Shown: piece after piece, positions 1-62,305 of the stretch
Position numbering within the stretch: the first letter of the stretch is position 1
How the letters are laid out: each line of letters opens with the position of its first letter
Translations under genes and position numbers: made by a program
Notes under the pieces: generated by a model
The model's input: only the letters and a program-made list of their open reading frames with translations
The model's database searches: none
Told to the model about the DNA's origin: nothing
Assembly (NCBI GenBank): GCA_018058545.1
Contig: JAGOZU010000009.1
Location: 1-62,305 of the forward strand
Length of the DNA: 62,305 nucleotides
Source: Promineifilum sp.
GTDB lineage: Bacteria > Chloroflexota > Anaerolineae > Promineifilales > Promineifilaceae
Direction: 5' to 3'

Positions 1-1
1 G

Positions 2-223
2 GCCGTTCTATCCGGCGAGCGCGACCGGGACTTGCGCGAGGCTCTGAGTGAACTGAGCCGGACCGACCGCGAAGTCCTGACGCTGCGCTTTCTGGAGCAG
101 CTGCCCACCGAAGAGGTGGCCCAAATTCTGGATTGCTCGCGTAATGTGGTCTATGTACGCCTGCATCGGGCTTTGGAACGCCTGCGTGGCCATCTGGTCG
201 AGATAGAGGGGAAACAACGATGA
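2..223 (+). CDS. ECF-type RNA polymerase sigma factor, C-terminal part (5' end outside window)
   Basis: The frame is open from the left edge, so the gene starts before the window. The visible 73 residues match sigma-70 region 4. They read LSELSRTDREVLTLRF, then a helix-turn-helix with TEEVAQILDCSRNVVYVRLHRA, the usual ending of extracytoplasmic-function sigma factors that recognise the -35 element. The stop codon overlaps the ATG of the next gene (ATGA at 220-223). This translational coupling is typical of a sigma factor and its membrane anti-sigma partner. The sigma subgroup cannot be decided without the N-terminal half. Confidence in the family is high. Confidence 0.85.
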   Translation, partial: AVLSGERDRDLREALSELSRTDREVLTLRFLEQLPTEEVAQILDCSRNVVYVRLHRALERLRGHLVEIEGKQR

Positions 224-1515
224 AAGAGAACAAAATGAACCTGCGGGATTGGTCGGAACAACTGGAAGCGGGCGAGCGCGATGACGAATTACTGTCGGTT
301 GCAGCCAGACTTGAAAAGACGAGAGGCGAGATACCAGCTATGTCGGTCGAATTTCACCGCCAGTTGCGGCGCGATCTTCTCAATCAATACGACACGGCGG
401 ACAAATCATCGGGTCGATTTTGGCGGTTTGCCGGTTCTTTGGCCGGGGTGGGTTTGCTGGCGGTGATCGTCATTGCGACCTGGCTATCGGTGAGCAGCGC
501 GGGGAGGGTTCCTTTCGGGGATTCGCCCAATGTCGGGATACCCCGCGTTTCAACGCCTCCCGTCACGGCCGCTGTCCTGACGGCCTTCTCGGAGAATGTC
601 CCCGAAGGACTGACGCCCGGCGGAACATTGGACATACATGTGCGCTGGATGATCCCCGATGCTCTGGTCGGGGCGCGGCCGTTTGCCGAGTTGCGCGACG
701 ATTCGGGGCAAACAATCGCCCAGGCTGACGGGCAACTCCACACGAGCGGCGAGGAACAAACGGCCGATTTTCTCATCGTTCTGCCGGACACGTTGCCTGA
801 GGGTGACTACACCGTGGTCGTCGGCCTCTATGATGAAGATGGCGCGCGCATGCCCATCTATGACTCGATCTCTTCGGCCGTGATTTATGAGTATGTCATA
901 GAGTCGGCAACCATAGGAGAGAACGGTATCGCCAACATCGACCCGGTGGCGACCGCTTTGCCTCCTGACGGGGCGCGCTACACGCTTCTGGGCTATTCGG
1001 TCCGCGGTGGCATTGTCACGGAGACCGTGCAAACGGACGGCGGCGAGGAGCAGACGCAATCCCGGCTTGTGCCGGGTATGGATATCGAAGTGGTCACTCA
1101 TTGGGGCCTGCCGCTCGACCCTGCAGAGGCGACGGCTTTCGTTCATCTGATCCGGAAAGACGACGGCACGATGGTTGCCCAAAGCGATCAACCGATTCAA
1201 ACCGCCACGACTGCAGACGGTCGACGAGCCAAAGCACGTTTGATGCTAAGCGTGCCGGCCGATCTCGCACCGGGCGCGTATCAATTGATCGGCGGGTTGT
1301 ACGATCCGGCCAGCAGCACGCAACTGCCCTTCAGCATAACGATAACGGCGGGCGAAGGCATAGCGGGCGAAGTCAATCGGTTTTTTATCGGCTCATACTT
1401 CGTCTCGGCCGGCGGAGATTCAAGTTTGGATCCAATGGACAAAGCGCTCATTGAGCTATACGGCAGCGAGGCAACCGTGGAACTTTGGTTTGAGAATGTT
1501 CAGGACGCGCCCTGA
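220..1515 (+). CDS. Single-pass membrane protein, putative anti-sigma partner with duplicated extracytoplasmic domain
   Basis: The 431-residue product has a soluble N-terminal part (1-65), one transmembrane helix at about 69-91, and a large C-terminal part probably outside the membrane. Its ATG overlaps the sigma factor stop, so the pair is co-translated; position and topology suggest an anti-sigma role (inference). No zinc-binding HxxxCxxC signature is visible in the N-terminal part. The outer part holds two similar beta-rich modules, about 122-215 and 285-372. Each ends in a related motif: PEGDYTVVVGLYDEDGARMP in the first and APGAYQLIGGLYDPASSTQLP-like sequence in the second. The modules could sense or bind an envelope ligand. 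Exact function is unknown. Confidence 0.6.
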   Translation: MKENKMNLRDWSEQLEAGERDDELLSVAARLEKTRGEIPAMSVEFHRQLRRDLLNQYDTADKSSGRFWRFAGSLAGVGLLAVIVIATWLSVSSAGRVPFGDSPNVGIPRVSTPPVTAAVLTAFSENVPEGLTPGGTLDIHVRWMIPDALVGARPFAELRDDSGQTIAQADGQLHTSGEEQTADFLIVLPDTLPEGDYTVVVGLYDEDGARMPIYDSISSAVIYEYVIESATIGENGIANIDPVATALPPDGARYTLLGYSVRGGIVTETVQTDGGEEQTQSRLVPGMDIEVVTHWGLPLDPAEATAFVHLIRKDDGTMVAQSDQPIQTATTADGRRAKARLMLSVPADLAPGAYQLIGGLYDPASSTQLPFSITITAGEGIAGEVNRFFIGSYFVSAGGDSSLDPMDKALIELYGSEATVELWFENVQDAP

Positions 1516-1600
1516 AATAACAAAGGGCCGGCGGTCGGAGGGTTGGCGATTATGTCACCTTCTCCGGCCGCAGGCCCAACTTCCCTTCGGGCCCCTTGCT

Positions 1601-1795
1601 TTATCTCTTGGGGATCACAATCCACAGCAGCAGATAAGGCAGCAAGCCCGGCAAACCGCCCGGCAACAGCAGAATCAGGAACAGCAGCCGGAACCAGAAC
1701 GCGCTGATGCCGGTGAACTCCGCTAATCCGCCGCAGACACCGGCGAACATGCCGTTCTGACGTCGCAGTAATCTCGCTTCACTTGTCTCTTTCAT
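1601..1795 (-). CDS. PspC domain small membrane protein
   Basis: This 64-residue protein contains the PspC-family core LLRRQNGMFAGVCGGLAEF, followed by a hydrophobic stretch with a Gly/Leu/Pro-rich turn and the terminal LLLWIVIPKR. PspC proteins sit in the inner membrane and take part in envelope stress responses. The ATG at 1793-1795 is chosen over an upstream TTG because GGAGAG lies at a suitable distance before it. It converges on the preceding sigma/anti-sigma pair, another envelope-stress-like unit, but no functional link is shown. Family assignment is firm; role is general. Confidence 0.8.
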   Translation of the reverse strand: MKETSEARLLRRQNGMFAGVCGGLAEFTGISAFWFRLLFLILLLPGGLPGLLPYLLLWIVIPKR

Positions 1796-1957
1796 GTCAA
1801 TTCTCTCCAATCGATCCGGCGGGCGTTGGAGCCGATGCCGGTCTCGATTTAATATCTTGTCAATCAGTTATCAAGAGACTTTACGCGAATCGCGAGCCAT
1901 AGTTGCGGGAAATCATCTCGTCACGAATCAAACGAATTAAACCACACCTGTCCGTAG

Positions 1958-3067
1958 TTAATCCTTCAATCTCTCCATGAGCATCGTCATGAAGCGCAAG
2001 TTGTGCATCGTTGCCAGTCGAGGGTAGAGCGTGTCGTTGATCTTGAAGAGGTGGTGCAGGTAGGCCAGCGAGTAACGAGTGCAGGCGGGGCAATCACACC
2101 AAGGGGACACAGGTTCGGCCGCCTTGATATGTTTGTCGTCGCCGGGGTAGACATAGGCGAACCAGTTTCCGTTTGACTCGAGGGGCGCGGAGCGCGGGTC
2201 GCGCGTGAAGGCATACAGACGGCCATGGCGTGCGTCGCGGGTGGGCATGGTGCTGTCGAATAACTCGTAGCCCATCGCAACACAGGCGGCGACATTGGAT
2301 GGGTGGCCGATGCCGAGCGCGTGGACGGGGAACTCGGGCGGCACCAGGTCTCGCACCAGACCGACCATTTCCTCCAGCAGATTGCCCCCGGCATCCAGCG
2401 GCCAGCCGCCGTAGCCGTAGGCGTCGAAGCCGATCTCCAGCAGGGCCTCGGCGCACCGTTGCCGAAAATCGCGCGACAGGCCGCCCTGGATGACGGCCAT
2501 GAGTTTTGGCCGCGCGGCATCGTCCAGTCGTTTTTGTTCCGCCAGCTGCAGAAACGTTCGCTTGCATTCGGCCGCCCATTTGATCGTCCTTCGCACCGAA
2601 TCGGCTTGAGCATCGGGGGGATCGTCGGGGCCGGTACAGTCATCGAAGCAGATAATCATGTCACTGCCATAGCCGAACTGGAGTTGGACGCTCTTCTCCG
2701 GCGTCAGATTGTACTTGCGGTCGCTGCCGGATCTGAAGGTCGCCCCGCGATCGGTGATGGAGCCTGCCTTGGGGTTCTGCCGGATGAGCGAGTATACTTG
2801 GAAGCCGCCGGAATCAGTGAAAATCGGCCGCGACCAGCCCGCCATCCGGTGCAGGCCGCCCAGCGCCCCAATTGTCGAACTGCCCGGTCGCTGCATCAGA
2901 TGGTAGACATTCATCTGCACGGCCTGGATTTGGCAGGCTTCCAGGTCTTCGGCCGACACCGACCGTACGACGCCTTGCGTGCCGTCCGGCAGAAACGCCG
3001 GCAGATCGATTGTGCCGTGGGGCAAGGTAAGGGTTTTATCGCTCGTCATCGCTCTCAGATCACTCAT
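1958..3067 (-). CDS. tRNA-guanine transglycosylase family protein, divergent paralogue
   Basis: Family members exchange guanine in tRNA for a 7-deazaguanine (preQ1 in bacteria, preQ0 in archaea). The 369-residue protein has the catalytic framework: DSGGFQ at 85-90, FDDCT at 141-145, VIQGG near 192-196, the nucleophile region LFDSTMPTR with Asp271, and a zinc site formed by Cys324, Cys326, Cys329 and probably His355. Two substrate-pocket segments differ from standard Tgt. The usual GNTYHL is MNVYHL (52-57), and the usual GGLAVGE loop is GGWPLDA (221-227), losing the conserved Glu. It may use another base or act on another RNA (inference). No queA or tgt-operon partner is adjacent. An alternative start lies at 3049. 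Confidence 0.8.
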   Translation of the reverse strand: MSDLRAMTSDKTLTLPHGTIDLPAFLPDGTQGVVRSVSAEDLEACQIQAVQMNVYHLMQRPGSSTIGALGGLHRMAGWSRPIFTDSGGFQVYSLIRQNPKAGSITDRGATFRSGSDRKYNLTPEKSVQLQFGYGSDMIICFDDCTGPDDPPDAQADSVRRTIKWAAECKRTFLQLAEQKRLDDAARPKLMAVIQGGLSRDFRQRCAEALLEIGFDAYGYGGWPLDAGGNLLEEMVGLVRDLVPPEFPVHALGIGHPSNVAACVAMGYELFDSTMPTRDARHGRLYAFTRDPRSAPLESNGNWFAYVYPGDDKHIKAAEPVSPWCDCPACTRYSLAYLHHLFKINDTLYPRLATMHNLRFMTMLMERLKD

Positions 3068-3112
3068 GCGGATGGCGCGGTCGTCGGGCCGCCGGAAGCG
3101 TTCCTGTCGCGC

Positions 3113-4522
3113 ATGCGCAAATTGCTATCGGCGGCCGAATTCGACGCCTTTGTCGCCGCCTTCGATCGGCCGCCGCGGGTGGGGCTGCGCGTCAACACGC
3201 TGAAAATATCTGTCCCGGATTTTATCAGCATCGCCCCGTTCCCGCTTGCCCCGGTGGGCGATTGGGAACCGGCCGGCTTTATCGTCACTGGCGATGAGCG
3301 CCCCGGCCGCCACCCCTACCACGACGCGGGCCTCTACTACCTGCAAGAGCCGTCGGCTATGGTTGCTGCCGCGCTGCTGGCCCCCGAGCCGGGCGAGATG
3401 ATCCTTGACCTGGCGGCCGCGCCCGGCGGAAAGGCGACGCATCTGGCCAGCCTGATGGCCGGGTCGAAATCCGGCGAGCGTCAATCCGCGCTGAGACGTG
3501 GCCTGTCGGCCGAGGGCTTACTGGTGGCCAATGATGTCCATGCCGGGCGTTCCCGGTTGCTGGCCGAGAATCTGGCACGCTGGGGGGCGCTTAACGCGCT
3601 GGTGACACAGGGTGAACCGGAGCGCATCGCCGCCGTTTTCGGCCCCGTGTTCGACCGAGTCCTCATCGACGCCCCCTGTTCCGGCGAGGGGATGTTTCGC
3701 CGCAACGAGAGCATCGAATGGAGCCAGGCAATCGTCGCCGCCTGCGCCCGGCGGCAACGTGGTATCCTGTCGATTGCGCCCAACCTCGTTCGGCCGGGCG
3801 GCCGTTTGCTGTACTCGACCTGCACGTTTGCGCCTGAGGAGAACGAGCAAGTGATCGCCGGGTTTTTGAGCCGTGAGAGAGATTGGGGAATGGTGGAGCC
3901 TGATCGGTTTGCCGGGTTTGAGCCCGGCCGTCCGGAGTGGTCGGACGCGCCGTCGGATGTCGTCGATCAGCTAAGCCACGCCGTCCGGCTCTGGCCCCAT
4001 CGCTTTCCCGGCGAGGGCCATTTTCTGGCTCTCATGCAACGAAAAGGCGGTGACGGGGAACAGGAAGTCGGAGGAGTTTTCTCCCATCGTCCATTGTCAG
4101 GTGATGAATCCCGCCTGTGGCGCGAATTTTCCAGCGATGTGTTGACCATCGATATCCCAACTGAGAGGATATTCGCCCACAACAGGCGTCTCTACCTGCA
4201 GCCACAAACCACCTTGCCTCGGGGCAACCTCCACATCATCCGTTACGGACTGTTGCTGGGCGAGATTAAGCCGGGCCGTATCCAGCCCGCGCATGATCTG
4301 GCTCTGGCTCTGGGGGACGGTGACGCTGCCTCGGCGGTCAACTGGACGGCCGATGATCCCCGTTTGGCCGCCTATCTGGCCGGGCTGGAGCCGCCGATCA
4401 GCGGCCTGCCGGACGGCTGGACGCTGGTAACAGTGGACGGTTTCGGTCTGGGGTGGGGGAAGATAGCGGGGGGTAGATTGAAAAATCACTACCCCCACCG
4501 TTTGCGTCGCCAATTGCTATAG
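3113..4522 (+). CDS. RsmF/NOL1-NOP2-Sun family RNA m5C methyltransferase
   Basis: This is a SAM-dependent cytosine-C5 methyltransferase for rRNA or tRNA. The sequence shows the SAM-binding motif DLAAAPGGKATHLA, the motif IV region DAPCSGEGMFRRNESIEWS, and STCTFAPEENEQVI. The last two carry the two cysteines used in m5C catalysis. A C-terminal domain of the RsmF type follows, ending in GGRLKNHYPHRLRRQLL. The first ATG is at 3113, yet PPEAFLSRMRKLL-like residues encoded just upstream match the family N-terminus. The true start is probably a non-ATG codon upstream, such as GTG at 3017, overlapping the divergent tgt-like gene. The 3' end overlaps the convergent dehydrogenase gene by 6 bp. Confidence 0.85.
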   Translation: MRKLLSAAEFDAFVAAFDRPPRVGLRVNTLKISVPDFISIAPFPLAPVGDWEPAGFIVTGDERPGRHPYHDAGLYYLQEPSAMVAAALLAPEPGEMILDLAAAPGGKATHLASLMAGSKSGERQSALRRGLSAEGLLVANDVHAGRSRLLAENLARWGALNALVTQGEPERIAAVFGPVFDRVLIDAPCSGEGMFRRNESIEWSQAIVAACARRQRGILSIAPNLVRPGGRLLYSTCTFAPEENEQVIAGFLSRERDWGMVEPDRFAGFEPGRPEWSDAPSDVVDQLSHAVRLWPHRFPGEGHFLALMQRKGGDGEQEVGGVFSHRPLSGDESRLWREFSSDVLTIDIPTERIFAHNRRLYLQPQTTLPRGNLHIIRYGLLLGEIKPGRIQPAHDLALALGDGDAASAVNWTADDPRLAAYLAGLEPPISGLPDGWTLVTVDGFGLGWGKIAGGRLKNHYPHRLRRQLL

Positions 4523-5851
4523 CCGAACGATGCGGGCCGTGGCTTTGTCTGGTGAAGCCAGCGCATTGCGCGTGTCGACGATGAGGCGAGCGTTGCCGGC
4601 GACCCATTGCCAGTCATAGACGCTGTGGTTGGTTACAATGACGACGCAATCAGCTGCGGCCAGCGCCTCGGCCGTCAATTCAATCGATGAAAGCGTGTCG
4701 CCATCCAGCATCGCCAAAGGGATATACGGGTCGTGGTAACTGACATTCGCCCCGCGCTTCCGCAGCAGGTGAATGACATCCAGGGCCGGGCTTTCGCGAA
4801 CATCGCCCACATCGCGCTTGTAGGCCATGCCCAGCACCAGAATATCGCTTCCATTGATGGCCTTGCGCTCGTCGTTCAGTGCATCGGCCACTTTACTGAT
4901 GACGTAGTCGGGCATGTGGCTGTTGACTTCCGATGCCAGCTCGATGAATCGAGCTGTATAGTTCAGCGTTCGCAGCTTCCAACTCAGATAATGAGGGTCG
5001 ATGGGGATGCAATGGCCTCCGAGACCGGGGCCAGGATAGAAGGGCATGAAGCCGTAGGGCTTGGAGGCGGCCGCATCGACGACTTCCCACACGTTCAGGC
5101 CCAGCTTGTCGCACATCAGGGCTACCTCATTGACGAGGCCGATGTTGACTGCCCGGAAGGTGTTTTCCAACAGCTTCACCATCTCGGCCGCGGCCGTGCT
5201 CGACACCGGCATCGGCTTGTCAACGATGGTGCCGTAGAGCGCGACGGCCACATCGAGGCAATCGGAGGTCGCGCCGCCGATCACCTTGGGCGTGGTGCGA
5301 ACGGTGTAGTCGGTGCGGCCGGGGTCGATGCGTTCGGGCGAAAAAGCCATGAAGAAATCGCGACCGGCCTCGAATCCATTCTGAGCAAAGCGCGGCAGCA
5401 CGATCTCATCCGTCGTCCCGGGATAGGTGGTGCTCTCCAGGACGATGAGTTGGCCCTCTCCGGCCGGCAAATGGGCGGCCAAGCGGTCGACCGCATGGAC
5501 GATATAGGAGATGTCGGGGTCTTTCGTCTTGCGCAGGGGGGTGGGCACGCAGATGGAGACGGCATCAACCTCGGCCAGATCGGCGTAATCGGTTGTGGCC
5601 AGGATCAACCCTGCTTTGACCAGAGGTTCCAGTACGGCCGAGGGGATGTCTTCGATATAGCTCTCGCCGTGGCTTAGGGAAGCTACCTTGCCGGGATCGA
5701 CATCCACGCCGATCACCGTGAATCCCTCATGAGCAAAGGCCACAGCCAAAGGCAGGCCTACATAGCCCAATCCGACGATGCCGAGTTTGGCTTCACGATT
5801 GGCGATTCGCGACAATATCCGTTCTTTGCGATTCAACTTTGATTCCGTCAT
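4517..5851 (-). CDS. UDP-sugar 6-dehydrogenase (UDP-N-acetylglucosamine/mannosamine or UDP-glucose type)
   Basis: The enzyme oxidises the C6 alcohol of a UDP-sugar to a uronate in two NAD-dependent steps, giving a precursor for surface polysaccharides. In the 444-residue sequence, LGIVGLGYVGLPLA (23-36) is the NAD-binding turn. ESTTYPGTT (139-147) and the FMAFSPERIDPG region follow. Catalytic Cys281 lies in GLGGHCIPIDPHYL, and the C-terminal UDP-binding domain contains VLGMAYKRDVGDVRESPA. These features resemble WbpA/WecC-type enzymes more than Ugd, but the substrate cannot be fixed by eye. It lies 124 bp downstream of an RfaH/NusG-like gene on the same strand, consistent with a polysaccharide role. 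Confidence 0.88.
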   Translation of the reverse strand: MTESKLNRKERILSRIANREAKLGIVGLGYVGLPLAVAFAHEGFTVIGVDVDPGKVASLSHGESYIEDIPSAVLEPLVKAGLILATTDYADLAEVDAVSICVPTPLRKTKDPDISYIVHAVDRLAAHLPAGEGQLIVLESTTYPGTTDEIVLPRFAQNGFEAGRDFFMAFSPERIDPGRTDYTVRTTPKVIGGATSDCLDVAVALYGTIVDKPMPVSSTAAAEMVKLLENTFRAVNIGLVNEVALMCDKLGLNVWEVVDAAASKPYGFMPFYPGPGLGGHCIPIDPHYLSWKLRTLNYTARFIELASEVNSHMPDYVISKVADALNDERKAINGSDILVLGMAYKRDVGDVRESPALDVIHLLRKRGANVSYHDPYIPLAMLDGDTLSSIELTAEALAAADCVVIVTNHSVYDWQWVAGNARLIVDTRNALASPDKATARIVRL

Positions 5852-5975
5852 ATTATTTTGCTCGGTTTGCCGGGGATTTGCCTTCAGCGGACGCTCCGGC
5901 GCAACTGCTTATTCATTCAATGCGTTGATAATCTTACCGCAAAAACGCCGGATTACACCGAGGCGGCAGCCGATT

Positions 5976-6527
5976 TCACGATTTCTTGATCTTCTCCACG
6001 TCCTCGAGGTCCAGTTGAATACGCTGCGGATGTTGGCTCAGGAAAGCCAGTAAGACCTGAACGCGCTCATGGCCAGGCAGTTGAGCGTCGAAAATAGCCC
6101 CATATCCGGCGAACGGCCCTGAGATGATGCGCACGGCATCACCCGGCGCCAGGTTCGATTCAACCCAACCACCGGCCTCTTCTATCTGAACTATGCGCTG
6201 CCTCAACTCGTGAATCAATGCATCAGGCACGATGGCCGGAGTGCCGCCAAAATTGACCAGACCATGCGCGCCGGGAATCCAGCTAAAGGCATTTTCGCCC
6301 AGCACCTCCAGATCGGCATGGACAAACAGATAGCCGGGGAAATAGGGGCGTGTCTTTGCTGCACGCGGGTTCTTGGGTTTCACGCGTACAGCTGGAAAGA
6401 AGACATCGATAGGCCGCCCCAGCCCCGATTCGCCCAGGTAGGGAAGCCCTTCCGGAGAGCGCAATCGCTCATGGATGAATCGCTCCTTATGGGGCTTGAC
6501 GTGCAGGGTGTACCAATGGGCGGCCAT
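5976..6527 (-). CDS. NusG/RfaH-like transcription elongation or antitermination factor
   Basis: The 183-residue protein starts with an NGN domain (MAAHWYTLHVKPHKERFIHE, about 1-110) that binds RNA polymerase at the clamp. A KOW motif follows (about 128-160, APGDAVRIISGPFAGYGAIF). Housekeeping NusG normally sits next to secE and rplK. This copy instead follows three membrane genes by 6 bp and precedes a UDP-sugar dehydrogenase, as do specialised paralogues (RfaH, LoaP, UpxY) acting on long polysaccharide operons. The assignment as a specialised paralogue is inferred from context. The targets could include the exopolysaccharide operon at 15-22.7 kb. Confidence 0.85.
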   Translation of the reverse strand: MAAHWYTLHVKPHKERFIHERLRSPEGLPYLGESGLGRPIDVFFPAVRVKPKNPRAAKTRPYFPGYLFVHADLEVLGENAFSWIPGAHGLVNFGGTPAIVPDALIHELRQRIVQIEEAGGWVESNLAPGDAVRIISGPFAGYGAIFDAQLPGHERVQVLLAFLSQHPQRIQLDLEDVEKIKKS

Positions 6528-6533
6528 GTTCGA

Positions 6534-7859
6534 TCACGAGATACCGAGCATCTGGGCGGCATAGGTGGTTAATAAATGTGGCAGCAGCCCTAGCAGGATG
6601 AAGACGCCGATCATAATTGTAGCCAGGATAGCTTCGCCATCGGAAAGGGGATCCGAACCCTCTTTGTATCCTTCTTTGATCCGGCTGATGGCTCGCGCGG
6701 CGATCCACGTGGCCGCCAGGATTGATATCATCAGCAGAACCGGCGGCCAGACCCCCGGCGTCTGTCCTGCGGCCACGATTTGCGCCCATCGCGCGGCGAA
6801 ACCCGGCGTCAGAGGCAAGCCGATGAGCGACAGTAGGCCGTAGGCCGGCAAGAACCATCGCAGCCGGCGGATATATCGTTGCGCCGGAGAAACCTCCACC
6901 GCCGCTGAACTCGGGCCGGGGCCGAATGTGAGAAGCAGCAGACTCATATAGCGATTGATGAGGGCGGGCACGGCGATGATCAGTCCGTCCGCGCCGGGGA
7001 GGAGTGCGGCCGTCAATAAAAAGCCCATATCCAGAAGAAGCGCTCCAGCAACGGCGCCGGTCCAATCCGGCGACCGGCTCATCTGGAACAAAGCCAATAC
7101 TGCCGTCAGGGCAGCGCTCCAGCGCACGGCCGTCTGGAAGGCCACGGTCGTCCGTGCGGCCGGGACGGTATCCAGCAACAATAGCAGGAAGATGACCGGC
7201 ACCATTTGAGCCAACCCAAGGGCGAGGGCCAGCGCGGCCGGTTTCGAATGACGACCCAGGTCGCCAACCCAGATGTGGAACGGGAACCCGCCCAGGATGA
7301 TGAGCGTCGCCAATAGAGGGCCAAGCCAGGGTATGGGCCAGCCACCCGTGGGCGGCGAGGCGGTCAGCAGCAGAGGGATGACGGATAGCGTCACCAGCAG
7401 AAAGTAGCGCCACACCGGAGATGCGGCATTGTGGCGGCCGCCGTAGAGGGCGGGGGTCAGCATGGTCGCGGCCACCACCAGCCAGACTACGCCGGTGGCC
7501 ATGGGCGTCACCATAAGGGCCGCGGCAATCGGAGCCAGGACGGCCAACCCCGCGGGGATAACTATCCGGTCGGGCGATCGAAACCAACTCATCGCCGCCA
7601 GGATTCCAAAGGCGGGATAGATGAACAGGAACAGGGAGTGTACAAAAGGCGTCAAGACGATCTCGCGACCATAGAGATTGGCTGTGTTATCGGCAAACAA
7701 GCCCACCTCAGGCGCGGCCAGCCAGAGAAGCAGGGTCAGCAGGACGGCCGTCACGATGCCGATAACGGCCGTGACGCGCTGCCACCTGCGCAGAACGAGG
7801 GCGACGGCCGCCGCCGCGATCGGCACCACAAGCATGACGATAGGGAAGCCGGTTTCCAT
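6534..7859 (-). CDS. Proton-conducting transporter-like membrane subunit (NuoM/NuoN family), degenerate
   Basis: A highly hydrophobic protein of 441 residues with about 12 predicted membrane helices. GGFPFHIWVGD at 190-200 matches the PFHxWLPDA signature of complex I, hydrogenase-4 and Mrp antiporter subunits. Charged residues expected for proton transfer are poorly kept. No Glu is evident in the TM5-equivalent VVWLVVAATMLTP, and the Lys after the signature is replaced (ALALGLAQMVPV). The ATG at 7857-7859 begins one base after the upstream stop; a TTG at 7877 is an alternative. It is co-transcribed with two similar membrane genes upstream and a NusG-like gene downstream. No redox subunit is nearby, so its activity is uncertain. 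Confidence 0.7.
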   Translation of the reverse strand: METGFPIVMLVVPIAAAAVALVLRRWQRVTAVIGIVTAVLLTLLLWLAAPEVGLFADNTANLYGREIVLTPFVHSLFLFIYPAFGILAAMSWFRSPDRIVIPAGLAVLAPIAAALMVTPMATGVVWLVVAATMLTPALYGGRHNAASPVWRYFLLVTLSVIPLLLTASPPTGGWPIPWLGPLLATLIILGGFPFHIWVGDLGRHSKPAALALALGLAQMVPVIFLLLLLDTVPAARTTVAFQTAVRWSAALTAVLALFQMSRSPDWTGAVAGALLLDMGFLLTAALLPGADGLIIAVPALINRYMSLLLLTFGPGPSSAAVEVSPAQRYIRRLRWFLPAYGLLSLIGLPLTPGFAARWAQIVAAGQTPGVWPPVLLMISILAATWIAARAISRIKEGYKEGSDPLSDGEAILATIMIGVFILLGLLPHLLTTYAAQMLGIS

Positions 7860-7860
7860 A

Positions 7861-8577
7861 TCAGTCCAGCGCCTCAACGGCCGCGCCTGCCGGCAGGAAA
7901 TGTGCCTGCGCCAGATAACCGATGACCAGAGCCACGGCCAACTGAATGATAATGAGGGTGACGGTCATGGCCAGCGATTGGTCGAGGAAGCCGTAAAAGA
8001 GCGAGAAGCCGCTCAGCAGGAGGAGCAAGCCAATACCGGCGGGCAGCGGCTCGGTCGTCGTCGACAATCCCACCAGACCCATAGCCGCCAGTCCGATGAT
8101 CGCCGGGCGGATATGGGCCAGGTCTTCCGGGACGACGCCGGGCAGAAAAGCGGCCGATGGCCCCGTCAGAAAATCCGGCCATAATGCCGCAGCCAGGACG
8201 AGCACGGCCAATCCCAATCGCAACAGGTGGCGGTCGGTGATATGGAGACGTCCCGGTTTTAGGCGGTGAGGTTGAGGCGCATCCTCAGCCGGCGATCCGG
8301 TCGGTGGCCGGCCCCAGTTAACCTGTCGGGCCGTCACCAGCATCATGAGGGTGATGAACAGCCCGGCCAGGACATGAACCACGGCCAGTCGCGGATCGAG
8401 CATGTCGACGAACAACAGCCCGACGATGAGATAGTGGATGAGCAGCGCCGGAAGGGTCAGGCGTGCGTCCCACAGGGCGACGGCCGCGAAAGCCGCCACC
8501 AGGACGATGGTCACCGACGGCGCCCCACGCAGGAAAGCCAGGCGGTCGAGAAGGTCGAAGATAGTCGGAATACCCAT
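7861..8577 (-). CDS. Multi-pass membrane protein, possibly hydrogenase-4 subunit E/NuoK-like
   Basis: The 238-residue protein has an N-terminal group of helices (1-90), a polar linker near 95-120 (WGRPPTGSPAEDAPQPHRLK) and a C-terminal helical group. The segment STTTEPLPAGIGLLLLLSGF and the following helix resemble the HyfE/NuoK pattern, where a conserved ENG would be expected. Here it reads LSG, so the membrane Glu is missing. The family match is weak and partly inferred from flanking NuoM/N-like genes. The start is the ATG at 8575-8577, 7 bp after the upstream stop. It probably forms a membrane module with its neighbours. Confidence 0.5.
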   Translation of the reverse strand: MGIPTIFDLLDRLAFLRGAPSVTIVLVAAFAAVALWDARLTLPALLIHYLIVGLLFVDMLDPRLAVVHVLAGLFITLMMLVTARQVNWGRPPTGSPAEDAPQPHRLKPGRLHITDRHLLRLGLAVLVLAAALWPDFLTGPSAAFLPGVVPEDLAHIRPAIIGLAAMGLVGLSTTTEPLPAGIGLLLLLSGFSLFYGFLDQSLAMTVTLIIIQLAVALVIGYLAQAHFLPAGAAVEALD

Positions 8578-8584
8578 AATGTAA

Positions 8585-10102
8585 TCAGGCCAGCCAGAGC
8601 AGCAGCAAAACCAACCCCAGCAGCCATAGCAGGCCAAACTCGCCTTCGAGAATTGCGGCGGCGTCGGCAATTGCGTCGGCCGTTACCCGACCCAAATGGC
8701 GCAGACGATCCGAAAGTGCTTCTGACGGTCGAGCGTTGGAAAGTCTCTCGCCTGGTCGACCATCCAGCGTTCGTAATCCGGGGACGAAAAGTCCGAGTAG
8801 CACGCCCAGGATAGGTGGCAAGATGATAACTATCCAGGTGATGATGCTCACGCCGAAGCTCGCGAGACTGAACTGCAACAACCCGAGGATAGGCAAGAGC
8901 AGGCTCATGCCACGCAGCCAAGCCTCGCGGCCGGAGACGAATTCTTTCATTATCGCTCGGATGGTCAGAAAGATGGCCGCAAGCCACAGGCTTAGCAGGA
9001 CAACCAATGCCGTGACCAGCGCCCAGTTGCTCACCGCCTGCCAGACCTCATGGAGCGAAGACAGGGCGACAAATCCGGCGGTCAGTGGCAGACCAGCGAC
9101 GGCGGCATAGATGACAATGGAACCGATCAGGCCCGGCGATAGTCGGGAATAGCGTGCCGCGCCGGGAGTCGCGACCGATGGCTGAGCGACGAAAAGCGTG
9201 GCGATGATAGTCAGGATGGCGGGAGTGAATACCGCCAGCCGCACGGCCGACAGCATTGCATCGTCCGTGGCCCAGACGGCGGCAATGAGCACAATCCCCG
9301 ACAGGGCTGGACTGAGCGCTTTGACAAGGCGATCGACAGAGAAATGCCATGCTTGTGTCAGACCAATGATGAAACTTAAGAAAGCGAATACAGTGATCGC
9401 AATCATCTCAAGGTCTGTGGGAAGACTTGAACTCAAACCGGCGGCCAGCACGGCCGCGCCGGCGATGACAGGCAGGCTGTCCGTCATGAGGTTGAGGGTC
9501 ACGTCCCCGGATACGCCTCGTCGCCAGCTGCCGAATGGCCAAACCCCCAGCAGCATCGCCGCCGATGCTGTTGAAAGAAGCAGCTGTGCCGCCGGCCAGC
9601 CGGCCGCCAGCCATAACGGGAACAGAGAGATGAACGGCCAGAATGCGTGCCATGTTCCACCGGTATCCGCTTGTCCCTCAGATCGTCGGACCGCGAACCA
9701 CACCAGGGTGAAAAAGGCGATGGCCAGCACGCGCGAGCGGTCGTCGGCCGCCCAGACGATGGGTAGCACGGCGGCGGCCAACCCCAGAAGCCACGCCGGG
9801 CGAGTTCCCATGCCCATCGGGCTGTCGTCGCGCAGGACGGCATATACAACGGCCGCGAGCAATAACAGCAGGACGATCCCGGTCAGGCTCCAGGCCGTTT
9901 GGCCCACGGCCCATTGCCGCCCGAAAAGTGACGAGGCGGAGACGACCGAATTGGGCTGAAAGAAGAACCAGAGAGCGAAGGCCAGCAGGGTGGCGATCAG
10001 GGAAGTCGCCAAAAGGATCGGGTTTCGCCGCTCGGCCAGGTAACAAATGCCTGCGGCGATGATCAGGATGACCCAGAGAACGGCATAGGGTGCGAATGAC
10101 AT
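8585..10102 (-). CDS. Proton-conducting transporter-like membrane subunit (NuoL/M type), degenerate
   Basis: This 505-residue protein has about 14 membrane helices. The end ILEGEFGLLWLLGLVLLLLWL matches the LEGEGxLLW tail of hydrogenase-4/Mrp-like antiporter subunits, and LPLTAGFVALSSLHEVWQ matches the family's GLPLTAGF segment. The usual PFHxWLPDA signature is reduced to WPFGSWRRG at 188-196, and the conserved Lys that follows is Ile (PVIAGAAVL, 211-219). Key proton-path residues therefore appear lost. It is first in a minus-strand unit of three membrane genes and a NusG-like gene. A weak promoter candidate lies only about 10 bases upstream of the ATG. Confidence 0.65.
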   Translation of the reverse strand: MSFAPYAVLWVILIIAAGICYLAERRNPILLATSLIATLLAFALWFFFQPNSVVSASSLFGRQWAVGQTAWSLTGIVLLLLLAAVVYAVLRDDSPMGMGTRPAWLLGLAAAVLPIVWAADDRSRVLAIAFFTLVWFAVRRSEGQADTGGTWHAFWPFISLFPLWLAAGWPAAQLLLSTASAAMLLGVWPFGSWRRGVSGDVTLNLMTDSLPVIAGAAVLAAGLSSSLPTDLEMIAITVFAFLSFIIGLTQAWHFSVDRLVKALSPALSGIVLIAAVWATDDAMLSAVRLAVFTPAILTIIATLFVAQPSVATPGAARYSRLSPGLIGSIVIYAAVAGLPLTAGFVALSSLHEVWQAVSNWALVTALVVLLSLWLAAIFLTIRAIMKEFVSGREAWLRGMSLLLPILGLLQFSLASFGVSIITWIVIILPPILGVLLGLFVPGLRTLDGRPGERLSNARPSEALSDRLRHLGRVTADAIADAAAILEGEFGLLWLLGLVLLLLWLA

Positions 10103-10111
10103 CGAAGGCCG

Positions 10112-10140
10112 ATTTTAGGCCCGAAGCGCCTGGCAGGCAA
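10112..10140 (-). promoter_or_regulatory. Candidate promoter upstream of the complex-I-like membrane operon
   Basis: On the minus strand TTGCCT (10140-10135) is separated by 17 bp from TAAAAT (10117-10112). Transcription would start within a few bases of the ATG at 10102, implying a nearly leaderless mRNA. The match is moderate and could be chance. Confidence 0.3.
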
Positions 10141-10196
10141 AGCGACTTCAGGAAAGCATAAGATTCAAGCGGCGCGAGGATGAGGCCCGGTGCAGC

Positions 10197-11042
10197 CTAG
10201 TTCGGGCTGTGGATCGTGCCCAATTCAGGCGGGGGGCTAGACCGAACCAGTCGTGGAGCGGTTTCCACGCGCCGTATCGCGCTGAGGATGGACGGCAAGG
10301 CCCGGCGCGTCGCCTCCTCCCCCAGGGCGATCAGTTGCGCATATTCGGAGAACTTGAAGTAGGACATCCTCTTCATCTCAGGCACGATGAGGCAATCGCA
10401 TTCATCGCTGCCGTTGCCGGCATTTCTGATCAGGGTTTCGATGGCGGCGATCCCCAAGCTGAAGGGGCCGAGACGGGGGCGCAGGGCGGGCATGAAGATA
10501 TCGACGCCAATCACATAGTCGGCGCCCAGGAGTCGGGCCACATCGGCGGGGATGTTGTCGGTGATACCGCCGTCAACCAGAATACGGTCACCGATCTCCA
10601 CCGGCGGGACGAAGCCGGGCACGGAGCAACTGGCCCGGACGGCGGTGGTCAGGCGGCCCTTTTGCAGCACAACGCGCTTGCCGGTGTTCAGATCGCTGGC
10701 CACTGCCGCAAAGGGGATGGCCAGATCCTCTACCTCAAACTCGCCGACGTTATCGATGAACCAATTTTCGAGTTGCTTGAAGGTGACGAGTCCGCCGGCC
10801 GAGAAGAAGGGGCGGGAGACTTGCCACCAGCCGGTGCGGGCGGCGATGTTCCGCAGCTCGTCGACCTCCAGGCCGGCACAGTAGGAAGCCCCAATCAAGG
10901 CGCCGATACTGGTTCCGGCGATGCAGTCGATGGGCACGCCGGCTCGCTCCAGCTCGGAGAGGACGCCGACGTGGGCGATCCCGCGGGCCACTCCGCCACC
11001 CAGCGCCAAGCCTATCTTCAGCCGCCCGTTATTACTGTTCAT
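10197..11042 (-). CDS. Patatin-like phospholipase (RssA/NTE family)
   Basis: A Ser-Asp dyad lipid acyl hydrolase of 281 residues. The oxyanion loop is GGGVARG (15-21), the nucleophile Ser45 lies in GTSIG (43-47), and the second catalytic residue is Asp157 in VDGGITDN. AVRASCSVPGFVPPVE is typical of bacterial RssA/YlbK-type proteins. There is no signal peptide, so it acts in the cytoplasm or at the inner membrane face. The ATG at 11040-11042 is preferred to an upstream TTG (11075) because MNSNNGRLKIGLALGGG matches usual family starts; neither has a clear ribosome-binding site. The gene stands alone. Confidence 0.88.
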   Translation of the reverse strand: MNSNNGRLKIGLALGGGVARGIAHVGVLSELERAGVPIDCIAGTSIGALIGASYCAGLEVDELRNIAARTGWWQVSRPFFSAGGLVTFKQLENWFIDNVGEFEVEDLAIPFAAVASDLNTGKRVVLQKGRLTTAVRASCSVPGFVPPVEIGDRILVDGGITDNIPADVARLLGADYVIGVDIFMPALRPRLGPFSLGIAAIETLIRNAGNGSDECDCLIVPEMKRMSYFKFSEYAQLIALGEEATRRALPSILSAIRRVETAPRLVRSSPPPELGTIHSPN

Positions 11043-11130
11043 GGCACAATATGTATTGTCAGAAGGTGCGATCAACGACCCGATGAGGTCGTGAACTTAT
11101 TGCGACTGCAAATCTATTGCGACCGAATTC

Positions 11131-11541
11131 TTATTGCGGCCAATCCGTATCCACTTTCATCGCCGCGGCCACCAGCTCGGTCGCCGCCTTGGGCGCCTTG
11201 AGCACGGTCATCATATTGCCCTTGAGCTTGAGTTGGCCGGACATGATGCCGCGGATCGGGTCGATCTTCTTCTCCATGACCTTGCGCCAGGTGTCGATGC
11301 TGGCGCTCAATTCGAAGGCGACCTTTTTGGAGGCAGGATCCTCGACGACATAGGCGTCGCGGGCCTTGCCGTGCCAGAGGTCCAGGTACAAATAGGTATC
11401 CTTTGGGACGCCTGCGCCGGCGGTGGTGATGAAGTAGAAATCCCCTTCCCATTTCGAGGCGGCTTTGGCATAAGCATCGCTGTTGTTCACGGCGTCCATC
11501 AATGCCTTGCCCCATTCGTCGGTTGCAAACTTAATCCCCAT
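11131..11541 (-). CDS. SCP2 sterol-binding domain protein
   Basis: The 136-residue protein is essentially one SCP2 lipid-binding fold. YVVEDPASKKVAFELSASIDTW is followed by the characteristic DPIRGIMSGQLKLKGNM helix-strand segment. Such proteins bind fatty acyl chains or other hydrophobic ligands in the cytoplasm. GGAGG precedes the ATG by nine bases, supporting the start. It sits between a patatin and an enoyl-CoA hydratase on the same strand, so a lipid or acyl-CoA role is plausible. A second SCP2 gene lies at 22775-23206. Confidence 0.85.
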   Translation of the reverse strand: MGIKFATDEWGKALMDAVNNSDAYAKAASKWEGDFYFITTAGAGVPKDTYLYLDLWHGKARDAYVVEDPASKKVAFELSASIDTWRKVMEKKIDPIRGIMSGQLKLKGNMMTVLKAPKAATELVAAAMKVDTDWPQ

Positions 11542-11683
11542 CTTGATTGCCTCCCAAATTTCGCCATCAGTACGATTTATTGCTTGTAAGATAGCATATC
11601 CGGCTCGATGCGGCCACTTTACACTCTAAACCAGGGCTTGGCGATGATCGACCTAAAAGGTGACGGCGGTCGCGAATCATGGC

Positions 11684-12475
11684 CTAGCGCCCTTTGAAAT
11701 CTGGCGGCCGTCGAGTCATGAACGCTTGCGCGCCTTCCAGGAAATCCTCGGTGGCGAACAACTGACTTTGGGCCCAGCCCTCCAGCATCAGGCCGCGGTC
11801 GATATCGGCCAGCCCGTCGATGACGCGCTTGGCCATGCCTACGGCCAGGGGCGCGGCCTGGGCGATCTCGGCCGCCAGCGCCTCGCCTTTGGCAGCAAGC
11901 TCCTCGCGGGGCACGACATAATTGACGATCCCCCACTTCTCGGCGGTCAAGGCGTCCAGGCGACGGCCGGTGAAGATCAATTCCTTGGCGCGCGCCGGAC
12001 CGACAAGCCGCGTCAATCGGGTCGTGCCGCCCACGTCGGGGATGATGCCCAGCAATGTCTCCGGCAGGCCCAACGCCGTGTTCTCAGCGGCGATCCGCAG
12101 GTCGCAGGCCAGCGCCAGCTCGAAGGCCAGGCCCAGGCAGTGGCCGTGCAGCAAGGCGATCGTCGGTATTTCCAGCCGCTCCAGCCGGGTCAATACTCCC
12201 TGGAACTCATCGGTGATGGAGCGCATCCGCTGTTGCCAGTGAGGGCCGTGGGTTTGCGCCAGCCCCAGCAGGGCGGAGACGTCGATACCCGCTGAAAAGC
12301 TCTCGCCCTCGCCGCGGATGAGGACGGCGCGGATTCCCGGCGTGCGATTGGCGGCCGTGATGGCGTCGTCAAACGCCTTAAATAGCTCCAGACTGATGGC
12401 GTTGCGCTTTTCCGGCCGGTTAAGAGCGATCTCGAACAGACCGTCGCGCTGCTGTGTGGTGACCAACTCGCTCAT
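11684..12475 (-). CDS. Enoyl-CoA hydratase/isomerase (crotonase family)
   Basis: The 263-residue enzyme hydrates or isomerises enoyl-CoA thioesters. Crotonase motifs are in place: FSAGIDVSALL (60-70) and GHCLGLAFELALACD (111-125) form the oxyanion hole. Glu119 and Glu139 (in GLPETLLGIIPDVGGTTRLTR-like sequence) match the two catalytic glutamates of true hydratases. GGGAGG stands seven bases before the ATG at 12473-12475, making this start clear. It lies just after an intrinsic terminator of the upstream YccF gene, so it should have its own promoter. The physiological substrate is not evident. Confidence 0.88.
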   Translation of the reverse strand: MSELVTTQQRDGLFEIALNRPEKRNAISLELFKAFDDAITAANRTPGIRAVLIRGEGESFSAGIDVSALLGLAQTHGPHWQQRMRSITDEFQGVLTRLERLEIPTIALLHGHCLGLAFELALACDLRIAAENTALGLPETLLGIIPDVGGTTRLTRLVGPARAKELIFTGRRLDALTAEKWGIVNYVVPREELAAKGEALAAEIAQAAPLAVGMAKRVIDGLADIDRGLMLEGWAQSQLFATEDFLEGAQAFMTRRPPDFKGR

Positions 12476-12495
12476 GGCTACCTCCCTTGTCAAAT

Positions 12496-12559
12496 AAAAA
12501 AAGACCGCGGTTTCAGCCGATTGTGCCACAGGGGCGACAATCAGTCGAAATCGCGGTCT
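12496..12559 (-). terminator. Intrinsic terminator downstream of the YccF gene
   Basis: Two arms, 12534-12559 and 12502-12527, form a long imperfect hairpin of about 25 bp with a few G-U and mismatched pairs. It ends in AGACCGCG pairing. On the minus strand it is followed by seven T residues (12502-12496). It lies 46 bp past the YccF stop and just upstream of the enoyl-CoA hydratase ribosome-binding site, separating the two transcripts. Confidence 0.8.
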
Positions 12560-12605
12560 GTTGATTGACCTCGATGCGCGCCGGGTGCGATCGATATCTC
12601 GACGG

Positions 12606-12974
12606 CTACTCCAGTCGGTAGCTGAACGGCGCGAACGCCACCGGGATCAGCTTGATGTGTTGCGCGGCAAAGGGGATGCCGATGATCGTGATCGCCAGCA
12701 CGCCGGCACTGATCAGATGGGCCAGGGCGATCTCCCAGCCGAACAACAGGATCCAAATGATGTTGAGCATCAGCGACAGGCAGCCTTCGCCTCGCGCGGT
12801 TGGGATGATTGTCTTGCCGAACGGGGTCAGCGTGGCGACGCCCAGTTGCATGGCTTTCACGCCGAACGGAATGCCGATGATGGTGAGGCAAAGCAGGAAG
12901 CCGCCCAGGATGTAGCCCACGCCGGCGATCAGCCCGCCAAAGATTAACCAGATGATATTACCTAAAAAACTCAT
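12606..12974 (-). CDS. YccF-family inner membrane protein
   Basis: The 122-residue protein has two copies of the YccF motif. The first is around LLCLTIIGIPFGVKAMQLG, preceded by NIIWLIFGG. The second is around VLAITIIGIPFAAQHIKLIP, preceded by NIIWILLFGWEIAL. Each repeat contributes membrane helices with the IIGIPF signature. YccF proteins are small inner-membrane proteins of unclear function. GAGGAG stands right before the ATG. A strong terminator follows the gene, so it is probably monocistronic. Confidence 0.9.
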   Translation of the reverse strand: MSFLGNIIWLIFGGLIAGVGYILGGFLLCLTIIGIPFGVKAMQLGVATLTPFGKTIIPTARGEGCLSLMLNIIWILLFGWEIALAHLISAGVLAITIIGIPFAAQHIKLIPVAFAPFSYRLE

Positions 12975-13107
12975 TGCTCCTCTATTGGCCGGATAAACTG
13001 TTGCTTGATGGTGTCGTTATCCGGCATCAATACTCATTACGCAGGAGACAGGATTAAGTTTCCTGGTTCCGACGGTCAACCGGTTTCGCCCAATCAGATC
13101 GATGGAC

Positions 13108-13113
13108 TATAAT
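13108..13113 (+). promoter_or_regulatory. Candidate -10 element upstream of the DUF255 gene
   Basis: A perfect TATAAT lies 85 bp before the ATG at 13198. The -35 position (13085-13090, TTCGCC) is poor, so the promoter call rests on the -10 alone. GAGGAG at the end of the leader is the ribosome-binding site. Confidence 0.35.
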
Positions 13114-13197
13114 GCCCGGACGCGGCCGTGGGGCGATGATAGGGATGGTGACCATGAGCCAAGCCGAATATCGCCCGAGCGACCCGAGGAGTGATGT

Positions 13198-15258
13198 ATG
13201 ACCAACCGATTGGCCGGTGAGACTAGCCCCTATTTGCGCCAGCATGCCGAAAACCCGGTCGACTGGTACCCGTGGGGCGAAGAGGCGCTGCAACGCGCCC
13301 GCGACGAAGACAAGCCCATCCTGCTGAGCATCGGCTATGCCGCTTGTCACTGGTGTCATGTCATGGCCCATGAATCTTTCGAAGATCCGGCGACGGCCGA
13401 GATCATGAATCGATATTATGTCAATATAAAGGTCGATCGCGAGGAGCGGCCCGACCTCGACAGCATCTACATGAGCGCGGTGCAGGCGATGACCGGCCAG
13501 GGCGGTTGGCCGATGACGGTGATAGCGACGCCTGACGGACGGCCGTTCTTTGGTGGAACTTACTATCCGCCCGTTCCGCGCCACGGCATGCCCGCCTTCA
13601 AGCAGGTGTTGCTGGCGGTGGCTGACGCCTGGAGCAAGCGGCGCGAGGAGATCGAGCGCAGCGCCGGGGAGATCGCCGTCCATCTGCAAGAAATCTCATC
13701 GGCCGAGGCATTTGGTGGCGGCGGCGTCCTGAACGCCGATCTGATTGACCGGGCGCTCGACGGGCTGCTGCACACGTTCGACGCCAAGTTGGGCGGCTTC
13801 GGCCAGGCCCCCAAGTTCCCGCCGTCGATGACGCTGGAGTTTCTGTTGCGCGTGCATGCGCAGCGGGGCGACGCGATGGCCCTGCGTATGGTGGAGTACA
13901 CGCTGACCATGATGGCTCGCGGCGGCCTCTACGACCAGATCGGCGGCGGCTTTGCGCGCTATTCGACCGACGACCGCTGGCTGGTTCCCCATTTTGAAAA
14001 GATGCTCTATGACAATGCCTTGCTGGCGCGGGTTTACCTCCATGCCTGGCAGGTGACGGGCAAGCCGCTCTACCGGCGCATTGTGGAAGAGACGCTGGAC
14101 TTCGTTGTCCGCGAGATGCGCCACGAGTCGGGCGGATTCTACAGCAGCTACGACGCCGACAGCGAGGGCGAGGAGGGCAAGTTCTACGTTTGGTCGGCGG
14201 CCGAGATTCGCGCTGCCCTAGGCCCCGACGCCGACCTGTTCATGGTTGCCTATGACGTCAGTGATCGAGGCAACTGGGAAGGCCGCAACATCCTGAACCG
14301 CCCGCGCGACCCGGCCGAGGTCGCCGCCTTGTACGAGCTGGATGAGGCCGAGCTGGAGCGACGTCTGGCGGCGAATCGACAGACTCTCTATGCTGTGCGC
14401 GCCAGCCGCATTTGGCCAGGGCTGGATGACAAGGTGCTGACCGCCTGGAACGGTCTGATGCTGGCCGCCTTTGCCGAAGCCGGGCGAGCGCTGAATCGGC
14501 CCGACTACACCGAAATCGCCACCCGGAACGCCGAATTTCTGTGGGCGAATCTGCGACAGGACGACGGCCGCCTGCTGCGCTCGTGGAAGGCGGGGGCGGG
14601 GGCGCGTTACAACGGCTATCTGGAGGATTACGCTTTCCTGGCCGGCGGCTTGCTGGCCCTCTACCGGACGACGTTTGAGCCGCGCTGGTTTGTCTGGGCG
14701 CGGGAACTGGCCGACCGGATGATGATCCACTTCAGTGACGGCGCCGGGGGCGGCTTCTATGACACCTCCGACGACCATGAAACGTTGCTCCACCGACCCA
14801 AGGATTTGCAGGACAACGCCACGCCCAGCGGCAACAGCATGGCGGCGCAGGTGTTGCTACTGATGGGCCTCTACACCGGCGAGGGCGGCTATTGGGACAC
14901 GGCCGAAGCGATGGTCGCGGCCCTCAGCGACCCGATGGCTCGCTATCCCGGCGCGTTCTCGCAATGGCTTGCCGCGGCGACGCTCATCCTGGGGCAACCA
15001 CAGGAGGTGGCCATTGCCGGGAACCCCGGCGCGGCCGACACTCAGGCGCTGCTGGATGTGGTGAACGGCCGCTATCGGCCCGATCTGGTTGTGGCTGTGG
15101 GCGATGACGCGGCCGCCGGGATTATCCCGCTGCTTGCCGACCGGCCGCGCATTGACGGCCGGGCGACAGCCTACGTGTGTCGCCGGTTTGTCTGCCGTTT
15201 GCCGGTGAACGAGCCGGGGGCGCTGGCAGAGCAACTCGACGGCGCGGCCGCCGGTTGA
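13198..15258 (+). CDS. Thioredoxin-fold DUF255 protein (YyaL/SPATA20 family)
   Basis: The 686-residue protein begins with the family hallmark [22 protein letters not shown] thioredoxin-like domain follows with CHWCHVM (Cys50, Cys53) and [21 protein letters not shown]. The rest is an alpha/alpha-barrel, N-acylglucosamine-2-epimerase-like domain (about 190-600, with [15 protein letters not shown] and [13 protein letters not shown]). Family length is 650-750, so the gene is complete. Biochemical function is not established for the family; a redox role or carbohydrate binding has been proposed. It faces the WecG gene with only 17 bp between stops. Confidence 0.92.
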
Positions 15259-15275
15259 CTGTTGCGCCAACCCAA

Positions 15276-16034
15276 TCAGCGGCGGCCGAAGAAGCGCTCC
15301 CGTAATACTCGAGCCAGAAAAACGGGATTGCCGACCAGGTAACGTTGCCAGAGTCGGCCCGGTTCAATGACGAGCCTGCCTAGCCATTCCAGGCCATTGT
15401 TGGTCATCCAGGTTGGTGCACGTCTGAGATTACCCGACAAATACTCAAACACTGCGCCACCGGTCAGGGCAATGTTGGCGTCAATGCGACCCCAGTTATC
15501 ATGCAACCATCGCTCCTGTACCGGCATACCCATGCCGACAACGAGGATGTTTGGCCGTTTCTCGTTGATTTCGCGTATTACTGCCTCGTTCTCGGGATGC
15601 CCGGTCTCTTTCTCAAAGTAGCCATCGCGGGTGCCGATAATCTTCAGTTTAGGGATTCGCTCCTGCATGCGCTCGGCTGCTCGTTGGGCGACGCCCGGCC
15701 CGGCACCCAGGAAGTAGAGTGTGTAGCCGTGCTCGGCGGCAAATTCGCCTAATTGCCACATCCAGTCGGCATAGGTGATGCGTTCCGGGATATGATGACC
15801 CAACAGGCGTGCGCCCAGGATGACGCCGGCCCCGTCACAAAAGACGATCTCAGCATCGTTCAGCGCATCCTGAAGCCAGGGGTTTTGGGCGGCAAGGTTA
15901 AGGCCGTGCACATTAACGTTCAGGACTTGCGCCCGTTTACCTTCTTCGATCAGGTCAGCCAATTGTGCGTGAAGTTCCGCCACGGTAAGGGGATGAACTT
16001 GCACGCCGAGGATGTTAATAGGAGTTTTTGCCAT
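15276..16034 (-). CDS. WecG/TagA/CpsF family glycosyltransferase (GT26)
   Basis: This 252-residue enzyme transfers an N-acetylmannosamine or similar sugar to a lipid-linked primer. Family motifs are NVNVHGLNLA (39-48), VFCDGAGVILGARLLG (64-79, with the probable catalytic Asp67), YFLGAGPGVAQRAAE, and PNILVVGMGMPVQERWL. The C-terminal RRAPTWMTNNGLEWLGRL segment binds the membrane or acceptor. It is the last gene of the minus-strand polysaccharide operon starting at 22.7 kb, 43 bp after the polymerase/ligase gene. The sugar it uses is not deducible by eye. Confidence 0.9.
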   Translation of the reverse strand: MAKTPINILGVQVHPLTVAELHAQLADLIEEGKRAQVLNVNVHGLNLAAQNPWLQDALNDAEIVFCDGAGVILGARLLGHHIPERITYADWMWQLGEFAAEHGYTLYFLGAGPGVAQRAAERMQERIPKLKIIGTRDGYFEKETGHPENEAVIREINEKRPNILVVGMGMPVQERWLHDNWGRIDANIALTGGAVFEYLSGNLRRAPTWMTNNGLEWLGRLVIEPGRLWQRYLVGNPVFLARVLRERFFGRR

Positions 16035-16077
16035 TCTTTACCTGGTTGAGCCGATAGATGAGGTATGATCATCTTGT

Positions 16078-17442
16078 CTATGAAGCCATCGGCGGCGCCA
16101 GACTCTCTTTGGCCGTGATAACCATCCCCCAGAAGATCCACACGATAAACATTAGAGACTGATCCCACCACCACGAGTCGGCTAACTCGCGGATATTGAA
16201 CGCCAGAAATGATGTAGCTACGACGATCCAAAACGAGGCCAAGAAACGATCGTTGTGTTTTTCTCTCATGCCCCGGATCGCCTGTTTCCATAGAGAAAGC
16301 CAAAGCATAATGTAAAGGATCATGCCGACGATTCCGTGTTGGAAGAACATCCCCAAGAGGCTGCTGTGTGTCCCGGCCGAGTAGGCGTTTGAGGTACCGG
16401 TAATTCGGACAGGCACCCCCCACCCGGCGATTGGATGCACCGGTAAGAGTCGCAAAGTTACAACGTAGATATTGAGGCGCTCGATAAAGCTTGCTGGCCG
16501 CAAGTCGATGAAAAAACCTTCGAAAGCGTTATAGATCGGTTTCTGAAGAAGATATACCAGAAGAAGAATTATGCCCGTGATGGCTAAGGCTAGCCCAATG
16601 GTTAAGAGAAGATACCTCTTGCGCAGGATGCCGGCGTGGAGCGCCCAATAAAAAAGGATGGCGACTGCGAGAGCTACATAGGCGATTCGTGATTCTGTGA
16701 AAATCAGACATAGAAGCAAGCCGATAGTTATCGCTGTCAATAGGGAACGATAGAGGCCACTGGAAACTTTTGCCTGCCAATAAGAGAACGGTATGAGAAT
16801 AAGGCAGAGCATGCTGAGCGAACTGAAAGTTAATGAGAATCCCCGGATCCGGAATGGCAATAGCCCCTCTTGTTCGATCGAAAGATCGCCGAAGGAACGA
16901 ATTGCAATCGATTTAAAGAAGACGGATGATTCCACCAACGATGACGGCAGGATCAGGCCGAACGCCGATGTGAAGCTTCCCCGCCAGATCCCTGACAGAT
17001 ATATAGCCCCTGCCATAGCCATGTAGGCAGCCATTATGATCAATGCTATTACCAGATTCTGCCAATCAGCGCGGGTTTTCACGCAGTTGATAACCAGGAT
17101 GAGAAAGATGGCTTGAGACCAGATCGTGGCTATGTCTTTGAGGAAAATATCCAAATAATTCCGATCAAGCCACAAGAGTGGCGCAAACCACCAGATAGCC
17201 AGCGCCAAGGCGAATAAGCCGGTCGTATTAATCCGAACTTGCCAGTTAGATCTGAGAAGAAAGCGTATTAGCTCGAAGATTAGAAAGAACGGCAGAAGGA
17301 TTTGTTCGATTCCCAACACCCACCAGAGTGGCCATAGTAGAGCGTAATACAATATGTTCCGAACGAAAGATGTGGTTACGAAAGGCACACGTATCCGGAT
17401 CGGATCTGCCTGGTTGGCGAGTGGCGAAATTGTCGTTCCCAT
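16078..17442 (-). CDS. O-antigen polymerase/ligase-like membrane protein (Wzy/WaaL family)
   Basis: The 454-residue protein has about 11 membrane helices and one large extracytoplasmic loop (near 330-385). The loop contains HPIAGWGVPVRI and NAYSAGTHSSLLGMF, the Wzy_C-type signature in which His/Arg residues contact the undecaprenyl-linked glycan. Such proteins polymerise repeat units or ligate finished chains. The adjacent chain-length regulator and flippase-like genes favour a polymerase role here. Base composition is more AT-rich than in neighbouring housekeeping genes, as is usual for variable polysaccharide loci. Confidence 0.8.
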   Translation of the reverse strand: MGTTISPLANQADPIRIRVPFVTTSFVRNILYYALLWPLWWVLGIEQILLPFFLIFELIRFLLRSNWQVRINTTGLFALALAIWWFAPLLWLDRNYLDIFLKDIATIWSQAIFLILVINCVKTRADWQNLVIALIIMAAYMAMAGAIYLSGIWRGSFTSAFGLILPSSLVESSVFFKSIAIRSFGDLSIEQEGLLPFRIRGFSLTFSSLSMLCLILIPFSYWQAKVSSGLYRSLLTAITIGLLLCLIFTESRIAYVALAVAILFYWALHAGILRKRYLLLTIGLALAITGIILLLVYLLQKPIYNAFEGFFIDLRPASFIERLNIYVVTLRLLPVHPIAGWGVPVRITGTSNAYSAGTHSSLLGMFFQHGIVGMILYIMLWLSLWKQAIRGMREKHNDRFLASFWIVVATSFLAFNIRELADSWWWDQSLMFIVWIFWGMVITAKESLAPPMAS

Positions 17443-17508
17443 GACCTATCTGTTTTCCAGCGTCGAATGGTTTCTGATTTCCAGACCTAATGGATGAAGG
17501 GCCGTGAT

Positions 17509-18630
17509 TCAGGATTTCTCTGCCAGGATTGTTTGAATAAAGCGGTCGATCTTTTGCGCCCGTCGTTCATAGCTATATTCTTCAGCGAGTGCGATTCGTC
17601 GATAACGCAATCCGGGATCTTCTTCGGCAGCGACGGCTATGGCCCCCAGAAAGGCTTCCGGCTCCTCGCGAATGTAGAACAACTCCTCATAATCGTAAAG
17701 GGTCTTCAACCCGCAGGCAACGATCGGCTTGCCTGTGGCCAGACATTCAAAAAGCTTTGCCGGCATTACACTGTCGTTGTGAGGTGAATGAACATAGGGC
17801 AACAAAAGGACGTCGGCATCACGTAGTAAATCCGGTAGCTCTTCCAGTGATACGGGGCCAATGATCTCAGTTTCATCGGAAAATCCATCCAATGTAACGC
17901 GAATCGGTCCAATCAACCGCAATGGGTAACGATGGCTGACTTTGCGCAATATATCTATATCAGTACTGATGCCGATCGAGCCGAAATAAACACACAATGG
18001 CCGGTCCGGGACAGAACTGTTTTCTATTCTTGCTTTTGCGAAATGACTGAAATTGACCCCGTGCGGTAATCTGATGGTTTTATTAGACAGGCGACGGGTC
18101 CGGTCAAAATTTACTGGAGAGTCTGCCCAAACCATATCGACCTTCGCGATCAGATCGGGTTCGATGGCCTGGTCAGGTGCATATGGATCGTTTGTCCAGT
18201 CATTGACACAATGATAAATCGCTGCATCAGGCTGAAGCGTGTCCATGAGAGTCAATGACGCCGAAATCGGCAGATAATTGATTATTGTGAGCGGCCGTAT
18301 TACTTTCCGGGTTAAATTTCTGGCTATGCCGGGAATGAATAGTCGCCGGTTTAAAGCCTGCATCACCGGCCCAACGTCGGGCAGAAGACGAGGTGTTATC
18401 AGTTCTATCTCGGATGGCAGGACCTGTTTCACCTCCCCCGATGCGACACTGTTAGCGGTTAGTCTGCCGATTACTCGGTTGAATTCGTGAAGAGAGGGCC
18501 AGCGCTTGGGAATAGGTTCAACGTAAAGAACCCGATACCCATGCTGGGCTAACCCAACCGCCATATTATGTTGGCTTTGCCAAGTGAAGTGCCAGTGAAC
18601 CATGGCGATTATGATTGCTGTTCCTTTCAT
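17509..18630 (-). CDS. Glycosyltransferase, GT4/TuaH-like
   Basis: A GT-B-fold enzyme of 373 residues. The N-terminal domain reads GTAIIIAMVHWHFTWQSQHN and VLYVEPIPKRWPS. The C-terminal nucleotide-sugar domain has CVYFGSIGISTDIDIL, LLLPYVHSPHNDSVMPAKLFE and CLATGKPIVACGL, the EX7E-like donor site of family 4 transferases. YHCVNDW and MVWADSPVNFDRTRR are typical of teichuronic-acid TuaH-like enzymes. Two ATG codons are possible (18651 and 18630); the shorter gives the usual MKG start. It lies inside the polysaccharide operon. Donor and acceptor are unknown. Confidence 0.85.
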   Translation of the reverse strand: MKGTAIIIAMVHWHFTWQSQHNMAVGLAQHGYRVLYVEPIPKRWPSLHEFNRVIGRLTANSVASGEVKQVLPSEIELITPRLLPDVGPVMQALNRRLFIPGIARNLTRKVIRPLTIINYLPISASLTLMDTLQPDAAIYHCVNDWTNDPYAPDQAIEPDLIAKVDMVWADSPVNFDRTRRLSNKTIRLPHGVNFSHFAKARIENSSVPDRPLCVYFGSIGISTDIDILRKVSHRYPLRLIGPIRVTLDGFSDETEIIGPVSLEELPDLLRDADVLLLPYVHSPHNDSVMPAKLFECLATGKPIVACGLKTLYDYEELFYIREEPEAFLGAIAVAAEEDPGLRYRRIALAEEYSYERRAQKIDRFIQTILAEKS

Positions 18631-18846
18631 CTGAATGCGTTCCTGATGCATAGGTTATTCATCCCTCACGGGAGACCTGGATTATTGAAAACTGCAACGC
18701 CAAAGCGGTGGTCATGTTACGGTATCGATCAAGTCTCAGCGAGCAGCGGTGAATGTTGCTGCTCGTCGATCTATGGATAATAGATGCACGTGATGTAATG
18801 GGTCTTCTGGATGACAAACTCAATGGGATTGAGATTGTACGGTTTT

Positions 18847-20346
18847 TCATCGTTGTAACCAGTGTAGAAGGTCGGCGATCCGATTGGCCTCGGGTAGACG
18901 GAATACCCAAGCAGCAACAACGGTCAAGAACAGGCTGGTGATGCTACCTATAATGACCGTGAACCAGGCGGCCGATGCCAACTGATCGGTTTGCGCCTCA
19001 ATAATATAGACGATGAGCATTGTGCCAGTTAAGGCAATGAGGGCGGACGCTGCCAATCGCAATATTTCATCAATTGGCCACGAGATAGTGTCCGCGCCAT
19101 CCATTGCCTTGGTGTAAAACCAATACGCACTGGCGATCAATGCCAGAACATTCGCGATGCCGAAGGCCGGCAGTCCAATGCCTAATAATATAAGGATTAT
19201 TTCCCCACCAACCAGGATCAAACTTAGAAGGATCGAGTTGAGCAGAAGAACACGGCTCATGGTTTTGGCGTAGGCCAGGGCATTGGGAACGCGGCTGAAA
19301 GCGAGAACAGGGATCGCCAAGGCGTAGAAACGCAAGGTAGTGGCGACAAGTTGGGTCGATTCGGCGGTAAAGCGCCCGCGCTCGAATACAATGGTAATTA
19401 AGGGGGTGGGTAATACGGCCAAGATAATCGTGATAGGAATTGATATCAGAAGCAACAAACGAATGTCGCGACGCCAATTGGCCGTTGCTCTAGCGGTGTA
19501 GGATTGAATTGTAGAGATGACGAAACCGCGGAAGATGAACCGCTCCATCGTGGATATGATGCGGTTGGCGTATGAAACAGCTGTCAATGAGCCAGGCCCA
19601 AGGTAGGAGGCAATGGCGCGCTCGGCTGTACCGGCAAAAATCCGGATTAGCTGGCCTATTAACGGTAACCCAACTACTTGACCCATATGAACGAGCTTGT
19701 TGGTTGGAGGCCAGGCCCACCTTAACCGTTGCCCAATTGCGGCGAGCCCGACGAAGCCTAATAACGTCTCAATGCCTGCCCCACATACAAGCCCGTAGGC
19801 GATGAGTCTGATGTTTTGTTCGCGCCCTGAGACAAGGATAAACATTATGGAGACGATCACCCCTATCACACGAGCGGCCGATGGGAAGGCGTTCTTCCCC
19901 AAACGATAGTAGATAGCTCGCTGCGTCTCGGCGAGCGCCAACAAAGCCACAAGCCATGAAAGGATAGCTGCCAAAGGGGTCCCCTCCAGCCATGTTTCAG
20001 CGCCCGCGCCCGGAACACTCAGCGGGAACCACCATTGACTTGTCAGAGACATGAGTAATGCCAGCCCGAAAGAGGCTAATCCAATGACCGTGATAGCGTA
20101 GGAATAAGATGCCTCATCGTCCTCTGATTCGGCAAATAAGCCCATAAATGAATTTGTCAGACTCTGGAACGCTCCACGGCCGAGGGTCATCGGCAAGGTC
20201 CAGGCGGCATACAAACTATCTGAGCGGATACCCACCCCTAGCGCGGCTGCCAGCGCCACATCGAGGAGAAAATTTGAGCCGCCCTCTATTACAAATAATC
20301 CGTTGAGCAGTAAAGAGCGCCTGAGAAAGGGTGAAGAAGTTGTCAT
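18847..20346 (-). CDS. MurJ/MviN-like lipid-linked oligosaccharide flippase (Wzx role)
   Basis: The 499-residue protein has about 14 helices. It carries MOP-superfamily patterns close to MurJ: GVGIRSDSLYAAWTLPMTL near the N-terminus, a central YLGPGSLTAVSYANRII, and LPTPLITIVFERGRFTAESTQ, a clear MurJ hallmark. It could be a lipid II flippase. Its position between the chain-length regulator/TPR genes and a glycosyltransferase suggests flipping of polysaccharide repeat units, as Wzx does (inference). A 40-bp gap separates it from the TPR gene upstream; a 216-bp gap follows to the next start on the same strand. Confidence 0.85.
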   Translation of the reverse strand: MTTSSPFLRRSLLLNGLFVIEGGSNFLLDVALAAALGVGIRSDSLYAAWTLPMTLGRGAFQSLTNSFMGLFAESEDDEASYSYAITVIGLASFGLALLMSLTSQWWFPLSVPGAGAETWLEGTPLAAILSWLVALLALAETQRAIYYRLGKNAFPSAARVIGVIVSIMFILVSGREQNIRLIAYGLVCGAGIETLLGFVGLAAIGQRLRWAWPPTNKLVHMGQVVGLPLIGQLIRIFAGTAERAIASYLGPGSLTAVSYANRIISTMERFIFRGFVISTIQSYTARATANWRRDIRLLLLISIPITIILAVLPTPLITIVFERGRFTAESTQLVATTLRFYALAIPVLAFSRVPNALAYAKTMSRVLLLNSILLSLILVGGEIILILLGIGLPAFGIANVLALIASAYWFYTKAMDGADTISWPIDEILRLAASALIALTGTMLIVYIIEAQTDQLASAAWFTVIIGSITSLFLTVVAAWVFRLPEANRIADLLHWLQR

Positions 20347-20385
20347 CTATAAGGGAGGGCCGGATCAGATAGGCCGATTGAAGGT

Positions 20386-21384
20386 TTACGGGTTATCTCT
20401 TAACCATTGGGTCGCGATATGATCGTTTGGATCGATAGACAGCACCTTCTCGAAGTACCTCCGCGCTTCTTCGGGTTGTCCCAAATCAACCAGATCGAGG
20501 GCGAACTGACGATAGGCCCATTTGGTATTGGGATCGATATCGATAGCAGCCAGATAATACCGTTTCGCCGTTGCTGCATCCTTGTTAACCTGCCATGCCA
20601 ATTCGGCACGACGGAACGTACTCCAATAGTGCTGGGGGAGGTTGTCTGCGGCAATAGTGTATTCAGCTAAGGCCTCTCTTTCCCGTCCCAGATTCCGTAG
20701 CGCCTCGCCAAGCAGGAAGTGCGCCTGATACCGATTTGGTGCAAACAAAAAATTATCTTCCGCGATAGCCCGCTCAGCGTAGGCGCGAACAAGCTCCCAA
20801 TCAGAGGATTCGCCCATGTACACGTGGATCTGACCTAATTGATAGATAAGATCACTGCTATTGGCTGTAGCTTTCAGTCCGGTTCCGAAAGCAGTAGCTG
20901 CTCCGTTCAGATCCCCTCTTTGCTGATAGATGGTGCCAATCCTCAGCCAGGCTTCAACCATATCCGGTGCGACGGCCACAGTGCGTTGAAACCAGGCAAG
21001 CGCCTGAGCATCGTCTCCGGCTTTTTCGGCCTGGACTCCATACTTGAATAACTCGGCCGCTATCCCGGCTGAATTGTGCCATGCTGCCAGCGCCGCATCT
21101 TCATCCCCTTGTTCCAGCAGTAGATAGCCCATAGTGCGCCAGATCGAATTGTTGTCGGGATTGAGGGCTGCCGCTCGTTCGAGTGAATCGATGCTTTGTT
21201 GCATCAAACCGGGATCGAAAATGCCCGCTTCATGACTGGCCCTGAAATGATTGAGCGCCAGGAAGCCGCGATTCGTGGCCCAGACGCCTCTTAGCTCGGT
21301 GATGTTCAGCGCAACCCAGAGGATGAAAACCCCGATGGCGACGATCAGCAGGGAAAACCTACACTTCGCCGGATGAATCGCCAT
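20386..21384 (-). CDS. Membrane-anchored TPR-repeat protein
   Basis: The 332-residue protein starts with one transmembrane anchor (about 9-29, LLIVAIGVFILWVALNI). A chain of tetratricopeptide-like helices then fills residues 70-330, such as DSLERAAALNPDNNSIWRTM, QALAWFQRTVAVAPDMVEAW and EEARRYFEKVLSIDPNDHIA. TPR arrays are protein-protein scaffolds. Between a Wzz-like and a flippase gene it may assemble the polysaccharide export machine (inference). The start overlaps the end of the upstream gene, indicating coupling; a GTG at 21402 is an alternative start. Confidence 0.8.
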   Translation of the reverse strand: MAIHPAKCRFSLLIVAIGVFILWVALNITELRGVWATNRGFLALNHFRASHEAGIFDPGLMQQSIDSLERAAALNPDNNSIWRTMGYLLLEQGDEDAALAAWHNSAGIAAELFKYGVQAEKAGDDAQALAWFQRTVAVAPDMVEAWLRIGTIYQQRGDLNGAATAFGTGLKATANSSDLIYQLGQIHVYMGESSDWELVRAYAERAIAEDNFLFAPNRYQAHFLLGEALRNLGREREALAEYTIAADNLPQHYWSTFRRAELAWQVNKDAATAKRYYLAAIDIDPNTKWAYRQFALDLVDLGQPEEARRYFEKVLSIDPNDHIATQWLRDNP

Positions 21385-22675
21385 AGGTTGAATTTGGATC
21401 ACTCAATAGATTAGACCGCTGTGTCGCATGGCTGGAAGATCTCCGCCAGGTGACGAGAATGATCGAGGCGATGCTGATCAACAGCCCGGCTACAGCGGCG
21501 ACAGCCGCCGTCACAACCAGGCTTGACCGATCGTATTCCTCCGGCACGGCCGCTACACTGGCGATCCGCAAGCTGCTGCCGCTGTCCTGCGACTGAATCC
21601 GCACCTCGTCGATTTTGCGAGCCAGGGTCACGGCCGTTTCCGCGGCCACGTCGCGTTGGCGAATCAGTTCATCGTAGCGATTGGCGATGGATTGCTGCTC
21701 GCGCTGCAAACTGAAGAAGCTCGATTCAAGCTCCAGTAGTTTGACGTCGATCGTCGCCAGGCGCGCCTCGACCGTCTGGGACAGAGCGCCAAGCAAGGCT
21801 AATTGTTCCGACCGCGTGCCGGTGGTCAGGTCGAACTCCGGGTTGGCCTGCAACTGGACAGATGCAGACGAGGATTGGGCGATGCCGACAGTCGGCGAAA
21901 TGACAGGAGTCTCGTGGATGTAGGCGTTTTGTTGCAGGGTCAGAGCCGTCAACTGATCGGCAAAAGTGATTTTGTCGCCGGAACCGGCCTCTATCTGTGC
22001 GCTCAGTGTCTCGATATCCTCCAGCAGCAAGCCGAGTCGCCGCTGGTCGGCCAGGTAGGTAGCTTGCTGTTGGCCCAGCGAGAATAGCTGGTTCTCGATA
22101 ATGACCATGCGATTGCCGGATTGAAAATCGACCAGGGCTTGCTCGATTCCCTGCAACTCGGCGATCGTATCGACCCTTAGGCCACCATAGAATGTGACCT
22201 GCCCGCTCTGGCCGAGATACATCTCATCCACTGTCTTGATGAAAGCGTTGGCCCAGACATTAGCCAATTCAGCGGCCGTCTGAGAATCTTTATATCTGAC
22301 GGACAGGCGCAACAGCCATAAATCGGTCCCTGTATTTACTTCCAGGAGGTCCCGTAAATCGGGCAATGTTGCGATGTCTCCGCCCGACAACTCATTTGCT
22401 CGGGCCAGCACAACGGATAACACGCTGTCACTGGAAGCCAGCTCCGAATAAGCTGCCTTGAAGCCATCCAGATCGAGCGTGGGTGTAATGCGCGAGTCAA
22501 ACTGCATACGTACAGCCGGGTCGACAGCCGCGACCAGCGCGGTCGCGCGATAATTTAATGAAGAAAAATGAAGGAGCGTCGCGATGAGTATGCCAGCGAT
22601 GACGGCTCCCAGAATGACTCGCCACCGTCGAACAAGCGCGTCGACATAGGGGCGGAGGTCAATCGTTTCGTCCAT
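21359..22675 (-). CDS. Wzz/chain-length determinant protein (polysaccharide co-polymerase)
   Basis: The 438-residue protein has the Wzz topology. An N-terminal cytoplasmic DLRPYVDALVRRWRVIL leads into TM1 (about 22-42). A long periplasmic part follows with coiled-coil segments (180-240 and 310-365), then TM2 (about 385-408) and a Ser-rich tail. There is no C-terminal tyrosine-kinase domain. Such proteins control glycan length together with Wzy. GGGAGG lies five bases before the ATG. It is first in the polysaccharide operon, and a TTGCCC-N17-TAAGAT promoter is found upstream. Confidence 0.85.
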   Translation of the reverse strand: MDETIDLRPYVDALVRRWRVILGAVIAGILIATLLHFSSLNYRATALVAAVDPAVRMQFDSRITPTLDLDGFKAAYSELASSDSVLSVVLARANELSGGDIATLPDLRDLLEVNTGTDLWLLRLSVRYKDSQTAAELANVWANAFIKTVDEMYLGQSGQVTFYGGLRVDTIAELQGIEQALVDFQSGNRMVIIENQLFSLGQQQATYLADQRRLGLLLEDIETLSAQIEAGSGDKITFADQLTALTLQQNAYIHETPVISPTVGIAQSSSASVQLQANPEFDLTTGTRSEQLALLGALSQTVEARLATIDVKLLELESSFFSLQREQQSIANRYDELIRQRDVAAETAVTLARKIDEVRIQSQDSGSSLRIASVAAVPEEYDRSSLVVTAAVAAVAGLLISIASIILVTWRRSSSHATQRSNLLSDPNSTYGDSSGEV

Positions 22676-22710
22676 AATGCCTCCCAAGGCTGGATTTAAT
22701 TAACCCAACG

Positions 22711-22739
22711 ATCTTACTTGAGGGTCACTATTCGGGCAA
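22711..22739 (-). promoter_or_regulatory. Promoter candidate for the polysaccharide operon
   Basis: On the minus strand TTGCCC (22739-22734), a 17-bp spacer and TAAGAT (22716-22711) lie 36 bp before the Wzz start codon. The position at the head of the operon fits. The -35 resembles TTGCCN elements seen before tpiA and the membrane operon. Confidence 0.45.
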
Positions 22740-22774
22740 CCTTGAGACCCGCGGCCGATGAGCAACGCGCCGCT

Positions 22775-23206
22775 TTACCGAGGTCGAAGCGAATCGGGGC
22801 AACTGGCCGGCAGGCCGTTGTCAACCAGGACATCGGGGTAAAACCGCTGGGCGTGGTGGAAGATGTCGGCCAGCGACAGAGTCTTCCACACCGGCCCCTT
22901 GAGGCTCAGCAGGTCGCTGCCGATGGCTTTGGTCAACCGAATCTCCCCCAGCAACAGGCAATGCAACGTATCGGCCGCCAGGTCGACCTCGATAGTGGGC
23001 TTCAGGTCGGCTTGACCAAAGAGAAACTTCACCGGCGAGCGACGCGCATCGATCGTGACTGCTGCCTCGGGCGTGGAACAGTTGAAGGTGATCGCCAGCG
23101 ATGCCTTCAGCAAGGCATCGGCCGCCTTGGGATCATGTGTCTGGATGATCCCGAACAGGGCCTGAAGGCAGGAATAGAGTTGGGCGTCGCTGGTATAAAT
23201 TGACAT
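22775..23206 (-). CDS. SCP2 sterol-binding domain protein, second copy
   Basis: The 143-residue protein is recognised by its SCP2-like pattern. It has ITFNCSTPEAAVTIDARRS and VKFLFGQADLKPTIEVDLAADTLHCLLLGEI, followed by LSLKGPVWKTLSLADIFHHA. It should bind a lipid or acyl ligand in the cytoplasm. GAGGA precedes the ATG at 23204-23206. The gene starts 17 bp after the duplicated-domain HTH gene and is surely co-transcribed with it. It faces the phasin/PhaR genes across a divergent promoter region, so the pair may serve the same storage-lipid process (inference). Confidence 0.75.
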   Translation of the reverse strand: MSIYTSDAQLYSCLQALFGIIQTHDPKAADALLKASLAITFNCSTPEAAVTIDARRSPVKFLFGQADLKPTIEVDLAADTLHCLLLGEIRLTKAIGSDLLSLKGPVWKTLSLADIFHHAQRFYPDVLVDNGLPASCPDSLRPR

Positions 23207-23223
23207 AATATCGTTCCTCGACG

Positions 23224-24069
23224 CTATTCCGGCGATTGGGAGTCTTCGGTCGCGGACAGTCGTTGCTTCCATTGCTCGGCCTGGAACTGGATCGAGTAGG
23301 TGATCATGTACCATACCCCCTTCCAGGTGTTGGGGTCCAACAAATCCTCGCGCGTTGCTCCCTGAAACGTGCTCAAGATCTGCTTGGCGAATTCCGGGGT
23401 GACGCGGTCCAGTCCCGACTTGCCCAGCCGCCACAGGCGACCCGGCTGGATCGGTTCGGGCACGACCTGATTGATCGTGTCCGACACCTTCTCGCGCATT
23501 TGTTCGGCCTGGAACTTGGCCGAATAGGTCATCATGTAGGCCAGACCCTTCCATGTCTCCAGATCGAGCAGATCCTCGGCCGACATTCCCTGCAGGCTGC
23601 GCAGCACGTCCATCTGCATTTCGGGAGTCAGCTTTTGGATGTTGTCACGCACCATCGCCAGCAAGCGAGCCGGAGAATAATGAGCATCGTAGGCGCGCGG
23701 CTTCTCATCCACCAATTGCTGAAGCTCGGCCACGCGAGCGTTCAGGTCATCTACCATTGCGCGAAGCTGTTCGGCATTTTCCGTCTCCGCTCCGCCGGTG
23801 ACATCCACTGATACGCCACCCGCGACGTCTTTCACCCCATGCCCGGCCGAAGGAAAAGCGCCCAGCCCCTGATCGGAGAACTTGCGGACGATGTAGTTGA
23901 CTTGTCCCTCAGTCAATCCAACAGCCGCGGCCGCCTCGGCCCGGCTTCGGCCATCGGCCAGGGCCAGCAGGGCTGAGGCTCGCTGTCCCTCGATGTCCTG
24001 TCGCGCGGCGGCGATCTTCTCGATTGCCGCGCGTGTATCGTCCGTCAATAGCGTCTGGTTTGCCGTCAT
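23224..24069 (-). CDS. HTH protein with a tandemly duplicated ~57-residue module, unknown function
   Basis: The 281-residue protein is not a family I recognise. Residues 30-68 look like a helix-turn-helix of the Homeodomain-like type (LADGRSRAEAAAAVGLTEGQ then VNYIVRKF). A linker and a short coiled coil (97-122) follow. Two copies of one module come next, at about 137-195 and 215-272. Both contain LTPE/VTPE, a LLDxxTWKG core and a Y-M-x-T-Y-S-x-x-F-Q-A-E-Q block. GGAGGAACC immediately before the ATG at 24067-24069 sets the start. It is divergent from the phasin/PhaR unit and co-operonic with an SCP2 gene, so a granule- or lipid-linked regulator is a reasonable guess only. Confidence 0.6.
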   Translation of the reverse strand: MTANQTLLTDDTRAAIEKIAAARQDIEGQRASALLALADGRSRAEAAAAVGLTEGQVNYIVRKFSDQGLGAFPSAGHGVKDVAGGVSVDVTGGAETENAEQLRAMVDDLNARVAELQQLVDEKPRAYDAHYSPARLLAMVRDNIQKLTPEMQMDVLRSLQGMSAEDLLDLETWKGLAYMMTYSAKFQAEQMREKVSDTINQVVPEPIQPGRLWRLGKSGLDRVTPEFAKQILSTFQGATREDLLDPNTWKGVWYMITYSIQFQAEQWKQRLSATEDSQSPE

Positions 24070-24199
24070 GGTTCCTCCGTGGGTCATTCGATCTGTGCTT
24101 CCATTATAGCGAAACTCAACCGGCAGTGTTAACGATTGCGATAAACAAGGCAAGCCGATTATTGAGTAGTTGGTAATCAGTAAATCCTCCGTTCGCAGT

Positions 24200-24229
24200 T
24201 TGACATCCCCGACCCCCATATGATACTAT
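24200..24229 (+). promoter_or_regulatory. Strong promoter for the phasin gene
   Basis: TTGACA (24200-24205), an 18-bp spacer and an extended -10 TGATACTAT (core TACTAT at 24224-24229). A second TATAAT lies at 24234-24239. The leader to the phasin ATG is about 108 nt and ends with GGAG. It lies in the 275-bp divergent region shared with the HTH-duplication gene. Confidence 0.6.
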
Positions 24230-24344
24230 TCCTTATAATGCGCTGCGTCATGGCGCGTTCGTCTGCGCTTACTTTGTCGCCGATGAGCGACGCGCATCAC
24301 CTCCGGCCCGTCATCTGAATCGTAACCGAACAGGAGCATTCCTA

Positions 24345-24719
24345 ATGAAGGATGAGATCGAAATTACGGAAGAGACACCCGAATCGGCCAACACATTGCT
24401 CGGCGGATTGCGGCGTGTTCTCATGGCTGCTATCGGCGCCGTAGCCCTCACCCAGGAGCAGATCGAAGACTTCGTCGGCAAGCTGGTGGAACGCGGCGAG
24501 ATCGCCGACGGCGATGCCCGCAATCTCCTCGTCGATGTATTCGACCGGCGCAAGAAGATCGTCCAGGGCGGTGCGAAAAGAGCCGAGGAAAGCGTCGACA
24601 AGAGCATCGAGACTATCCTGACGCGGATGAATATCCCGACGACGACCGAAATCGACGCGCTAAGCGAAAAAATCACGGAGTTGAGCAACAAGATGGACCA
24701 ACTCAATCACAACCGTTAA
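24345..24719 (+). CDS. Phasin-like PHA granule-associated protein
   Basis: The 124-residue, mostly helical protein follows the pattern of short phasin/PhaI-F-like proteins. It has an amphipathic start (LLGGLRRVLMAAIGAVALTQ, 18-37), a VERGEIADGDARNLL helix, a long charged helix, and a final NIPTTTEIDALSEKITELSN coiled-coil segment. Phasins coat polyhydroxyalkanoate granules and control their size. The start is supported by GGAG upstream, behind a strong promoter. PhaR follows 93 bp later. No PHA synthase, thiolase or reductase gene is present in the window. In lineages without PHA this family may act on other lipid bodies or membranes. Confidence 0.78.
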   Translation: MKDEIEITEETPESANTLLGGLRRVLMAAIGAVALTQEQIEDFVGKLVERGEIADGDARNLLVDVFDRRKKIVQGGAKRAEESVDKSIETILTRMNIPTTTEIDALSEKITELSNKMDQLNHNR

Positions 24720-24747
24720 CAACCGGCTCGCCGGGCCATCGTTGGTT

Positions 24748-24776
24748 TTGGCGTCCCTGCCTGTCAGACATATAAT
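24748..24776 (+). promoter_or_regulatory. Promoter candidate for phaR-like gene
   Basis: TTGGCG (24748-24753), a 17-bp spacer and a perfect TATAAT (24771-24776) lie 36 bp before the PhaR-like ATG. PhaR may thus be made both from this site and by read-through from the phasin promoter. Confidence 0.5.
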
Positions 24777-24812
24777 GGGCTATCGCCCGATTCGGTAAAC
24801 CGGACCTATTCT

Positions 24813-25385
24813 ATGCCTGTTATCAAAAGATATCCCAATCGAAAGCTGTACGATACAGATGCCAAACGATATATCACCCTGAACGAGATCGCCACGATCA
24901 TTCGCGCCGGTGGCGAGGTCGTGGTGATGGACCACGCCACGGATGAAGACCTGACGGCCGTCGTCCTGACCCAGATTATCTTTGAGCAAGAGAAGCAACA
25001 AAAGGGTTTCTTGCCCAAATCAGTCCTGACCAATCTGGTGCGGGCCGGGGGTGACACGATCGGGAGCTTGCGTCGCGGGCTTAATTTGCCGTTGGATCTC
25101 TGGCGCCATGTAGATGAAGAGATCGACCGGCGGGTTCAACTACTTATCAGCAAGGGGGACTTGGCTCGGGAAGAGGGCGCCCGTCTGCGGGAAAAATTAC
25201 TATCGCCGATCTTTTCTCCGCCCGAAGCCACGGCTCCTGACCAGGCGGAACTGGAGAAATTATTGTCGGCTCGCGGCGTGCCGACCCGAGATGAACTGGA
25301 GCGCGTCTACGCCCAGCTTGAGGCATTGTCGATAAAACTGGATGACGTGATTGCGCAAGGGGAGGCCGGGGGGCCACAATCCTAG
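24813..25385 (+). CDS. phaR: PhaR-like PHA synthesis regulator with phasin-like C-terminus
   Basis: Residues 2-64 are a clear PHA-accumulation regulator DNA-binding domain: IKRYPNRKLYDTDAKRYITL, then ATDEDLTAVVLTQIIFEQE. PhaR represses phasin genes and binds PHA granules, releasing DNA when granules form. The remaining 125 residues copy the layout of the neighbouring phasin. A helix LLISKGDLAREEGARLREKL (110-129) is followed by ARGVPTRDELERVYAQLEAL (153-172), matching the neighbour's VERGEIADGDARNLL and NIPTTTEIDALSEKI parts. It may combine DNA binding with granule binding. It follows the phasin gene, its likely target, on the same strand. Confidence 0.88.
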   Translation: MPVIKRYPNRKLYDTDAKRYITLNEIATIIRAGGEVVVMDHATDEDLTAVVLTQIIFEQEKQQKGFLPKSVLTNLVRAGGDTIGSLRRGLNLPLDLWRHVDEEIDRRVQLLISKGDLAREEGARLREKLLSPIFSPPEATAPDQAELEKLLSARGVPTRDELERVYAQLEALSIKLDDVIAQGEAGGPQS

Positions 25386-25442
25386 TCGCTGCCACATCCT
25401 GCATTCGGCTCGATACCTATTACCATACTATCGTATCGTCAG

Positions 25443-26018
25443 ATGATCACGCTCAACGGTACCATACAGCGTCGCTTTCATTTCCCTGCCGATCCTGTCA
25501 CGACTCTCATTTACTTTAGTAATCTGAGTCGGGTGACGTATTTGCTGCCCCATATCAGTGTCATCGATACCTATGACGAAGATAAGGTCCGCATCCGCTA
25601 TCAGACTGTCGAGCTGGGTGCGTACACGATCAATATCTATTGCGACCTGAAAAGCACTACCGATATCGAGAAGCAGGAGATCATCATCGCGCCGCTGGAA
25701 GATTGTGAGTGGGTCGAGTCGTCGGCCACGCTGAACGCCACCACCGGCTATGGCTATTACTCCAGTTCGGCCCGGCTGATCCCGGAGGAAGACGGGACAG
25801 GTATAGATTATCACTTCCAGTTTCAATCGAAACTGCCGCGGCCGCGCGGCTTGCGCATGATGCCCAAGCGCGTTGTCGATCGCATCGCCCAAAGCATATC
25901 GTTGGGTCGGGTCGAGGAAATCGCCGAAGGCTTTATGAAAAACGCGATCGATGCCTTTGACGACTGGCGAGCGGCTCAGATCGATGATTTGGTCGACCAA
26001 TGGATGGCCACCCGCTAA
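25443..26018 (+). CDS. START/SRPBCC-like protein of unknown function
   Basis: The 191-residue protein shows the alternating pattern of the SRPBCC hydrophobic-cavity fold. It starts with a strand-helix part (GTIQRRFHFPADPVTTLIYF), has several central strands (TINIYCDLKSTTDIEKQEII, GYYSSSARLIPEEDGTGIDY) and a long C-terminal helix (EEIAEGFMKNAIDAFDDWRA). It may belong to a DUF1997/DUF3809-type group, but I cannot name it with certainty. It follows PhaR by 57 bp and precedes another SRPBCC protein by 53 bp, suggesting paired lipid- or ligand-binding proteins. No catalytic motif is seen. Confidence 0.6.
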   Translation: MITLNGTIQRRFHFPADPVTTLIYFSNLSRVTYLLPHISVIDTYDEDKVRIRYQTVELGAYTINIYCDLKSTTDIEKQEIIIAPLEDCEWVESSATLNATTGYGYYSSSARLIPEEDGTGIDYHFQFQSKLPRPRGLRMMPKRVVDRIAQSISLGRVEEIAEGFMKNAIDAFDDWRAAQIDDLVDQWMATR

Positions 26019-26071
26019 CGAGGATCTGTCGAGATGAATCGTGTCGGCAGGGATGAAAGAGGGAACCGGGA

Positions 26072-26770
26072 ATGAAAATCGAAGGACGACGAACCTTTGC
26101 CACCGGCCCGGAAACCTTGTGGTCTCTTCTGCAAAATCCGGACGTGCTCAAGCGGGTCTTGCCGGACTGCGATATGCTGGAAGCCGTCGCCCCTGATGAA
26201 TTCCAGCTGACCCTCAATACGCGCATCGGCCGGGACATCGAGCAACTTACCGGCGTGATGCACCTTGACCGGGCTACGCCCTGTCAGGGGTTTGACTTTG
26301 AGACGCAAAGCGAAAACCGGCCCGGCTATCTTTATGCCCGCGGTCATGTATCCCTCGAACCGGAGGGAGCCGGCGCCACCACGCTCATCTACGAGGCCGA
26401 AATCGAGCCGCGCGGACATTTCGCCCGAATATCTCCTCGTCTGATGCAAACTACCATGAATGCCATCGCACGCCGCAGCCTTGAAGCCCTCGAGTTTGAG
26501 GTAGCGTTGCGCACCGGCACCTTCACGACCGCTTTGACCTCGCCTGCCGCCGTCATTGCGGCCCGTTCGACCGAGATCTATGATCTTGTGTCCTTCTTTC
26601 GTCGCTTGCTGACTATCGCCATCGCACTCCTGGGCATCGTCCTTATCGTGCGCGGCCTCGGCCGCCGGCGAGCGCAACCGGTTGCCGGGCAAGATATCGG
26701 GGTACCAGTACGAATCCCGGACGAGTTGCCGATCCTATCCCCTGATGCTCCGGTGTGGAGCCGGGTCTGA
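26072..26770 (+). CDS. CoxG-like SRPBCC protein with C-terminal membrane anchor
   Basis: Residues 1-150 match the CoxG/SRPBCC pattern: KIEGRRTFATGPETLWSLLQ, NPDVLKRVLPDCDMLE, and later GHVSLEPEGAGATTLIYEAE. A membrane helix at 177-195 (FRRLLTIAIALLGIVLIVRG region) is followed by a basic GRRRAQP tail, as in CoxG proteins that tether CO-dehydrogenase-type enzymes to the membrane. The molybdenum hydroxylase operon of this window is 7 kb away, so a link is only possible. Here it lies downstream of PhaR and upstream of murI by 7 bp. Role: ligand- or lipid-binding membrane-attached protein. Confidence 0.72.
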   Translation: MKIEGRRTFATGPETLWSLLQNPDVLKRVLPDCDMLEAVAPDEFQLTLNTRIGRDIEQLTGVMHLDRATPCQGFDFETQSENRPGYLYARGHVSLEPEGAGATTLIYEAEIEPRGHFARISPRLMQTTMNAIARRSLEALEFEVALRTGTFTTALTSPAAVIAARSTEIYDLVSFFRRLLTIAIALLGIVLIVRGLGRRRAQPVAGQDIGVPVRIPDELPILSPDAPVWSRV

Positions 26771-26777
26771 ACCGGTC

Positions 26778-27644
26778 GTGAGCGACAATAGCGAGCGCGC
26801 CACGATCGAATACCGGCCGCGACCGGAGGACCCCATCGGGGTGATGGACTCCGGCGTCGGAGGGCTTTCGGTGTTGCGCCATCTTCGCCAGTTGTTGCCG
26901 TCCGAATCGACCCTCTATTTCGCCGATCAGCATCATATCCCCTATGGCCCTCGGCCACCTGAGCAGGTGCGCGACTTCACGGCCGTGATCACCCACTTTC
27001 TCCTGCGACACAAGGCAAAGCTGATCGTGGTGGCTTGTAACACGGCTACGGCCGCCGCGCTCGATTATTTGCGCCAAACGTTCCCGGCCGTGCCCTTCGT
27101 CGGCATGGAACCGGCCGTCAAACCGGCAGCTCTGACGACGCGCAGCGGCAAGGTGGGGGTGTTGGCTACGCCCAGCACGCTCAACAGCAACCGTTATGCC
27201 GCCCTGATGGCTCGTTTTGCCGCGGGCATCGAGGTTCATGAGGATCCCTGCGTGGGGCTGGTGCAACTGATCGAAGCCGGAGCACTGGACACACCTGAGA
27301 CGCGAGACCTGTTGCGCCGCGTAATCGACCCGATGCTGGCTGCCGGCGTTGATACACTCGTCCTTGGCTGCACTCATTACCCCTTTGTTAGCCCCTTGTT
27401 GCAAGAGCTTGCCGGAGAACAGGTGACCATCATCGATCCGGCCCCGGCGGTTGCCCGACAAACCCGATATGTGCTACAACAACGTGGGCTAAGCGCGCCC
27501 GAGCACTCGCGGGATACGTTGCGATGCTTCACCAGCGGCGACGCCCGACAGTTTGACGATCTGGCGCAGTTGCTGACCGGCTATACGGGCAACTCGGAGA
27601 CGGCTCGTTGGCGCGGCGGCGAGTTGGTCGTACCCAGCGAATAG
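26778..27644 (+). CDS. murI: Glutamate racemase
   Basis: MurI makes D-glutamate for peptidoglycan from L-glutamate with two cysteines. In the 288-residue product, PIGVMDSGVGGLSVLR (19-34) is the substrate-binding turn, Cys87 in VVACNTATA and Cys198 in LGCTHYPF are the catalytic bases, and FADQHHIPYGPRP is the usual loop. The gene starts with GTG at 26778, 7 bp after the SRPBCC stop. An upstream ATG in the same frame would place extra residues over the previous gene and is rejected. Its presence implies a peptidoglycan wall. Confidence 0.93.
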   Translation: MSDNSERATIEYRPRPEDPIGVMDSGVGGLSVLRHLRQLLPSESTLYFADQHHIPYGPRPPEQVRDFTAVITHFLLRHKAKLIVVACNTATAAALDYLRQTFPAVPFVGMEPAVKPAALTTRSGKVGVLATPSTLNSNRYAALMARFAAGIEVHEDPCVGLVQLIEAGALDTPETRDLLRRVIDPMLAAGVDTLVLGCTHYPFVSPLLQELAGEQVTIIDPAPAVARQTRYVLQQRGLSAPEHSRDTLRCFTSGDARQFDDLAQLLTGYTGNSETARWRGGELVVPSE

Positions 27645-27759
27645 AAAAACAGTCAAAAGATGAGGCGATCTGCCGGGATTTGTCTCTAAATTATCTGCGA
27701 ACTCTGTGATTTCGGTGGATGTCCACTATTCAAGATAGCCCGGCCGGGCGCAGCGCACT

Positions 27760-28185
27760 ATGAGACGAAGAGATCCTGCCCGCTGGCGTTTGATTGAAGC
27801 CCGGCTCAGCCGGGAAAGCAACATCTGGATAGCGACCGTTCGCGGCGACGGCCGCCCCCATCTCGTCCCCCTCTGGTATATCTGGCTCAACGACAAAATC
27901 TACGTCTGCACCGGTAGCGAGACGCAGAAATACACCAATATGTACCATAATCAGAATGTCGCCCTGTCGCTGCCCGATGCGGTTAATGTGGTCGTCATTG
28001 AGGGCGAGGCCCACACCGCCGGCCGGGCGCTCATCGATCCGCTGGCCGAGCATTTTCATAACAAGTACGAGTGGGATTTCCGTTATGATGAAACGGCCGA
28101 CTGGCGGCTCATCGAGATAACGCCGTTCAAAATCATGGCCTGGGGCGATGGTTACGACCAGAACGAAGGTATTCGCGTATTGTGA
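27760..28185 (+). CDS. PPOX-class flavin/F420-dependent oxidoreductase
   Basis: The 141-residue split-barrel protein belongs to the pyridoxamine-5'-phosphate-oxidase-like group. SRESNIWIATVRGDGRPHLV leads into PLWYIWLNDKIYVCTGSETQ and KYTNMYHNQNVALSLPDA, the usual strand-loop pattern for FMN or F420 binding. FKIMAWGDGYDQN at the end resembles TIGR03618/F420-type members. It is probably a dimeric reductase or flavin-binding stress protein of unknown substrate. It lies between murI and clpC as its own unit. Confidence 0.82.
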   Translation: MRRRDPARWRLIEARLSRESNIWIATVRGDGRPHLVPLWYIWLNDKIYVCTGSETQKYTNMYHNQNVALSLPDAVNVVVIEGEAHTAGRALIDPLAEHFHNKYEWDFRYDETADWRLIEITPFKIMAWGDGYDQNEGIRVL

Positions 28186-28338
28186 GTGATGATCATCATT
28201 CCCAAACGGAACCCGGGATTTGGCCCCGGTCTTACGCGAATCCAATCTTGCCTTGCTAGAATAATGAGTCGGCGAGGGTCTTGCCTTGACTGTCGCCCGA
28301 AAATGAATTGAGGTATACGAACCAAGGACAATAGCCCA

Positions 28339-30831
<2,493 letters not shown>

Positions 30832-30867
30832 ACGACCGGGTTTCCCGGTGTGATCACAGATGAACGA

Positions 30868-30897
30868 TAGGGCAGGGTTTCCCTGCCCTATTTTTTT
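30868..30897 (+). terminator. Intrinsic terminator of clpC
   Basis: A perfect 10-bp stem (30868-30877 TAGGGCAGGG with 30881-30890 CCCTGCCCTA), a 3-nt TTT loop and seven T residues (30891-30897). It lies 37 bp after the clpC stop and before the convergent arfB gene. Confidence 0.95.
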
Positions 30898-30914
30898 CGG
30901 CAGCACAAGGGTGG

Positions 30915-31346
30915 TTATTCATCCCAACGCCGGCGGCGATCCCGTTTGATGTCACTGCGCTGCTTTTTCTCTTCCAGCCGTTCCTGGCGAGAGCGACGTG
31001 TCGGCCGTGTTGGCCGTCGTTCGGCTTGTTCCGTCAGCGCGTCCGCCAGCAGTTGCTGAAATCTGGCGATGGCTGTGAGCCGATTTTGCCACTGGCTGCG
31101 CGACTCGTGAACGTCGATATGGAGCGTGCCGTGGCGGTCGATTCGCGACGACAGGCGGTCGAGGATGCGGCCGCGCATCTCGTCGTTCAGGTTGGGCGAA
31201 TTGGCGATGTCGAACAGCAATGTCACCCGCGTGGCCGTCTTGTTGACATGCTGGCCACCTGGCCCGCCACCGGTCGAGAAACGAAACTGCAACTCCGTTT
31301 CCGGCAGGGAGAGGGATTCGTTGATGATGATGAAATCGTCGTTCAT
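30915..31346 (-). CDS. arfB: ArfB/YaeJ-type ribosome rescue peptidyl-tRNA hydrolase
   Basis: The 143-residue release-factor homologue contains the catalytic GGQ (30-32, in STGGGPGGQHVNKTATRV). It lacks codon-recognition domains. The C-terminal tail is strongly basic (RRPTRPTRRSRQERLEEKKQ, then RSDIKRDRRRRWDE), as needed to enter the mRNA channel of stalled ribosomes. ArfB hydrolyses peptidyl-tRNA on non-stop complexes. It converges on clpC and is divergent from the metalloenzyme gene, 125 bp apart. Confidence 0.93.
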   Translation of the reverse strand: MNDDFIIINESLSLPETELQFRFSTGGGPGGQHVNKTATRVTLLFDIANSPNLNDEMRGRILDRLSSRIDRHGTLHIDVHESRSQWQNRLTAIARFQQLLADALTEQAERRPTRPTRRSRQERLEEKKQRSDIKRDRRRRWDE

Positions 31347-31471
31347 GAAGAGCTTGAATCATTCGGCAGGATATCCGGACTGATGAGAGTCCGGCGAGCA
31401 TCAGAATGGGTCGAATTTCCGAACCCGCCGCGGATATGCTAGGATTATCGGGGAACCATGGACGGTTGGCA

Positions 31472-32425
31472 ATGACGGACCAACAATTGTTTGCTCATAT
31501 ATTATTTCTGGATGGCGTCGGCCTGGGCGGGCCGGACCCCGACAAGAACCCGTTTGTTTCGGCCAATATGCCGGTGTTGTCCGGCTTGCTGGGCGACGGC
31601 TGGTATCTGGACGGCGGCGGTCGGCGACAGACCGAACGCGCCACGCTTGTGCCGACGGATGCCAATCTGGGCCTGGAGGGGCGGCCGCAAAGCGCCACCG
31701 GTCAGGCGACCATCCTCACCGGCCGCAATATCCCCCGACAAGTGGGCGAACATTACGGCCCCAAACCCAATGCGGCCGTCGCTGAGGCGATTCAGCAAGG
31801 CACGTTGTTTCACGAAGTGGCGTCCGCGGGCGGGCGGGCGGCGCTCATCACCCCCTATCCGGCGAGCTATTTCGAGGCCATCGAGAACGGCCGTCGTCTG
31901 TTATCGGCCGTCCCACTGGCGGCTGTCAGCGCCGGGCTGTCGCTCATGGGTGAGGCCGACCTTCGCGCGGGGCGGGCCGTCAGCCCCGACTTTACCGGCG
32001 AGGGCTGGCGCGACCACTTGGGATATGCCGATATGCCCGTCCTCTCGTTTCACGAGGCCGGTCGCCGGATCACCGCCATCGCCGCCAATTATGAGTTCAG
32101 CTTCTTCGAGCACTGGCCGACCGACCAGGCAGGTCATCGCGGAACACTGGCTGAGGCGGTCGCCCACCTGGAACGCATCGACACCGTGCTAGGCGGGCTG
32201 CTGGAGTCGTGGGACGAGGAGCGCGGCTTGCTCATTATCACCAGCGACCACGGCAACCTGGAAGAGAAGGGACATCGCCAGCACACACGCAACCCCGTGC
32301 CGACGATCCTTTTCGGCCGCGACCATGCTCGCCATGCCGCGCGTATCCATGACCTGACTGACATCGCCGCCGTCGTGCGCGACGTTCTGAGCTTGCCCCC
32401 AACTGAGCGATCTTCCTACAATTAA
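31472..32425 (+). CDS. Alkaline-phosphatase-superfamily metalloenzyme, phosphoglycerate/phosphopentomutase-like
   Basis: The 317-residue protein has LFLDGVGLGGPDPDKNPF (11-28) with the first metal-binding Asp14, RPQSATGQATILTGRNIP with the presumed Ser/Thr nucleophile (74-76), and IITSDHGNLEEKG plus RQHTRNPVPTILFG with the C-terminal metal ligands. These fit a binuclear metal phosphomutase or phosphatase related to cofactor-independent phosphoglycerate mutase, but it is much shorter than a full iPGM (about 510). The substrate is not known. The start is ATG 31472; no strong ribosome-binding site is present. The flavin reductase gene follows after 49 bp. Confidence 0.8.
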   Translation: MTDQQLFAHILFLDGVGLGGPDPDKNPFVSANMPVLSGLLGDGWYLDGGGRRQTERATLVPTDANLGLEGRPQSATGQATILTGRNIPRQVGEHYGPKPNAAVAEAIQQGTLFHEVASAGGRAALITPYPASYFEAIENGRRLLSAVPLAAVSAGLSLMGEADLRAGRAVSPDFTGEGWRDHLGYADMPVLSFHEAGRRITAIAANYEFSFFEHWPTDQAGHRGTLAEAVAHLERIDTVLGGLLESWDEERGLLIITSDHGNLEEKGHRQHTRNPVPTILFGRDHARHAARIHDLTDIAAVVRDVLSLPPTERSSYN

Positions 32426-32474
32426 CGGTGCTGAGCCATACCGTTTGACCGCTAATTTTTTTATGAGGGATTCT

Positions 32475-32966
32475 ATGCCTGTATCATCCGAGAATTATCG
32501 TGACGTGTTGCGCCATTTTCCATCGGGCGTGACCATCGTCACCATCAAGTCGCCGGCGTCGGACGTGCCCCATGGCCTCACCGTGTCGGCTTTCGCTTCC
32601 GTCTCGCCCGAGCCGCCCTTTATCCTGATCGCGGTCGACCACCGGGCGAGCGCCTACCGGCTGCTGGAGACGTCCGGGGCGACCTTCGCCGTCAATATTT
32701 TGAGCCACGATCAGATGGAACTGTCGAACCGCTTCGCCTGGCTGAAGGATGAAGATCGTTTCGCCGAGGGGGATTGGGACATGGCTGTCACCGGCGCGCC
32801 GATCCTGAAAGACGCGCTAGCCTGGATGGATTGCACCATCTACTCGCGGTTCATCGCCGGCAGCCACACCATCTACATCGGCGAGGTGCAAGCCTGCGGC
32901 GTGCCCAGGCCGGACGTCAAGCCGCTGGTCTACTGGAATCGCGGCTATCGCCAACTGCTGAAGTAA
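32475..32966 (+). CDS. Flavin reductase-like FMN-binding protein
   Basis: The 163-residue protein matches the flavin reductase domain: YRDVLRHFPSGVTIVTIKSP, GLTVSAFASVSPEPPFILIA and SGATFAVNILSHDQMELSNR. Members reduce FMN/FAD with NAD(P)H and supply two-component monooxygenases, or act alone. GAGGGA ahead of the ATG at 32475 fixes the start. No partner monooxygenase is nearby. The gene ends 3 bp before the convergent YgjP-like gene. Confidence 0.9.
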   Translation: MPVSSENYRDVLRHFPSGVTIVTIKSPASDVPHGLTVSAFASVSPEPPFILIAVDHRASAYRLLETSGATFAVNILSHDQMELSNRFAWLKDEDRFAEGDWDMAVTGAPILKDALAWMDCTIYSRFIAGSHTIYIGEVQACGVPRPDVKPLVYWNRGYRQLLK

Positions 32967-32968
32967 CG

Positions 32969-33499
32969 TCATTCCCCCACATCATCGAGCGTCTCCAGCC
33001 CCACGGCCATCAGATAGCCGCGCGCGCGTTCGGTTAGCGGGTAGCGATTGACCAGCTCCCAGAAGCGCGGGCCGTGGTTGGCCTCGACAAGGTGGGCCAG
33101 CTCGTGGACCAGCACGTAATCACGAACCCATGATGGCATGCCGGCCAATCGATGGCTCAGCCGGATGGTGCCGTCGTCGGGCGTGCAGCTGCCAAATCGG
33201 CTGTTCTGATTGGTCACATAGCGGACGGATTGCCATTTCAGACGGCCGTCGAAGTACTTCCGGTTCAACGCGCGCGCCTGCTTTTCAAGAGCTTCGTCCG
33301 ATTGCGGCACGTTTTTGGCGCGTCGCTTCATGCGCTTTTTAAGGCTGTCGATGATCGGGGCCAGTTCTTCGTCGCGTATCGTCGCTGGAGCACGGATCAC
33401 CAGCACGCCGTCTTCCAGACGAGCGCCGACCGTTTTGCGCCGTTTGGCGCTGCGAATGATGCGAACCGGCCAATCTGCCGGTGGTGTGGAATTCTTCAT
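32969..33499 (-). CDS. YgjP-like (DUF45) zinc metallopeptidase
   Basis: The 176-residue protein has HELAH at 132-136 with a third ligand His142 in NHGPRFW. VTNQNSRFGSCTPDDGTIRL precedes it, all diagnostic of the WLM/DUF45 M48-related family. The N-terminal half is basic and helical. The ATG at 33499 is chosen over an upstream start giving a longer, unrelated leader. It follows the molybdenum hydroxylase operon by 53 bp on the same strand and may be read from it. Substrates are unknown. Confidence 0.87.
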   Translation of the reverse strand: MKNSTPPADWPVRIIRSAKRRKTVGARLEDGVLVIRAPATIRDEELAPIIDSLKKRMKRRAKNVPQSDEALEKQARALNRKYFDGRLKWQSVRYVTNQNSRFGSCTPDDGTIRLSHRLAGMPSWVRDYVLVHELAHLVEANHGPRFWELVNRYPLTERARGYLMAVGLETLDDVGE

Positions 33500-33552
33500 G
33501 ACGGCCGAAAATTGTAGCACTCGCGCCAAGGGTAACAACTATTGAGGTGAGA

Positions 33553-34917
33553 TTATTTCGGCCGCCAGCGCTCGTAATCTTCCGGCTGGTCGATATCGTG
33601 AAGGATAGCGTTGTCCTCGAACTCGACATAATGAAGATCGCTTTCGTGACGCTGCAGCAATACGCGGGGCGCGGCTTCCGGCGGCAGAGACATTAGTTCG
33701 TCGAAATAGCGCCGGTCGATGAGCACGGGATTGCCGCGTTGCCCGTGATAGGTGGGGGCGATTAAACCATGCGTGCCTGCGGCATAGGCGCGTAACAGAG
33801 CATTGATCATCTCCGCGTCGACCATCGGCTGATCGCCCAGCACGACAAGCGCGGCTTCGACGGTTGGAGGTAAGTGGCGAACGGCCGTCTGAACAGACGT
33901 CAACATCCCATTCGCATAGTATTCATTCCGTATCGTTGGGATGTATAGATCGGCGGCGATCGCCTCCGTCTTCTCCTGCTCGTGCCCGGTGACGGCCAGC
34001 ACACTCGCTACCGACGACTCTTTTACATTGGCCAGAGTCCGGGCCAGCACGGTTGATTCGCGCCAGGGCAGGAGGAGCTTGTTGCGACCCATGCGGCTGG
34101 ACGTTCCCGCGGCCAGCACGACGGCCGCCACCCGTCGCCACACTTCCCGCACCGGCGACGTCTGCCGTAGCGCGCCCACCACGACCCGCGATACCCGTGA
34201 CTCAGCCATCATCAGTTCGGCCGCCTCTCGCCCCGCCGCCAGTCGTCCGACTGTCTCGGCCTTGTTGAGAAACGGGACGATTCGCGCCCCATCCGGCGCA
34301 TCCTTCAGTCCACCTTGCGGATGAACCAGCACCCGTGCCAGCCCCGCCGCCGTCAGCCGACCGTCGACCACCGACGACCGCTCTTCACTCGTCATTCGTA
34401 ATTCGTAATTCGTAATCGCCCTGATTTGTTCCGGCCGATGGGCGACTGCATCGATCGGTCCTTCCAGCGCGTCCAGCCCGACCATCGGCACGAGCAGCGT
34501 CGTCCCTGGCGGGATGGACGGCTCGTGGTCGGCGGGCGCCTTGATGGGCAGCATGCGCGAGCCGTCAGCCTCCACCAGAACGAAATCGACATCCGGCCGG
34601 GCCAGAAGGCAGGCGGGCAGCGCGGGATCGACGCCGATGGCCTTGTCTCCCTCGATACGACCGGCGACGAAACAAACCCTGTGGGTGGCCAGCGCTTCGT
34701 CAAGCGCCGCGAGGTCGCTCTCATAGACAACGGCCGGCGCGTGCTCCATCTGCCGGGCGAACAGGCGCGTGGTGGTGGTCATGACTACGCGCCCCGGCAA
34801 CTCGGCCGCGAGAGTGAACATCAGTCTGGTCTTGCCCCCGCCGCCCACGAAGGCCACCAGCTCCGGCCGTTCGCCGATGCCCAGCGCGGCGGGCAACGAC
34901 CACACCCCATCGATCAT
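33553..34917 (-). CDS. YqeC-MocA fusion: selenium-dependent Mo-hydroxylase accessory protein with molybdenum cofactor nucleotidyltransferase domain
   Basis: Residues 1-255 are YqeC-like: VAFVGGGGKTRLMFTLA with the P-loop GGGGKT (25-30), then VLVEADGSRMLPIKAPADHE and GARIVPFLNKAETV. Residues 262-454 are a MocA/MobA-type nucleotidyltransferase, with VLAAGTSSRMGRNKLLLPW (267-285) and LGDQPMVD (360-367), which attaches CMP or GMP to molybdopterin. Fusing both on one chain suggests linked cofactor handling. Residues 168-179 are encoded by a run of heptanucleotide repeats and look like an extra loop relative to the family. The ATG overlaps the upstream stop (ATGA). It is the last gene of the hydroxylase operon. 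Confidence 0.85.
   Translation of the reverse strand: MIDGVWSLPAALGIGERPELVAFVGGGGKTRLMFTLAAELPGRVVMTTTTRLFARQMEHAPAVVYESDLAALDEALATHRVCFVAGRIEGDKAIGVDPALPACLLARPDVDFVLVEADGSRMLPIKAPADHEPSIPPGTTLLVPMVGLDALEGPIDAVAHRPEQIRAITNYELRMTSEERSSVVDGRLTAAGLARVLVHPQGGLKDAPDGARIVPFLNKAETVGRLAAGREAAELMMAESRVSRVVVGALRQTSPVREVWRRVAAVVLAAGTSSRMGRNKLLLPWRESTVLARTLANVKESSVASVLAVTGHEQEKTEAIAADLYIPTIRNEYYANGMLTSVQTAVRHLPPTVEAALVVLGDQPMVDAEMINALLRAYAAGTHGLIAPTYHGQRGNPVLIDRRYFDELMSLPPEAAPRVLLQRHESDLHYVEFEDNAILHDIDQPEDYERWRPK
34382..34416 (-). repeat. Heptanucleotide tandem repeat inside the YqeC-MocA gene
   Basis: Plus-strand units TCTTCAC, TCGTCAT, TCGTAAT, TCGTAAT, TCGTAAT occupy 34382-34416. Read on the gene strand they are ATTACGA/ATGACGA-type heptamers. 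Since 7 is not a multiple of 3, each unit changes the frame. The five units are translated as residues 168-179. Confidence 0.9.
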
Positions 34918-35864
34918 GGAGTTGGAGTCAGCCCGAAGTTCGGCACGAATCGGCTCAGAAAGTCGTTGACCAATTGCTCGTAGGCCACCGGATCGGTGAC
35001 TATGTCGCGGGCGTGGGGTGAATCCCAGTCGGTCAGATCAAGTACCGTGCGGCTCTTGTCGGTGTTGGCGTAGATATCCTCGGAATGGGTGGGAACGGTG
35101 TATTCATCGGTCAACGAATGGATGAGCAGGACGGGAACCGTGATCTCGGCGATGGATCGTTCCGGCGCCACCGCGTCCACATCGAAATCAGCTCGCAGTT
35201 CAGCAATGCGCAATGCCGCCGGCAACACTAGCGGGGCGAGGGTGGGGAATTGCGCCCGGCCCTGGAAATCGACAATTTCTTCCAGTTCACTGTAGGGCGA
35301 ATCGGCGGCGACAAAGGCGATCTCCGGCGTCATGGGGGCCATCTGCAAGGCCGTGGACGCCCCATAGGACACGCCGAACACGCCGATTTGCGAGCGCTCC
35401 AGTCCGGAGCGGGCGGTGAACCAGTCCAGGGCGGCGATGGCGTCCCCTTTCTCGTAAAAGCCGTAGGTGTGGAGGGCATCCGTGCTGTCGCCGTGGCCGC
35501 GATGATCGTAGGCCAGTATGTCGCAGCCACGCTCCCAGAACATCGGCGCCCAGTTGAGCGCGTTATAGCGTGTGCCGTGAAAGCCGTGGAGGAACATCAG
35601 GCCGCAATCCGCGTCGGCCGGATTGTCGAAATACCAGCCGGACAGGGTGACGTCGCCTGATTGAATGGCGATGTCTTCCGGCTCCGGAAGGCCAAAGTCG
35701 GCCGGGGTCTCGCCGTCGGCCGCGGCTTCGGTCGCCGCGTCGGCCAGCGATTCCGTGGCGGTGGCGATGATGAGGCCGGAGAAATACCAGCCGGCGGCCA
35801 CATAGACCGCAGTGAACAGAACCGCGACGACAATCAGGGTGATCCACAATCGACGATGTTTCAT
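34914..35864 (-). CDS. Membrane-anchored alpha/beta hydrolase, copy 1
   Basis: The 316-residue protein has an N-terminal membrane anchor (about 6-26) and then an alpha/beta-hydrolase domain. It shows LMFLHGFHGTRYNALNWAP (oxyanion region), CDILAYDHRGHGDST, the nucleophile elbow GVFGVSYGAST, VLLIHSLTDEYTVP with the acid, and the His near DWDSPHARDI. It is a close paralogue of the next gene upstream (35897-36832), so this is a tandem duplication. It overlaps the YqeC-MocA start by 4 bp. Substrate is unknown; an esterase or peptidase on the outer face of the membrane is likely. Confidence 0.85.
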   Translation of the reverse strand: MKHRRLWITLIVVAVLFTAVYVAAGWYFSGLIIATATESLADAATEAAADGETPADFGLPEPEDIAIQSGDVTLSGWYFDNPADADCGLMFLHGFHGTRYNALNWAPMFWERGCDILAYDHRGHGDSTDALHTYGFYEKGDAIAALDWFTARSGLERSQIGVFGVSYGASTALQMAPMTPEIAFVAADSPYSELEEIVDFQGRAQFPTLAPLVLPAALRIAELRADFDVDAVAPERSIAEITVPVLLIHSLTDEYTVPTHSEDIYANTDKSRTVLDLTDWDSPHARDIVTDPVAYEQLVNDFLSRFVPNFGLTPTP

Positions 35865-35896
35865 GGTTGCTTCGTTATCAATCCAAAGTATTGTTT

Positions 35897-36832
35897 TTAG
35901 CCTGGCGGCAGGCCGAAGTCAGGTGCGTACTCGGTCATAAAGGCATCGAACAGCTGCTTATAGGCGGCGAAATCGGTACCGATGTCCCCCGCATGGGCCG
36001 AACCCCATTCGTTGATATGCACCACCGTGCGGCTCTGATCGCTGTTGGCGTAGATGGCTTCCGAGTGGGTGTAGGGGGTGAAATCGTCGGTGCGCGAATG
36101 AATGAGCAAGACGGGCATTTGCGCTTTGGCGATGTCCGTTTCTGGTGAGACAGCCGATGTGTCGAAACCGCCCCGCAACCCGGCTATGGCCAATACGCCG
36201 GGAACCATGAAGCGGCTGAGGAAGCTGCCTACCCGGACATTGGCCTGTGCTTCAATGATCCCCGCCAGACTGCGATAGGATGAGTCGGCCAGGATGAACG
36301 GCGCGTCGGGAATCATCGGCGCGAGTTGTAACGCAGTAGCGGCCCCAAACGACACCCCGGCCACGCCGATCTGCGATTCAGCCAACCCGCTGCGCTGCTG
36401 GAACCATCGGTAGGCGGTCAGAGCGTCACCTTTCTCGAAGTATCCGTAGGTGTAGAAAGCGGGAGTGCTGTCCCCGTGGCCACGATGATCGTAGGCCAGG
36501 ATGTCGCAGCCACGTTCCCAAAAGATGGGCGCCCAGTAAAGCGCCTGGTAGCGCGAACCAATAAAGCCATGCATGAACATGACGCCGCAATTGCCTTCGG
36601 CCGGATTGTCGAAATACCAGCCCGACAGAGTGATGTCGCCCGATTGAATGGTGATGTCTTCCGGCTCCGGCAAACCGAAGTCAGCCGGGGTACCGATTCT
36701 TGCCCGCTCCTCGGCCAGTGGCGGCGCGGGAGCGGCGATCATGACGTCGGCGAAATACCAGCATGCGGCGAGGTAGGCTACGGCCGGTAATGCAATGAGA
36801 ATAATGACGATCCACAGATTACGACGGCTCAT
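35897..36832 (-). CDS. Membrane-anchored alpha/beta hydrolase, copy 2
   Basis: The 311-residue paralogue has a transmembrane start (LWIVIILIALPAVAYLAACW), then PADFGLPEPEDITIQSGDIT shared nearly word for word with copy 1. It also has VMFMHGFIGSRYQALYWAP, GVAGVSFGAATAL (nucleophile Ser in GVSFGA), VLLIHSRTDDFTPYTHSEA and a C-terminal His region (EWGSAHAGD). Its ATG overlaps the yqeB-like stop (36829-36832), so it is translationally coupled to the Mo-enzyme maturation gene. Both hydrolases may process the hydroxylase substrate or product; this is inference from position. Confidence 0.85.
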   Translation of the reverse strand: MSRRNLWIVIILIALPAVAYLAACWYFADVMIAAPAPPLAEERARIGTPADFGLPEPEDITIQSGDITLSGWYFDNPAEGNCGVMFMHGFIGSRYQALYWAPIFWERGCDILAYDHRGHGDSTPAFYTYGYFEKGDALTAYRWFQQRSGLAESQIGVAGVSFGAATALQLAPMIPDAPFILADSSYRSLAGIIEAQANVRVGSFLSRFMVPGVLAIAGLRGGFDTSAVSPETDIAKAQMPVLLIHSRTDDFTPYTHSEAIYANSDQSRTVVHINEWGSAHAGDIGTDFAAYKQLFDAFMTEYAPDFGLPPG

Positions 36833-37659
36833 GGTTTATCTCCTTCGGATTTCGACAGATGAATTAGTACAGCTTCCAACACACCGCCACCGATGGCCAG
36901 TGCTTTTTCGGAGATAGTGAAGCAGGCGGCCACGTCGTCGCGCGGGTCGATGTCGCCGATCTTTAGGCCGACGGGAACGACCGTGCCGGGAGCGATGAGG
37001 CCGCGGACGACGCCGTCGAAAGGCGCAGCGATCTCATGCCCGGCCACGTCGCCCAGTATTTCTCCCTCGCGGACCCGGTCGCCGATATCGACGCGCCACC
37101 GGGCGATCCCATCTGCCGGCGCGCGCAGCACTCGCTCACGCCCCTTGCCGGCGACGATCCCTGGGGTGCCGGTGTTGGCTTCGGCCGTGCCGTGCCAAAT
37201 GACCCGGCTGAGGCGGTGGCCGCGGTTGGTCTCGACGACGGCGTGGCAATCGACCCCGGCCGTGAACCCCGGCCCCAGAGCGACGACAAGCGGGGCCTGA
37301 TCGATAGCAGTGTCGATGTTGCGCTTGGCCATGCGGGCATCGACGATTGACGAGTAACGAGTGACGAGTGACGAGTTCAGACGTTGTGCTATGTCGGGTG
37401 CGGCAAGGACGGGGATTAGGCCGGTTTGGGCCAGCGTCCACGCCTCATCCGGCGTTTCGACACGAACGGCGCGCAGGCTTTCGACGGTGATCTCCCCCTC
37501 CAGCACGGCCGTGGCCAGCGCCACCCGCCGCCGGACGACCAGCGGGTTGGGCAGTTCAGTGACGACCACCGGGAACCCGGCGTGATGCAGTCGCCAGGCA
37601 ACGCCGGTGGCGAGGTCGCCGCCGCCGCGGAGGAGGATGGGGTGATTGGGGAAGAGCAT
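36829..37659 (-). CDS. yqeB: YqeB (EF2563)-type selenium-dependent molybdenum hydroxylase maturation protein
   Basis: The 276-residue protein has the family N-terminus ILLRGGGDLATGVAWRLHHA (8-27), then IVDARMAKRNIDTAIDQAPL, VALGPGFTAGVDCHAVVETN and GHRLSRVIWHGTAEANTGTP. The distal part has a biotinyl/lipoyl-like VRGLIAPGTVVPVGLKIGDI segment. YqeB marks organisms with selenium-dependent molybdenum hydroxylases and acts with YqeC in enzyme maturation. Residues 95-107 (NSSLVTRYSSIVD region) are encoded by heptanucleotide repeats and appear inserted before the conserved VDARMAKRN. It starts 10 bp after the Mo-subunit stop. Confidence 0.87.
   Translation of the reverse strand: MLFPNHPILLRGGGDLATGVAWRLHHAGFPVVVTELPNPLVVRRRVALATAVLEGEITVESLRAVRVETPDEAWTLAQTGLIPVLAAPDIAQRLNSSLVTRYSSIVDARMAKRNIDTAIDQAPLVVALGPGFTAGVDCHAVVETNRGHRLSRVIWHGTAEANTGTPGIVAGKGRERVLRAPADGIARWRVDIGDRVREGEILGDVAGHEIAAPFDGVVRGLIAPGTVVPVGLKIGDIDPRDDVAACFTISEKALAIGGGVLEAVLIHLSKSEGDKP
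37341..37375 (+). repeat. Heptanucleotide tandem repeat inside the yqeB-like gene
   Basis: Plus-strand units CGACGAT, TGACGAG, TAACGAG, TGACGAG, TGACGAG occupy 37341-37375. They belong to the same TNACGAR family as the repeat at 34382-34416, but are in the opposite orientation relative to the reading frame. Confidence 0.9.
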
Positions 37660-37669
37660 AACAAATCGA

Positions 37670-39910
37670 TTATAATCGATCTCCTCTCAACCCCTCCACC
37701 ACCTTCCACGGCAACAGCGGAATCTCATCAAACCACACCCCCGTGGCGTCATGGAGGGCGGCGACGATGGCCGGGGCCAGCGGCATGAACGGCATTTCGG
37801 CCATGCCACGCGCCCCCCACGGCCCTTCGGGGTCGGGTATCTCCACCAGCACTGAATCGACTCGCGCCGGGATGTCGCGGATGCCGGGGATGAGATACTG
37901 GCTGAAGTAGGGGTTGACCACGCGGCCGTCGCGCACCACCAGGTTCTCCATCAGCGCGTAGCCGAACGCTTGCACCACCGCGCCTTCGACCTGTCCCTCG
38001 ACGTTGGTGCGATTGATGATCTTGCCCACGTCGTCGGCGCAGACCACGCGGTCGATGTGGATATGACCGGTCTCGATATCGACCGTCAGATCGACTGCCT
38101 CTGCCACGTAGCCATAGCTGAAGTTGGGCATGGTGTAGCCGGTCTCGGGGTCATAGGGCTGTGTTGGCGGCGGCCGATAGGTAGCGTGAGCGATGGCCGG
38201 GCGATCCTCATCGGTCCATTGGGCCAGCGCCTGTTCGGCCGCCATGCGGATAGAGTTGCCGGCCATGAAGGTCATACGCGAAGCCGACACCGATCCGGAG
38301 TCGCCGCTGGTAGAGGTGTCCGAGAGGTCCAGCTCGACCATCTCGACGGGCACGCCGACGGCCGCGGCCGCCATTTGCTTGAAAGCCGTGTGTGACCCCT
38401 GGCCGACCTCGGCCCCGGCGTGGCGCAGAACGACTCGCTCGATCGTCTTGCCGCCGTGAAGTTCGATGATGGCATCGCATTTCTCGGGTGCGCCAAAGGA
38501 GAAGCCGACGTTCTTAAAGGCACAGGCGAAACCGCGCCCGCGCCGCAGGTTGCCGGAGCTGGCCGGCAAGGTTTGGAAGAGCGACAGTCCCGGATAGATT
38601 CCCTCATCGTCATACGGCTCGTGCCAGCCGGCGGCATCTGCGCAAATCTCCACCACCTCGGCCATGCTGACGCCGGGTACGATGGGGGTTTGGGTCGTCA
38701 GCAAGCTGCCCTCGCGCAGCACGTTCTTCAGGCGTAACGCCACCGGATCCATGCCCAGAGCTTCAGCCAGCTTGTTCATCTGGCATTCGGCCGCGAAGGC
38801 TCCCTGTGGCCCGCCGAAGCCGCGAAACGCCCCGCCGGGGATGTTGTTGGTGGTCACGGCGTAGCTGTCCACATGGGCGTTGGGGATTTCATAAGGCCCG
38901 GTGACCATCAGATGGGCGTTGCCCAGCACCTTGGGGCTGGTGTAGGTATAGGATCCGCTATCGAGGATGAGCTCGGCTTCAACGGCCGTTATCTTGCCGT
39001 CTCGTTTGGCTCCCCACTTCGACTTGACCCACGCCGGATGGCGTTTGTGGTGGCCGCGGATGCTTTCGTCACGCGACCAGATGATGCGCACAGGCCGGTT
39101 GATGCCTTGCTCGTGCAGGCGCATGGCCGCCAGTCCCAGGACGATCTGCAGGGACATATCCTCGCGGCCGCCGAACGCCCCACCGATGGCCGGGTAGATG
39201 ATGCGCACCTTGTCGACCGGCAACTTGAGCGAGCGAGCCACTTCTTCCTGATCCTTGTGTGCCCATTGGCCGGCGATTTGCACCGTTACGCGGCCTTCCT
39301 TGTCGATAAATCCCACACCCGCCTCCGGTTGCAGGTAGGCGTGTTCCTGATAGGGCAGGTAGTATTGGCCTTCGATGACGACATCGGCCGCGGCCCACCC
39401 GGCAGCCATGTCCCCCTTGCGAATCTGGTAATGCTTCAGGATGTTGCTGCCATGCCAGGGATGCAGGATGTATTCGTCCTTCATCGCCTCATGCACGTCG
39501 GTGACTATCGGCAGCTGCTCCCATTCGATGGCGATCAGACCGCAGGCGCGGGCGGCGATGGCTTCCGTCTCGGCCACGACGACGGCCACATGGTCGCCCT
39601 CCCACAGGCTCACGTCGGCGTTCGGGTTGCTGCCGCCCAGCCCGACCAGCACCGGCTGATCCGGCGTGCCCAGGCCATAGCCGTTGAAGGGCACATCCCT
39701 GGCCGTCAGCACGCAGACGACGCCGGGCAGGGCTTCGGCCGCGGCGGTGTCCATGGAGATCATGCGGGCGTGGGGTTGGCCGCTGAACAGGACGCGGCCG
39801 TATAGCAAATTCGGCGGGGTGATATCGCCGGAGTAGAGGGCCTCGCCGGTTACTTTATCGCGGACATCGATGCGCTCGGTCACGCGCGAGCGAAGAATTG
39901 GATCAATCAT
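37670..39910 (-). CDS. Xanthine dehydrogenase family molybdopterin-binding subunit
   Basis: The 746-residue large subunit binds the Mo-pterin cofactor and substrate. It begins with [20 protein letters not shown]. Cofactor contacts include [11 protein letters not shown] (241-251) and [15 protein letters not shown] (361-375), then [20 protein letters not shown]. The probable catalytic Glu is in [14 protein letters not shown] near the end. It lacks the Cys/Gln-X-Cys-X-X-Arg loop pattern of classical CO dehydrogenases that I would recognise. The ATG at 39908-39910 overlaps the upstream FAD/FeS gene by 8 bp. The reaction (hydroxylation of a purine, aldehyde or other heterocycle) is not decided. 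Confidence 0.92.
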
Positions 39911-41360
39911 GGTTGGCTCCCTGACTTGCCTCGGCCGCCACATGGACGGCCTCGATGATCTTGTAGTATCCGGTGCAGCGACACAAATTGCCTGAGAACG
40001 CCTGCTCGATATGTATTTGGTCCGGCGCGGGCTGCTCCTCCAGCAGCTTGGCCCCCGACATGAGGAAGCCGGGGATGCAATAGCCACACTGGACGGCTCC
40101 GGTCTGAATGAAGGCGCTCTGGATTGGATGGAGCGAGCCGTTTGAGGCCAGACCCTCGACCGTGACGATCTCCGCTCCGTGGGCGCGTGCCGCCGGAACC
40201 AGACAAGCCATCACCGCCATCCCGTCGAGATAGACGGTGCAGGCGCCGCACTCTCCCTCGGCGCAACCTTCCTTGGTGCCGGTTAGCTGCCCTTCCTCAC
40301 GCAGCCAGCGCAGCAATGTCTTTTGCATGCCCGGCGCGCTGACAACTTGGCCGTTGACGGTGGCCTCGATCGGTGTGTCCGCATCGAATGCAGCCGCGTA
40401 GTCGGGGCCGGTGGGGAATACGCCGCCGGTCTCGCCCCAGAGCATGACCGGCTGGTATGCCCAGTTCTCACGCTCGCGGCCGTCTCGCAAGGCCAGCAAC
40501 GCGCGACGGGCCATCACCTCGATCATCTCCGACCGGTAGGATGCCGGACCACGCACGTCATCGATGGGGTGCGCGGCCGAAGCCACCAGCCCGGCGGCGA
40601 CGATGATCTCGTCGTCGGTCAACGCCTTGCCGGCCAGATAGGACTCGGCCGATTCGGCATCGATGATCGTTGGCGCGACGCTGCCCAGCGATATCCGCGC
40701 GCGGTTCACGGTACGATCGGCGGCGAAATCGATAATCATCGTCAGATGGGCGACGGAGATAGCTTGCGCCCGACGCAGCCCCAGCTTGACGAAGATGCCC
40801 CGGGCCGACTCCGCCATTGGCGCAAAGACGATTTCGACCAGCATCTCGTCCGGTTCCATGACCGAGCGTCGCACGCCGGTGTAAAAATCCTTCAAGTCCA
40901 CCATGCGCCAGCCGCGCGTCGAGGCTAAAATCACCTGTGCGTCCAGCCCTCGCAGCGCGGAGATGGTGTCGTTGGCCGGGCTGGCGGTGATAAGATTCCC
41001 GGCGACCGTCCCTCGATTGCGAAGTTGTGGCGAGGCGACCTCCGCGCAAGCCTGGGCAAGCGGAAAGCCGTGGGTGAGGATCAGTTTGGAGGCCACGACC
41101 TGATTGTGGGTGACCAGCGCTCCGATGTGGATGAGGCCGTCGGCGTCCCGGGTGATCTCGTTCAGGCCGGGGATGCGGGTGACGTCGATGAGTGTGTGAA
41201 CACCCGGGCGCTGCCCGCGCTCGATCTCCAGCAGCAGATCGCTACCGCCGGCGATCAGGCGGGCTGAGCGGCCGTACTTCTCCAGCAGAGCCAGCGTCGA
41301 CGGCAGATCCGCCGGGATTTCATATCGTTCGAGTAAATGGGAAAATTGGTGGGCTAACAT
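39903..41360 (-). CDS. Fused FAD-binding and [2Fe-2S] subunit of a molybdenum hydroxylase
   Basis: One 485-residue chain joins the medium FAD subunit (1-290) and the small iron-sulfur subunit (330-485). The FAD part has [15 protein letters not shown] (36-50) and [20 protein letters not shown] (112-131). The iron-sulfur part has ferredoxin cysteines 366, 371, 374 and 386 ([12 protein letters not shown]) and the second cluster set 425, 428, 460 and 462 (QCGYC, LCRCTG). The usual arrangement is separate genes or an FeS-FAD-Mo order; here FAD precedes FeS. Electrons from the Mo site would pass through both clusters to FAD. It sits 7 bp after the XdhC gene. Confidence 0.93.
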
Positions 41361-41367
41361 AACTCTC

Positions 41368-42207
41368 TCAAAGGTGATTGGCCGACTCCATCTCGGTCGG
41401 GATGCCGGTAGCTATCGGCCGTCCGTCGCCGCCACGCTGAACCATGATAATCTGGGCCATGATGCTGATGGCGATCTCGTGGGGGGATTCGGCCTGTAGT
41501 TCCAGTCCAATGGGGGAGGTGATCCGAGCCAGTTTTTCGACCGGCAGGCCGTCGGCCAGCAGTCGTTGTTTGGCGGCTTCCCAACGGCGGCGACTCCCCA
41601 TCACGCCGATGTAAGCCGCCGGAGTATCCAGCAGGAGGGGTAAAAGGTGACGGTCGACCTCGATATTGCGGGTGACCAGGGCCAGGAAGGAGCGAGCGTC
41701 CACCGGCTGGGCGGTCAGCAGTTCGTCTGGCGATCCGCTGATGAGGATGTCGGCATGGGGAGCATTATCTCGCGTGGCTTGTTCCGGCCGATCGTCCCAG
41801 GCGACGACGCGATAGCCAAGCCAGTGGCCGAGCGAGGCCAGCGAGCGCCCGACATGTCCCAGGCCGAAGACGTACAGGGTATGTGGCGCCAGATAGGGTT
41901 CCACGTAGACTTCGACCTGGCCGCCGCAGACGCCGGGATCGCCGCGACCGGGATCGACAAGGGAATGGGAGATGACGCGGGGCTTGCCGTCGCGCAGCGC
42001 CTCGCGAGCGGCATTGGCTACGCGGGATTCCAACTCGCCGCCGCCAACCGAACCAAGGGTGCGGCCGTCGCCGAAAATCAACATCTTGGATCCCGCGTGG
42101 CGCGGCACGGAACCCTGGTCGCGAGTCACCACGGCCATGACGACCGGCTCGCGCCGTGTTTGCGCGGCCAGAAGTTCTTCAAGTATTTGACGATCATCCA
42201 TGTTCAT
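41368..42207 (-). CDS. xdhC: XdhC family molybdenum cofactor insertion/sulfuration protein
   Basis: The 279-residue protein binds Moco and promotes its sulfuration before insertion into xanthine-dehydrogenase-type enzymes. It shows [19 protein letters not shown] (30-48), [12 protein letters not shown] (52-63), [13 protein letters not shown] (92-104) and a Rossmann domain beginning [19 protein letters not shown] (113-131). [15 protein letters not shown] and [19 protein letters not shown] close the family signature. The ATG at 42205-42207 is favoured over a longer frame that would read through the intergenic spacer. It leads the operon, 113 bp after the lipoprotein gene. Confidence 0.92.
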
Positions 42208-42320
42208 AACGATTGATTTCCAGGGCCTGTTCAGTTTTAACAGGACGGGACGCGCCCCTGGTGGGCTTTGAACTCCCCAGCCCTGCGCCATTCATGTCCT
42301 GTCCAGGCTTCAATGAGTTG

Positions 42321-42728
42321 TCACGGCCGCGCCAGACACCACTCCGATACCCAGGCTGTTCGCCCCTCGCCATTTACTCGATAAAAGGTATGGGGAAAAG
42401 GGGTTGCCTGACCGATGAGCGGCTGGCCATCGCGCGCGGCGATGAGCTGCCGCAGGTTTGATTCAACGACGGTGACGGCGGCTCCCTCAAAGAAGAGACG
42501 ATCATGGATCGATACGGATGGCCCGCCCTCGTTGGCCAACACGACTCGTTGTTTGTCGGGTAAGGTTCCGCATTGGCCGCGGCCGGCGCAAGTATCGGTG
42601 CAGGCGATCTTGGCTTGCTCGTCTACGGCAAAAAGAACCTTGTCGTCGCCTCTCCTGCAGGCGGACAGTAACGCAACCAGAGCGGCGACAAGCAGGACAA
42701 GGCTCAGGGCGGGGCGCATTGGTGACAT
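42321..42728 (-). CDS. Small secreted lipoprotein of unknown function
   Basis: The 135-residue product has a lipoprotein signal peptide with lipobox LLSAC (Cys24). It then has an oxidised-domain-like sequence with IACTDTCAGRGQCGTL and a C-terminal FYRVNGEGRTAWVSEWCLAR segment that resembles a small beta/SH3-like domain. Four further cysteines may form disulfides. It lies after the macroglobulin gene and its terminator on the same strand, so it is probably a separate transcript. I do not recognise the family. Confidence 0.6.
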   Translation of the reverse strand: MSPMRPALSLVLLVAALVALLSACRRGDDKVLFAVDEQAKIACTDTCAGRGQCGTLPDKQRVVLANEGGPSVSIHDRLFFEGAAVTVVESNLRQLIAARDGQPLIGQATPFPHTFYRVNGEGRTAWVSEWCLARP

Positions 42729-42815
42729 ACTAAGCCTAAGTGTACCAAATCTTGGCGATGGGGTTCAATAATTCGCGCGGATCCATGATACCCCGAATGT
42801 CCCGGCCGGTGAAGC

Positions 42816-42852
42816 AAAAAGGCCGCGGTGGAGATGTTGCTCCACCGCGGCC
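42816..42852 (-). terminator. Intrinsic terminator of the alpha-2-macroglobulin gene
   Basis: A perfect 13-bp GC-rich stem (42840-42852 with 42821-42833, core CCGCGGTGGAG), a 6-nt loop, and on the minus strand a run of five T (42820-42816). It begins 28 bp after the macroglobulin stop. Confidence 0.93.
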
Positions 42853-42879
42853 GTCCAGTTTGTGTGGCTCTCTTGTGAG

Positions 42880-45800
42880 CTATTTGGTGATGGTGAAGAT
42901 CATGCCTTCGGAACGGCCGAATACCTCCGGGAAGTACTGCTCGCGCGCCGTTGCCGGCATCACCTGATACGTTCCCGGTATATTCGATTGCAGGTAATAG
43001 GAGTACTGGTACGTCCCGGCCGGCAGGAACTGGCTCAGGAACACGACCTTCTCATCCCGATACTGGATGTGGTCGAAGTACCACCAGCCCCAGAAGCCGT
43101 GGGCGAATTCTCCCTCGGCGGGTACGATGCCACCGGCCCGACCCGACTGGCTGGTGAGCAGGTTGGGGTCGATAGCGTCCGTCCCCGACGGGATGGGGTC
43201 TTCCACCGTCACGAAAACACGGTCATTGGATACGACGATCGTCAACTCAACGCGCACCTGGCCGCCCGCGGGAATACTGTTGATCGGCTCGCAAGCCCCC
43301 GCTTCCGGGTCGCAGGCGGCGTCGAAGTACTGTCGTTCGACCGTGAAGCCGCGACTGATGGGGTCGATCTGGTCGACGGCGATGGCGCTGTTCAGGCGCA
43401 AGGTGTAGTAGAGTCGGCCGTTGCCGCTGCCGCGCTGGAAGTCGAAGAAGTTCGTATCGCCGACCACCAAATCGCTGACCGGTATCTCGACTGTCTCCGA
43501 TGCCGTCGCGTCGTCAGGTGTGAAGGTCCCCTCAGTTTGCGAAGCCAGATTGAGCAGCAGTTCATAGGCGTAATCAGGTTCCAGTTCACCCGAGGCGACC
43601 ATCCAGTCGCTCAGCGCGAACACGCTCCAGGCTGTAGTGTGCAGCGTCGACCAGGTCTCGGCCTCGCGTGCCACCATGATCCAGCGCACCGCTGGCGGCA
43701 GCAGGGGGCTATCCGGCTGGAGCAGAGACAGCGCGTCGATGACCATGGCCGTGCCGCGGATGTCGCTGCTCAGATTCAGGAAGTCCTGCTCGGCGTCTTC
43801 CCAGTGGGCGCCGGTGGCGCTCATGATTACTTCGTCGTTCAGGTCGGCCAGCAAGGCTTGCTGATTCTCGTCCGATTCGCCGGACGCCTCGTAGGCCAAT
43901 GCCAGCAGCGCCTTGGCGTAGGGATCCATCAACGCGCGATGCTCGTCCAGCAGCTCGTCGGCATGATCAACCACGTTTTTGCCCGCTTGGGCCAACACGT
44001 ACAGGAAGAACGCCTGCCGGTTGGCCGCGCTCGCGTTACCGATGCGGCCGACGGCCGTCAGATTGCTTGTGAGGTATCCGGCGCCTTTGCCAAGCACCGC
44101 CGAGCTTACCGAATAGCCCAATTCATTGGCGCGGGTCAGGGCCAACACCGATTGGGCGCTAATCCAGGGGTCGCTTTCTCCACTGAAGCACCAGCCCCAG
44201 CCGCCGTTACCCATTTGCAGGGCGGCCAGCTTGGAGGCGTCGCCGGCGTTTCGTTCGGCCAGCGCGGCCGCCAGACCGGCCTGGTCGACGTTCAGATCGC
44301 GGATGGCCTTTTCGATGGCCGTGTTGTGCAGCAGTCGGTCGGACAGCGAACCGGCGCACTCGTTGAAGAAGGGGAATACGGGATCGTTGACGATATCGAA
44401 GGACTCGATGATCGCCGCGGCCAGCGACGGTTGCAGGCGGATCAGCACCTCGCCCTCGCGGGTATTGACGCCCTGGGGCAGGATCAGGGCTTCGACGCGG
44501 CGCCCGGCCTCGTTCAATTCGCCCGCGGTGGCCACGAAGTCGCGGCCGTCGTAGCGATAGACAGGCAGCAGCGCGTCCGGCCCGACGCCCATCGTCGGCT
44601 TGCTGGCGTCGCTGAACCCGCCGCCCTCTACGCGGAAGGTGATGTCGGCGAATTGCACGTCCTCAATCGTCACCGGCCAGCTCACCAGGACCCGGCCGTC
44701 GGCCGGAACGGTAACCGTCTGCGTCGCCTCGCCGTCGATGACCAGGCCCAGCGCGTCCAGACTGACTGCGGCCTCGATCGGGGCGTCGGTGTTGTTATTG
44801 ACGTTGGCGCTCAACGACAGGCTATCGCCTACGGTGAAGAAGCGCGGCGTCACCGGCCGGACGATGAGCGGCAACCGGGCCAGAATGTCGGCATAGGACT
44901 GCCCGACGCGGGTGTCTGTGGTGGCCGCCTTGCTGTTCATCCGCCAGGTGGTGACGTTGTCCGGCAAGGGAACCTCGACAGAAACCCGGCCGTTGGCGTC
45001 GGTCATCACCTGGGCCTCCCAGAAGGCAGTGTCCTTGAAGTCCTTGCGCACGCCCTCTTCATCCTCTCCCGGCAGTCGCGCGGACTCCAAAGCCATGGCG
45101 CCATCGCCGCCGCCACCCATGCCGCCACCGCCCGGCAACGGCTCCTCGATCGCCCGACCTTCGCCGGTTATCAGCAGCCCGGAGCCGGTATTGCTGCGCA
45201 GCGGTTGGGGTGTGTAAAAGGCGTCGAGAATGGGGGGCGCGTTGTCTTCTTTCAGCAGGAGCACGCCCAGGTCGACCAGGGCCAGCGAGATCTCGGCCTG
45301 AACCGGGTTACCGGCCTGGTCGGTCACGGCCACGTCGAATGTCGCCGTGCTGCCGGGCATGTACTCCTCGGCTCCCGGGGTTATGGTCACGTTCAAATCG
45401 AACTGATCCGGCGGGACCGTTAGCTCGGCGAAGCCGATGCGAATGTCGGCATAGGGGAAGTCGGAATCTTCGCGGTTGACCGGTTTCACGACGGCGACCG
45501 TCACATGGACGTTGGGCGCGAACTCCTCGCTGATCGGGACGTCCAGCACCGTGCTGCCGCTCACCTCAACCACCCGTTGTTCGATGATGTTGCCGCGCTC
45601 GATGACCAGCCAGGCGTTCACCGTTTGGGCGAACGGGGACTGCACCAGGATGTGGGCCGTCTCCCCCGCGCGGTACTCGGTCTTGTCGGGCTTCAGCTCC
45701 AGGCTACGCTCGTTGGGATCGGTGCGCCAGCCGGCGAAGTCGGCGTCGATGGACCAGAACGACAGGCTGCTGAATTGCCGGCGGCCGCCGCTATCGGTGA

Positions 45801-48800
45801 GTGTGGCGGCGACGATATAGGAACCGCCCGATTCGGGTGCGAAGGCCAGGGAAGCCTTGCCACTTCCATCGGTCGTCACGGATTCGCGATGGACTTCGGT
45901 ATCGATCGGCGTCCAGCGGGTGGAATAGAAATCGTAATCGGAGACGCGCTCGCTTTTCCATTTACGCTCGTAGTACACGACTTCGACCGCTCGGTTGACC
46001 ACCGGATCGCCGGACCAATCGACAGTCAGCAAGTCGAACGTGGTCGCCTTGCCGGCGGTCGCCAGATAATCCAGAGCGCGCAGGCCGACATAGGCATCGG
46101 CGGCGTGGAAGGTGATCTCGCTGCGGCCGCTGATTGGGAACTCACCCAGGCCGCCGACGTTAGCCTCGACGGTTACCAGCCGGCTACCCTCGTCGGCATC
46201 ATCCAGCAGGTTGGCCGGGAGCGAAACGGTGGCATTGCCGGCGGCGTCGGTCTCAACGTCGCCCGAGGCGACTGTCTGGCCTGTCCCGTCGTTTCCAAAA
46301 CCAAAGAACGGATTGAAGTCCTCGTAATTCAGACCGCCCTGATCGTTGAAGACGTAGCCGGGGGCGGTGTCAAATTCGGGCACGAACTCCTTTTCGTAGG
46401 CAGTCCAGCTCACCGGCAGGCCCGCGGCCGAACCGCCGAACAGATAGGTCGCGTTGACCTCGACGCTGGTCGCCTGCCCGCGCAGAAGCTCCGGCGTCTC
46501 CGGCGTCACACTCACCATGAATTCAGGAGTGCGGTATTCGGCCACCGTGAAAGAGCGGTTCGATAACCAGTAGTCGCCGGTGATGGCGAACGAATACGAT
46601 CCGAGAGACATATCATCCGGCAGAACGTAATCGCCGCTGAACACGCCGTCCTCGTCCACAGTCACGTTCAATTTCTCTTTGAACGTCTCCTCGCCCCAAT
46701 AGAAATCGGGGTTAATCGTGAGGTCCAGGGAGGTAACAGAAGGCAAAGAGAAGCGGCCGAATCCCGTATTGCGCACGATGCCCTTAAAGTGCACCGTGTC
46801 ACCGGGGCGATAGATGGGTCGATCGGTGTAGATGTAGGCGTAGATCGCCTGCTCGCGGCTGGTGTCGGTGCTGATGCCGGTGCGCCAGGGTCTGATGCCG
46901 CCGTCCCAATTGGTCGTGGCCGCGCCGAACCCGGCCTCACCGGGCTGGTTGCTGACGACAGTCACGCCGCCCAGATAGGAATCGTTCGGTTCATAAGCAA
47001 AGCGCGCGAAACCGTCGGCATCCGTGACGGCCGCGCCGTCCTCATACCCGGAGCGATGATAGAGCGCCAAATTGAGACCGCTGACCGGTTCTCCCGTCGC
47101 CAGATCGGTGGCCCAGACGTTGACCTCGCCGAACATCTCCTTGATCACCAGATTGGTGTCGGCGACGACCAACAGAACGACGCGATTTTGCCACCATCTG
47201 GAGTCATCATCGAGTTCAGGGGTATTGACGCGCAACTCATACAGCCCGGTCGGCAGCGCGCCGCCACCGGCCAGTTCGACCGTCTGGATGCCCAGCGCGC
47301 CGGACATCTCGACGGGGATAGACGTCTCGAAGACCAGCGCCCCCGGTGAATGAGGCTCCATCAGCAGGTAAGGATTGGTGATATAGGACGGAACGACCCC
47401 CGTCTCATAGAGGGAAACATCCAGCCGGCTGACGTTGCGATACATGATCTGCACGTTGGTGGGGAAGCTGGTGCTCAGTTGCGCCGCCTGTGGCGGCAGA
47501 TTCAGCGACGCCATCGACGGATAGGGCGCGGCCGTGAAGGTGAAGGTATAGGGTTGGCCCAGCGTGTTGCCGTAAGGGTCGGCCGCCGTGGCCGGCACGG
47601 TGACGGTGTATTCGGTTTCGGGATCCAGGTGGAATTCCAGGCGGGCCGAGTATGAACCTTCCCATTGGTTGAAGAAGTAATCGACATTGCCGGGATCGGG
47701 CGTGATGATGATCTGATCTTCTATCGTCGCATCAACCATCGGCGAGGCGAACTCGATGCTTATCCCGCGCTGGTAGAAATCGGCTACCATGCCGTCAGCC
47801 GGGACGGTTCTTATGACGGCCGGGAAGGGAACCATGGTGAACCGGCTGGTGTGATCGCGCCCCTTCGTCGCCTGGCCGTTGGCTGAAGCGGCCGAGCGGC
47901 CGACGGTCAGGTTGAAAACCGTGTTCAGCGGCAATGGCTCAGCGGGCGTCATGACGACGACGCGGCCGTCTTCAAGCCATTCATAGTTGAGCGTGACGGC
48001 CGCGCCGCCGCTCTCCCTCAGGTCGGTTGCCGCCTCGGTAGTTGCCGGATCCATCGGCATGTTGAAGGTGACCGTGATCGGCGTAGTCGGAGCGATCCGC
48101 ATCGCCATGTCCGCCGGTTCAATGGTGACGACATCGGGACGGATCGTCGTGAACCGGAATGTCGGGGCATCCTCGATGACGCTGCCCGTGATGTCGGTCA
48201 GAGCCGGATCGACGCTGACGGTGTAGTTTGTCGCTCCGGCCAGCGCCGGGTCGGGAATGAAGCGATAGATGCTGGTCGAAGTCCATTCGCCCGTTCCGGA
48301 CGCCGGCGGGTCGAAGATTAGTGGCTGGGGCAGCCCGGCCTGCTCGCCGGAGCTGACCAGCGGCACGACCGGCTTATTGAACACCACGGTGATGATCGCG
48401 TCGGTCTGCACCGAGCCGGAACCGTCGGACGGGGTATACTGGGACACCCGCAGCGGGCCGGTTGTCTGGATGGCGAACTCGACCGCCTCCTGTAAGGTCT
48501 GGCCGTTCAGTGCGTTGGCCGTGTTGGCGACGCGCACGAGATATGACTGGCCCACCGCCAGCGATTTGGCTGGGGTGAAGACCGCGACCGACGGCTCCGG
48601 CCAGCTCAGCTGACCGTCGACGGGCGGCTCGACCGAGAAGGCCGCCTCGACCGATGTCTGATTCATCGGCTGATCAAAGCGAAGGGTGATGGGCGTGTCG
48701 ATGGCTATTTCCTGGCCCGGCAGCGGATCGCTGGTCACGACCTGTGGTGGCCAATCGATGGCCTCCGGCGGTACAGCGTTGACCGTGGCGGGCTTGGTCG

Positions 48801-48966
48801 TGGGGGATGGCTCCGGTTCGGCCGTGTCGGCCGGTGTCTGTGTTTCGGTAGACCCCACGGTTTCCGGGGTTGGAGTGGCCTCTTGCCGTCCGCGGCGGCA
48901 GGCCGCCAGGGCCAGCAATAGCGCCAGAGTCAGGAGGACAATTTGGGTGAGAGCGTTTCTGCGCAT
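42880..48966 (-). CDS. Lipoprotein alpha-2-macroglobulin without thioester motif
   Basis: The 2028-residue protein starts with a signal peptide and lipobox LALAAC (Cys23), followed by a Pro/Thr-rich linker (27-65) and Ig-like repeats (about 70-480). MG-type macroglobulin domains then follow, with YIYTDRPIYRPGDTVHFKGI near 700. A Gly-rich loop lies near 1275-1290 (PGGGGMGGGGDGAM). The A2M core holds PLPDNVTTWRMNSKAATTDT, and an alpha/alpha toroid carries WGWCFSGESDPWISAQS. Bacterial A2Ms trap proteases in the periplasm through a CxEQ thioester. At the matching position the sequence is NECAGSLSDRLL (Cys1537), so Glu-Gln is replaced by Gly-Ser. No penicillin-binding protein 1C gene is adjacent. 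A terminator follows. Confidence 0.92.
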   Translation of the reverse strand: MRRNALTQIVLLTLALLLALAACRRGRQEATPTPETVGSTETQTPADTAEPEPSPTTKPATVNAVPPEAIDWPPQVVTSDPLPGQEIAIDTPITLRFDQPMNQTSVEAAFSVEPPVDGQLSWPEPSVAVFTPAKSLAVGQSYLVRVANTANALNGQTLQEAVEFAIQTTGPLRVSQYTPSDGSGSVQTDAIITVVFNKPVVPLVSSGEQAGLPQPLIFDPPASGTGEWTSTSIYRFIPDPALAGATNYTVSVDPALTDITGSVIEDAPTFRFTTIRPDVVTIEPADMAMRIAPTTPITVTFNMPMDPATTEAATDLRESGGAAVTLNYEWLEDGRVVVMTPAEPLPLNTVFNLTVGRSAASANGQATKGRDHTSRFTMVPFPAVIRTVPADGMVADFYQRGISIEFASPMVDATIEDQIIITPDPGNVDYFFNQWEGSYSARLEFHLDPETEYTVTVPATAADPYGNTLGQPYTFTFTAAPYPSMASLNLPPQAAQLSTSFPTNVQIMYRNVSRLDVSLYETGVVPSYITNPYLLMEPHSPGALVFETSIPVEMSGALGIQTVELAGGGALPTGLYELRVNTPELDDDSRWWQNRVVLLVVADTNLVIKEMFGEVNVWATDLATGEPVSGLNLALYHRSGYEDGAAVTDADGFARFAYEPNDSYLGGVTVVSNQPGEAGFGAATTNWDGGIRPWRTGISTDTSREQAIYAYIYTDRPIYRPGDTVHFKGIVRNTGFGRFSLPSVTSLDLTINPDFYWGEETFKEKLNVTVDEDGVFSGDYVLPDDMSLGSYSFAITGDYWLSNRSFTVAEYRTPEFMVSVTPETPELLRGQATSVEVNATYLFGGSAAGLPVSWTAYEKEFVPEFDTAPGYVFNDQGGLNYEDFNPFFGFGNDGTGQTVASGDVETDAAGNATVSLPANLLDDADEGSRLVTVEANVGGLGEFPISGRSEITFHAADAYVGLRALDYLATAGKATTFDLLTVDWSGDPVVNRAVEVVYYERKWKSERVSDYDFYSTRWTPIDTEVHRESVTTDGSGKASLAFAPESGGSYIVAATLTDSGGRRQFSSLSFWSIDADFAGWRTDPNERSLELKPDKTEYRAGETAHILVQSPFAQTVNAWLVIERGNIIEQRVVEVSGSTVLDVPISEEFAPNVHVTVAVVKPVNREDSDFPYADIRIGFAELTVPPDQFDLNVTITPGAEEYMPGSTATFDVAVTDQAGNPVQAEISLALVDLGVLLLKEDNAPPILDAFYTPQPLRSNTGSGLLITGEGRAIEEPLPGGGGMGGGGDGAMALESARLPGEDEEGVRKDFKDTAFWEAQVMTDANGRVSVEVPLPDNVTTWRMNSKAATTDTRVGQSYADILARLPLIVRPVTPRFFTVGDSLSLSANVNNNTDAPIEAAVSLDALGLVIDGEATQTVTVPADGRVLVSWPVTIEDVQFADITFRVEGGGFSDASKPTMGVGPDALLPVYRYDGRDFVATAGELNEAGRRVEALILPQGVNTREGEVLIRLQPSLAAAIIESFDIVNDPVFPFFNECAGSLSDRLLHNTAIEKAIRDLNVDQAGLAAALAERNAGDASKLAALQMGNGGWGWCFSGESDPWISAQSVLALTRANELGYSVSSAVLGKGAGYLTSNLTAVGRIGNASAANRQAFFLYVLAQAGKNVVDHADELLDEHRALMDPYAKALLALAYEASGESDENQQALLADLNDEVIMSATGAHWEDAEQDFLNLSSDIRGTAMVIDALSLLQPDSPLLPPAVRWIMVAREAETWSTLHTTAWSVFALSDWMVASGELEPDYAYELLLNLASQTEGTFTPDDATASETVEIPVSDLVVGDTNFFDFQRGSGNGRLYYTLRLNSAIAVDQIDPISRGFTVERQYFDAACDPEAGACEPINSIPAGGQVRVELTIVVSNDRVFVTVEDPIPSGTDAIDPNLLTSQSGRAGGIVPAEGEFAHGFWGWWYFDHIQYRDEKVVFLSQFLPAGTYQYSYYLQSNIPGTYQVMPATAREQYFPEVFGRSEGMIFTITK

Positions 48967-49189
48967 GGTTTACCCTCTTGAAGGCATTGGACGATCAAAG
49001 ATCGCCGGGTGTTGACTTGGTGTTCGCCGGCACGGCGGCGACGAATCGGCCGCCCGCCGGTTATATGGATGACGCTGCCCGATATGAATTGGTTCCACAG
49101 GTGCGAGTTTCAATCGATGGTGAACTCCCAATCACCTTGATATGCTCGCGGAAAACAGGCCAACCAGTGAGATTTGCTGCTTACCTGTC

Positions 49190-49221
49190 ATTATAACATA
49201 GATTGACGAGGCCGATGTCAA
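49190..49221 (-). promoter_or_regulatory. Promoter candidate for the macroglobulin gene
   Basis: Minus-strand TGTTATAAT (extended -10, core 49195-49190) with TTGACA at 49221-49216. The 20-bp spacer is longer than ideal, but the extended -10 can compensate. Confidence 0.4.
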
Positions 49222-49272
49222 CCCCGACGCGAGGGAAATGGATGCTTTTCACAACCGTTCAGTCGGCCGTCT

Positions 49273-49301
49273 TTGCCGCCATCCGTTCCCTTTCATATAA
49301 T
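49273..49301 (+). promoter_or_regulatory. Promoter candidate for the tpiA operon
   Basis: TTGCCG (49273-49278), a 17-bp spacer and a perfect TATAAT (49296-49301), giving a leader of about 158 nt before the tpiA ATG. Confidence 0.5.
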
Positions 49302-49465
49302 CAGTACAGTGAAATGAGTGGGCGTCGGACCCATTGGCCGGATGTGAATGTCCCACGGCCTGTGTCGCCGCCCCATCATGACTGATCGATCCCGGTTCGT
49401 CATCCGTCCAACTGAGTTAACATCGCGAGCCGGGTGAACCTTGCCAAGACTTTAATGGAGAAACC

Positions 49466-50221
49466 ATGCGTACCCCATTTGTTGCCGGAAACTGGAAGAT
49501 GAACAAGACGGCCGATGCGGCCGTATCCTTCGTGCGCGAGATCGCCCCTGAACTGGATGCCATTGCCGGGATTGACATCGGCATCTGTCCACCTTTCATC
49601 GCCATACCAGGCGTGGCCCAAGCGTTGGCCGGGACGAAGATCGGCGTCGGCGCGCAGAACATGTACTACGAGGCGAGTGGCGCCTACACGGGTGAAGTCT
49701 CCCCGGCCATGCTCCAGGAGCTGTGTCGCTATGTCATCCTGGGCCATTCGGAGCGTCGCGCGCTGTTCGGCGAGACGGATGAGGGCGTTAACAGGAAGAT
49801 CAAGGCCGCGCTGGAATACAACCTGATCCCCATCGTATGCGTCGGTGAGAGCCTGGCCCAGAACGAGGCGGGCGAGACGCAAGCCTTCGTCAGCGGGCAG
49901 GTCCGCGCCGCCTTCGCCGGACTCAGCGATTGGCAGGCGGCCGTCTGCGTTGTGGCCTATGAACCTATCTGGGCCATCGGCACCGGTCGCTCGGCCACCG
50001 CCCGGCAAGCCGGGGACATCATCCGCATGTCCGTCCGTGACGTGTTGGCCGACATGTTCGGCCATGATACGGCTCAGGCGATTCGTATTCAGTACGGCGG
50101 CAGCGTGACCGAGGATAATATCGCCGACTATATGGCCCAGCCCGACATCGACGGCGCTCTGGTGGGCGGCGCGTCCCTGAAACCGAGCTTCATCGGTCTG
50201 GTTCGCGGAGCCGTGGGCTAA
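49466..50221 (+). CDS. tpiA: Triosephosphate isomerase
   Basis: The 251-residue glycolytic enzyme interconverts dihydroxyacetone phosphate and glyceraldehyde-3-phosphate. Catalytic residues are all present: Lys11 in GNWKMNKT, His94 in GHSERR, and Glu166 in AYEPIWAIGTG, with the loop 6 hinge and the phosphate-binding QYGGSV and GALVGGASL. Length is standard. It heads a plus-strand run that includes transaldolase, so central carbon metabolism is clustered here. The next gene begins 83 bp downstream. Confidence 0.97.
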   Translation: MRTPFVAGNWKMNKTADAAVSFVREIAPELDAIAGIDIGICPPFIAIPGVAQALAGTKIGVGAQNMYYEASGAYTGEVSPAMLQELCRYVILGHSERRALFGETDEGVNRKIKAALEYNLIPIVCVGESLAQNEAGETQAFVSGQVRAAFAGLSDWQAAVCVVAYEPIWAIGTGRSATARQAGDIIRMSVRDVLADMFGHDTAQAIRIQYGGSVTEDNIADYMAQPDIDGALVGGASLKPSFIGLVRGAVG

Positions 50222-50304
50222 CGCTCCCGGAAATGGCCGCGACGATGGGGCGGCCGCTTGAGAAAGGCGCGGGCATTCCCCGGAAGCGAGCGACATGGAA
50301 GACG

Positions 50305-51087
50305 ATGAATGATCTTTTGATGCCTTTTATATGGATGGTCATTGGACTCGTCTGCCTGATACTCATGCAGAGGTGGATCCATGCCCATTTGCACGGCATC
50401 AGCCTCCTGTTGGCCGGCCGTTCCGATTGGGCCGTCATCGTCTATGCGGTCGTCCTGTTTCCTGGGGTCGTCCTGCATGAGGCCAGCCATTGGGTGATGG
50501 CCACATTGCTGGGCGTGCGCACGGGCGGGGTTTCCTTGCTGCCGCGCCGCCAACCCGACGGGTCCCTGCAGTTAGGCTATGTGGAGTATTACAAGGGGCC
50601 AACGCTCGGTCCCCTCCGCGAGAGCCTGATCGGCGCGGCTCCGCTGATCAGCGGCACGGCGGTCATCCTGCTCATCGGCAGGCATGTCTTCGGCGTGACG
50701 AGTCTGGCGAGCGCCATGCGCACGGGGGATGTCGCCGTCATGACCGATGCCGTGCTCCAACTGCTGGCCGCGCCCAATATCCTGGTCTGGCTCTATCTCA
50801 TCTTCGCCGTCAGCAGCGCCATGCTGCCCAGCCGCTCTGACCGGCATGCCTGGCCTGGATTCCTGGCCATCATGGCTGTCGTGGTGGTGGCCGTCGCCTG
50901 GCTCGGCAATCAGATTGGCCTGATCGACGATCTGGCCCGGCCGGTCGCCGTTCTGTTTGGCTATCTGGGCACGGCCTTCTTCATCGCCATCGCCGTCGGC
51001 CTGATCTGCATGGTGTTCATCGCTTTGCTTGAATGGATCTTCGGCCGAATCAGAGGGGCCAGTGTTGTCTACGGCCGCGAGGCGTAG
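50305..51087 (+). CDS. M50-like membrane metalloprotease (HEASH motif)
   Basis: A 260-residue membrane protein with about six helices. HEASH at 58-62, within a hydrophobic segment (VVLFPGVVLHEASHWVMATL), is the HExxH zinc site of intramembrane site-2-type proteases. LYLIFAVSSAMLPSRSDRHA is a later segment that may supply the Asp ligand (SAMLPSRSD), as in family M50 variants. No PDZ domain is present. The ATG at 50305 is preferred because GGAAG lies just upstream; an upstream start adds 24 residues. It may cleave a membrane regulator; its substrate is unknown. Confidence 0.75.
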   Translation: MNDLLMPFIWMVIGLVCLILMQRWIHAHLHGISLLLAGRSDWAVIVYAVVLFPGVVLHEASHWVMATLLGVRTGGVSLLPRRQPDGSLQLGYVEYYKGPTLGPLRESLIGAAPLISGTAVILLIGRHVFGVTSLASAMRTGDVAVMTDAVLQLLAAPNILVWLYLIFAVSSAMLPSRSDRHAWPGFLAIMAVVVVAVAWLGNQIGLIDDLARPVAVLFGYLGTAFFIAIAVGLICMVFIALLEWIFGRIRGASVVYGREA

Positions 51088-51251
51088 AGAGAACACCCGG
51101 ACACAGGGGTTAATTGTTTCATGAATCACTGTTTCTGCCGTTGCGCGCTTTAAGGCTATTGCGTCAGGCGGCCGTGATTGTGACTCGAATGACTTGCTAT
51201 CAAAATAATATTGCTGCGCTGTCTGTTATGAAGCGCAAAGGAGAATCAATC

Positions 51252-52364
51252 ATGAATCCACTCGTCGAATTACACGCTTTCGGCCAAAGCTTCTGGTACG
51301 ACAACATTCGACGCGACTATTTGACCAACGGTACCATCAAGTCGCTCATCGACAATGACGGCATGCGAGGTATGACCTCGAACCCGACCATATTCGATAA
51401 GGCAATTGCCGGGACGGATGACTATGATACCCAGATCGCTGAGCTGACGGCCCAGGGCGCTGACATCAATTCCATTTACGAGGCCCTGGTCATATCGGAT
51501 ATCCAGGCCGCTTGCGACCTGTTTGCGCCTGTATTTAAGGAGTCAAACGGCGGTGACGGCTTCGTGAGCCTTGAGGTTTCGCCCTATCTGGCCCACGACA
51601 CCGAGGGAACGATTCACGAAGCGCGGCGACTACATGCCGCCGTCGGCCGGCCGAACCTGATGATCAAGGTTCCGGCCACGCCGGAGGGCATCCCCGCCAT
51701 TCGCGCCCTGACCGGCGAGGGCCTTAACATCAATATCACCCTGATGTTCAACATGGCCCATTACGAGGCTGTCTCCAAGGCTTATATCGACGGGCTGCGG
51801 GACTGGATGGGGCGCGGCGGCGACCCCCGCCAAATCGTATCCGTAGCCTCTTTCTTCGTTAGCCGGGTTGATACCATCGTCGACAAGCATCTGGCCGCGT
51901 TAGGCGATCCGGCCGCACTTGCGCTGATGGGTCGGTCAGCCGTGGCCAGTTCCCGCCTTGTCTACAAGCGTTACAAGGAGATTTTCCGCGATCCCGCGGG
52001 TGAGTTCGCCGATCTGGCGGCCGCCGGCGCCAACGTCCAGCGCTTGCTGTGGGCGTCTACAAGCACCAAGAACCCGGCCTATTCCGATACGCTCTACATT
52101 GCCGAGCTAATTGGCCCCGACACGGTGACTACGGTAACTCCGGCGACTATCGAGGCCTTCCGCGACCATGGCCAGGTGGCCGACACTCTGGAAGGCGACC
52201 TGGATGATGCGCGGCATGTCCTCGATCAACTGGCCGAGTTTAAGATCGATTTCAACGACCTGACCGAGCAGTTGCTTGTCGATGGCGTGGCCGCCTTCAC
52301 CAAATCATTTGATTCCTTGATGGCGTCCATCGCTGCCAAGGGCGAGAGCCTGAGGAAAGGGTAA
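51252..52364 (+). CDS. tal: Transaldolase
   Basis: The 370-residue pentose-phosphate enzyme transfers a dihydroxyacetone unit between sugar phosphates by a Schiff base. GMTSNPTIFDKAI (40-52), LEVSPYLAHDT (107-117), catalytic Lys139 in NLMIKVPATPEGI and NITLMFNMAHYEAV are all diagnostic of the longer bacterial/actinobacterial transaldolase type. AAAGGAG lies upstream of the ATG at 51252. The cyclic-nucleotide-binding gene follows 13 bp later and is likely co-transcribed. Confidence 0.95.
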   Translation: MNPLVELHAFGQSFWYDNIRRDYLTNGTIKSLIDNDGMRGMTSNPTIFDKAIAGTDDYDTQIAELTAQGADINSIYEALVISDIQAACDLFAPVFKESNGGDGFVSLEVSPYLAHDTEGTIHEARRLHAAVGRPNLMIKVPATPEGIPAIRALTGEGLNINITLMFNMAHYEAVSKAYIDGLRDWMGRGGDPRQIVSVASFFVSRVDTIVDKHLAALGDPAALALMGRSAVASSRLVYKRYKEIFRDPAGEFADLAAAGANVQRLLWASTSTKNPAYSDTLYIAELIGPDTVTTVTPATIEAFRDHGQVADTLEGDLDDARHVLDQLAEFKIDFNDLTEQLLVDGVAAFTKSFDSLMASIAAKGESLRKG

Positions 52365-52377
52365 CGGATAAATATCG

Positions 52378-52896
52378 ATGCAGCAGCCAACCATTCGCAC
52401 CATTCTGGCCACGTCCGGGATATTCGACACGTTCAATGAAGCTCAACTGACGCTGGTCGCCGCCTTGTGCACGCCGGTCAGTTACAATAAGGGGCACGTG
52501 TTGATATCCGAAAACGACCCGTCAAGCGATATGTACATCATCGGCCGCGGCGGAGTGGAGGTGCTCGTCGATCCCGATGCAGTGGGCGAGGGCAGCCGGC
52601 TCACATCAACGGACCCGGCTGTGCTGACCGAACTCCGCCAGGGTCAGGTCGTGGGCGAGGTCGCGCTCGTCGATCAGGGCGTCCGCTCGGCCACCATTCG
52701 CGTCAGCCGCGACGACACCTTGCTGTTGCGCCTGCGACGCGATCAGCTCATGCGCCTGTGTGAGACCTATCCTGTGCTTGGCTTCAAGCTGATGCGAAAT
52801 CTGGCCACCGAATTGGCGACCAGGATACGCAATACCGATTGGTTGGTTCGCCAGTATCAATTGCGCCTGCAATCTGGGGAAAACTTGTCGGGTTGA
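52378..52896 (+). CDS. Cyclic nucleotide-binding domain protein
   Basis: The 172-residue protein consists of a cNMP-binding beta-roll. ILATSGIFDTFNEAQLTLVA leads in. The phosphate-binding cassette is GEVALVDQGVRSATIRVS, with the Gly-Glu and Arg residues expected for cAMP or cGMP contact. A C-terminal helix (KLMRNLATELATRIRNTD) follows. There is no DNA-binding domain, unlike CRP. It could be a sensory or scaffold partner. It follows transaldolase by 13 bp and precedes a glycosyltransferase by 42 bp. Confidence 0.87.
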   Translation: MQQPTIRTILATSGIFDTFNEAQLTLVAALCTPVSYNKGHVLISENDPSSDMYIIGRGGVEVLVDPDAVGEGSRLTSTDPAVLTELRQGQVVGEVALVDQGVRSATIRVSRDDTLLLRLRRDQLMRLCETYPVLGFKLMRNLATELATRIRNTDWLVRQYQLRLQSGENLSG

Positions 52897-52938
52897 CGTC
52901 CATATCTGGTGAATCCGCGGTTCACTGAAGGAGGAAAT

Positions 52939-54237
52939 ATGCGCATCGGGATGGTTTCGGCCACCTACGATCCCTCGGTCGTAAACGGTGCCGTGCGGAT
53001 GGTCAGCCTATACAAGCGTTATCTGGAGGAGTTGGGCCATGAGGTGACGATCTTCACCCTCGGCAATAGCACCGAGAAGGACCTCGAAGCGCGCATCTAC
53101 CGTTCCTCCGGCATCCGTTTGGGAAAATACGGCTATTTCGTCAGCATGAGCTATAGCCGAGAGGCGCAGGCGATGCTGGCCCAGATGGATATCGTTCATT
53201 GCCACCACCTCATCATGAGCGTGGAGATGGCCCACCGTTACGCCCGTTGCCCGATCGTCTACACCAATCACACCCGCTACGATCTGTACACCGGCGCTTA
53301 CACGCCATTACCCCAGCCGGCGGCTGATGCCATCATGCGCCAGGTTTGGCCGGAATACACCAGCCTGGCCGATGTGGTCATCGCCCCATCGAAGGGGGTG
53401 CGCGATGTTCTGGCTGATTTCGGTGTCAGCGCCCGAACGGTGGTCATAGAGAACGGCATCGAACTCGATCGGTTTCTCCACCCGCACCAGCCGCGCGCCA
53501 AATCGGACTATGGCCTGCCGGAGTCGGCGAAACTCCTGATGTATATCGGCCGTCTGGCTTCGGAAAAAGATCTGCCGACGTTGCTGAAACAGTTCGCCGT
53601 GGCGCGGGAACTCGTCCCGGATTTGTATTTGGCCCTGATTGGCAAGGGGCCACAAGAAGCGGAACTAATCGAACAGGTAGAGGAGTCAGGGCTTCAACCC
53701 TTCGTCCAGTTCCGGGGCACAGTACCATACGATGAGGTGGCCGATTGGCTGGCACCGGCCGATGCTTTCGTGACCGCTTCCACCAGCGAAGTGCATCCCC
53801 TGACGGTCATCGAGGCGATGGCCGCCGGCAAGCCGATCGGCGCGGTCCACTCGCCGGGGATCTCCGACACCGTCGAGCATGGCGTGACCGGCTTCCTGAC
53901 CGCCCAGGCGGCGGGACTGGACGCGGCGATAGTGGCGCTGATGGCCGATCCGGCGCGAACGCGAGCCATGGGCGCGGCGGCGCGCGAGGCCGGCAAGCGA
54001 TTTGACATCCACAGGACAGTCGCCAAAACGGTCGAGCTTTATGAAGAACTGCTGGAGGCGCGGCCGGACCTGCAACGTAGTGAGCCACATGGCCGGTGGT
54101 CGCGCCGAACCGAGAAATGGGCCGGCTTGCTCGACCAGCTGGCCGATATTATCCGCCAATCGGACGACGCGATTGGCGGGAACCGTACTTGGTGGCCACC
54201 GGGGGAGATAACGACACAGAGGCCGATCGATGAGTGA
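52939..54237 (+). CDS. Family 4 glycosyltransferase
   Basis: The 432-residue GT-B enzyme has N-terminal MRIGMVSATYDPSVVNGAVR (1-20) and VHCHHLIMSVEMAHRYARCP. The donor domain reads LLMYIGRLASEKDLPTLLKQ, LIGKGPQEAELIEQVEESGL and the EX7E-type motif ASTSEVHPLTVIEAMAAGKP. This pattern resembles diglucosyl-diacylglycerol/mannosyltransferases acting on lipids. A perfect AAGGAGG before the ATG fixes the start. Its end overlaps the yraN start by 8 bp. Sugar and acceptor are unknown. Confidence 0.92.
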   Translation: MRIGMVSATYDPSVVNGAVRMVSLYKRYLEELGHEVTIFTLGNSTEKDLEARIYRSSGIRLGKYGYFVSMSYSREAQAMLAQMDIVHCHHLIMSVEMAHRYARCPIVYTNHTRYDLYTGAYTPLPQPAADAIMRQVWPEYTSLADVVIAPSKGVRDVLADFGVSARTVVIENGIELDRFLHPHQPRAKSDYGLPESAKLLMYIGRLASEKDLPTLLKQFAVARELVPDLYLALIGKGPQEAELIEQVEESGLQPFVQFRGTVPYDEVADWLAPADAFVTASTSEVHPLTVIEAMAAGKPIGAVHSPGISDTVEHGVTGFLTAQAAGLDAAIVALMADPARTRAMGAAAREAGKRFDIHRTVAKTVELYEELLEARPDLQRSEPHGRWSRRTEKWAGLLDQLADIIRQSDDAIGGNRTWWPPGEITTQRPIDE

Positions 54238-54613
54238 GCGGCGCCCGGATTCCCGTCGTCGCCTGGGTCAATGGGGTGAAAATTTGGCCGCCCTCCATCT
54301 GGAAGCCCAAGGACTCGCGCTGATCGAGCGGAACTGGCGCTGTCGCGACGGCGAGATCGATCTGGTGGCTCGCGACGGTGAGACATTCGTCTTTGTGGAA
54401 GTGAAAACGCGCCGGGGCCGCAAGTTCGGCGCGCCTGAGGAAGCGTTAACACCCCATAAGGCCCAAAAGCTGCTGCAACTCGGTCAGAATTATATGGCCG
54501 AACATGAGCTGGATAACGTCAACTGGCGTATCGACCTGGTGGCGGTCGAGCTGGACGAGAACGGGCATCTGCTTCGTTGTGATCATATTCCCAACGCGGT
54601 GATGGGCTGGTAG
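54230..54613 (+). CDS. YraN/UPF0102 nuclease-fold protein
   Basis: The 127-residue protein matches UPF0102: LGQWGENLAALHLEAQGLAL, then RNWRCRDGEIDLVARDGETF and VFVEVKTRRG. The Glu/Asp/EVK set is a PD-(D/E)XK nuclease core, and biological function is not established. It overlaps the end of the glycosyltransferase and precedes miaA by 11 bp, so the three are one operon. Confidence 0.93.
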   Translation: MSERRPDSRRRLGQWGENLAALHLEAQGLALIERNWRCRDGEIDLVARDGETFVFVEVKTRRGRKFGAPEEALTPHKAQKLLQLGQNYMAEHELDNVNWRIDLVAVELDENGHLLRCDHIPNAVMGW

Positions 54614-54624
54614 GGGAGGGTTGG

Positions 54625-55545
54625 ATGAACCGGGAGCGACGCCCCCTTCTCGTCCTCGTCGGCCCGACAGCCGTGGGCAAGACCGCGCTCTCCATCTATC
54701 TGGCGAGCCGATTTAACGGTGAGATCGTCTCGGCCGATTCGCGCCTGTTTTATCGCGGGTTGGATATCGGCACCGCCAAGCCGCTCCCGGCCGAACGCGC
54801 TGCCGCCCCCCACCATCTCATCGACATCTGCCCGCCGGATGGGACGCTAAGCCTGGGCGAATATCAACGGCTGGCCACCAGGACGATCGATACCATCCTC
54901 GGCCGGAATCATCTGCCTGTTTTGGTTGGCGGCACGGGACAGTACGTCTCTGCCGTCATTGAGGGTTGGGGTATCCCGGAGGTCGCCCCCCGGCCGGAAC
55001 TTCGGGCCGCGCTGGAGGCGTTGGGCGAGGACGAGGCGGCCCGCTGGTTGGCGGCGCTTGATCCGGCGGCCGCGACGCGAATCGACCCGCGCAACTTCCG
55101 GCGGGTCATCCGGGCGCTGGAGGTGACGCTGGTGACCGGTCGCCCCATCACCGAACTGCAACGCAAAACCACGCCCCCCTATGATATTCGGGTCATCGGT
55201 CTGTGGCGCAGCCGTCGCTCGCTCTACGAGCGCATCGATGACCGCGTGGACGCAATGATGGCCGCGGGCCTGCTCGATGAGGTGCGCCGCTTGCGTGATG
55301 CCGGTTACGGCTCGGACTTGCCGTCGATGAGCGGGCTAGGGTACAGACAGCTGATGGCCTACCTGGCGGGCGAGACAAGTCTCGCTGAGGCGGTGGAGCG
55401 CATCAAGTTCGAGACCCATCGCTTTGCGCGGCAGCAAGCGACGTGGTTCCGGCGTGATGATCCGCGCATCACCTGGTTCGATCTGGATGAGGATGACGAT
55501 CCGCAGCAAGTAGCGGCGGCCGTTGAGGAATGGCTGCGCCGGTAG
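54625..55545 (+). CDS. miaA: tRNA dimethylallyltransferase
   Basis: The 306-residue enzyme adds a dimethylallyl group to N6 of A37 in tRNAs reading codons starting with U. LVGPTAVGKTALSIYLA carries the P-loop (13-20), and VSADSRLFYRGLDIGTAKPL has the base-binding Asp. HHLIDICPPDGTLSLGEYQ, LVGGTGQYVSAVI, and FETHRFARQQATWFRRD near the C-terminus complete the signature. MiaB is not in the window. Confidence 0.95.
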   Translation: MNRERRPLLVLVGPTAVGKTALSIYLASRFNGEIVSADSRLFYRGLDIGTAKPLPAERAAAPHHLIDICPPDGTLSLGEYQRLATRTIDTILGRNHLPVLVGGTGQYVSAVIEGWGIPEVAPRPELRAALEALGEDEAARWLAALDPAAATRIDPRNFRRVIRALEVTLVTGRPITELQRKTTPPYDIRVIGLWRSRRSLYERIDDRVDAMMAAGLLDEVRRLRDAGYGSDLPSMSGLGYRQLMAYLAGETSLAEAVERIKFETHRFARQQATWFRRDDPRITWFDLDEDDDPQQVAAAVEEWLRR

Positions 55546-55608
55546 TCTGTCGTCTGGCCAAATGGGTGGGACAGGGCCTTACGCCAGTCACCTCGCTTGT
55601 AGATCCCC

Positions 55609-56388
55609 TTACCCGGTGAGTCGCTCCACCAGCCGCCGAATCTCCGACTCGAAGGCCGTGTTGATGGGGAAGACCAGATTTTGCCGCCGGATGACGGCCG
55701 CGCGGGCTGCCAGATAGTTTTCCAGCAATTCGCCCAGACCACGGACGGTGGCCGTGGTGTCGCGGCTATACGTCGCCTGGATCAACTTTTGGCGGGCCGG
55801 CTCTTCGGGGGGCAGGGCAGCCAGCAGTGGCGGCAGCGTAAAGTACAGCAGCTGCAAGTAGATGGGAAACGGCTTGGCGGAATCGCCCCGTTTCAGCAAG
55901 CGTATCACGTCCCAGCACATCACCCAGAAACGGTTGTCGAGATCGGTCAACTCGGCCGGGCTTATGTAGGGCTGCGATGGGGCCAGCCGCGATGAGGCGG
56001 CCTGATGCTGCTCGGCCCAGTGGTCGCTGTCCTTCAGGACACGTAGCTCGCGATAGAGGGGGTGGGGGGCGATGGTCTCCATTGTTTCAAATAGGAAATC
56101 GACCTTGGCCCCGTTGCTATAGAGAGCGACGGCGAGAAACGACTCCACATGACCGGCATCGAAGGAACGCACGGCCACATAAGGCATGACTCCCTTGATG
56201 AATTCCTGTCGCGCGGCCCATCCGGTTTCCCGCTCGGCCGGATTGGCGTAAATCAGGGCGACGTCGACATCCGACCAGGTGTCCTCGGCTCGGCGGCCGA
56301 ACGCCCCATAGAGGTAACAAACCTGCACGGCCGGATCGGCTTGCACGTGGCGCTGAAGGCGGCCAATAAAGCGCTCTTGCTCGAACAT
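55609..56388 (-). CDS. Nucleotidyltransferase-fold protein (Pol beta superfamily)
   Basis: The 259-residue protein has VCYLYGAFGRRAEDTWSDVD, a G-x-G-S/R...SDxD pattern of minimal nucleotidyltransferases. It gives Asp40 and Asp42 as metal ligands, and a third Asp near KVDFLFETM. The rest is a helical domain. It resembles aminoglycoside or unknown nucleotidyltransferases, but no substrate can be named. The ATG at 56388 lies 23 bp after the PAP2-like gene stop (56411); a longer start would overlap that gene. Confidence 0.7.
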   Translation of the reverse strand: MFEQERFIGRLQRHVQADPAVQVCYLYGAFGRRAEDTWSDVDVALIYANPAERETGWAARQEFIKGVMPYVAVRSFDAGHVESFLAVALYSNGAKVDFLFETMETIAPHPLYRELRVLKDSDHWAEQHQAASSRLAPSQPYISPAELTDLDNRFWVMCWDVIRLLKRGDSAKPFPIYLQLLYFTLPPLLAALPPEEPARQKLIQATYSRDTTATVRGLGELLENYLAARAAVIRRQNLVFPINTAFESEIRRLVERLTG

Positions 56389-56410
56389 GATGGCTCGGAT
56401 TGTCCCCGGC

Positions 56411-57037
56411 TTAGGGAATGAAGCAACCAAATGAGCGCATCAGCAAGACGGCCGCCAGTCCCAGAGCGACGCCGGCCAGAACTTGCGGGACGGTATGGCG
56501 TTTCAGGTAGATGCGAATCAGGCAGATCAGGACCATGAACGGCAGCAGGATCAGCCCTGTCGTCCAACCAAAGATGAGGGTGAAAATCATCCAGGTGGCG
56601 GCCGCGGCCGTGGCGTGGATGCTGATGAGCCACTGGGTGTTGATTAGCCCCAGGGTGCCGAGCATGGCTGCACTCAGGATGCTGGCGCACCGCAGCAGCA
56701 CCGGCCCATCAAAAAATGCGATGAAGGCAAAGGCGGCAACGCCTGCGACGACCGCCGTCACATAAGGGATATGGCGCTCGCTGGTCGAGCTCATATGCAG
56801 CTCGGTCACCCGGCCGGTGTGCAGGAGATAGGCGATGACGAGCATCGGCAACAAGGCTACGAACGCCCCAAAGATCACTCCCCACGCCAACCCGGGCCAG
56901 ACAGGACGTTCATAGATACCCAGCACCAGCCCCGTGATCGCGAACATGACGGGAGGGCTGATGACATTGGAAAGGATGCGCGCCACCCGCACCATGCCGA
57001 CGCGGTCGGCTTCGTGAGTATCCTTGGGTACTGCCAT
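56411..57037 (-). CDS. PAP2-like membrane phosphatase family protein
   Basis: The 208-residue membrane protein has five or six helices. The C-terminal WLISIHATAAAATWMIF and YLKRHTVPQVLAGVALGLAA fit the second and third PAP2 motifs (His/Arg...His). The first KxxxxxxRP motif is not conventional; STSERHIPYVTAV may be its remnant. It may dephosphorylate an isoprenyl or lipid pyrophosphate, such as undecaprenyl pyrophosphate, or be a catalytically weak relative. Confidence 0.72.
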   Translation of the reverse strand: MAVPKDTHEADRVGMVRVARILSNVISPPVMFAITGLVLGIYERPVWPGLAWGVIFGAFVALLPMLVIAYLLHTGRVTELHMSSTSERHIPYVTAVVAGVAAFAFIAFFDGPVLLRCASILSAAMLGTLGLINTQWLISIHATAAAATWMIFTLIFGWTTGLILLPFMVLICLIRIYLKRHTVPQVLAGVALGLAAVLLMRSFGCFIP

Positions 57038-57070
57038 ATCGGCCGGATGATAGACTTTCGGTTGCTGCCC

Positions 57071-57111
57071 ATCAGAGCCGGACGACGCCTTCGAGGCGCC
57101 GTCCGGCTGAT
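57071..57111 (-). other. Strong hairpin between ahcY and the PAP2-like gene
   Basis: AGCCGGACG (57076-57084) and CGCCT (57086-57090) pair with AGGCG (57094-57098) and CGTCCGGCT (57100-57108). One mismatch and a TCG loop separate the arms. It lies 20 bp after the ahcY stop. No T-run follows in the gene direction (a run of six T precedes it), so it is a probable transcript-end structure rather than a standard terminator. Confidence 0.6.
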
Positions 57112-57128
57112 TGATAAAAAAGTCAGGA

Positions 57129-59428
<2,300 letters not shown>

Positions 59429-59507
59429 AAACTCCGCCTTCCTCTCAGATTACACCTTCATCGTGTGCTCGGTGCATTCCACAATCCATCGAAAAGCCAC
59501 GCGAAAT

Positions 59508-59534
59508 CCTGGTCGCGCCGGCTAGCCGACCAGG
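59508..59534 (-). other. Leader hairpin upstream of the adenosine-kinase/ahcY operon
   Basis: CCTGGTCG (59508-59515) pairs perfectly with CGACCAGG (59527-59534) around an 11-nt loop containing a further GCTAGC palindrome. It lies 80 nt before the kinase ATG inside a 297-bp leader region without genes. No known SAM or SAH riboswitch core is recognised. Confidence 0.4.
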
Positions 59535-59661
59535 ACGCTGCTTGTCTCAAATTGTTTAAGCGATGTGGCCTGGGCCAACAGGCTCCTGTTGTTTGGGAGC
59601 TGCGTCCCCGGTATTTCCTGTTCGATGCACTATGAACAGTTCGACGGGCACGCAATTTCAC

Positions 59662-59667
59662 AGTATA
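59662..59667 (-). promoter_or_regulatory. Candidate -10 for the adenosine-kinase/ahcY operon
   Basis: Minus-strand TATACT at 59667-59662; no good -35 at 16-18 bp. It would give a leader of about 225 nt containing the hairpin at 59508-59534. Confidence 0.25.
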
Positions 59668-59725
59668 GCGTGTTTGTGCGGTAATGCACCTGGAACACTC
59701 TATTGGCTGTGGGTTACGAGTAATC

Positions 59726-60493
59726 TTACAATGCGTCTCCGGTGACTTGATTGACCGTTGACGGAATGTCCTTTTTTAGGGCTGGCGTCACCCCCAGTCG
59801 ATCGCGCAGCATGGTCAACATTGCCCGCAGGCCGTCGCGAGTCTTGATCTTTTTGCCCTCGGCGTAGGTCCGAGGGTTATAGCTGATAGGGATCTCGATG
59901 ATCTCGTAGCCTGAGAGTAGTATCTTGTTCGGCAACTCGAAATCCAGATTGAAATCGGTTGTCGTCAGATTGAGTGACTTCACTACGTCGGCGCGCACCA
60001 TTTTCGTGGCCGTCGCCACATCGGTCAGGTGACCACCGAATAACAAATTGGTCATCGCCGTCAATACCCGCACGCCCAGATAGGCATGGGCGTATTTATA
60101 CTTCACGTTGCCGCCCAACACGCGAGAGCCGAAGATGGCTGCCGCTCCCGTCTCATCTGCTTTATGACAGAAGCGTGCGTGCTCGGCCGGGTCATATTCC
60201 GAGTCAGCGTCCTGGATGATCATGTAATCGCCGGTCATGGTGGCGATGCCGGTGCGGATGGACATGCCCTTGCCCAAATTTCGCTCGTGAAAGACGGTGG
60301 TGATCTCCGGATCGTCGATTTCATTCAGAATCTCGCGCGTGCCGTCGGTCGAGAAATTATCGACGACGATGATCTCGCGTGCCCAGCCGGGACCGAGATC
60401 AACGACGCGGGTGTGGTCGATGATGTCGCGGATCGTTGCCTGCTCGTTATAGCAGCAAATGATGACGGAGAGTTTTTTCATATCCTTGTTCAT
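59726..60493 (-). CDS. Family 2 glycosyltransferase (dolichol-phosphate mannosyltransferase-like)
   Basis: The 255-residue GT-A enzyme has KLSVIICCYNEQATIRDIID, VDNFSTDGTREIL, and the metal-binding IQDADSEYDPAEHARF. The ending PRTYAEGKKIKTRDGLRAML is typical of DPM1-like or undecaprenyl-phosphate transferases. There is no C-terminal membrane domain. The ATG at 60491-60493 has GGAG upstream; a second ATG is at 60481. It lies 49 bp after the rfbH-type gene and so may attach or build the deoxysugar glycan. Confidence 0.9.
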   Translation of the reverse strand: MNKDMKKLSVIICCYNEQATIRDIIDHTRVVDLGPGWAREIIVVDNFSTDGTREILNEIDDPEITTVFHERNLGKGMSIRTGIATMTGDYMIIQDADSEYDPAEHARFCHKADETGAAAIFGSRVLGGNVKYKYAHAYLGVRVLTAMTNLLFGGHLTDVATATKMVRADVVKSLNLTTTDFNLDFELPNKILLSGYEIIEIPISYNPRTYAEGKKIKTRDGLRAMLTMLRDRLGVTPALKKDIPSTVNQVTGDAL

Positions 60494-60542
60494 CCGGAAG
60501 CATCTCCGCGGCGGTCTCGGAACTGCCCGCCGGACGAATTCA

Positions 60543-61859
60543 CTACAATTGTTTGAAGAAGCGGTCAAACATATCGAGCATATAATCCAGTCGGACTTTA
60601 TCCAGGCCGGGATAGACGCCCACGAAAAAGCCGCCACGCATGATCTGATCGGCGACGCTCAGATCGCTGACGGTGCGGTGCTCAATATGCCGATAGGCCG
60701 GTTGGCGGAGTATGTTGCCGGCGAAGATGAGCCGTGTCTGGACAAGGTTATTTTCCAGGAAGCGGGTCAGTTCATGGCGCATGAACGGAGCTTCTTCACG
60801 AACCAGTAATGGCATGGCGAACCACGACGGGTCGGCCTTCGGATGCCAGGTCGGCAACATCAGAAACTCGCTGTAAGGTTTCAGGCCTTCATAGAGATAG
60901 GCGAAATTCTCCTTTCGCTTTCGGATGAACTCCGGTAATTTCTGCAATTGAGCCAGCCCCATCGCCGCCTGGGGATCGGTCAGCTTCAGGTTGTAGCCAA
61001 TCTCTGAGTAGAGGTAGCGATGATCATAAAAACCGGGGATGCCGGGTATGGTATGCTCAAAGCGGATGCCGCATTTACCGTTGATTGGGTTGTCGTAGCC
61101 GCACCAGCAGTCACGTCCCCAATCGCGGACGGCACGGGCGATCTTGGCCAGCTTGGGCCGGTTAGTGTAGACAGCTCCCCCTTCGCCCATCGTGATGTGG
61201 TGGGCCGGGTAGAAGCTCAGGGTAGCCAGGTGGCCGAATGTCCCGACCATGCGGCCGTCCCATCGGGATCCGAGCGCGTCGCAAGTGTCTTCCACCAGAA
61301 GCAGGTTGTGCCGCCGGACGAAATCCATGACCACATCCATATTGGCCGGGTTGCCCAGTGTGTGCGCGAACATCAGCGCTCGCGTGCGTGGCGAGACAGC
61401 TTCTTCCAGTTGGGATACGTCGAGGTTGAAATCGCCGTAGCAGCTGTCGATGAACACCGGTGTCAGGTGATTCTGGATGACGGGATTGACCGTGGTAGGA
61501 AAGCTGACGGCGGGAACGATGACCTCATCGCCCGGGCGTAGTCCATCCGGCAATTTACGGGAGCACAGAGTGGTCAGGGCGACCAGATTGGCCGATGATC
61601 CGGAATTGACCGGGATGACCTCGCGGACGCCGATGAAATTGCCCAGCAGTTTTTCAAACTCCTCGGCATACGGGCCGGCGGTGAGCCAGAAATCAAGCAC
61701 AGAGCTGATCATGTTCTGGATTTCCGTCTCGTCAAAGACGCGACCGGCATAGTTTACAGTTGTTTTGCCCGGTTCAAAAGGCCGGTTTCGGTGAGCTTTT
61801 TCGTAAAATTCGGCAACCTGGGCCAGGATCGACTGCCGCAGCTCTTCGATATCACCCAT
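60543..61859 (-). CDS. rfbH: RfbH-type CDP-4-keto-6-deoxy-D-glucose 3-dehydrase (E1)
   Basis: This aminotransferase-fold enzyme of 438 residues makes 3,6-dideoxysugars. The PLP-binding Lys of ordinary DegT/DnrJ enzymes is replaced by His in SFYPAHHITMGEGGAVYTN, the mark of E1 dehydrases that use pyridoxamine phosphate. Iron-sulfur ligands appear as a Cys in VEDTCDALGS and three in RDCWCGYDNPINGKCGIRF. The loop between the second and third of these is two residues longer than in the enterobacterial enzyme as I recall it. Cytidylyl-sugar synthesis genes and the E3 reductase are not in the window. It follows a strong promoter at 62019-62047. Confidence 0.92.
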   Translation of the reverse strand: MGDIEELRQSILAQVAEFYEKAHRNRPFEPGKTTVNYAGRVFDETEIQNMISSVLDFWLTAGPYAEEFEKLLGNFIGVREVIPVNSGSSANLVALTTLCSRKLPDGLRPGDEVIVPAVSFPTTVNPVIQNHLTPVFIDSCYGDFNLDVSQLEEAVSPRTRALMFAHTLGNPANMDVVMDFVRRHNLLLVEDTCDALGSRWDGRMVGTFGHLATLSFYPAHHITMGEGGAVYTNRPKLAKIARAVRDWGRDCWCGYDNPINGKCGIRFEHTIPGIPGFYDHRYLYSEIGYNLKLTDPQAAMGLAQLQKLPEFIRKRKENFAYLYEGLKPYSEFLMLPTWHPKADPSWFAMPLLVREEAPFMRHELTRFLENNLVQTRLIFAGNILRQPAYRHIEHRTVSDLSVADQIMRGGFFVGVYPGLDKVRLDYMLDMFDRFFKQL

Positions 61860-61879
61860 TCTGCGTTTTCTCGTTCAAA

Positions 61880-61902
61880 TTGGCGTCAACAGTCGACGCC
61901 AA
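61880..61902 (-). other. Inverted repeat in the rfbH leader
   Basis: TTGGCGTC (61880-61887) and GACGCCAA (61895-61902) form an 8-bp perfect stem with a 7-nt loop, ending 20 nt before the rfbH ATG. It could be an operator or a translation-control hairpin. It could also be the weak terminator of the upstream gene. Confidence 0.4.
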
Positions 61903-62018
61903 ATGGTTAAATTGTTTAGTGGAGCGGGTTTGAAACCTCTCCCCTTCGGCGAAGAGGCAATAGACATCATGCCCTGAGGCGATTCCATCCGGATGTGGTT
62001 TCTCTCAGCCGGAGGTCG

Positions 62019-62047
62019 ATTATAGCAACAGAGCGGGCTTTATCCAA
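62019..62047 (-). promoter_or_regulatory. Strong promoter for the rfbH-glycosyltransferase unit
   Basis: On the minus strand TTGGAT (62047-62042), a 17-bp spacer and an extended -10 TGCTATAAT (core TATAAT 62024-62019). Transcription would start near 62012, giving a leader of about 150 nt with the inverted repeat at 61880-61902. Confidence 0.6.
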
Positions 62048-62059
62048 GTAGCGGTTCTT

Positions 62060-62305
62060 CTATCGTCCTCCCCCGTCAGGGGGTGGCGTCGTCGGTGGCT
62101 CGGCCGTCGGCGGTTCAGACGTCGGCGGTGGATCCGTCGGCGGTGGATCCGTCGGCGGTGGCGACGTGGGTGGTGGCGACGTGGGCGGTGGCGACGTGGG
62201 CGGTGGCGACGTGGGCGGTGGCGACGTCGGTGGTGGTGATGTGGGCGGCGGTGACGTCGGCGGTGGCGATGTAGGTGGTGGCGATGTAGGCGGCGGCGAT
62301 GTCGG
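62060..62305 (-). CDS. C-terminal part of a repeat-rich protein (PPPTS pentapeptide tail), cut by the window edge
   Basis: The minus strand is open from the right edge to a TAG at 62060-62062, giving 81 residues of C-terminus. About 13 tandem copies of a proline-rich pentapeptide (PPPTS, with PPPTD and PPPTA variants) run from the edge. They are followed by TSEPPTAEPPTTPPPDGGGR before the stop. Such Pro/Thr/Ser tails are usual for secreted or cell-surface proteins. The N-terminal domain and name are outside the window. The gene ends 13 bp upstream of the rfbH promoter -35. Confidence 0.75.
   Translation of the reverse strand, partial: PTSPPPTSPPPTSPPPTSPPPTSPPPTSPPPTSPPPTSPPPTSPPPTSPPPTDPPPTDPPPTSEPPTAEPPTTPPPDGGGR
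62116..62305 (-). repeat. 15-bp tandem repeat coding for PPPTS units
   Basis: A 15-bp unit (plus-strand form GCGACGTGGGCGGTG) is repeated about 12.7 times from 62116 to the window end, with synonymous variation toward the edge. Three consecutive units at 62176-62220 are identical, suggesting recent expansion. Confidence 0.95.

Follow-up and report, generated by a model that had tools for sequence, protein, structure and literature searches.

According to Mrazek (2007), as cited in the available excerpts of PMC4679880 and PMC4692102, heptanucleotides outnumber all other long simple repeats in many bacteria. In the TAACTGA repeats of Beggiatoaceae, Cyanobacteria and Bacteroidetes, as the available part of PMC4679880 presents them, a 7-nt unit forms many arrays, mostly by gene ends, stop codons set the orientation compatible with open reading frames (ORFs), stop-limited heptamers being already described in the ORFs of Beggiatoaceae, and one copy encodes a surface-loop segment of the RNA polymerase β′ protein. 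The GGGAATC (Xanthomonas), GGGGAYT (Nostoc) and Calothrix heptanucleotides are lineage-specific, occur on both strands and are mostly intergenic near ORF ends (PMC4692102, in excerpt). Repeats are also translated in the Rickettsia palindromic elements (RPE), short DNA found in frame in unrelated genes with a recurring peptide (PMC10969869, in excerpt), and in the Borg tandem repeats, whose ORF copies encode disordered segments and which show intergenic copies and turnover between relatives (PMC9879509, in excerpt).

The TNACGAR repeat described here shares the traits just listed and departs from each system in others. It differs from TAACTGA in unit and phylum; furthermore, most TAACTGA arrays lie just upstream of starts and the few ORF copies mainly at protein ends (same excerpt of PMC4679880), whereas 21 of the 55 TNACGAR arrays mapped lie in genes, many of them internally, with a polar tail and a cross-genus reoccupation of loops by unrelated heptamers. 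It is devoid of G runs, unlike the G-rich, quadruplex-forming heptamers of the PMC4692102 excerpt. It consists of heptad arrays of 28-42 nt, usually unpaired in the source genome, where RPE are palindromes of about 150 bp (PMC10969869, in excerpt), and its arrays are imperfect with a unit of 7 nt, where the Borg ORF repeats are perfect with a unit divisible by three (PMC9879509, in excerpt). A literature search on the translated repeat strings returned only one unrelated Plasmodium paper. The novelty lies in the same loops being filled more than once, each time by an unrelated heptamer, and in the polar and at times paired layout; the data are best read as an LSSR/STRR-like family of heptameric repeats, in a Chloroflexota form, tolerated in frame as predicted disordered loops.

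The two arrays and their host genes

The window, i.e. the whole stretch of 62,305 nt that was analysed, carries two arrays of interest. The first (34381-34416, minus strand) runs in the sense direction of yqeC-mocA (33553-34917, minus strand), whose product fuses YqeC (residues 21-236; TIGR03172, 157 bits for a cut-off of 73) to a MocA-type molybdenum cofactor cytidylyltransferase (residues 265-451; TIGR03310, 182.5 bits, slightly below the cut-off of 186.45). It reads (TTACGAA)3-TGACGAG-TGAAGAG, that is, four perfect TNACGAR units and a fifth with one mismatch, which forms the 3′ end and is a tail common to many other copies, and it encodes residues 168-179, ITNYELRMTSEE. The second (37341-37376, plus strand) is antisense to yqeB (36829-37659, minus strand; TIGR03309, 324.9 bits, cut-off 220), which encodes a selenium-dependent molybdenum cofactor biosynthesis protein; its units, CGACGAT (two mismatches), TGACGAG, TAACGAG, TGACGAG and TGACGAG, the last four perfect, correspond to residues 95-107, NSSLVTRYSSIVD. 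Next to them lie the genes for the molybdopterin-binding subunit (37670-40087, minus strand) and the FAD-binding and 2Fe-2S subunit (39903-41360, minus strand) of the same xanthine-dehydrogenase-type enzyme. Tandem Repeats Finder assigned period 7 to both arrays, and the three-unit pattern with at most two mismatches gave 6 matches in the window and 0 in 100 dinucleotide shuffles. Both arrays are single, unpaired arms.

The first-pass annotation had announced five-unit arrays in these two genes, in opposite orientation relative to the frame; they are indeed present and in frame, with four perfect units each, one running with yqeC-mocA and the other against yqeB. This opposition results from the restriction of the strand by stop codons and is not a regulatory feature: TTACGAR is open in sense only, TGACGAR and TAACGAR in antisense only, a rule that all 7 unit types examined obey exactly. 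The two loops had also been said to look extra relative to the family. This holds for MocA, 33 nt over the shortest common form; the yqeB loop is only 12-18 nt longer, so that the array there has not just extended the loop but also taken the place of part of its native sequence.

The predicted structures are good overall, and in each the array falls in an internal stretch of low confidence. The YqeC-MocA model has a mean pLDDT of 92.3 and its only internal stretch below 50 is residues 173-177; the YqeB model has a mean of 88.7 and its block 91-100 averages 58, the low-confidence block covering residues 95-100 only of the array peptide and residues 101-110 being well predicted. A fold search with the YqeB model returned low TM-scores only.

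Distribution of the repeat

The search of the source genome (G000) suggested in the first-pass annotation gave 190 three-unit matches, which are overlapping windows and not separate arrays, and none with the reversed control pattern. At least 55 arrays were mapped, 27 intergenic, 7 overlapping a gene end and 21 in genes called with a home-made caller, a lower bound that leaves out starts whose preceding unit differs at its C. Thus 34 of the 55 are intergenic or lie across a gene end, though non-coding DNA is only 13% of the sampled sequence. Both strands carry the repeat, which lies mainly in intergenic DNA close to gene ends, in arrays of 3 to 20 units, many of them solo; those of at least 49 nt are found outside genes (13/34) and never inside (0/21). 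The layout is polar, often with GGAA before and AAGAG after. Many arrays have their start on a stop codon or directly behind it and are directed into the intergenic gap, and in G000 (n=34) the 5′ side lies within 30 bp of a start codon in 15 cases and of a stop codon in 10. The repeat was found in 18 of 59 genomes, most strongly in the genus (87+110 matches in G001, 120+112 in G004, 56+68 in G005). As in the heptameric LSSR/STRR families, 7-nt units exceed chance and one unit recurs at many sites on both strands, restricted to a genus or related group and mainly outside genes.

The 21 intragenic arrays sit within 13 genes, including those for PheT, a metal ATPase and HypD, and a Pfam family was found for 11 of 11 host proteins other than those of the two window genes. 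They encode peptides such as ITNYELRMTNEE, near-identical across host proteins; the in-frame insertion and recurring peptide typical of RPE and MITE are found here too. In L080, a complete arm pair is read in frame over residues 426-456, and the array-free orthologue in G019, the only clean one found outside the two window genes, is without 35 residues, those of both arms. These results uphold one suggestion of the first-pass annotation, that of scattered repeats domesticated into genes, as regards the dispersal and the coding state, to which the array-free homologues add their weight, but "domesticated" is too strong a word, and "tolerated in permissive loops" fits the data better.

Reading frame and loop occupancy in homologues

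The other suggestion, that the arrays are frame-switching sites, is not supported. It rightly held that whole-unit changes keep the frame only as net multiples of three units. The aligned loop lengths are, however, all multiples of three: in relatives they differ by multiples of 3, sometimes not 21 (0, 15 and 21 nt for MocA in the genus). No stop codon interrupts the 31 MocA and 35 YqeB sequences that were aligned, apart from those that two YqeB matches have at their ends; the alignments leave out partial or single-domain matches (e.g. the split YqeB pieces of G007 and G026) and three weak, distant MocA matches with one TGA (G047, G040 and G036). By computation, one or two units more or fewer shift the frame, so that MocA stops at residue 173-180 and YqeB at 170-237. 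Contingency loci, in which unit gain or loss would switch both enzymes between ON and OFF, could draw on this truncation; but no aligned homologue is out of frame within the gene body, the window arrays are short and imperfect, and the same repeat lies in PheT, where the OFF state would presumably be lethal, which makes this reading extremely improbable. The two enzyme loops have the look of sites where short repeats can land, not of frame switches.

Period-7 segments are frequent in these homologues, with 16 in the 31 MocA and 17 in the 35 YqeB sequences (33 in all), against 2 and 1 (3 in all) for seven control periods summed. The same loop position carries different heptamers across genera, and even among species of the Promineifilum genus. 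At order or class level, 10 of 10 YqeB outgroups have a 39-nt loop, none with a period-7 segment scoring 11 or more. Outside the genus, the best period-7 segment lies within the loop in 7 of 25 MocA (1.2 expected) and 7 of 29 YqeB (2.0 expected), a count weaker than that of the whole gene because other places in these genes (the linker at 235-244 of MocA and residues 187-195 of YqeB) also attract heptamers. The loop unit of a species can be a dispersed unit of its own genome: TTCACAA, found in the YqeB loop of G032, has 17 matches in that genome, 4 of these in the loop, and none in the five genus members searched. The two loops act as recorders of heptamer-by-heptamer replacement at one position across the family, with array-free relatives as outgroups, and the origin, direction and frame constraints of the arrays thereby become testable by comparative genomics and in-frame deletions.

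Origin and spread of the arrays

The model we propose, and which we consider probable as a whole, is that the two arrays are ordinary copies of the dispersed TNACGAR repeat, surviving in frame as disordered loop peptides. Arrays would arrive at many places in the genome and would survive inside a gene only where no stop codon arises from the unit in its orientation, where the net change in length is divisible by three, and where the insertion falls in a surface loop, the result being a disordered peptide with no evident function. Slippage would make the arrays grow, while recombination or template switching at short stretches of homology, and not a transposase of their own, would carry them elsewhere in the genome. 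Such a route can lead from noise repeats to protein sequence even with a unit not divisible by three. Slippage of a chance seed on the spot, with no dispersal, would be in line with the prevalence of heptanucleotides noted above, with the polymerase-footprint idea (PMC4679880 and PMC4692102, in excerpt) and with the sharp period-7 excess of the G019 sample (27, against 0-3 at each other period from 4 to 12); however, dozens of separate births would not arrive at one consensus and tail in one genome, and loop units can match the dispersed units of the same genome, so that we give this reading very little credit.

A selected role of the intergenic arrays as RNA hairpins (terminators or 3′-end stabilisers), with the coding copies as by-products, would agree with the many arrays directed from a stop codon into the gap and with the strong folding of same-family pairs in G001. 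But solo arrays and mixed-arm pairs fold no more than usual, and in G000 arrays adjoin start codons as often as stops, which leaves this role improbable. In its universal form it was dropped, there being no fold excess in G000 (0/4) or in mixed-arm pairs, and array-free gaps often folding as well (19/60).

A mobile palindrome of the MITE, REP or RPE type, with facing heptamer arms, a GAAGAG-containing centre and a transposase in trans, would imply that each solo array is half of an element and that the coding copies were inserted in frame, as RPE are in Rickettsia. RPE are not known to have a 7-nt periodicity. Inverted pairs are common in G001 and few in G000; by eye, head-to-head arms are present in 14 of the 16 array-bearing intergenic regions listed for G001, same-family pairs fold with z of about -3 to -11, whole pairs are carried in frame in L080 and in the YqeB loop of G007, the tail is polar, and Y1 transposase-like matches occur in 12 of 13 genomes. 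On the other hand, 4 of the 14 G001 pairs have arms of different families (by eye) whose folding is not unusual, the fold excess is weak (z < -4 in 8/15 array-bearing against 19/60 array-free regions of G001, and in 0/4 of G000), many arrays of 3 to 20 units are solo, and the two Y1_Tnp matches of G000 are both partial. G004, with 232 repeat matches, has no Y1_Tnp match in a genome 98% complete, an absence that is uncertain; mobilisation of the RAYT/REP type, which calls for a Y1 transposase where the repeat is abundant, is not supported. We hold the mobile palindrome to be unlikely.

Chance arrival followed by selection does not alone account for the polar tail, the abutment on gene ends and the head-to-head pairs, which hint at a defined element. 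Could heptad elements, with inward arms and a GAAGAG centre, still be supplying the proteins of this Chloroflexota family with new segments, without the help of a transposase? Tentatively, and with more doubt than confidence, we suggest that the current heptamer of each genome may repeatedly overwrite the same permissive loops, giving unrelated peptides at one position of homologous enzymes; a heptamer stop-free on one strand would yield one and the same peptide of seven residues whichever of the three frames of that strand is read.

Two coding arrays and their dispersed repeat family

The first-pass annotation had placed an array of TNACGAR-type heptamers in each of two window genes, and both positions were confirmed by reading the sequence. 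The first array (34381-34415, minus strand; TTACGAA three times, TGACGAG, TGAAGAG) lies in the minus-strand MocA gene (33553-34917), which encodes a fusion of YqeC with a MocA-type cytidylyltransferase, and is translated as residues 168-179, ITNYELRMTSEE. The second (37341-37375, plus strand; CGACGAT, TGACGAG, TAACGAG, TGACGAG, TGACGAG) lies in yqeB (36829-37659, minus strand) and is translated as residues 95-107, NSSLVTRYSSIVD. Both genes adjoin two subunits of a xanthine-dehydrogenase-type enzyme, and the MocA protein has its closest named relatives in Chloroflexota metagenome assemblies (52-54% identity). Two alike alpha/beta hydrolase genes (34914-35864 and 35897-36832) stand between yqeB and the MocA gene, and a 15-bp tandem repeat of about 15 copies (62082-62305) reaches the window end.

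The TNACGAR repeat is dispersed, and some of its copies are coding and in frame. With at most two mismatches, the three-unit pattern matches six times in the window and never in 100 shuffles; the genome-wide search proposed in the annotation, run on the 3.6-Mb, 185-contig assembly that contains the window (G000), returned 190 matches against 0 for the same pattern written backwards. This reversed control matches 23 times in the related genome G003 and 84 times in another, G019, which have their own RAGCANT-type heptamer arrays. In 36 stretches fetched from listed match starts, window included, 55 arrays of at least three perfect units were mapped: 27 intergenic, 7 over a gene end and 21 within 13 genes (18 sense, 3 antisense). 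Since a radical SAM protein accounts for six of these 21, all one repeated 42-bp unit, and a single membrane protein for four, genes are a better count than arrays. All 11 host proteins beyond the two window genes match Pfam families, and the hosts include PheT, a heavy-metal P-type ATPase, HypD, DUF2298 proteins, a type ISP restriction enzyme and a methyltransferase. The array peptides are near variants of ITNYELR(I/M)TNEE in sense and SLVTRHSSLVT in antisense. Arrays of at least 49 nt account for 0 of the 21 in genes versus 13 of the 34 outside (Fisher p 0.0008). In the radical SAM gene (stretch L085, 203-447), the six 42-bp units are in tandem and in frame, each a full heptamer array with a TGAAGAG tail. 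In the P-type ATPase (stretch L076), the array peptide occupies residues 520-531, shortly after the enzyme's DKTGT motif, which has a role in phosphorylation.

One DUF2298 protein of G000 contains 35 residues, comprising a sense and an antisense arm around a spacer, that are missing in the G019 orthologue. Near the heptamer pair site of the G019 orthologue, the 1801-aa protein of stretch L080 has a separate PVAVAQ-type peptide tandem repeat (about residues 1130-1185). In the AlphaFold models (mean pLDDT 92.3 for MocA, 88.7 for YqeB), the only internal MocA stretch under 50, residues 173-177, falls within the array peptide; inside YqeB the lowest values are at residues 91-100 (mean 58), a block that takes in the first half of the YqeB array peptide. 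We infer that the arrays are tolerated as disordered passengers. Disordered coding repeats are described for Borgs (PMC9879509).

Stop codons set the direction of coding arrays

Each of the seven unit variants tested leaves just one of its two strands free of stops, and that strand is free in every frame, since 7 and 3 have no common factor. The open strand is the sense one for TTACGAR and TCACGAA and the antisense one for TGACGAR and TAACGAR. In MocA the array consists of TTACGAA in sense, and the two TGA-bearing units at its end fall in a harmless phase; in YqeB it consists of TGACGAG/TAACGAG in antisense. The opposite directions of the two arrays thus follow from stops leaving one strand open per unit type. 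A similar argument is made in PMC4679880 for TAACTGA repeats in Beggiatoaceae. That paper and PMC4692102 already cover heptameric repeats, the limits that stops place on their occurrence in ORFs, and one case in a surface loop; PMC10969869 covers in-frame palindromes in Rickettsia. Our literature search found no report of heptamer repeats in Chloroflexota, nor of a single loop reoccupied by unrelated heptamers.

Polarity, pairing and spread of the arrays

The arrays are polar. AAGAG stands within 12 nt after the array in 19 of 55 and before it in 7 (several from the 42-bp tandem), and its complement follows none of the 55; GGAA immediately precedes 12 arrays, and its mirror follows none. Outside genes, in raw counts, 25 of 34 arrays have their 5' end at most 30 bp from a gene end, and 15 have their 3' end so placed. 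In G001, another species of the genus, arrays judged by eye stand head to head in 14 of 16 intergenic regions among those listed; the two arms belong to one family in 10 of these and to different families in 4. Most same-family pairs fold strongly and mixed pairs do not; the overall folding excess of array regions is modest, with z below -4 in 8 of 15 array regions of G001 versus 19 of 60 array-free ones, and in 0 of 4 array regions of G000.

A transposase may have moved the arrays, yet in the congeneric G004, with 232 matches to the repeat, no Y1 transposase was found. The reading we prefer is that the arrays would spread by slippage combined with short-homology copying.

Repeated occupation of the MocA and YqeB loops

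Both proteins were searched in 40 related genomes and 11 further family members, and 31 MocA and 35 YqeB sequences were aligned, leaving out partial rows (for example the split YqeB pieces of G007 and G026) and single-domain matches. Period-7 segments scoring at least 11 number 16 in MocA and 17 in YqeB, against 2 and 1 for seven control periods summed; they concentrate at MocA residues 167-188 and linker 235-244, and at YqeB residues 88-107 and 187-195. These loops have been occupied repeatedly. Within the genus, the YqeB 88-107 unit is ACGAGTG in G000 and G004, ACAGACC in G005, ACGACGG in G001 and ACCGCCG in G007, where the loop holds a complete in-frame pair of arrays; the units also differ from genus to genus. 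A few are one mismatch from TNACGAR; most are two to three away, as are 88% of all 7-mers, and are therefore unrelated to it. In ten order- or class-level YqeB sequences the loop measures 39 nt, and none of the ten has a period-7 segment scoring at least 11. At MocA 167-188, TNACGAR or a one-mismatch form is present in G000, G005, G001 and G007, and G004 and G006 have decayed sequence there, so that the copy was probably in place before these species diverged.

A sample of G019 contains 27 period-7 arrays, against 0-3 for each of the other periods between 4 and 12; among the 27 are units resembling those of its own MocA and YqeB loops. The TTCACAA unit of the YqeB loop of G032, a further relative, has 17 matches in that genome, four of them within the loop; 12 of 30 genomes searched carry it, none among the five searched members of the window's genus. 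Lineages thus seem to fill these loops from their own heptamer stock.

In seven other genera (stretches L128, L125, L242, L243 and L124, among others), the DNA encoding the conserved WR(L)(E)IGD stretch at YqeB 187-195 takes the form of a GATTGGA-type heptamer repeat, and the motif also occurs without this repeat. Either a repeat has been written over existing codons here, or the motif itself gives rise to repeats.
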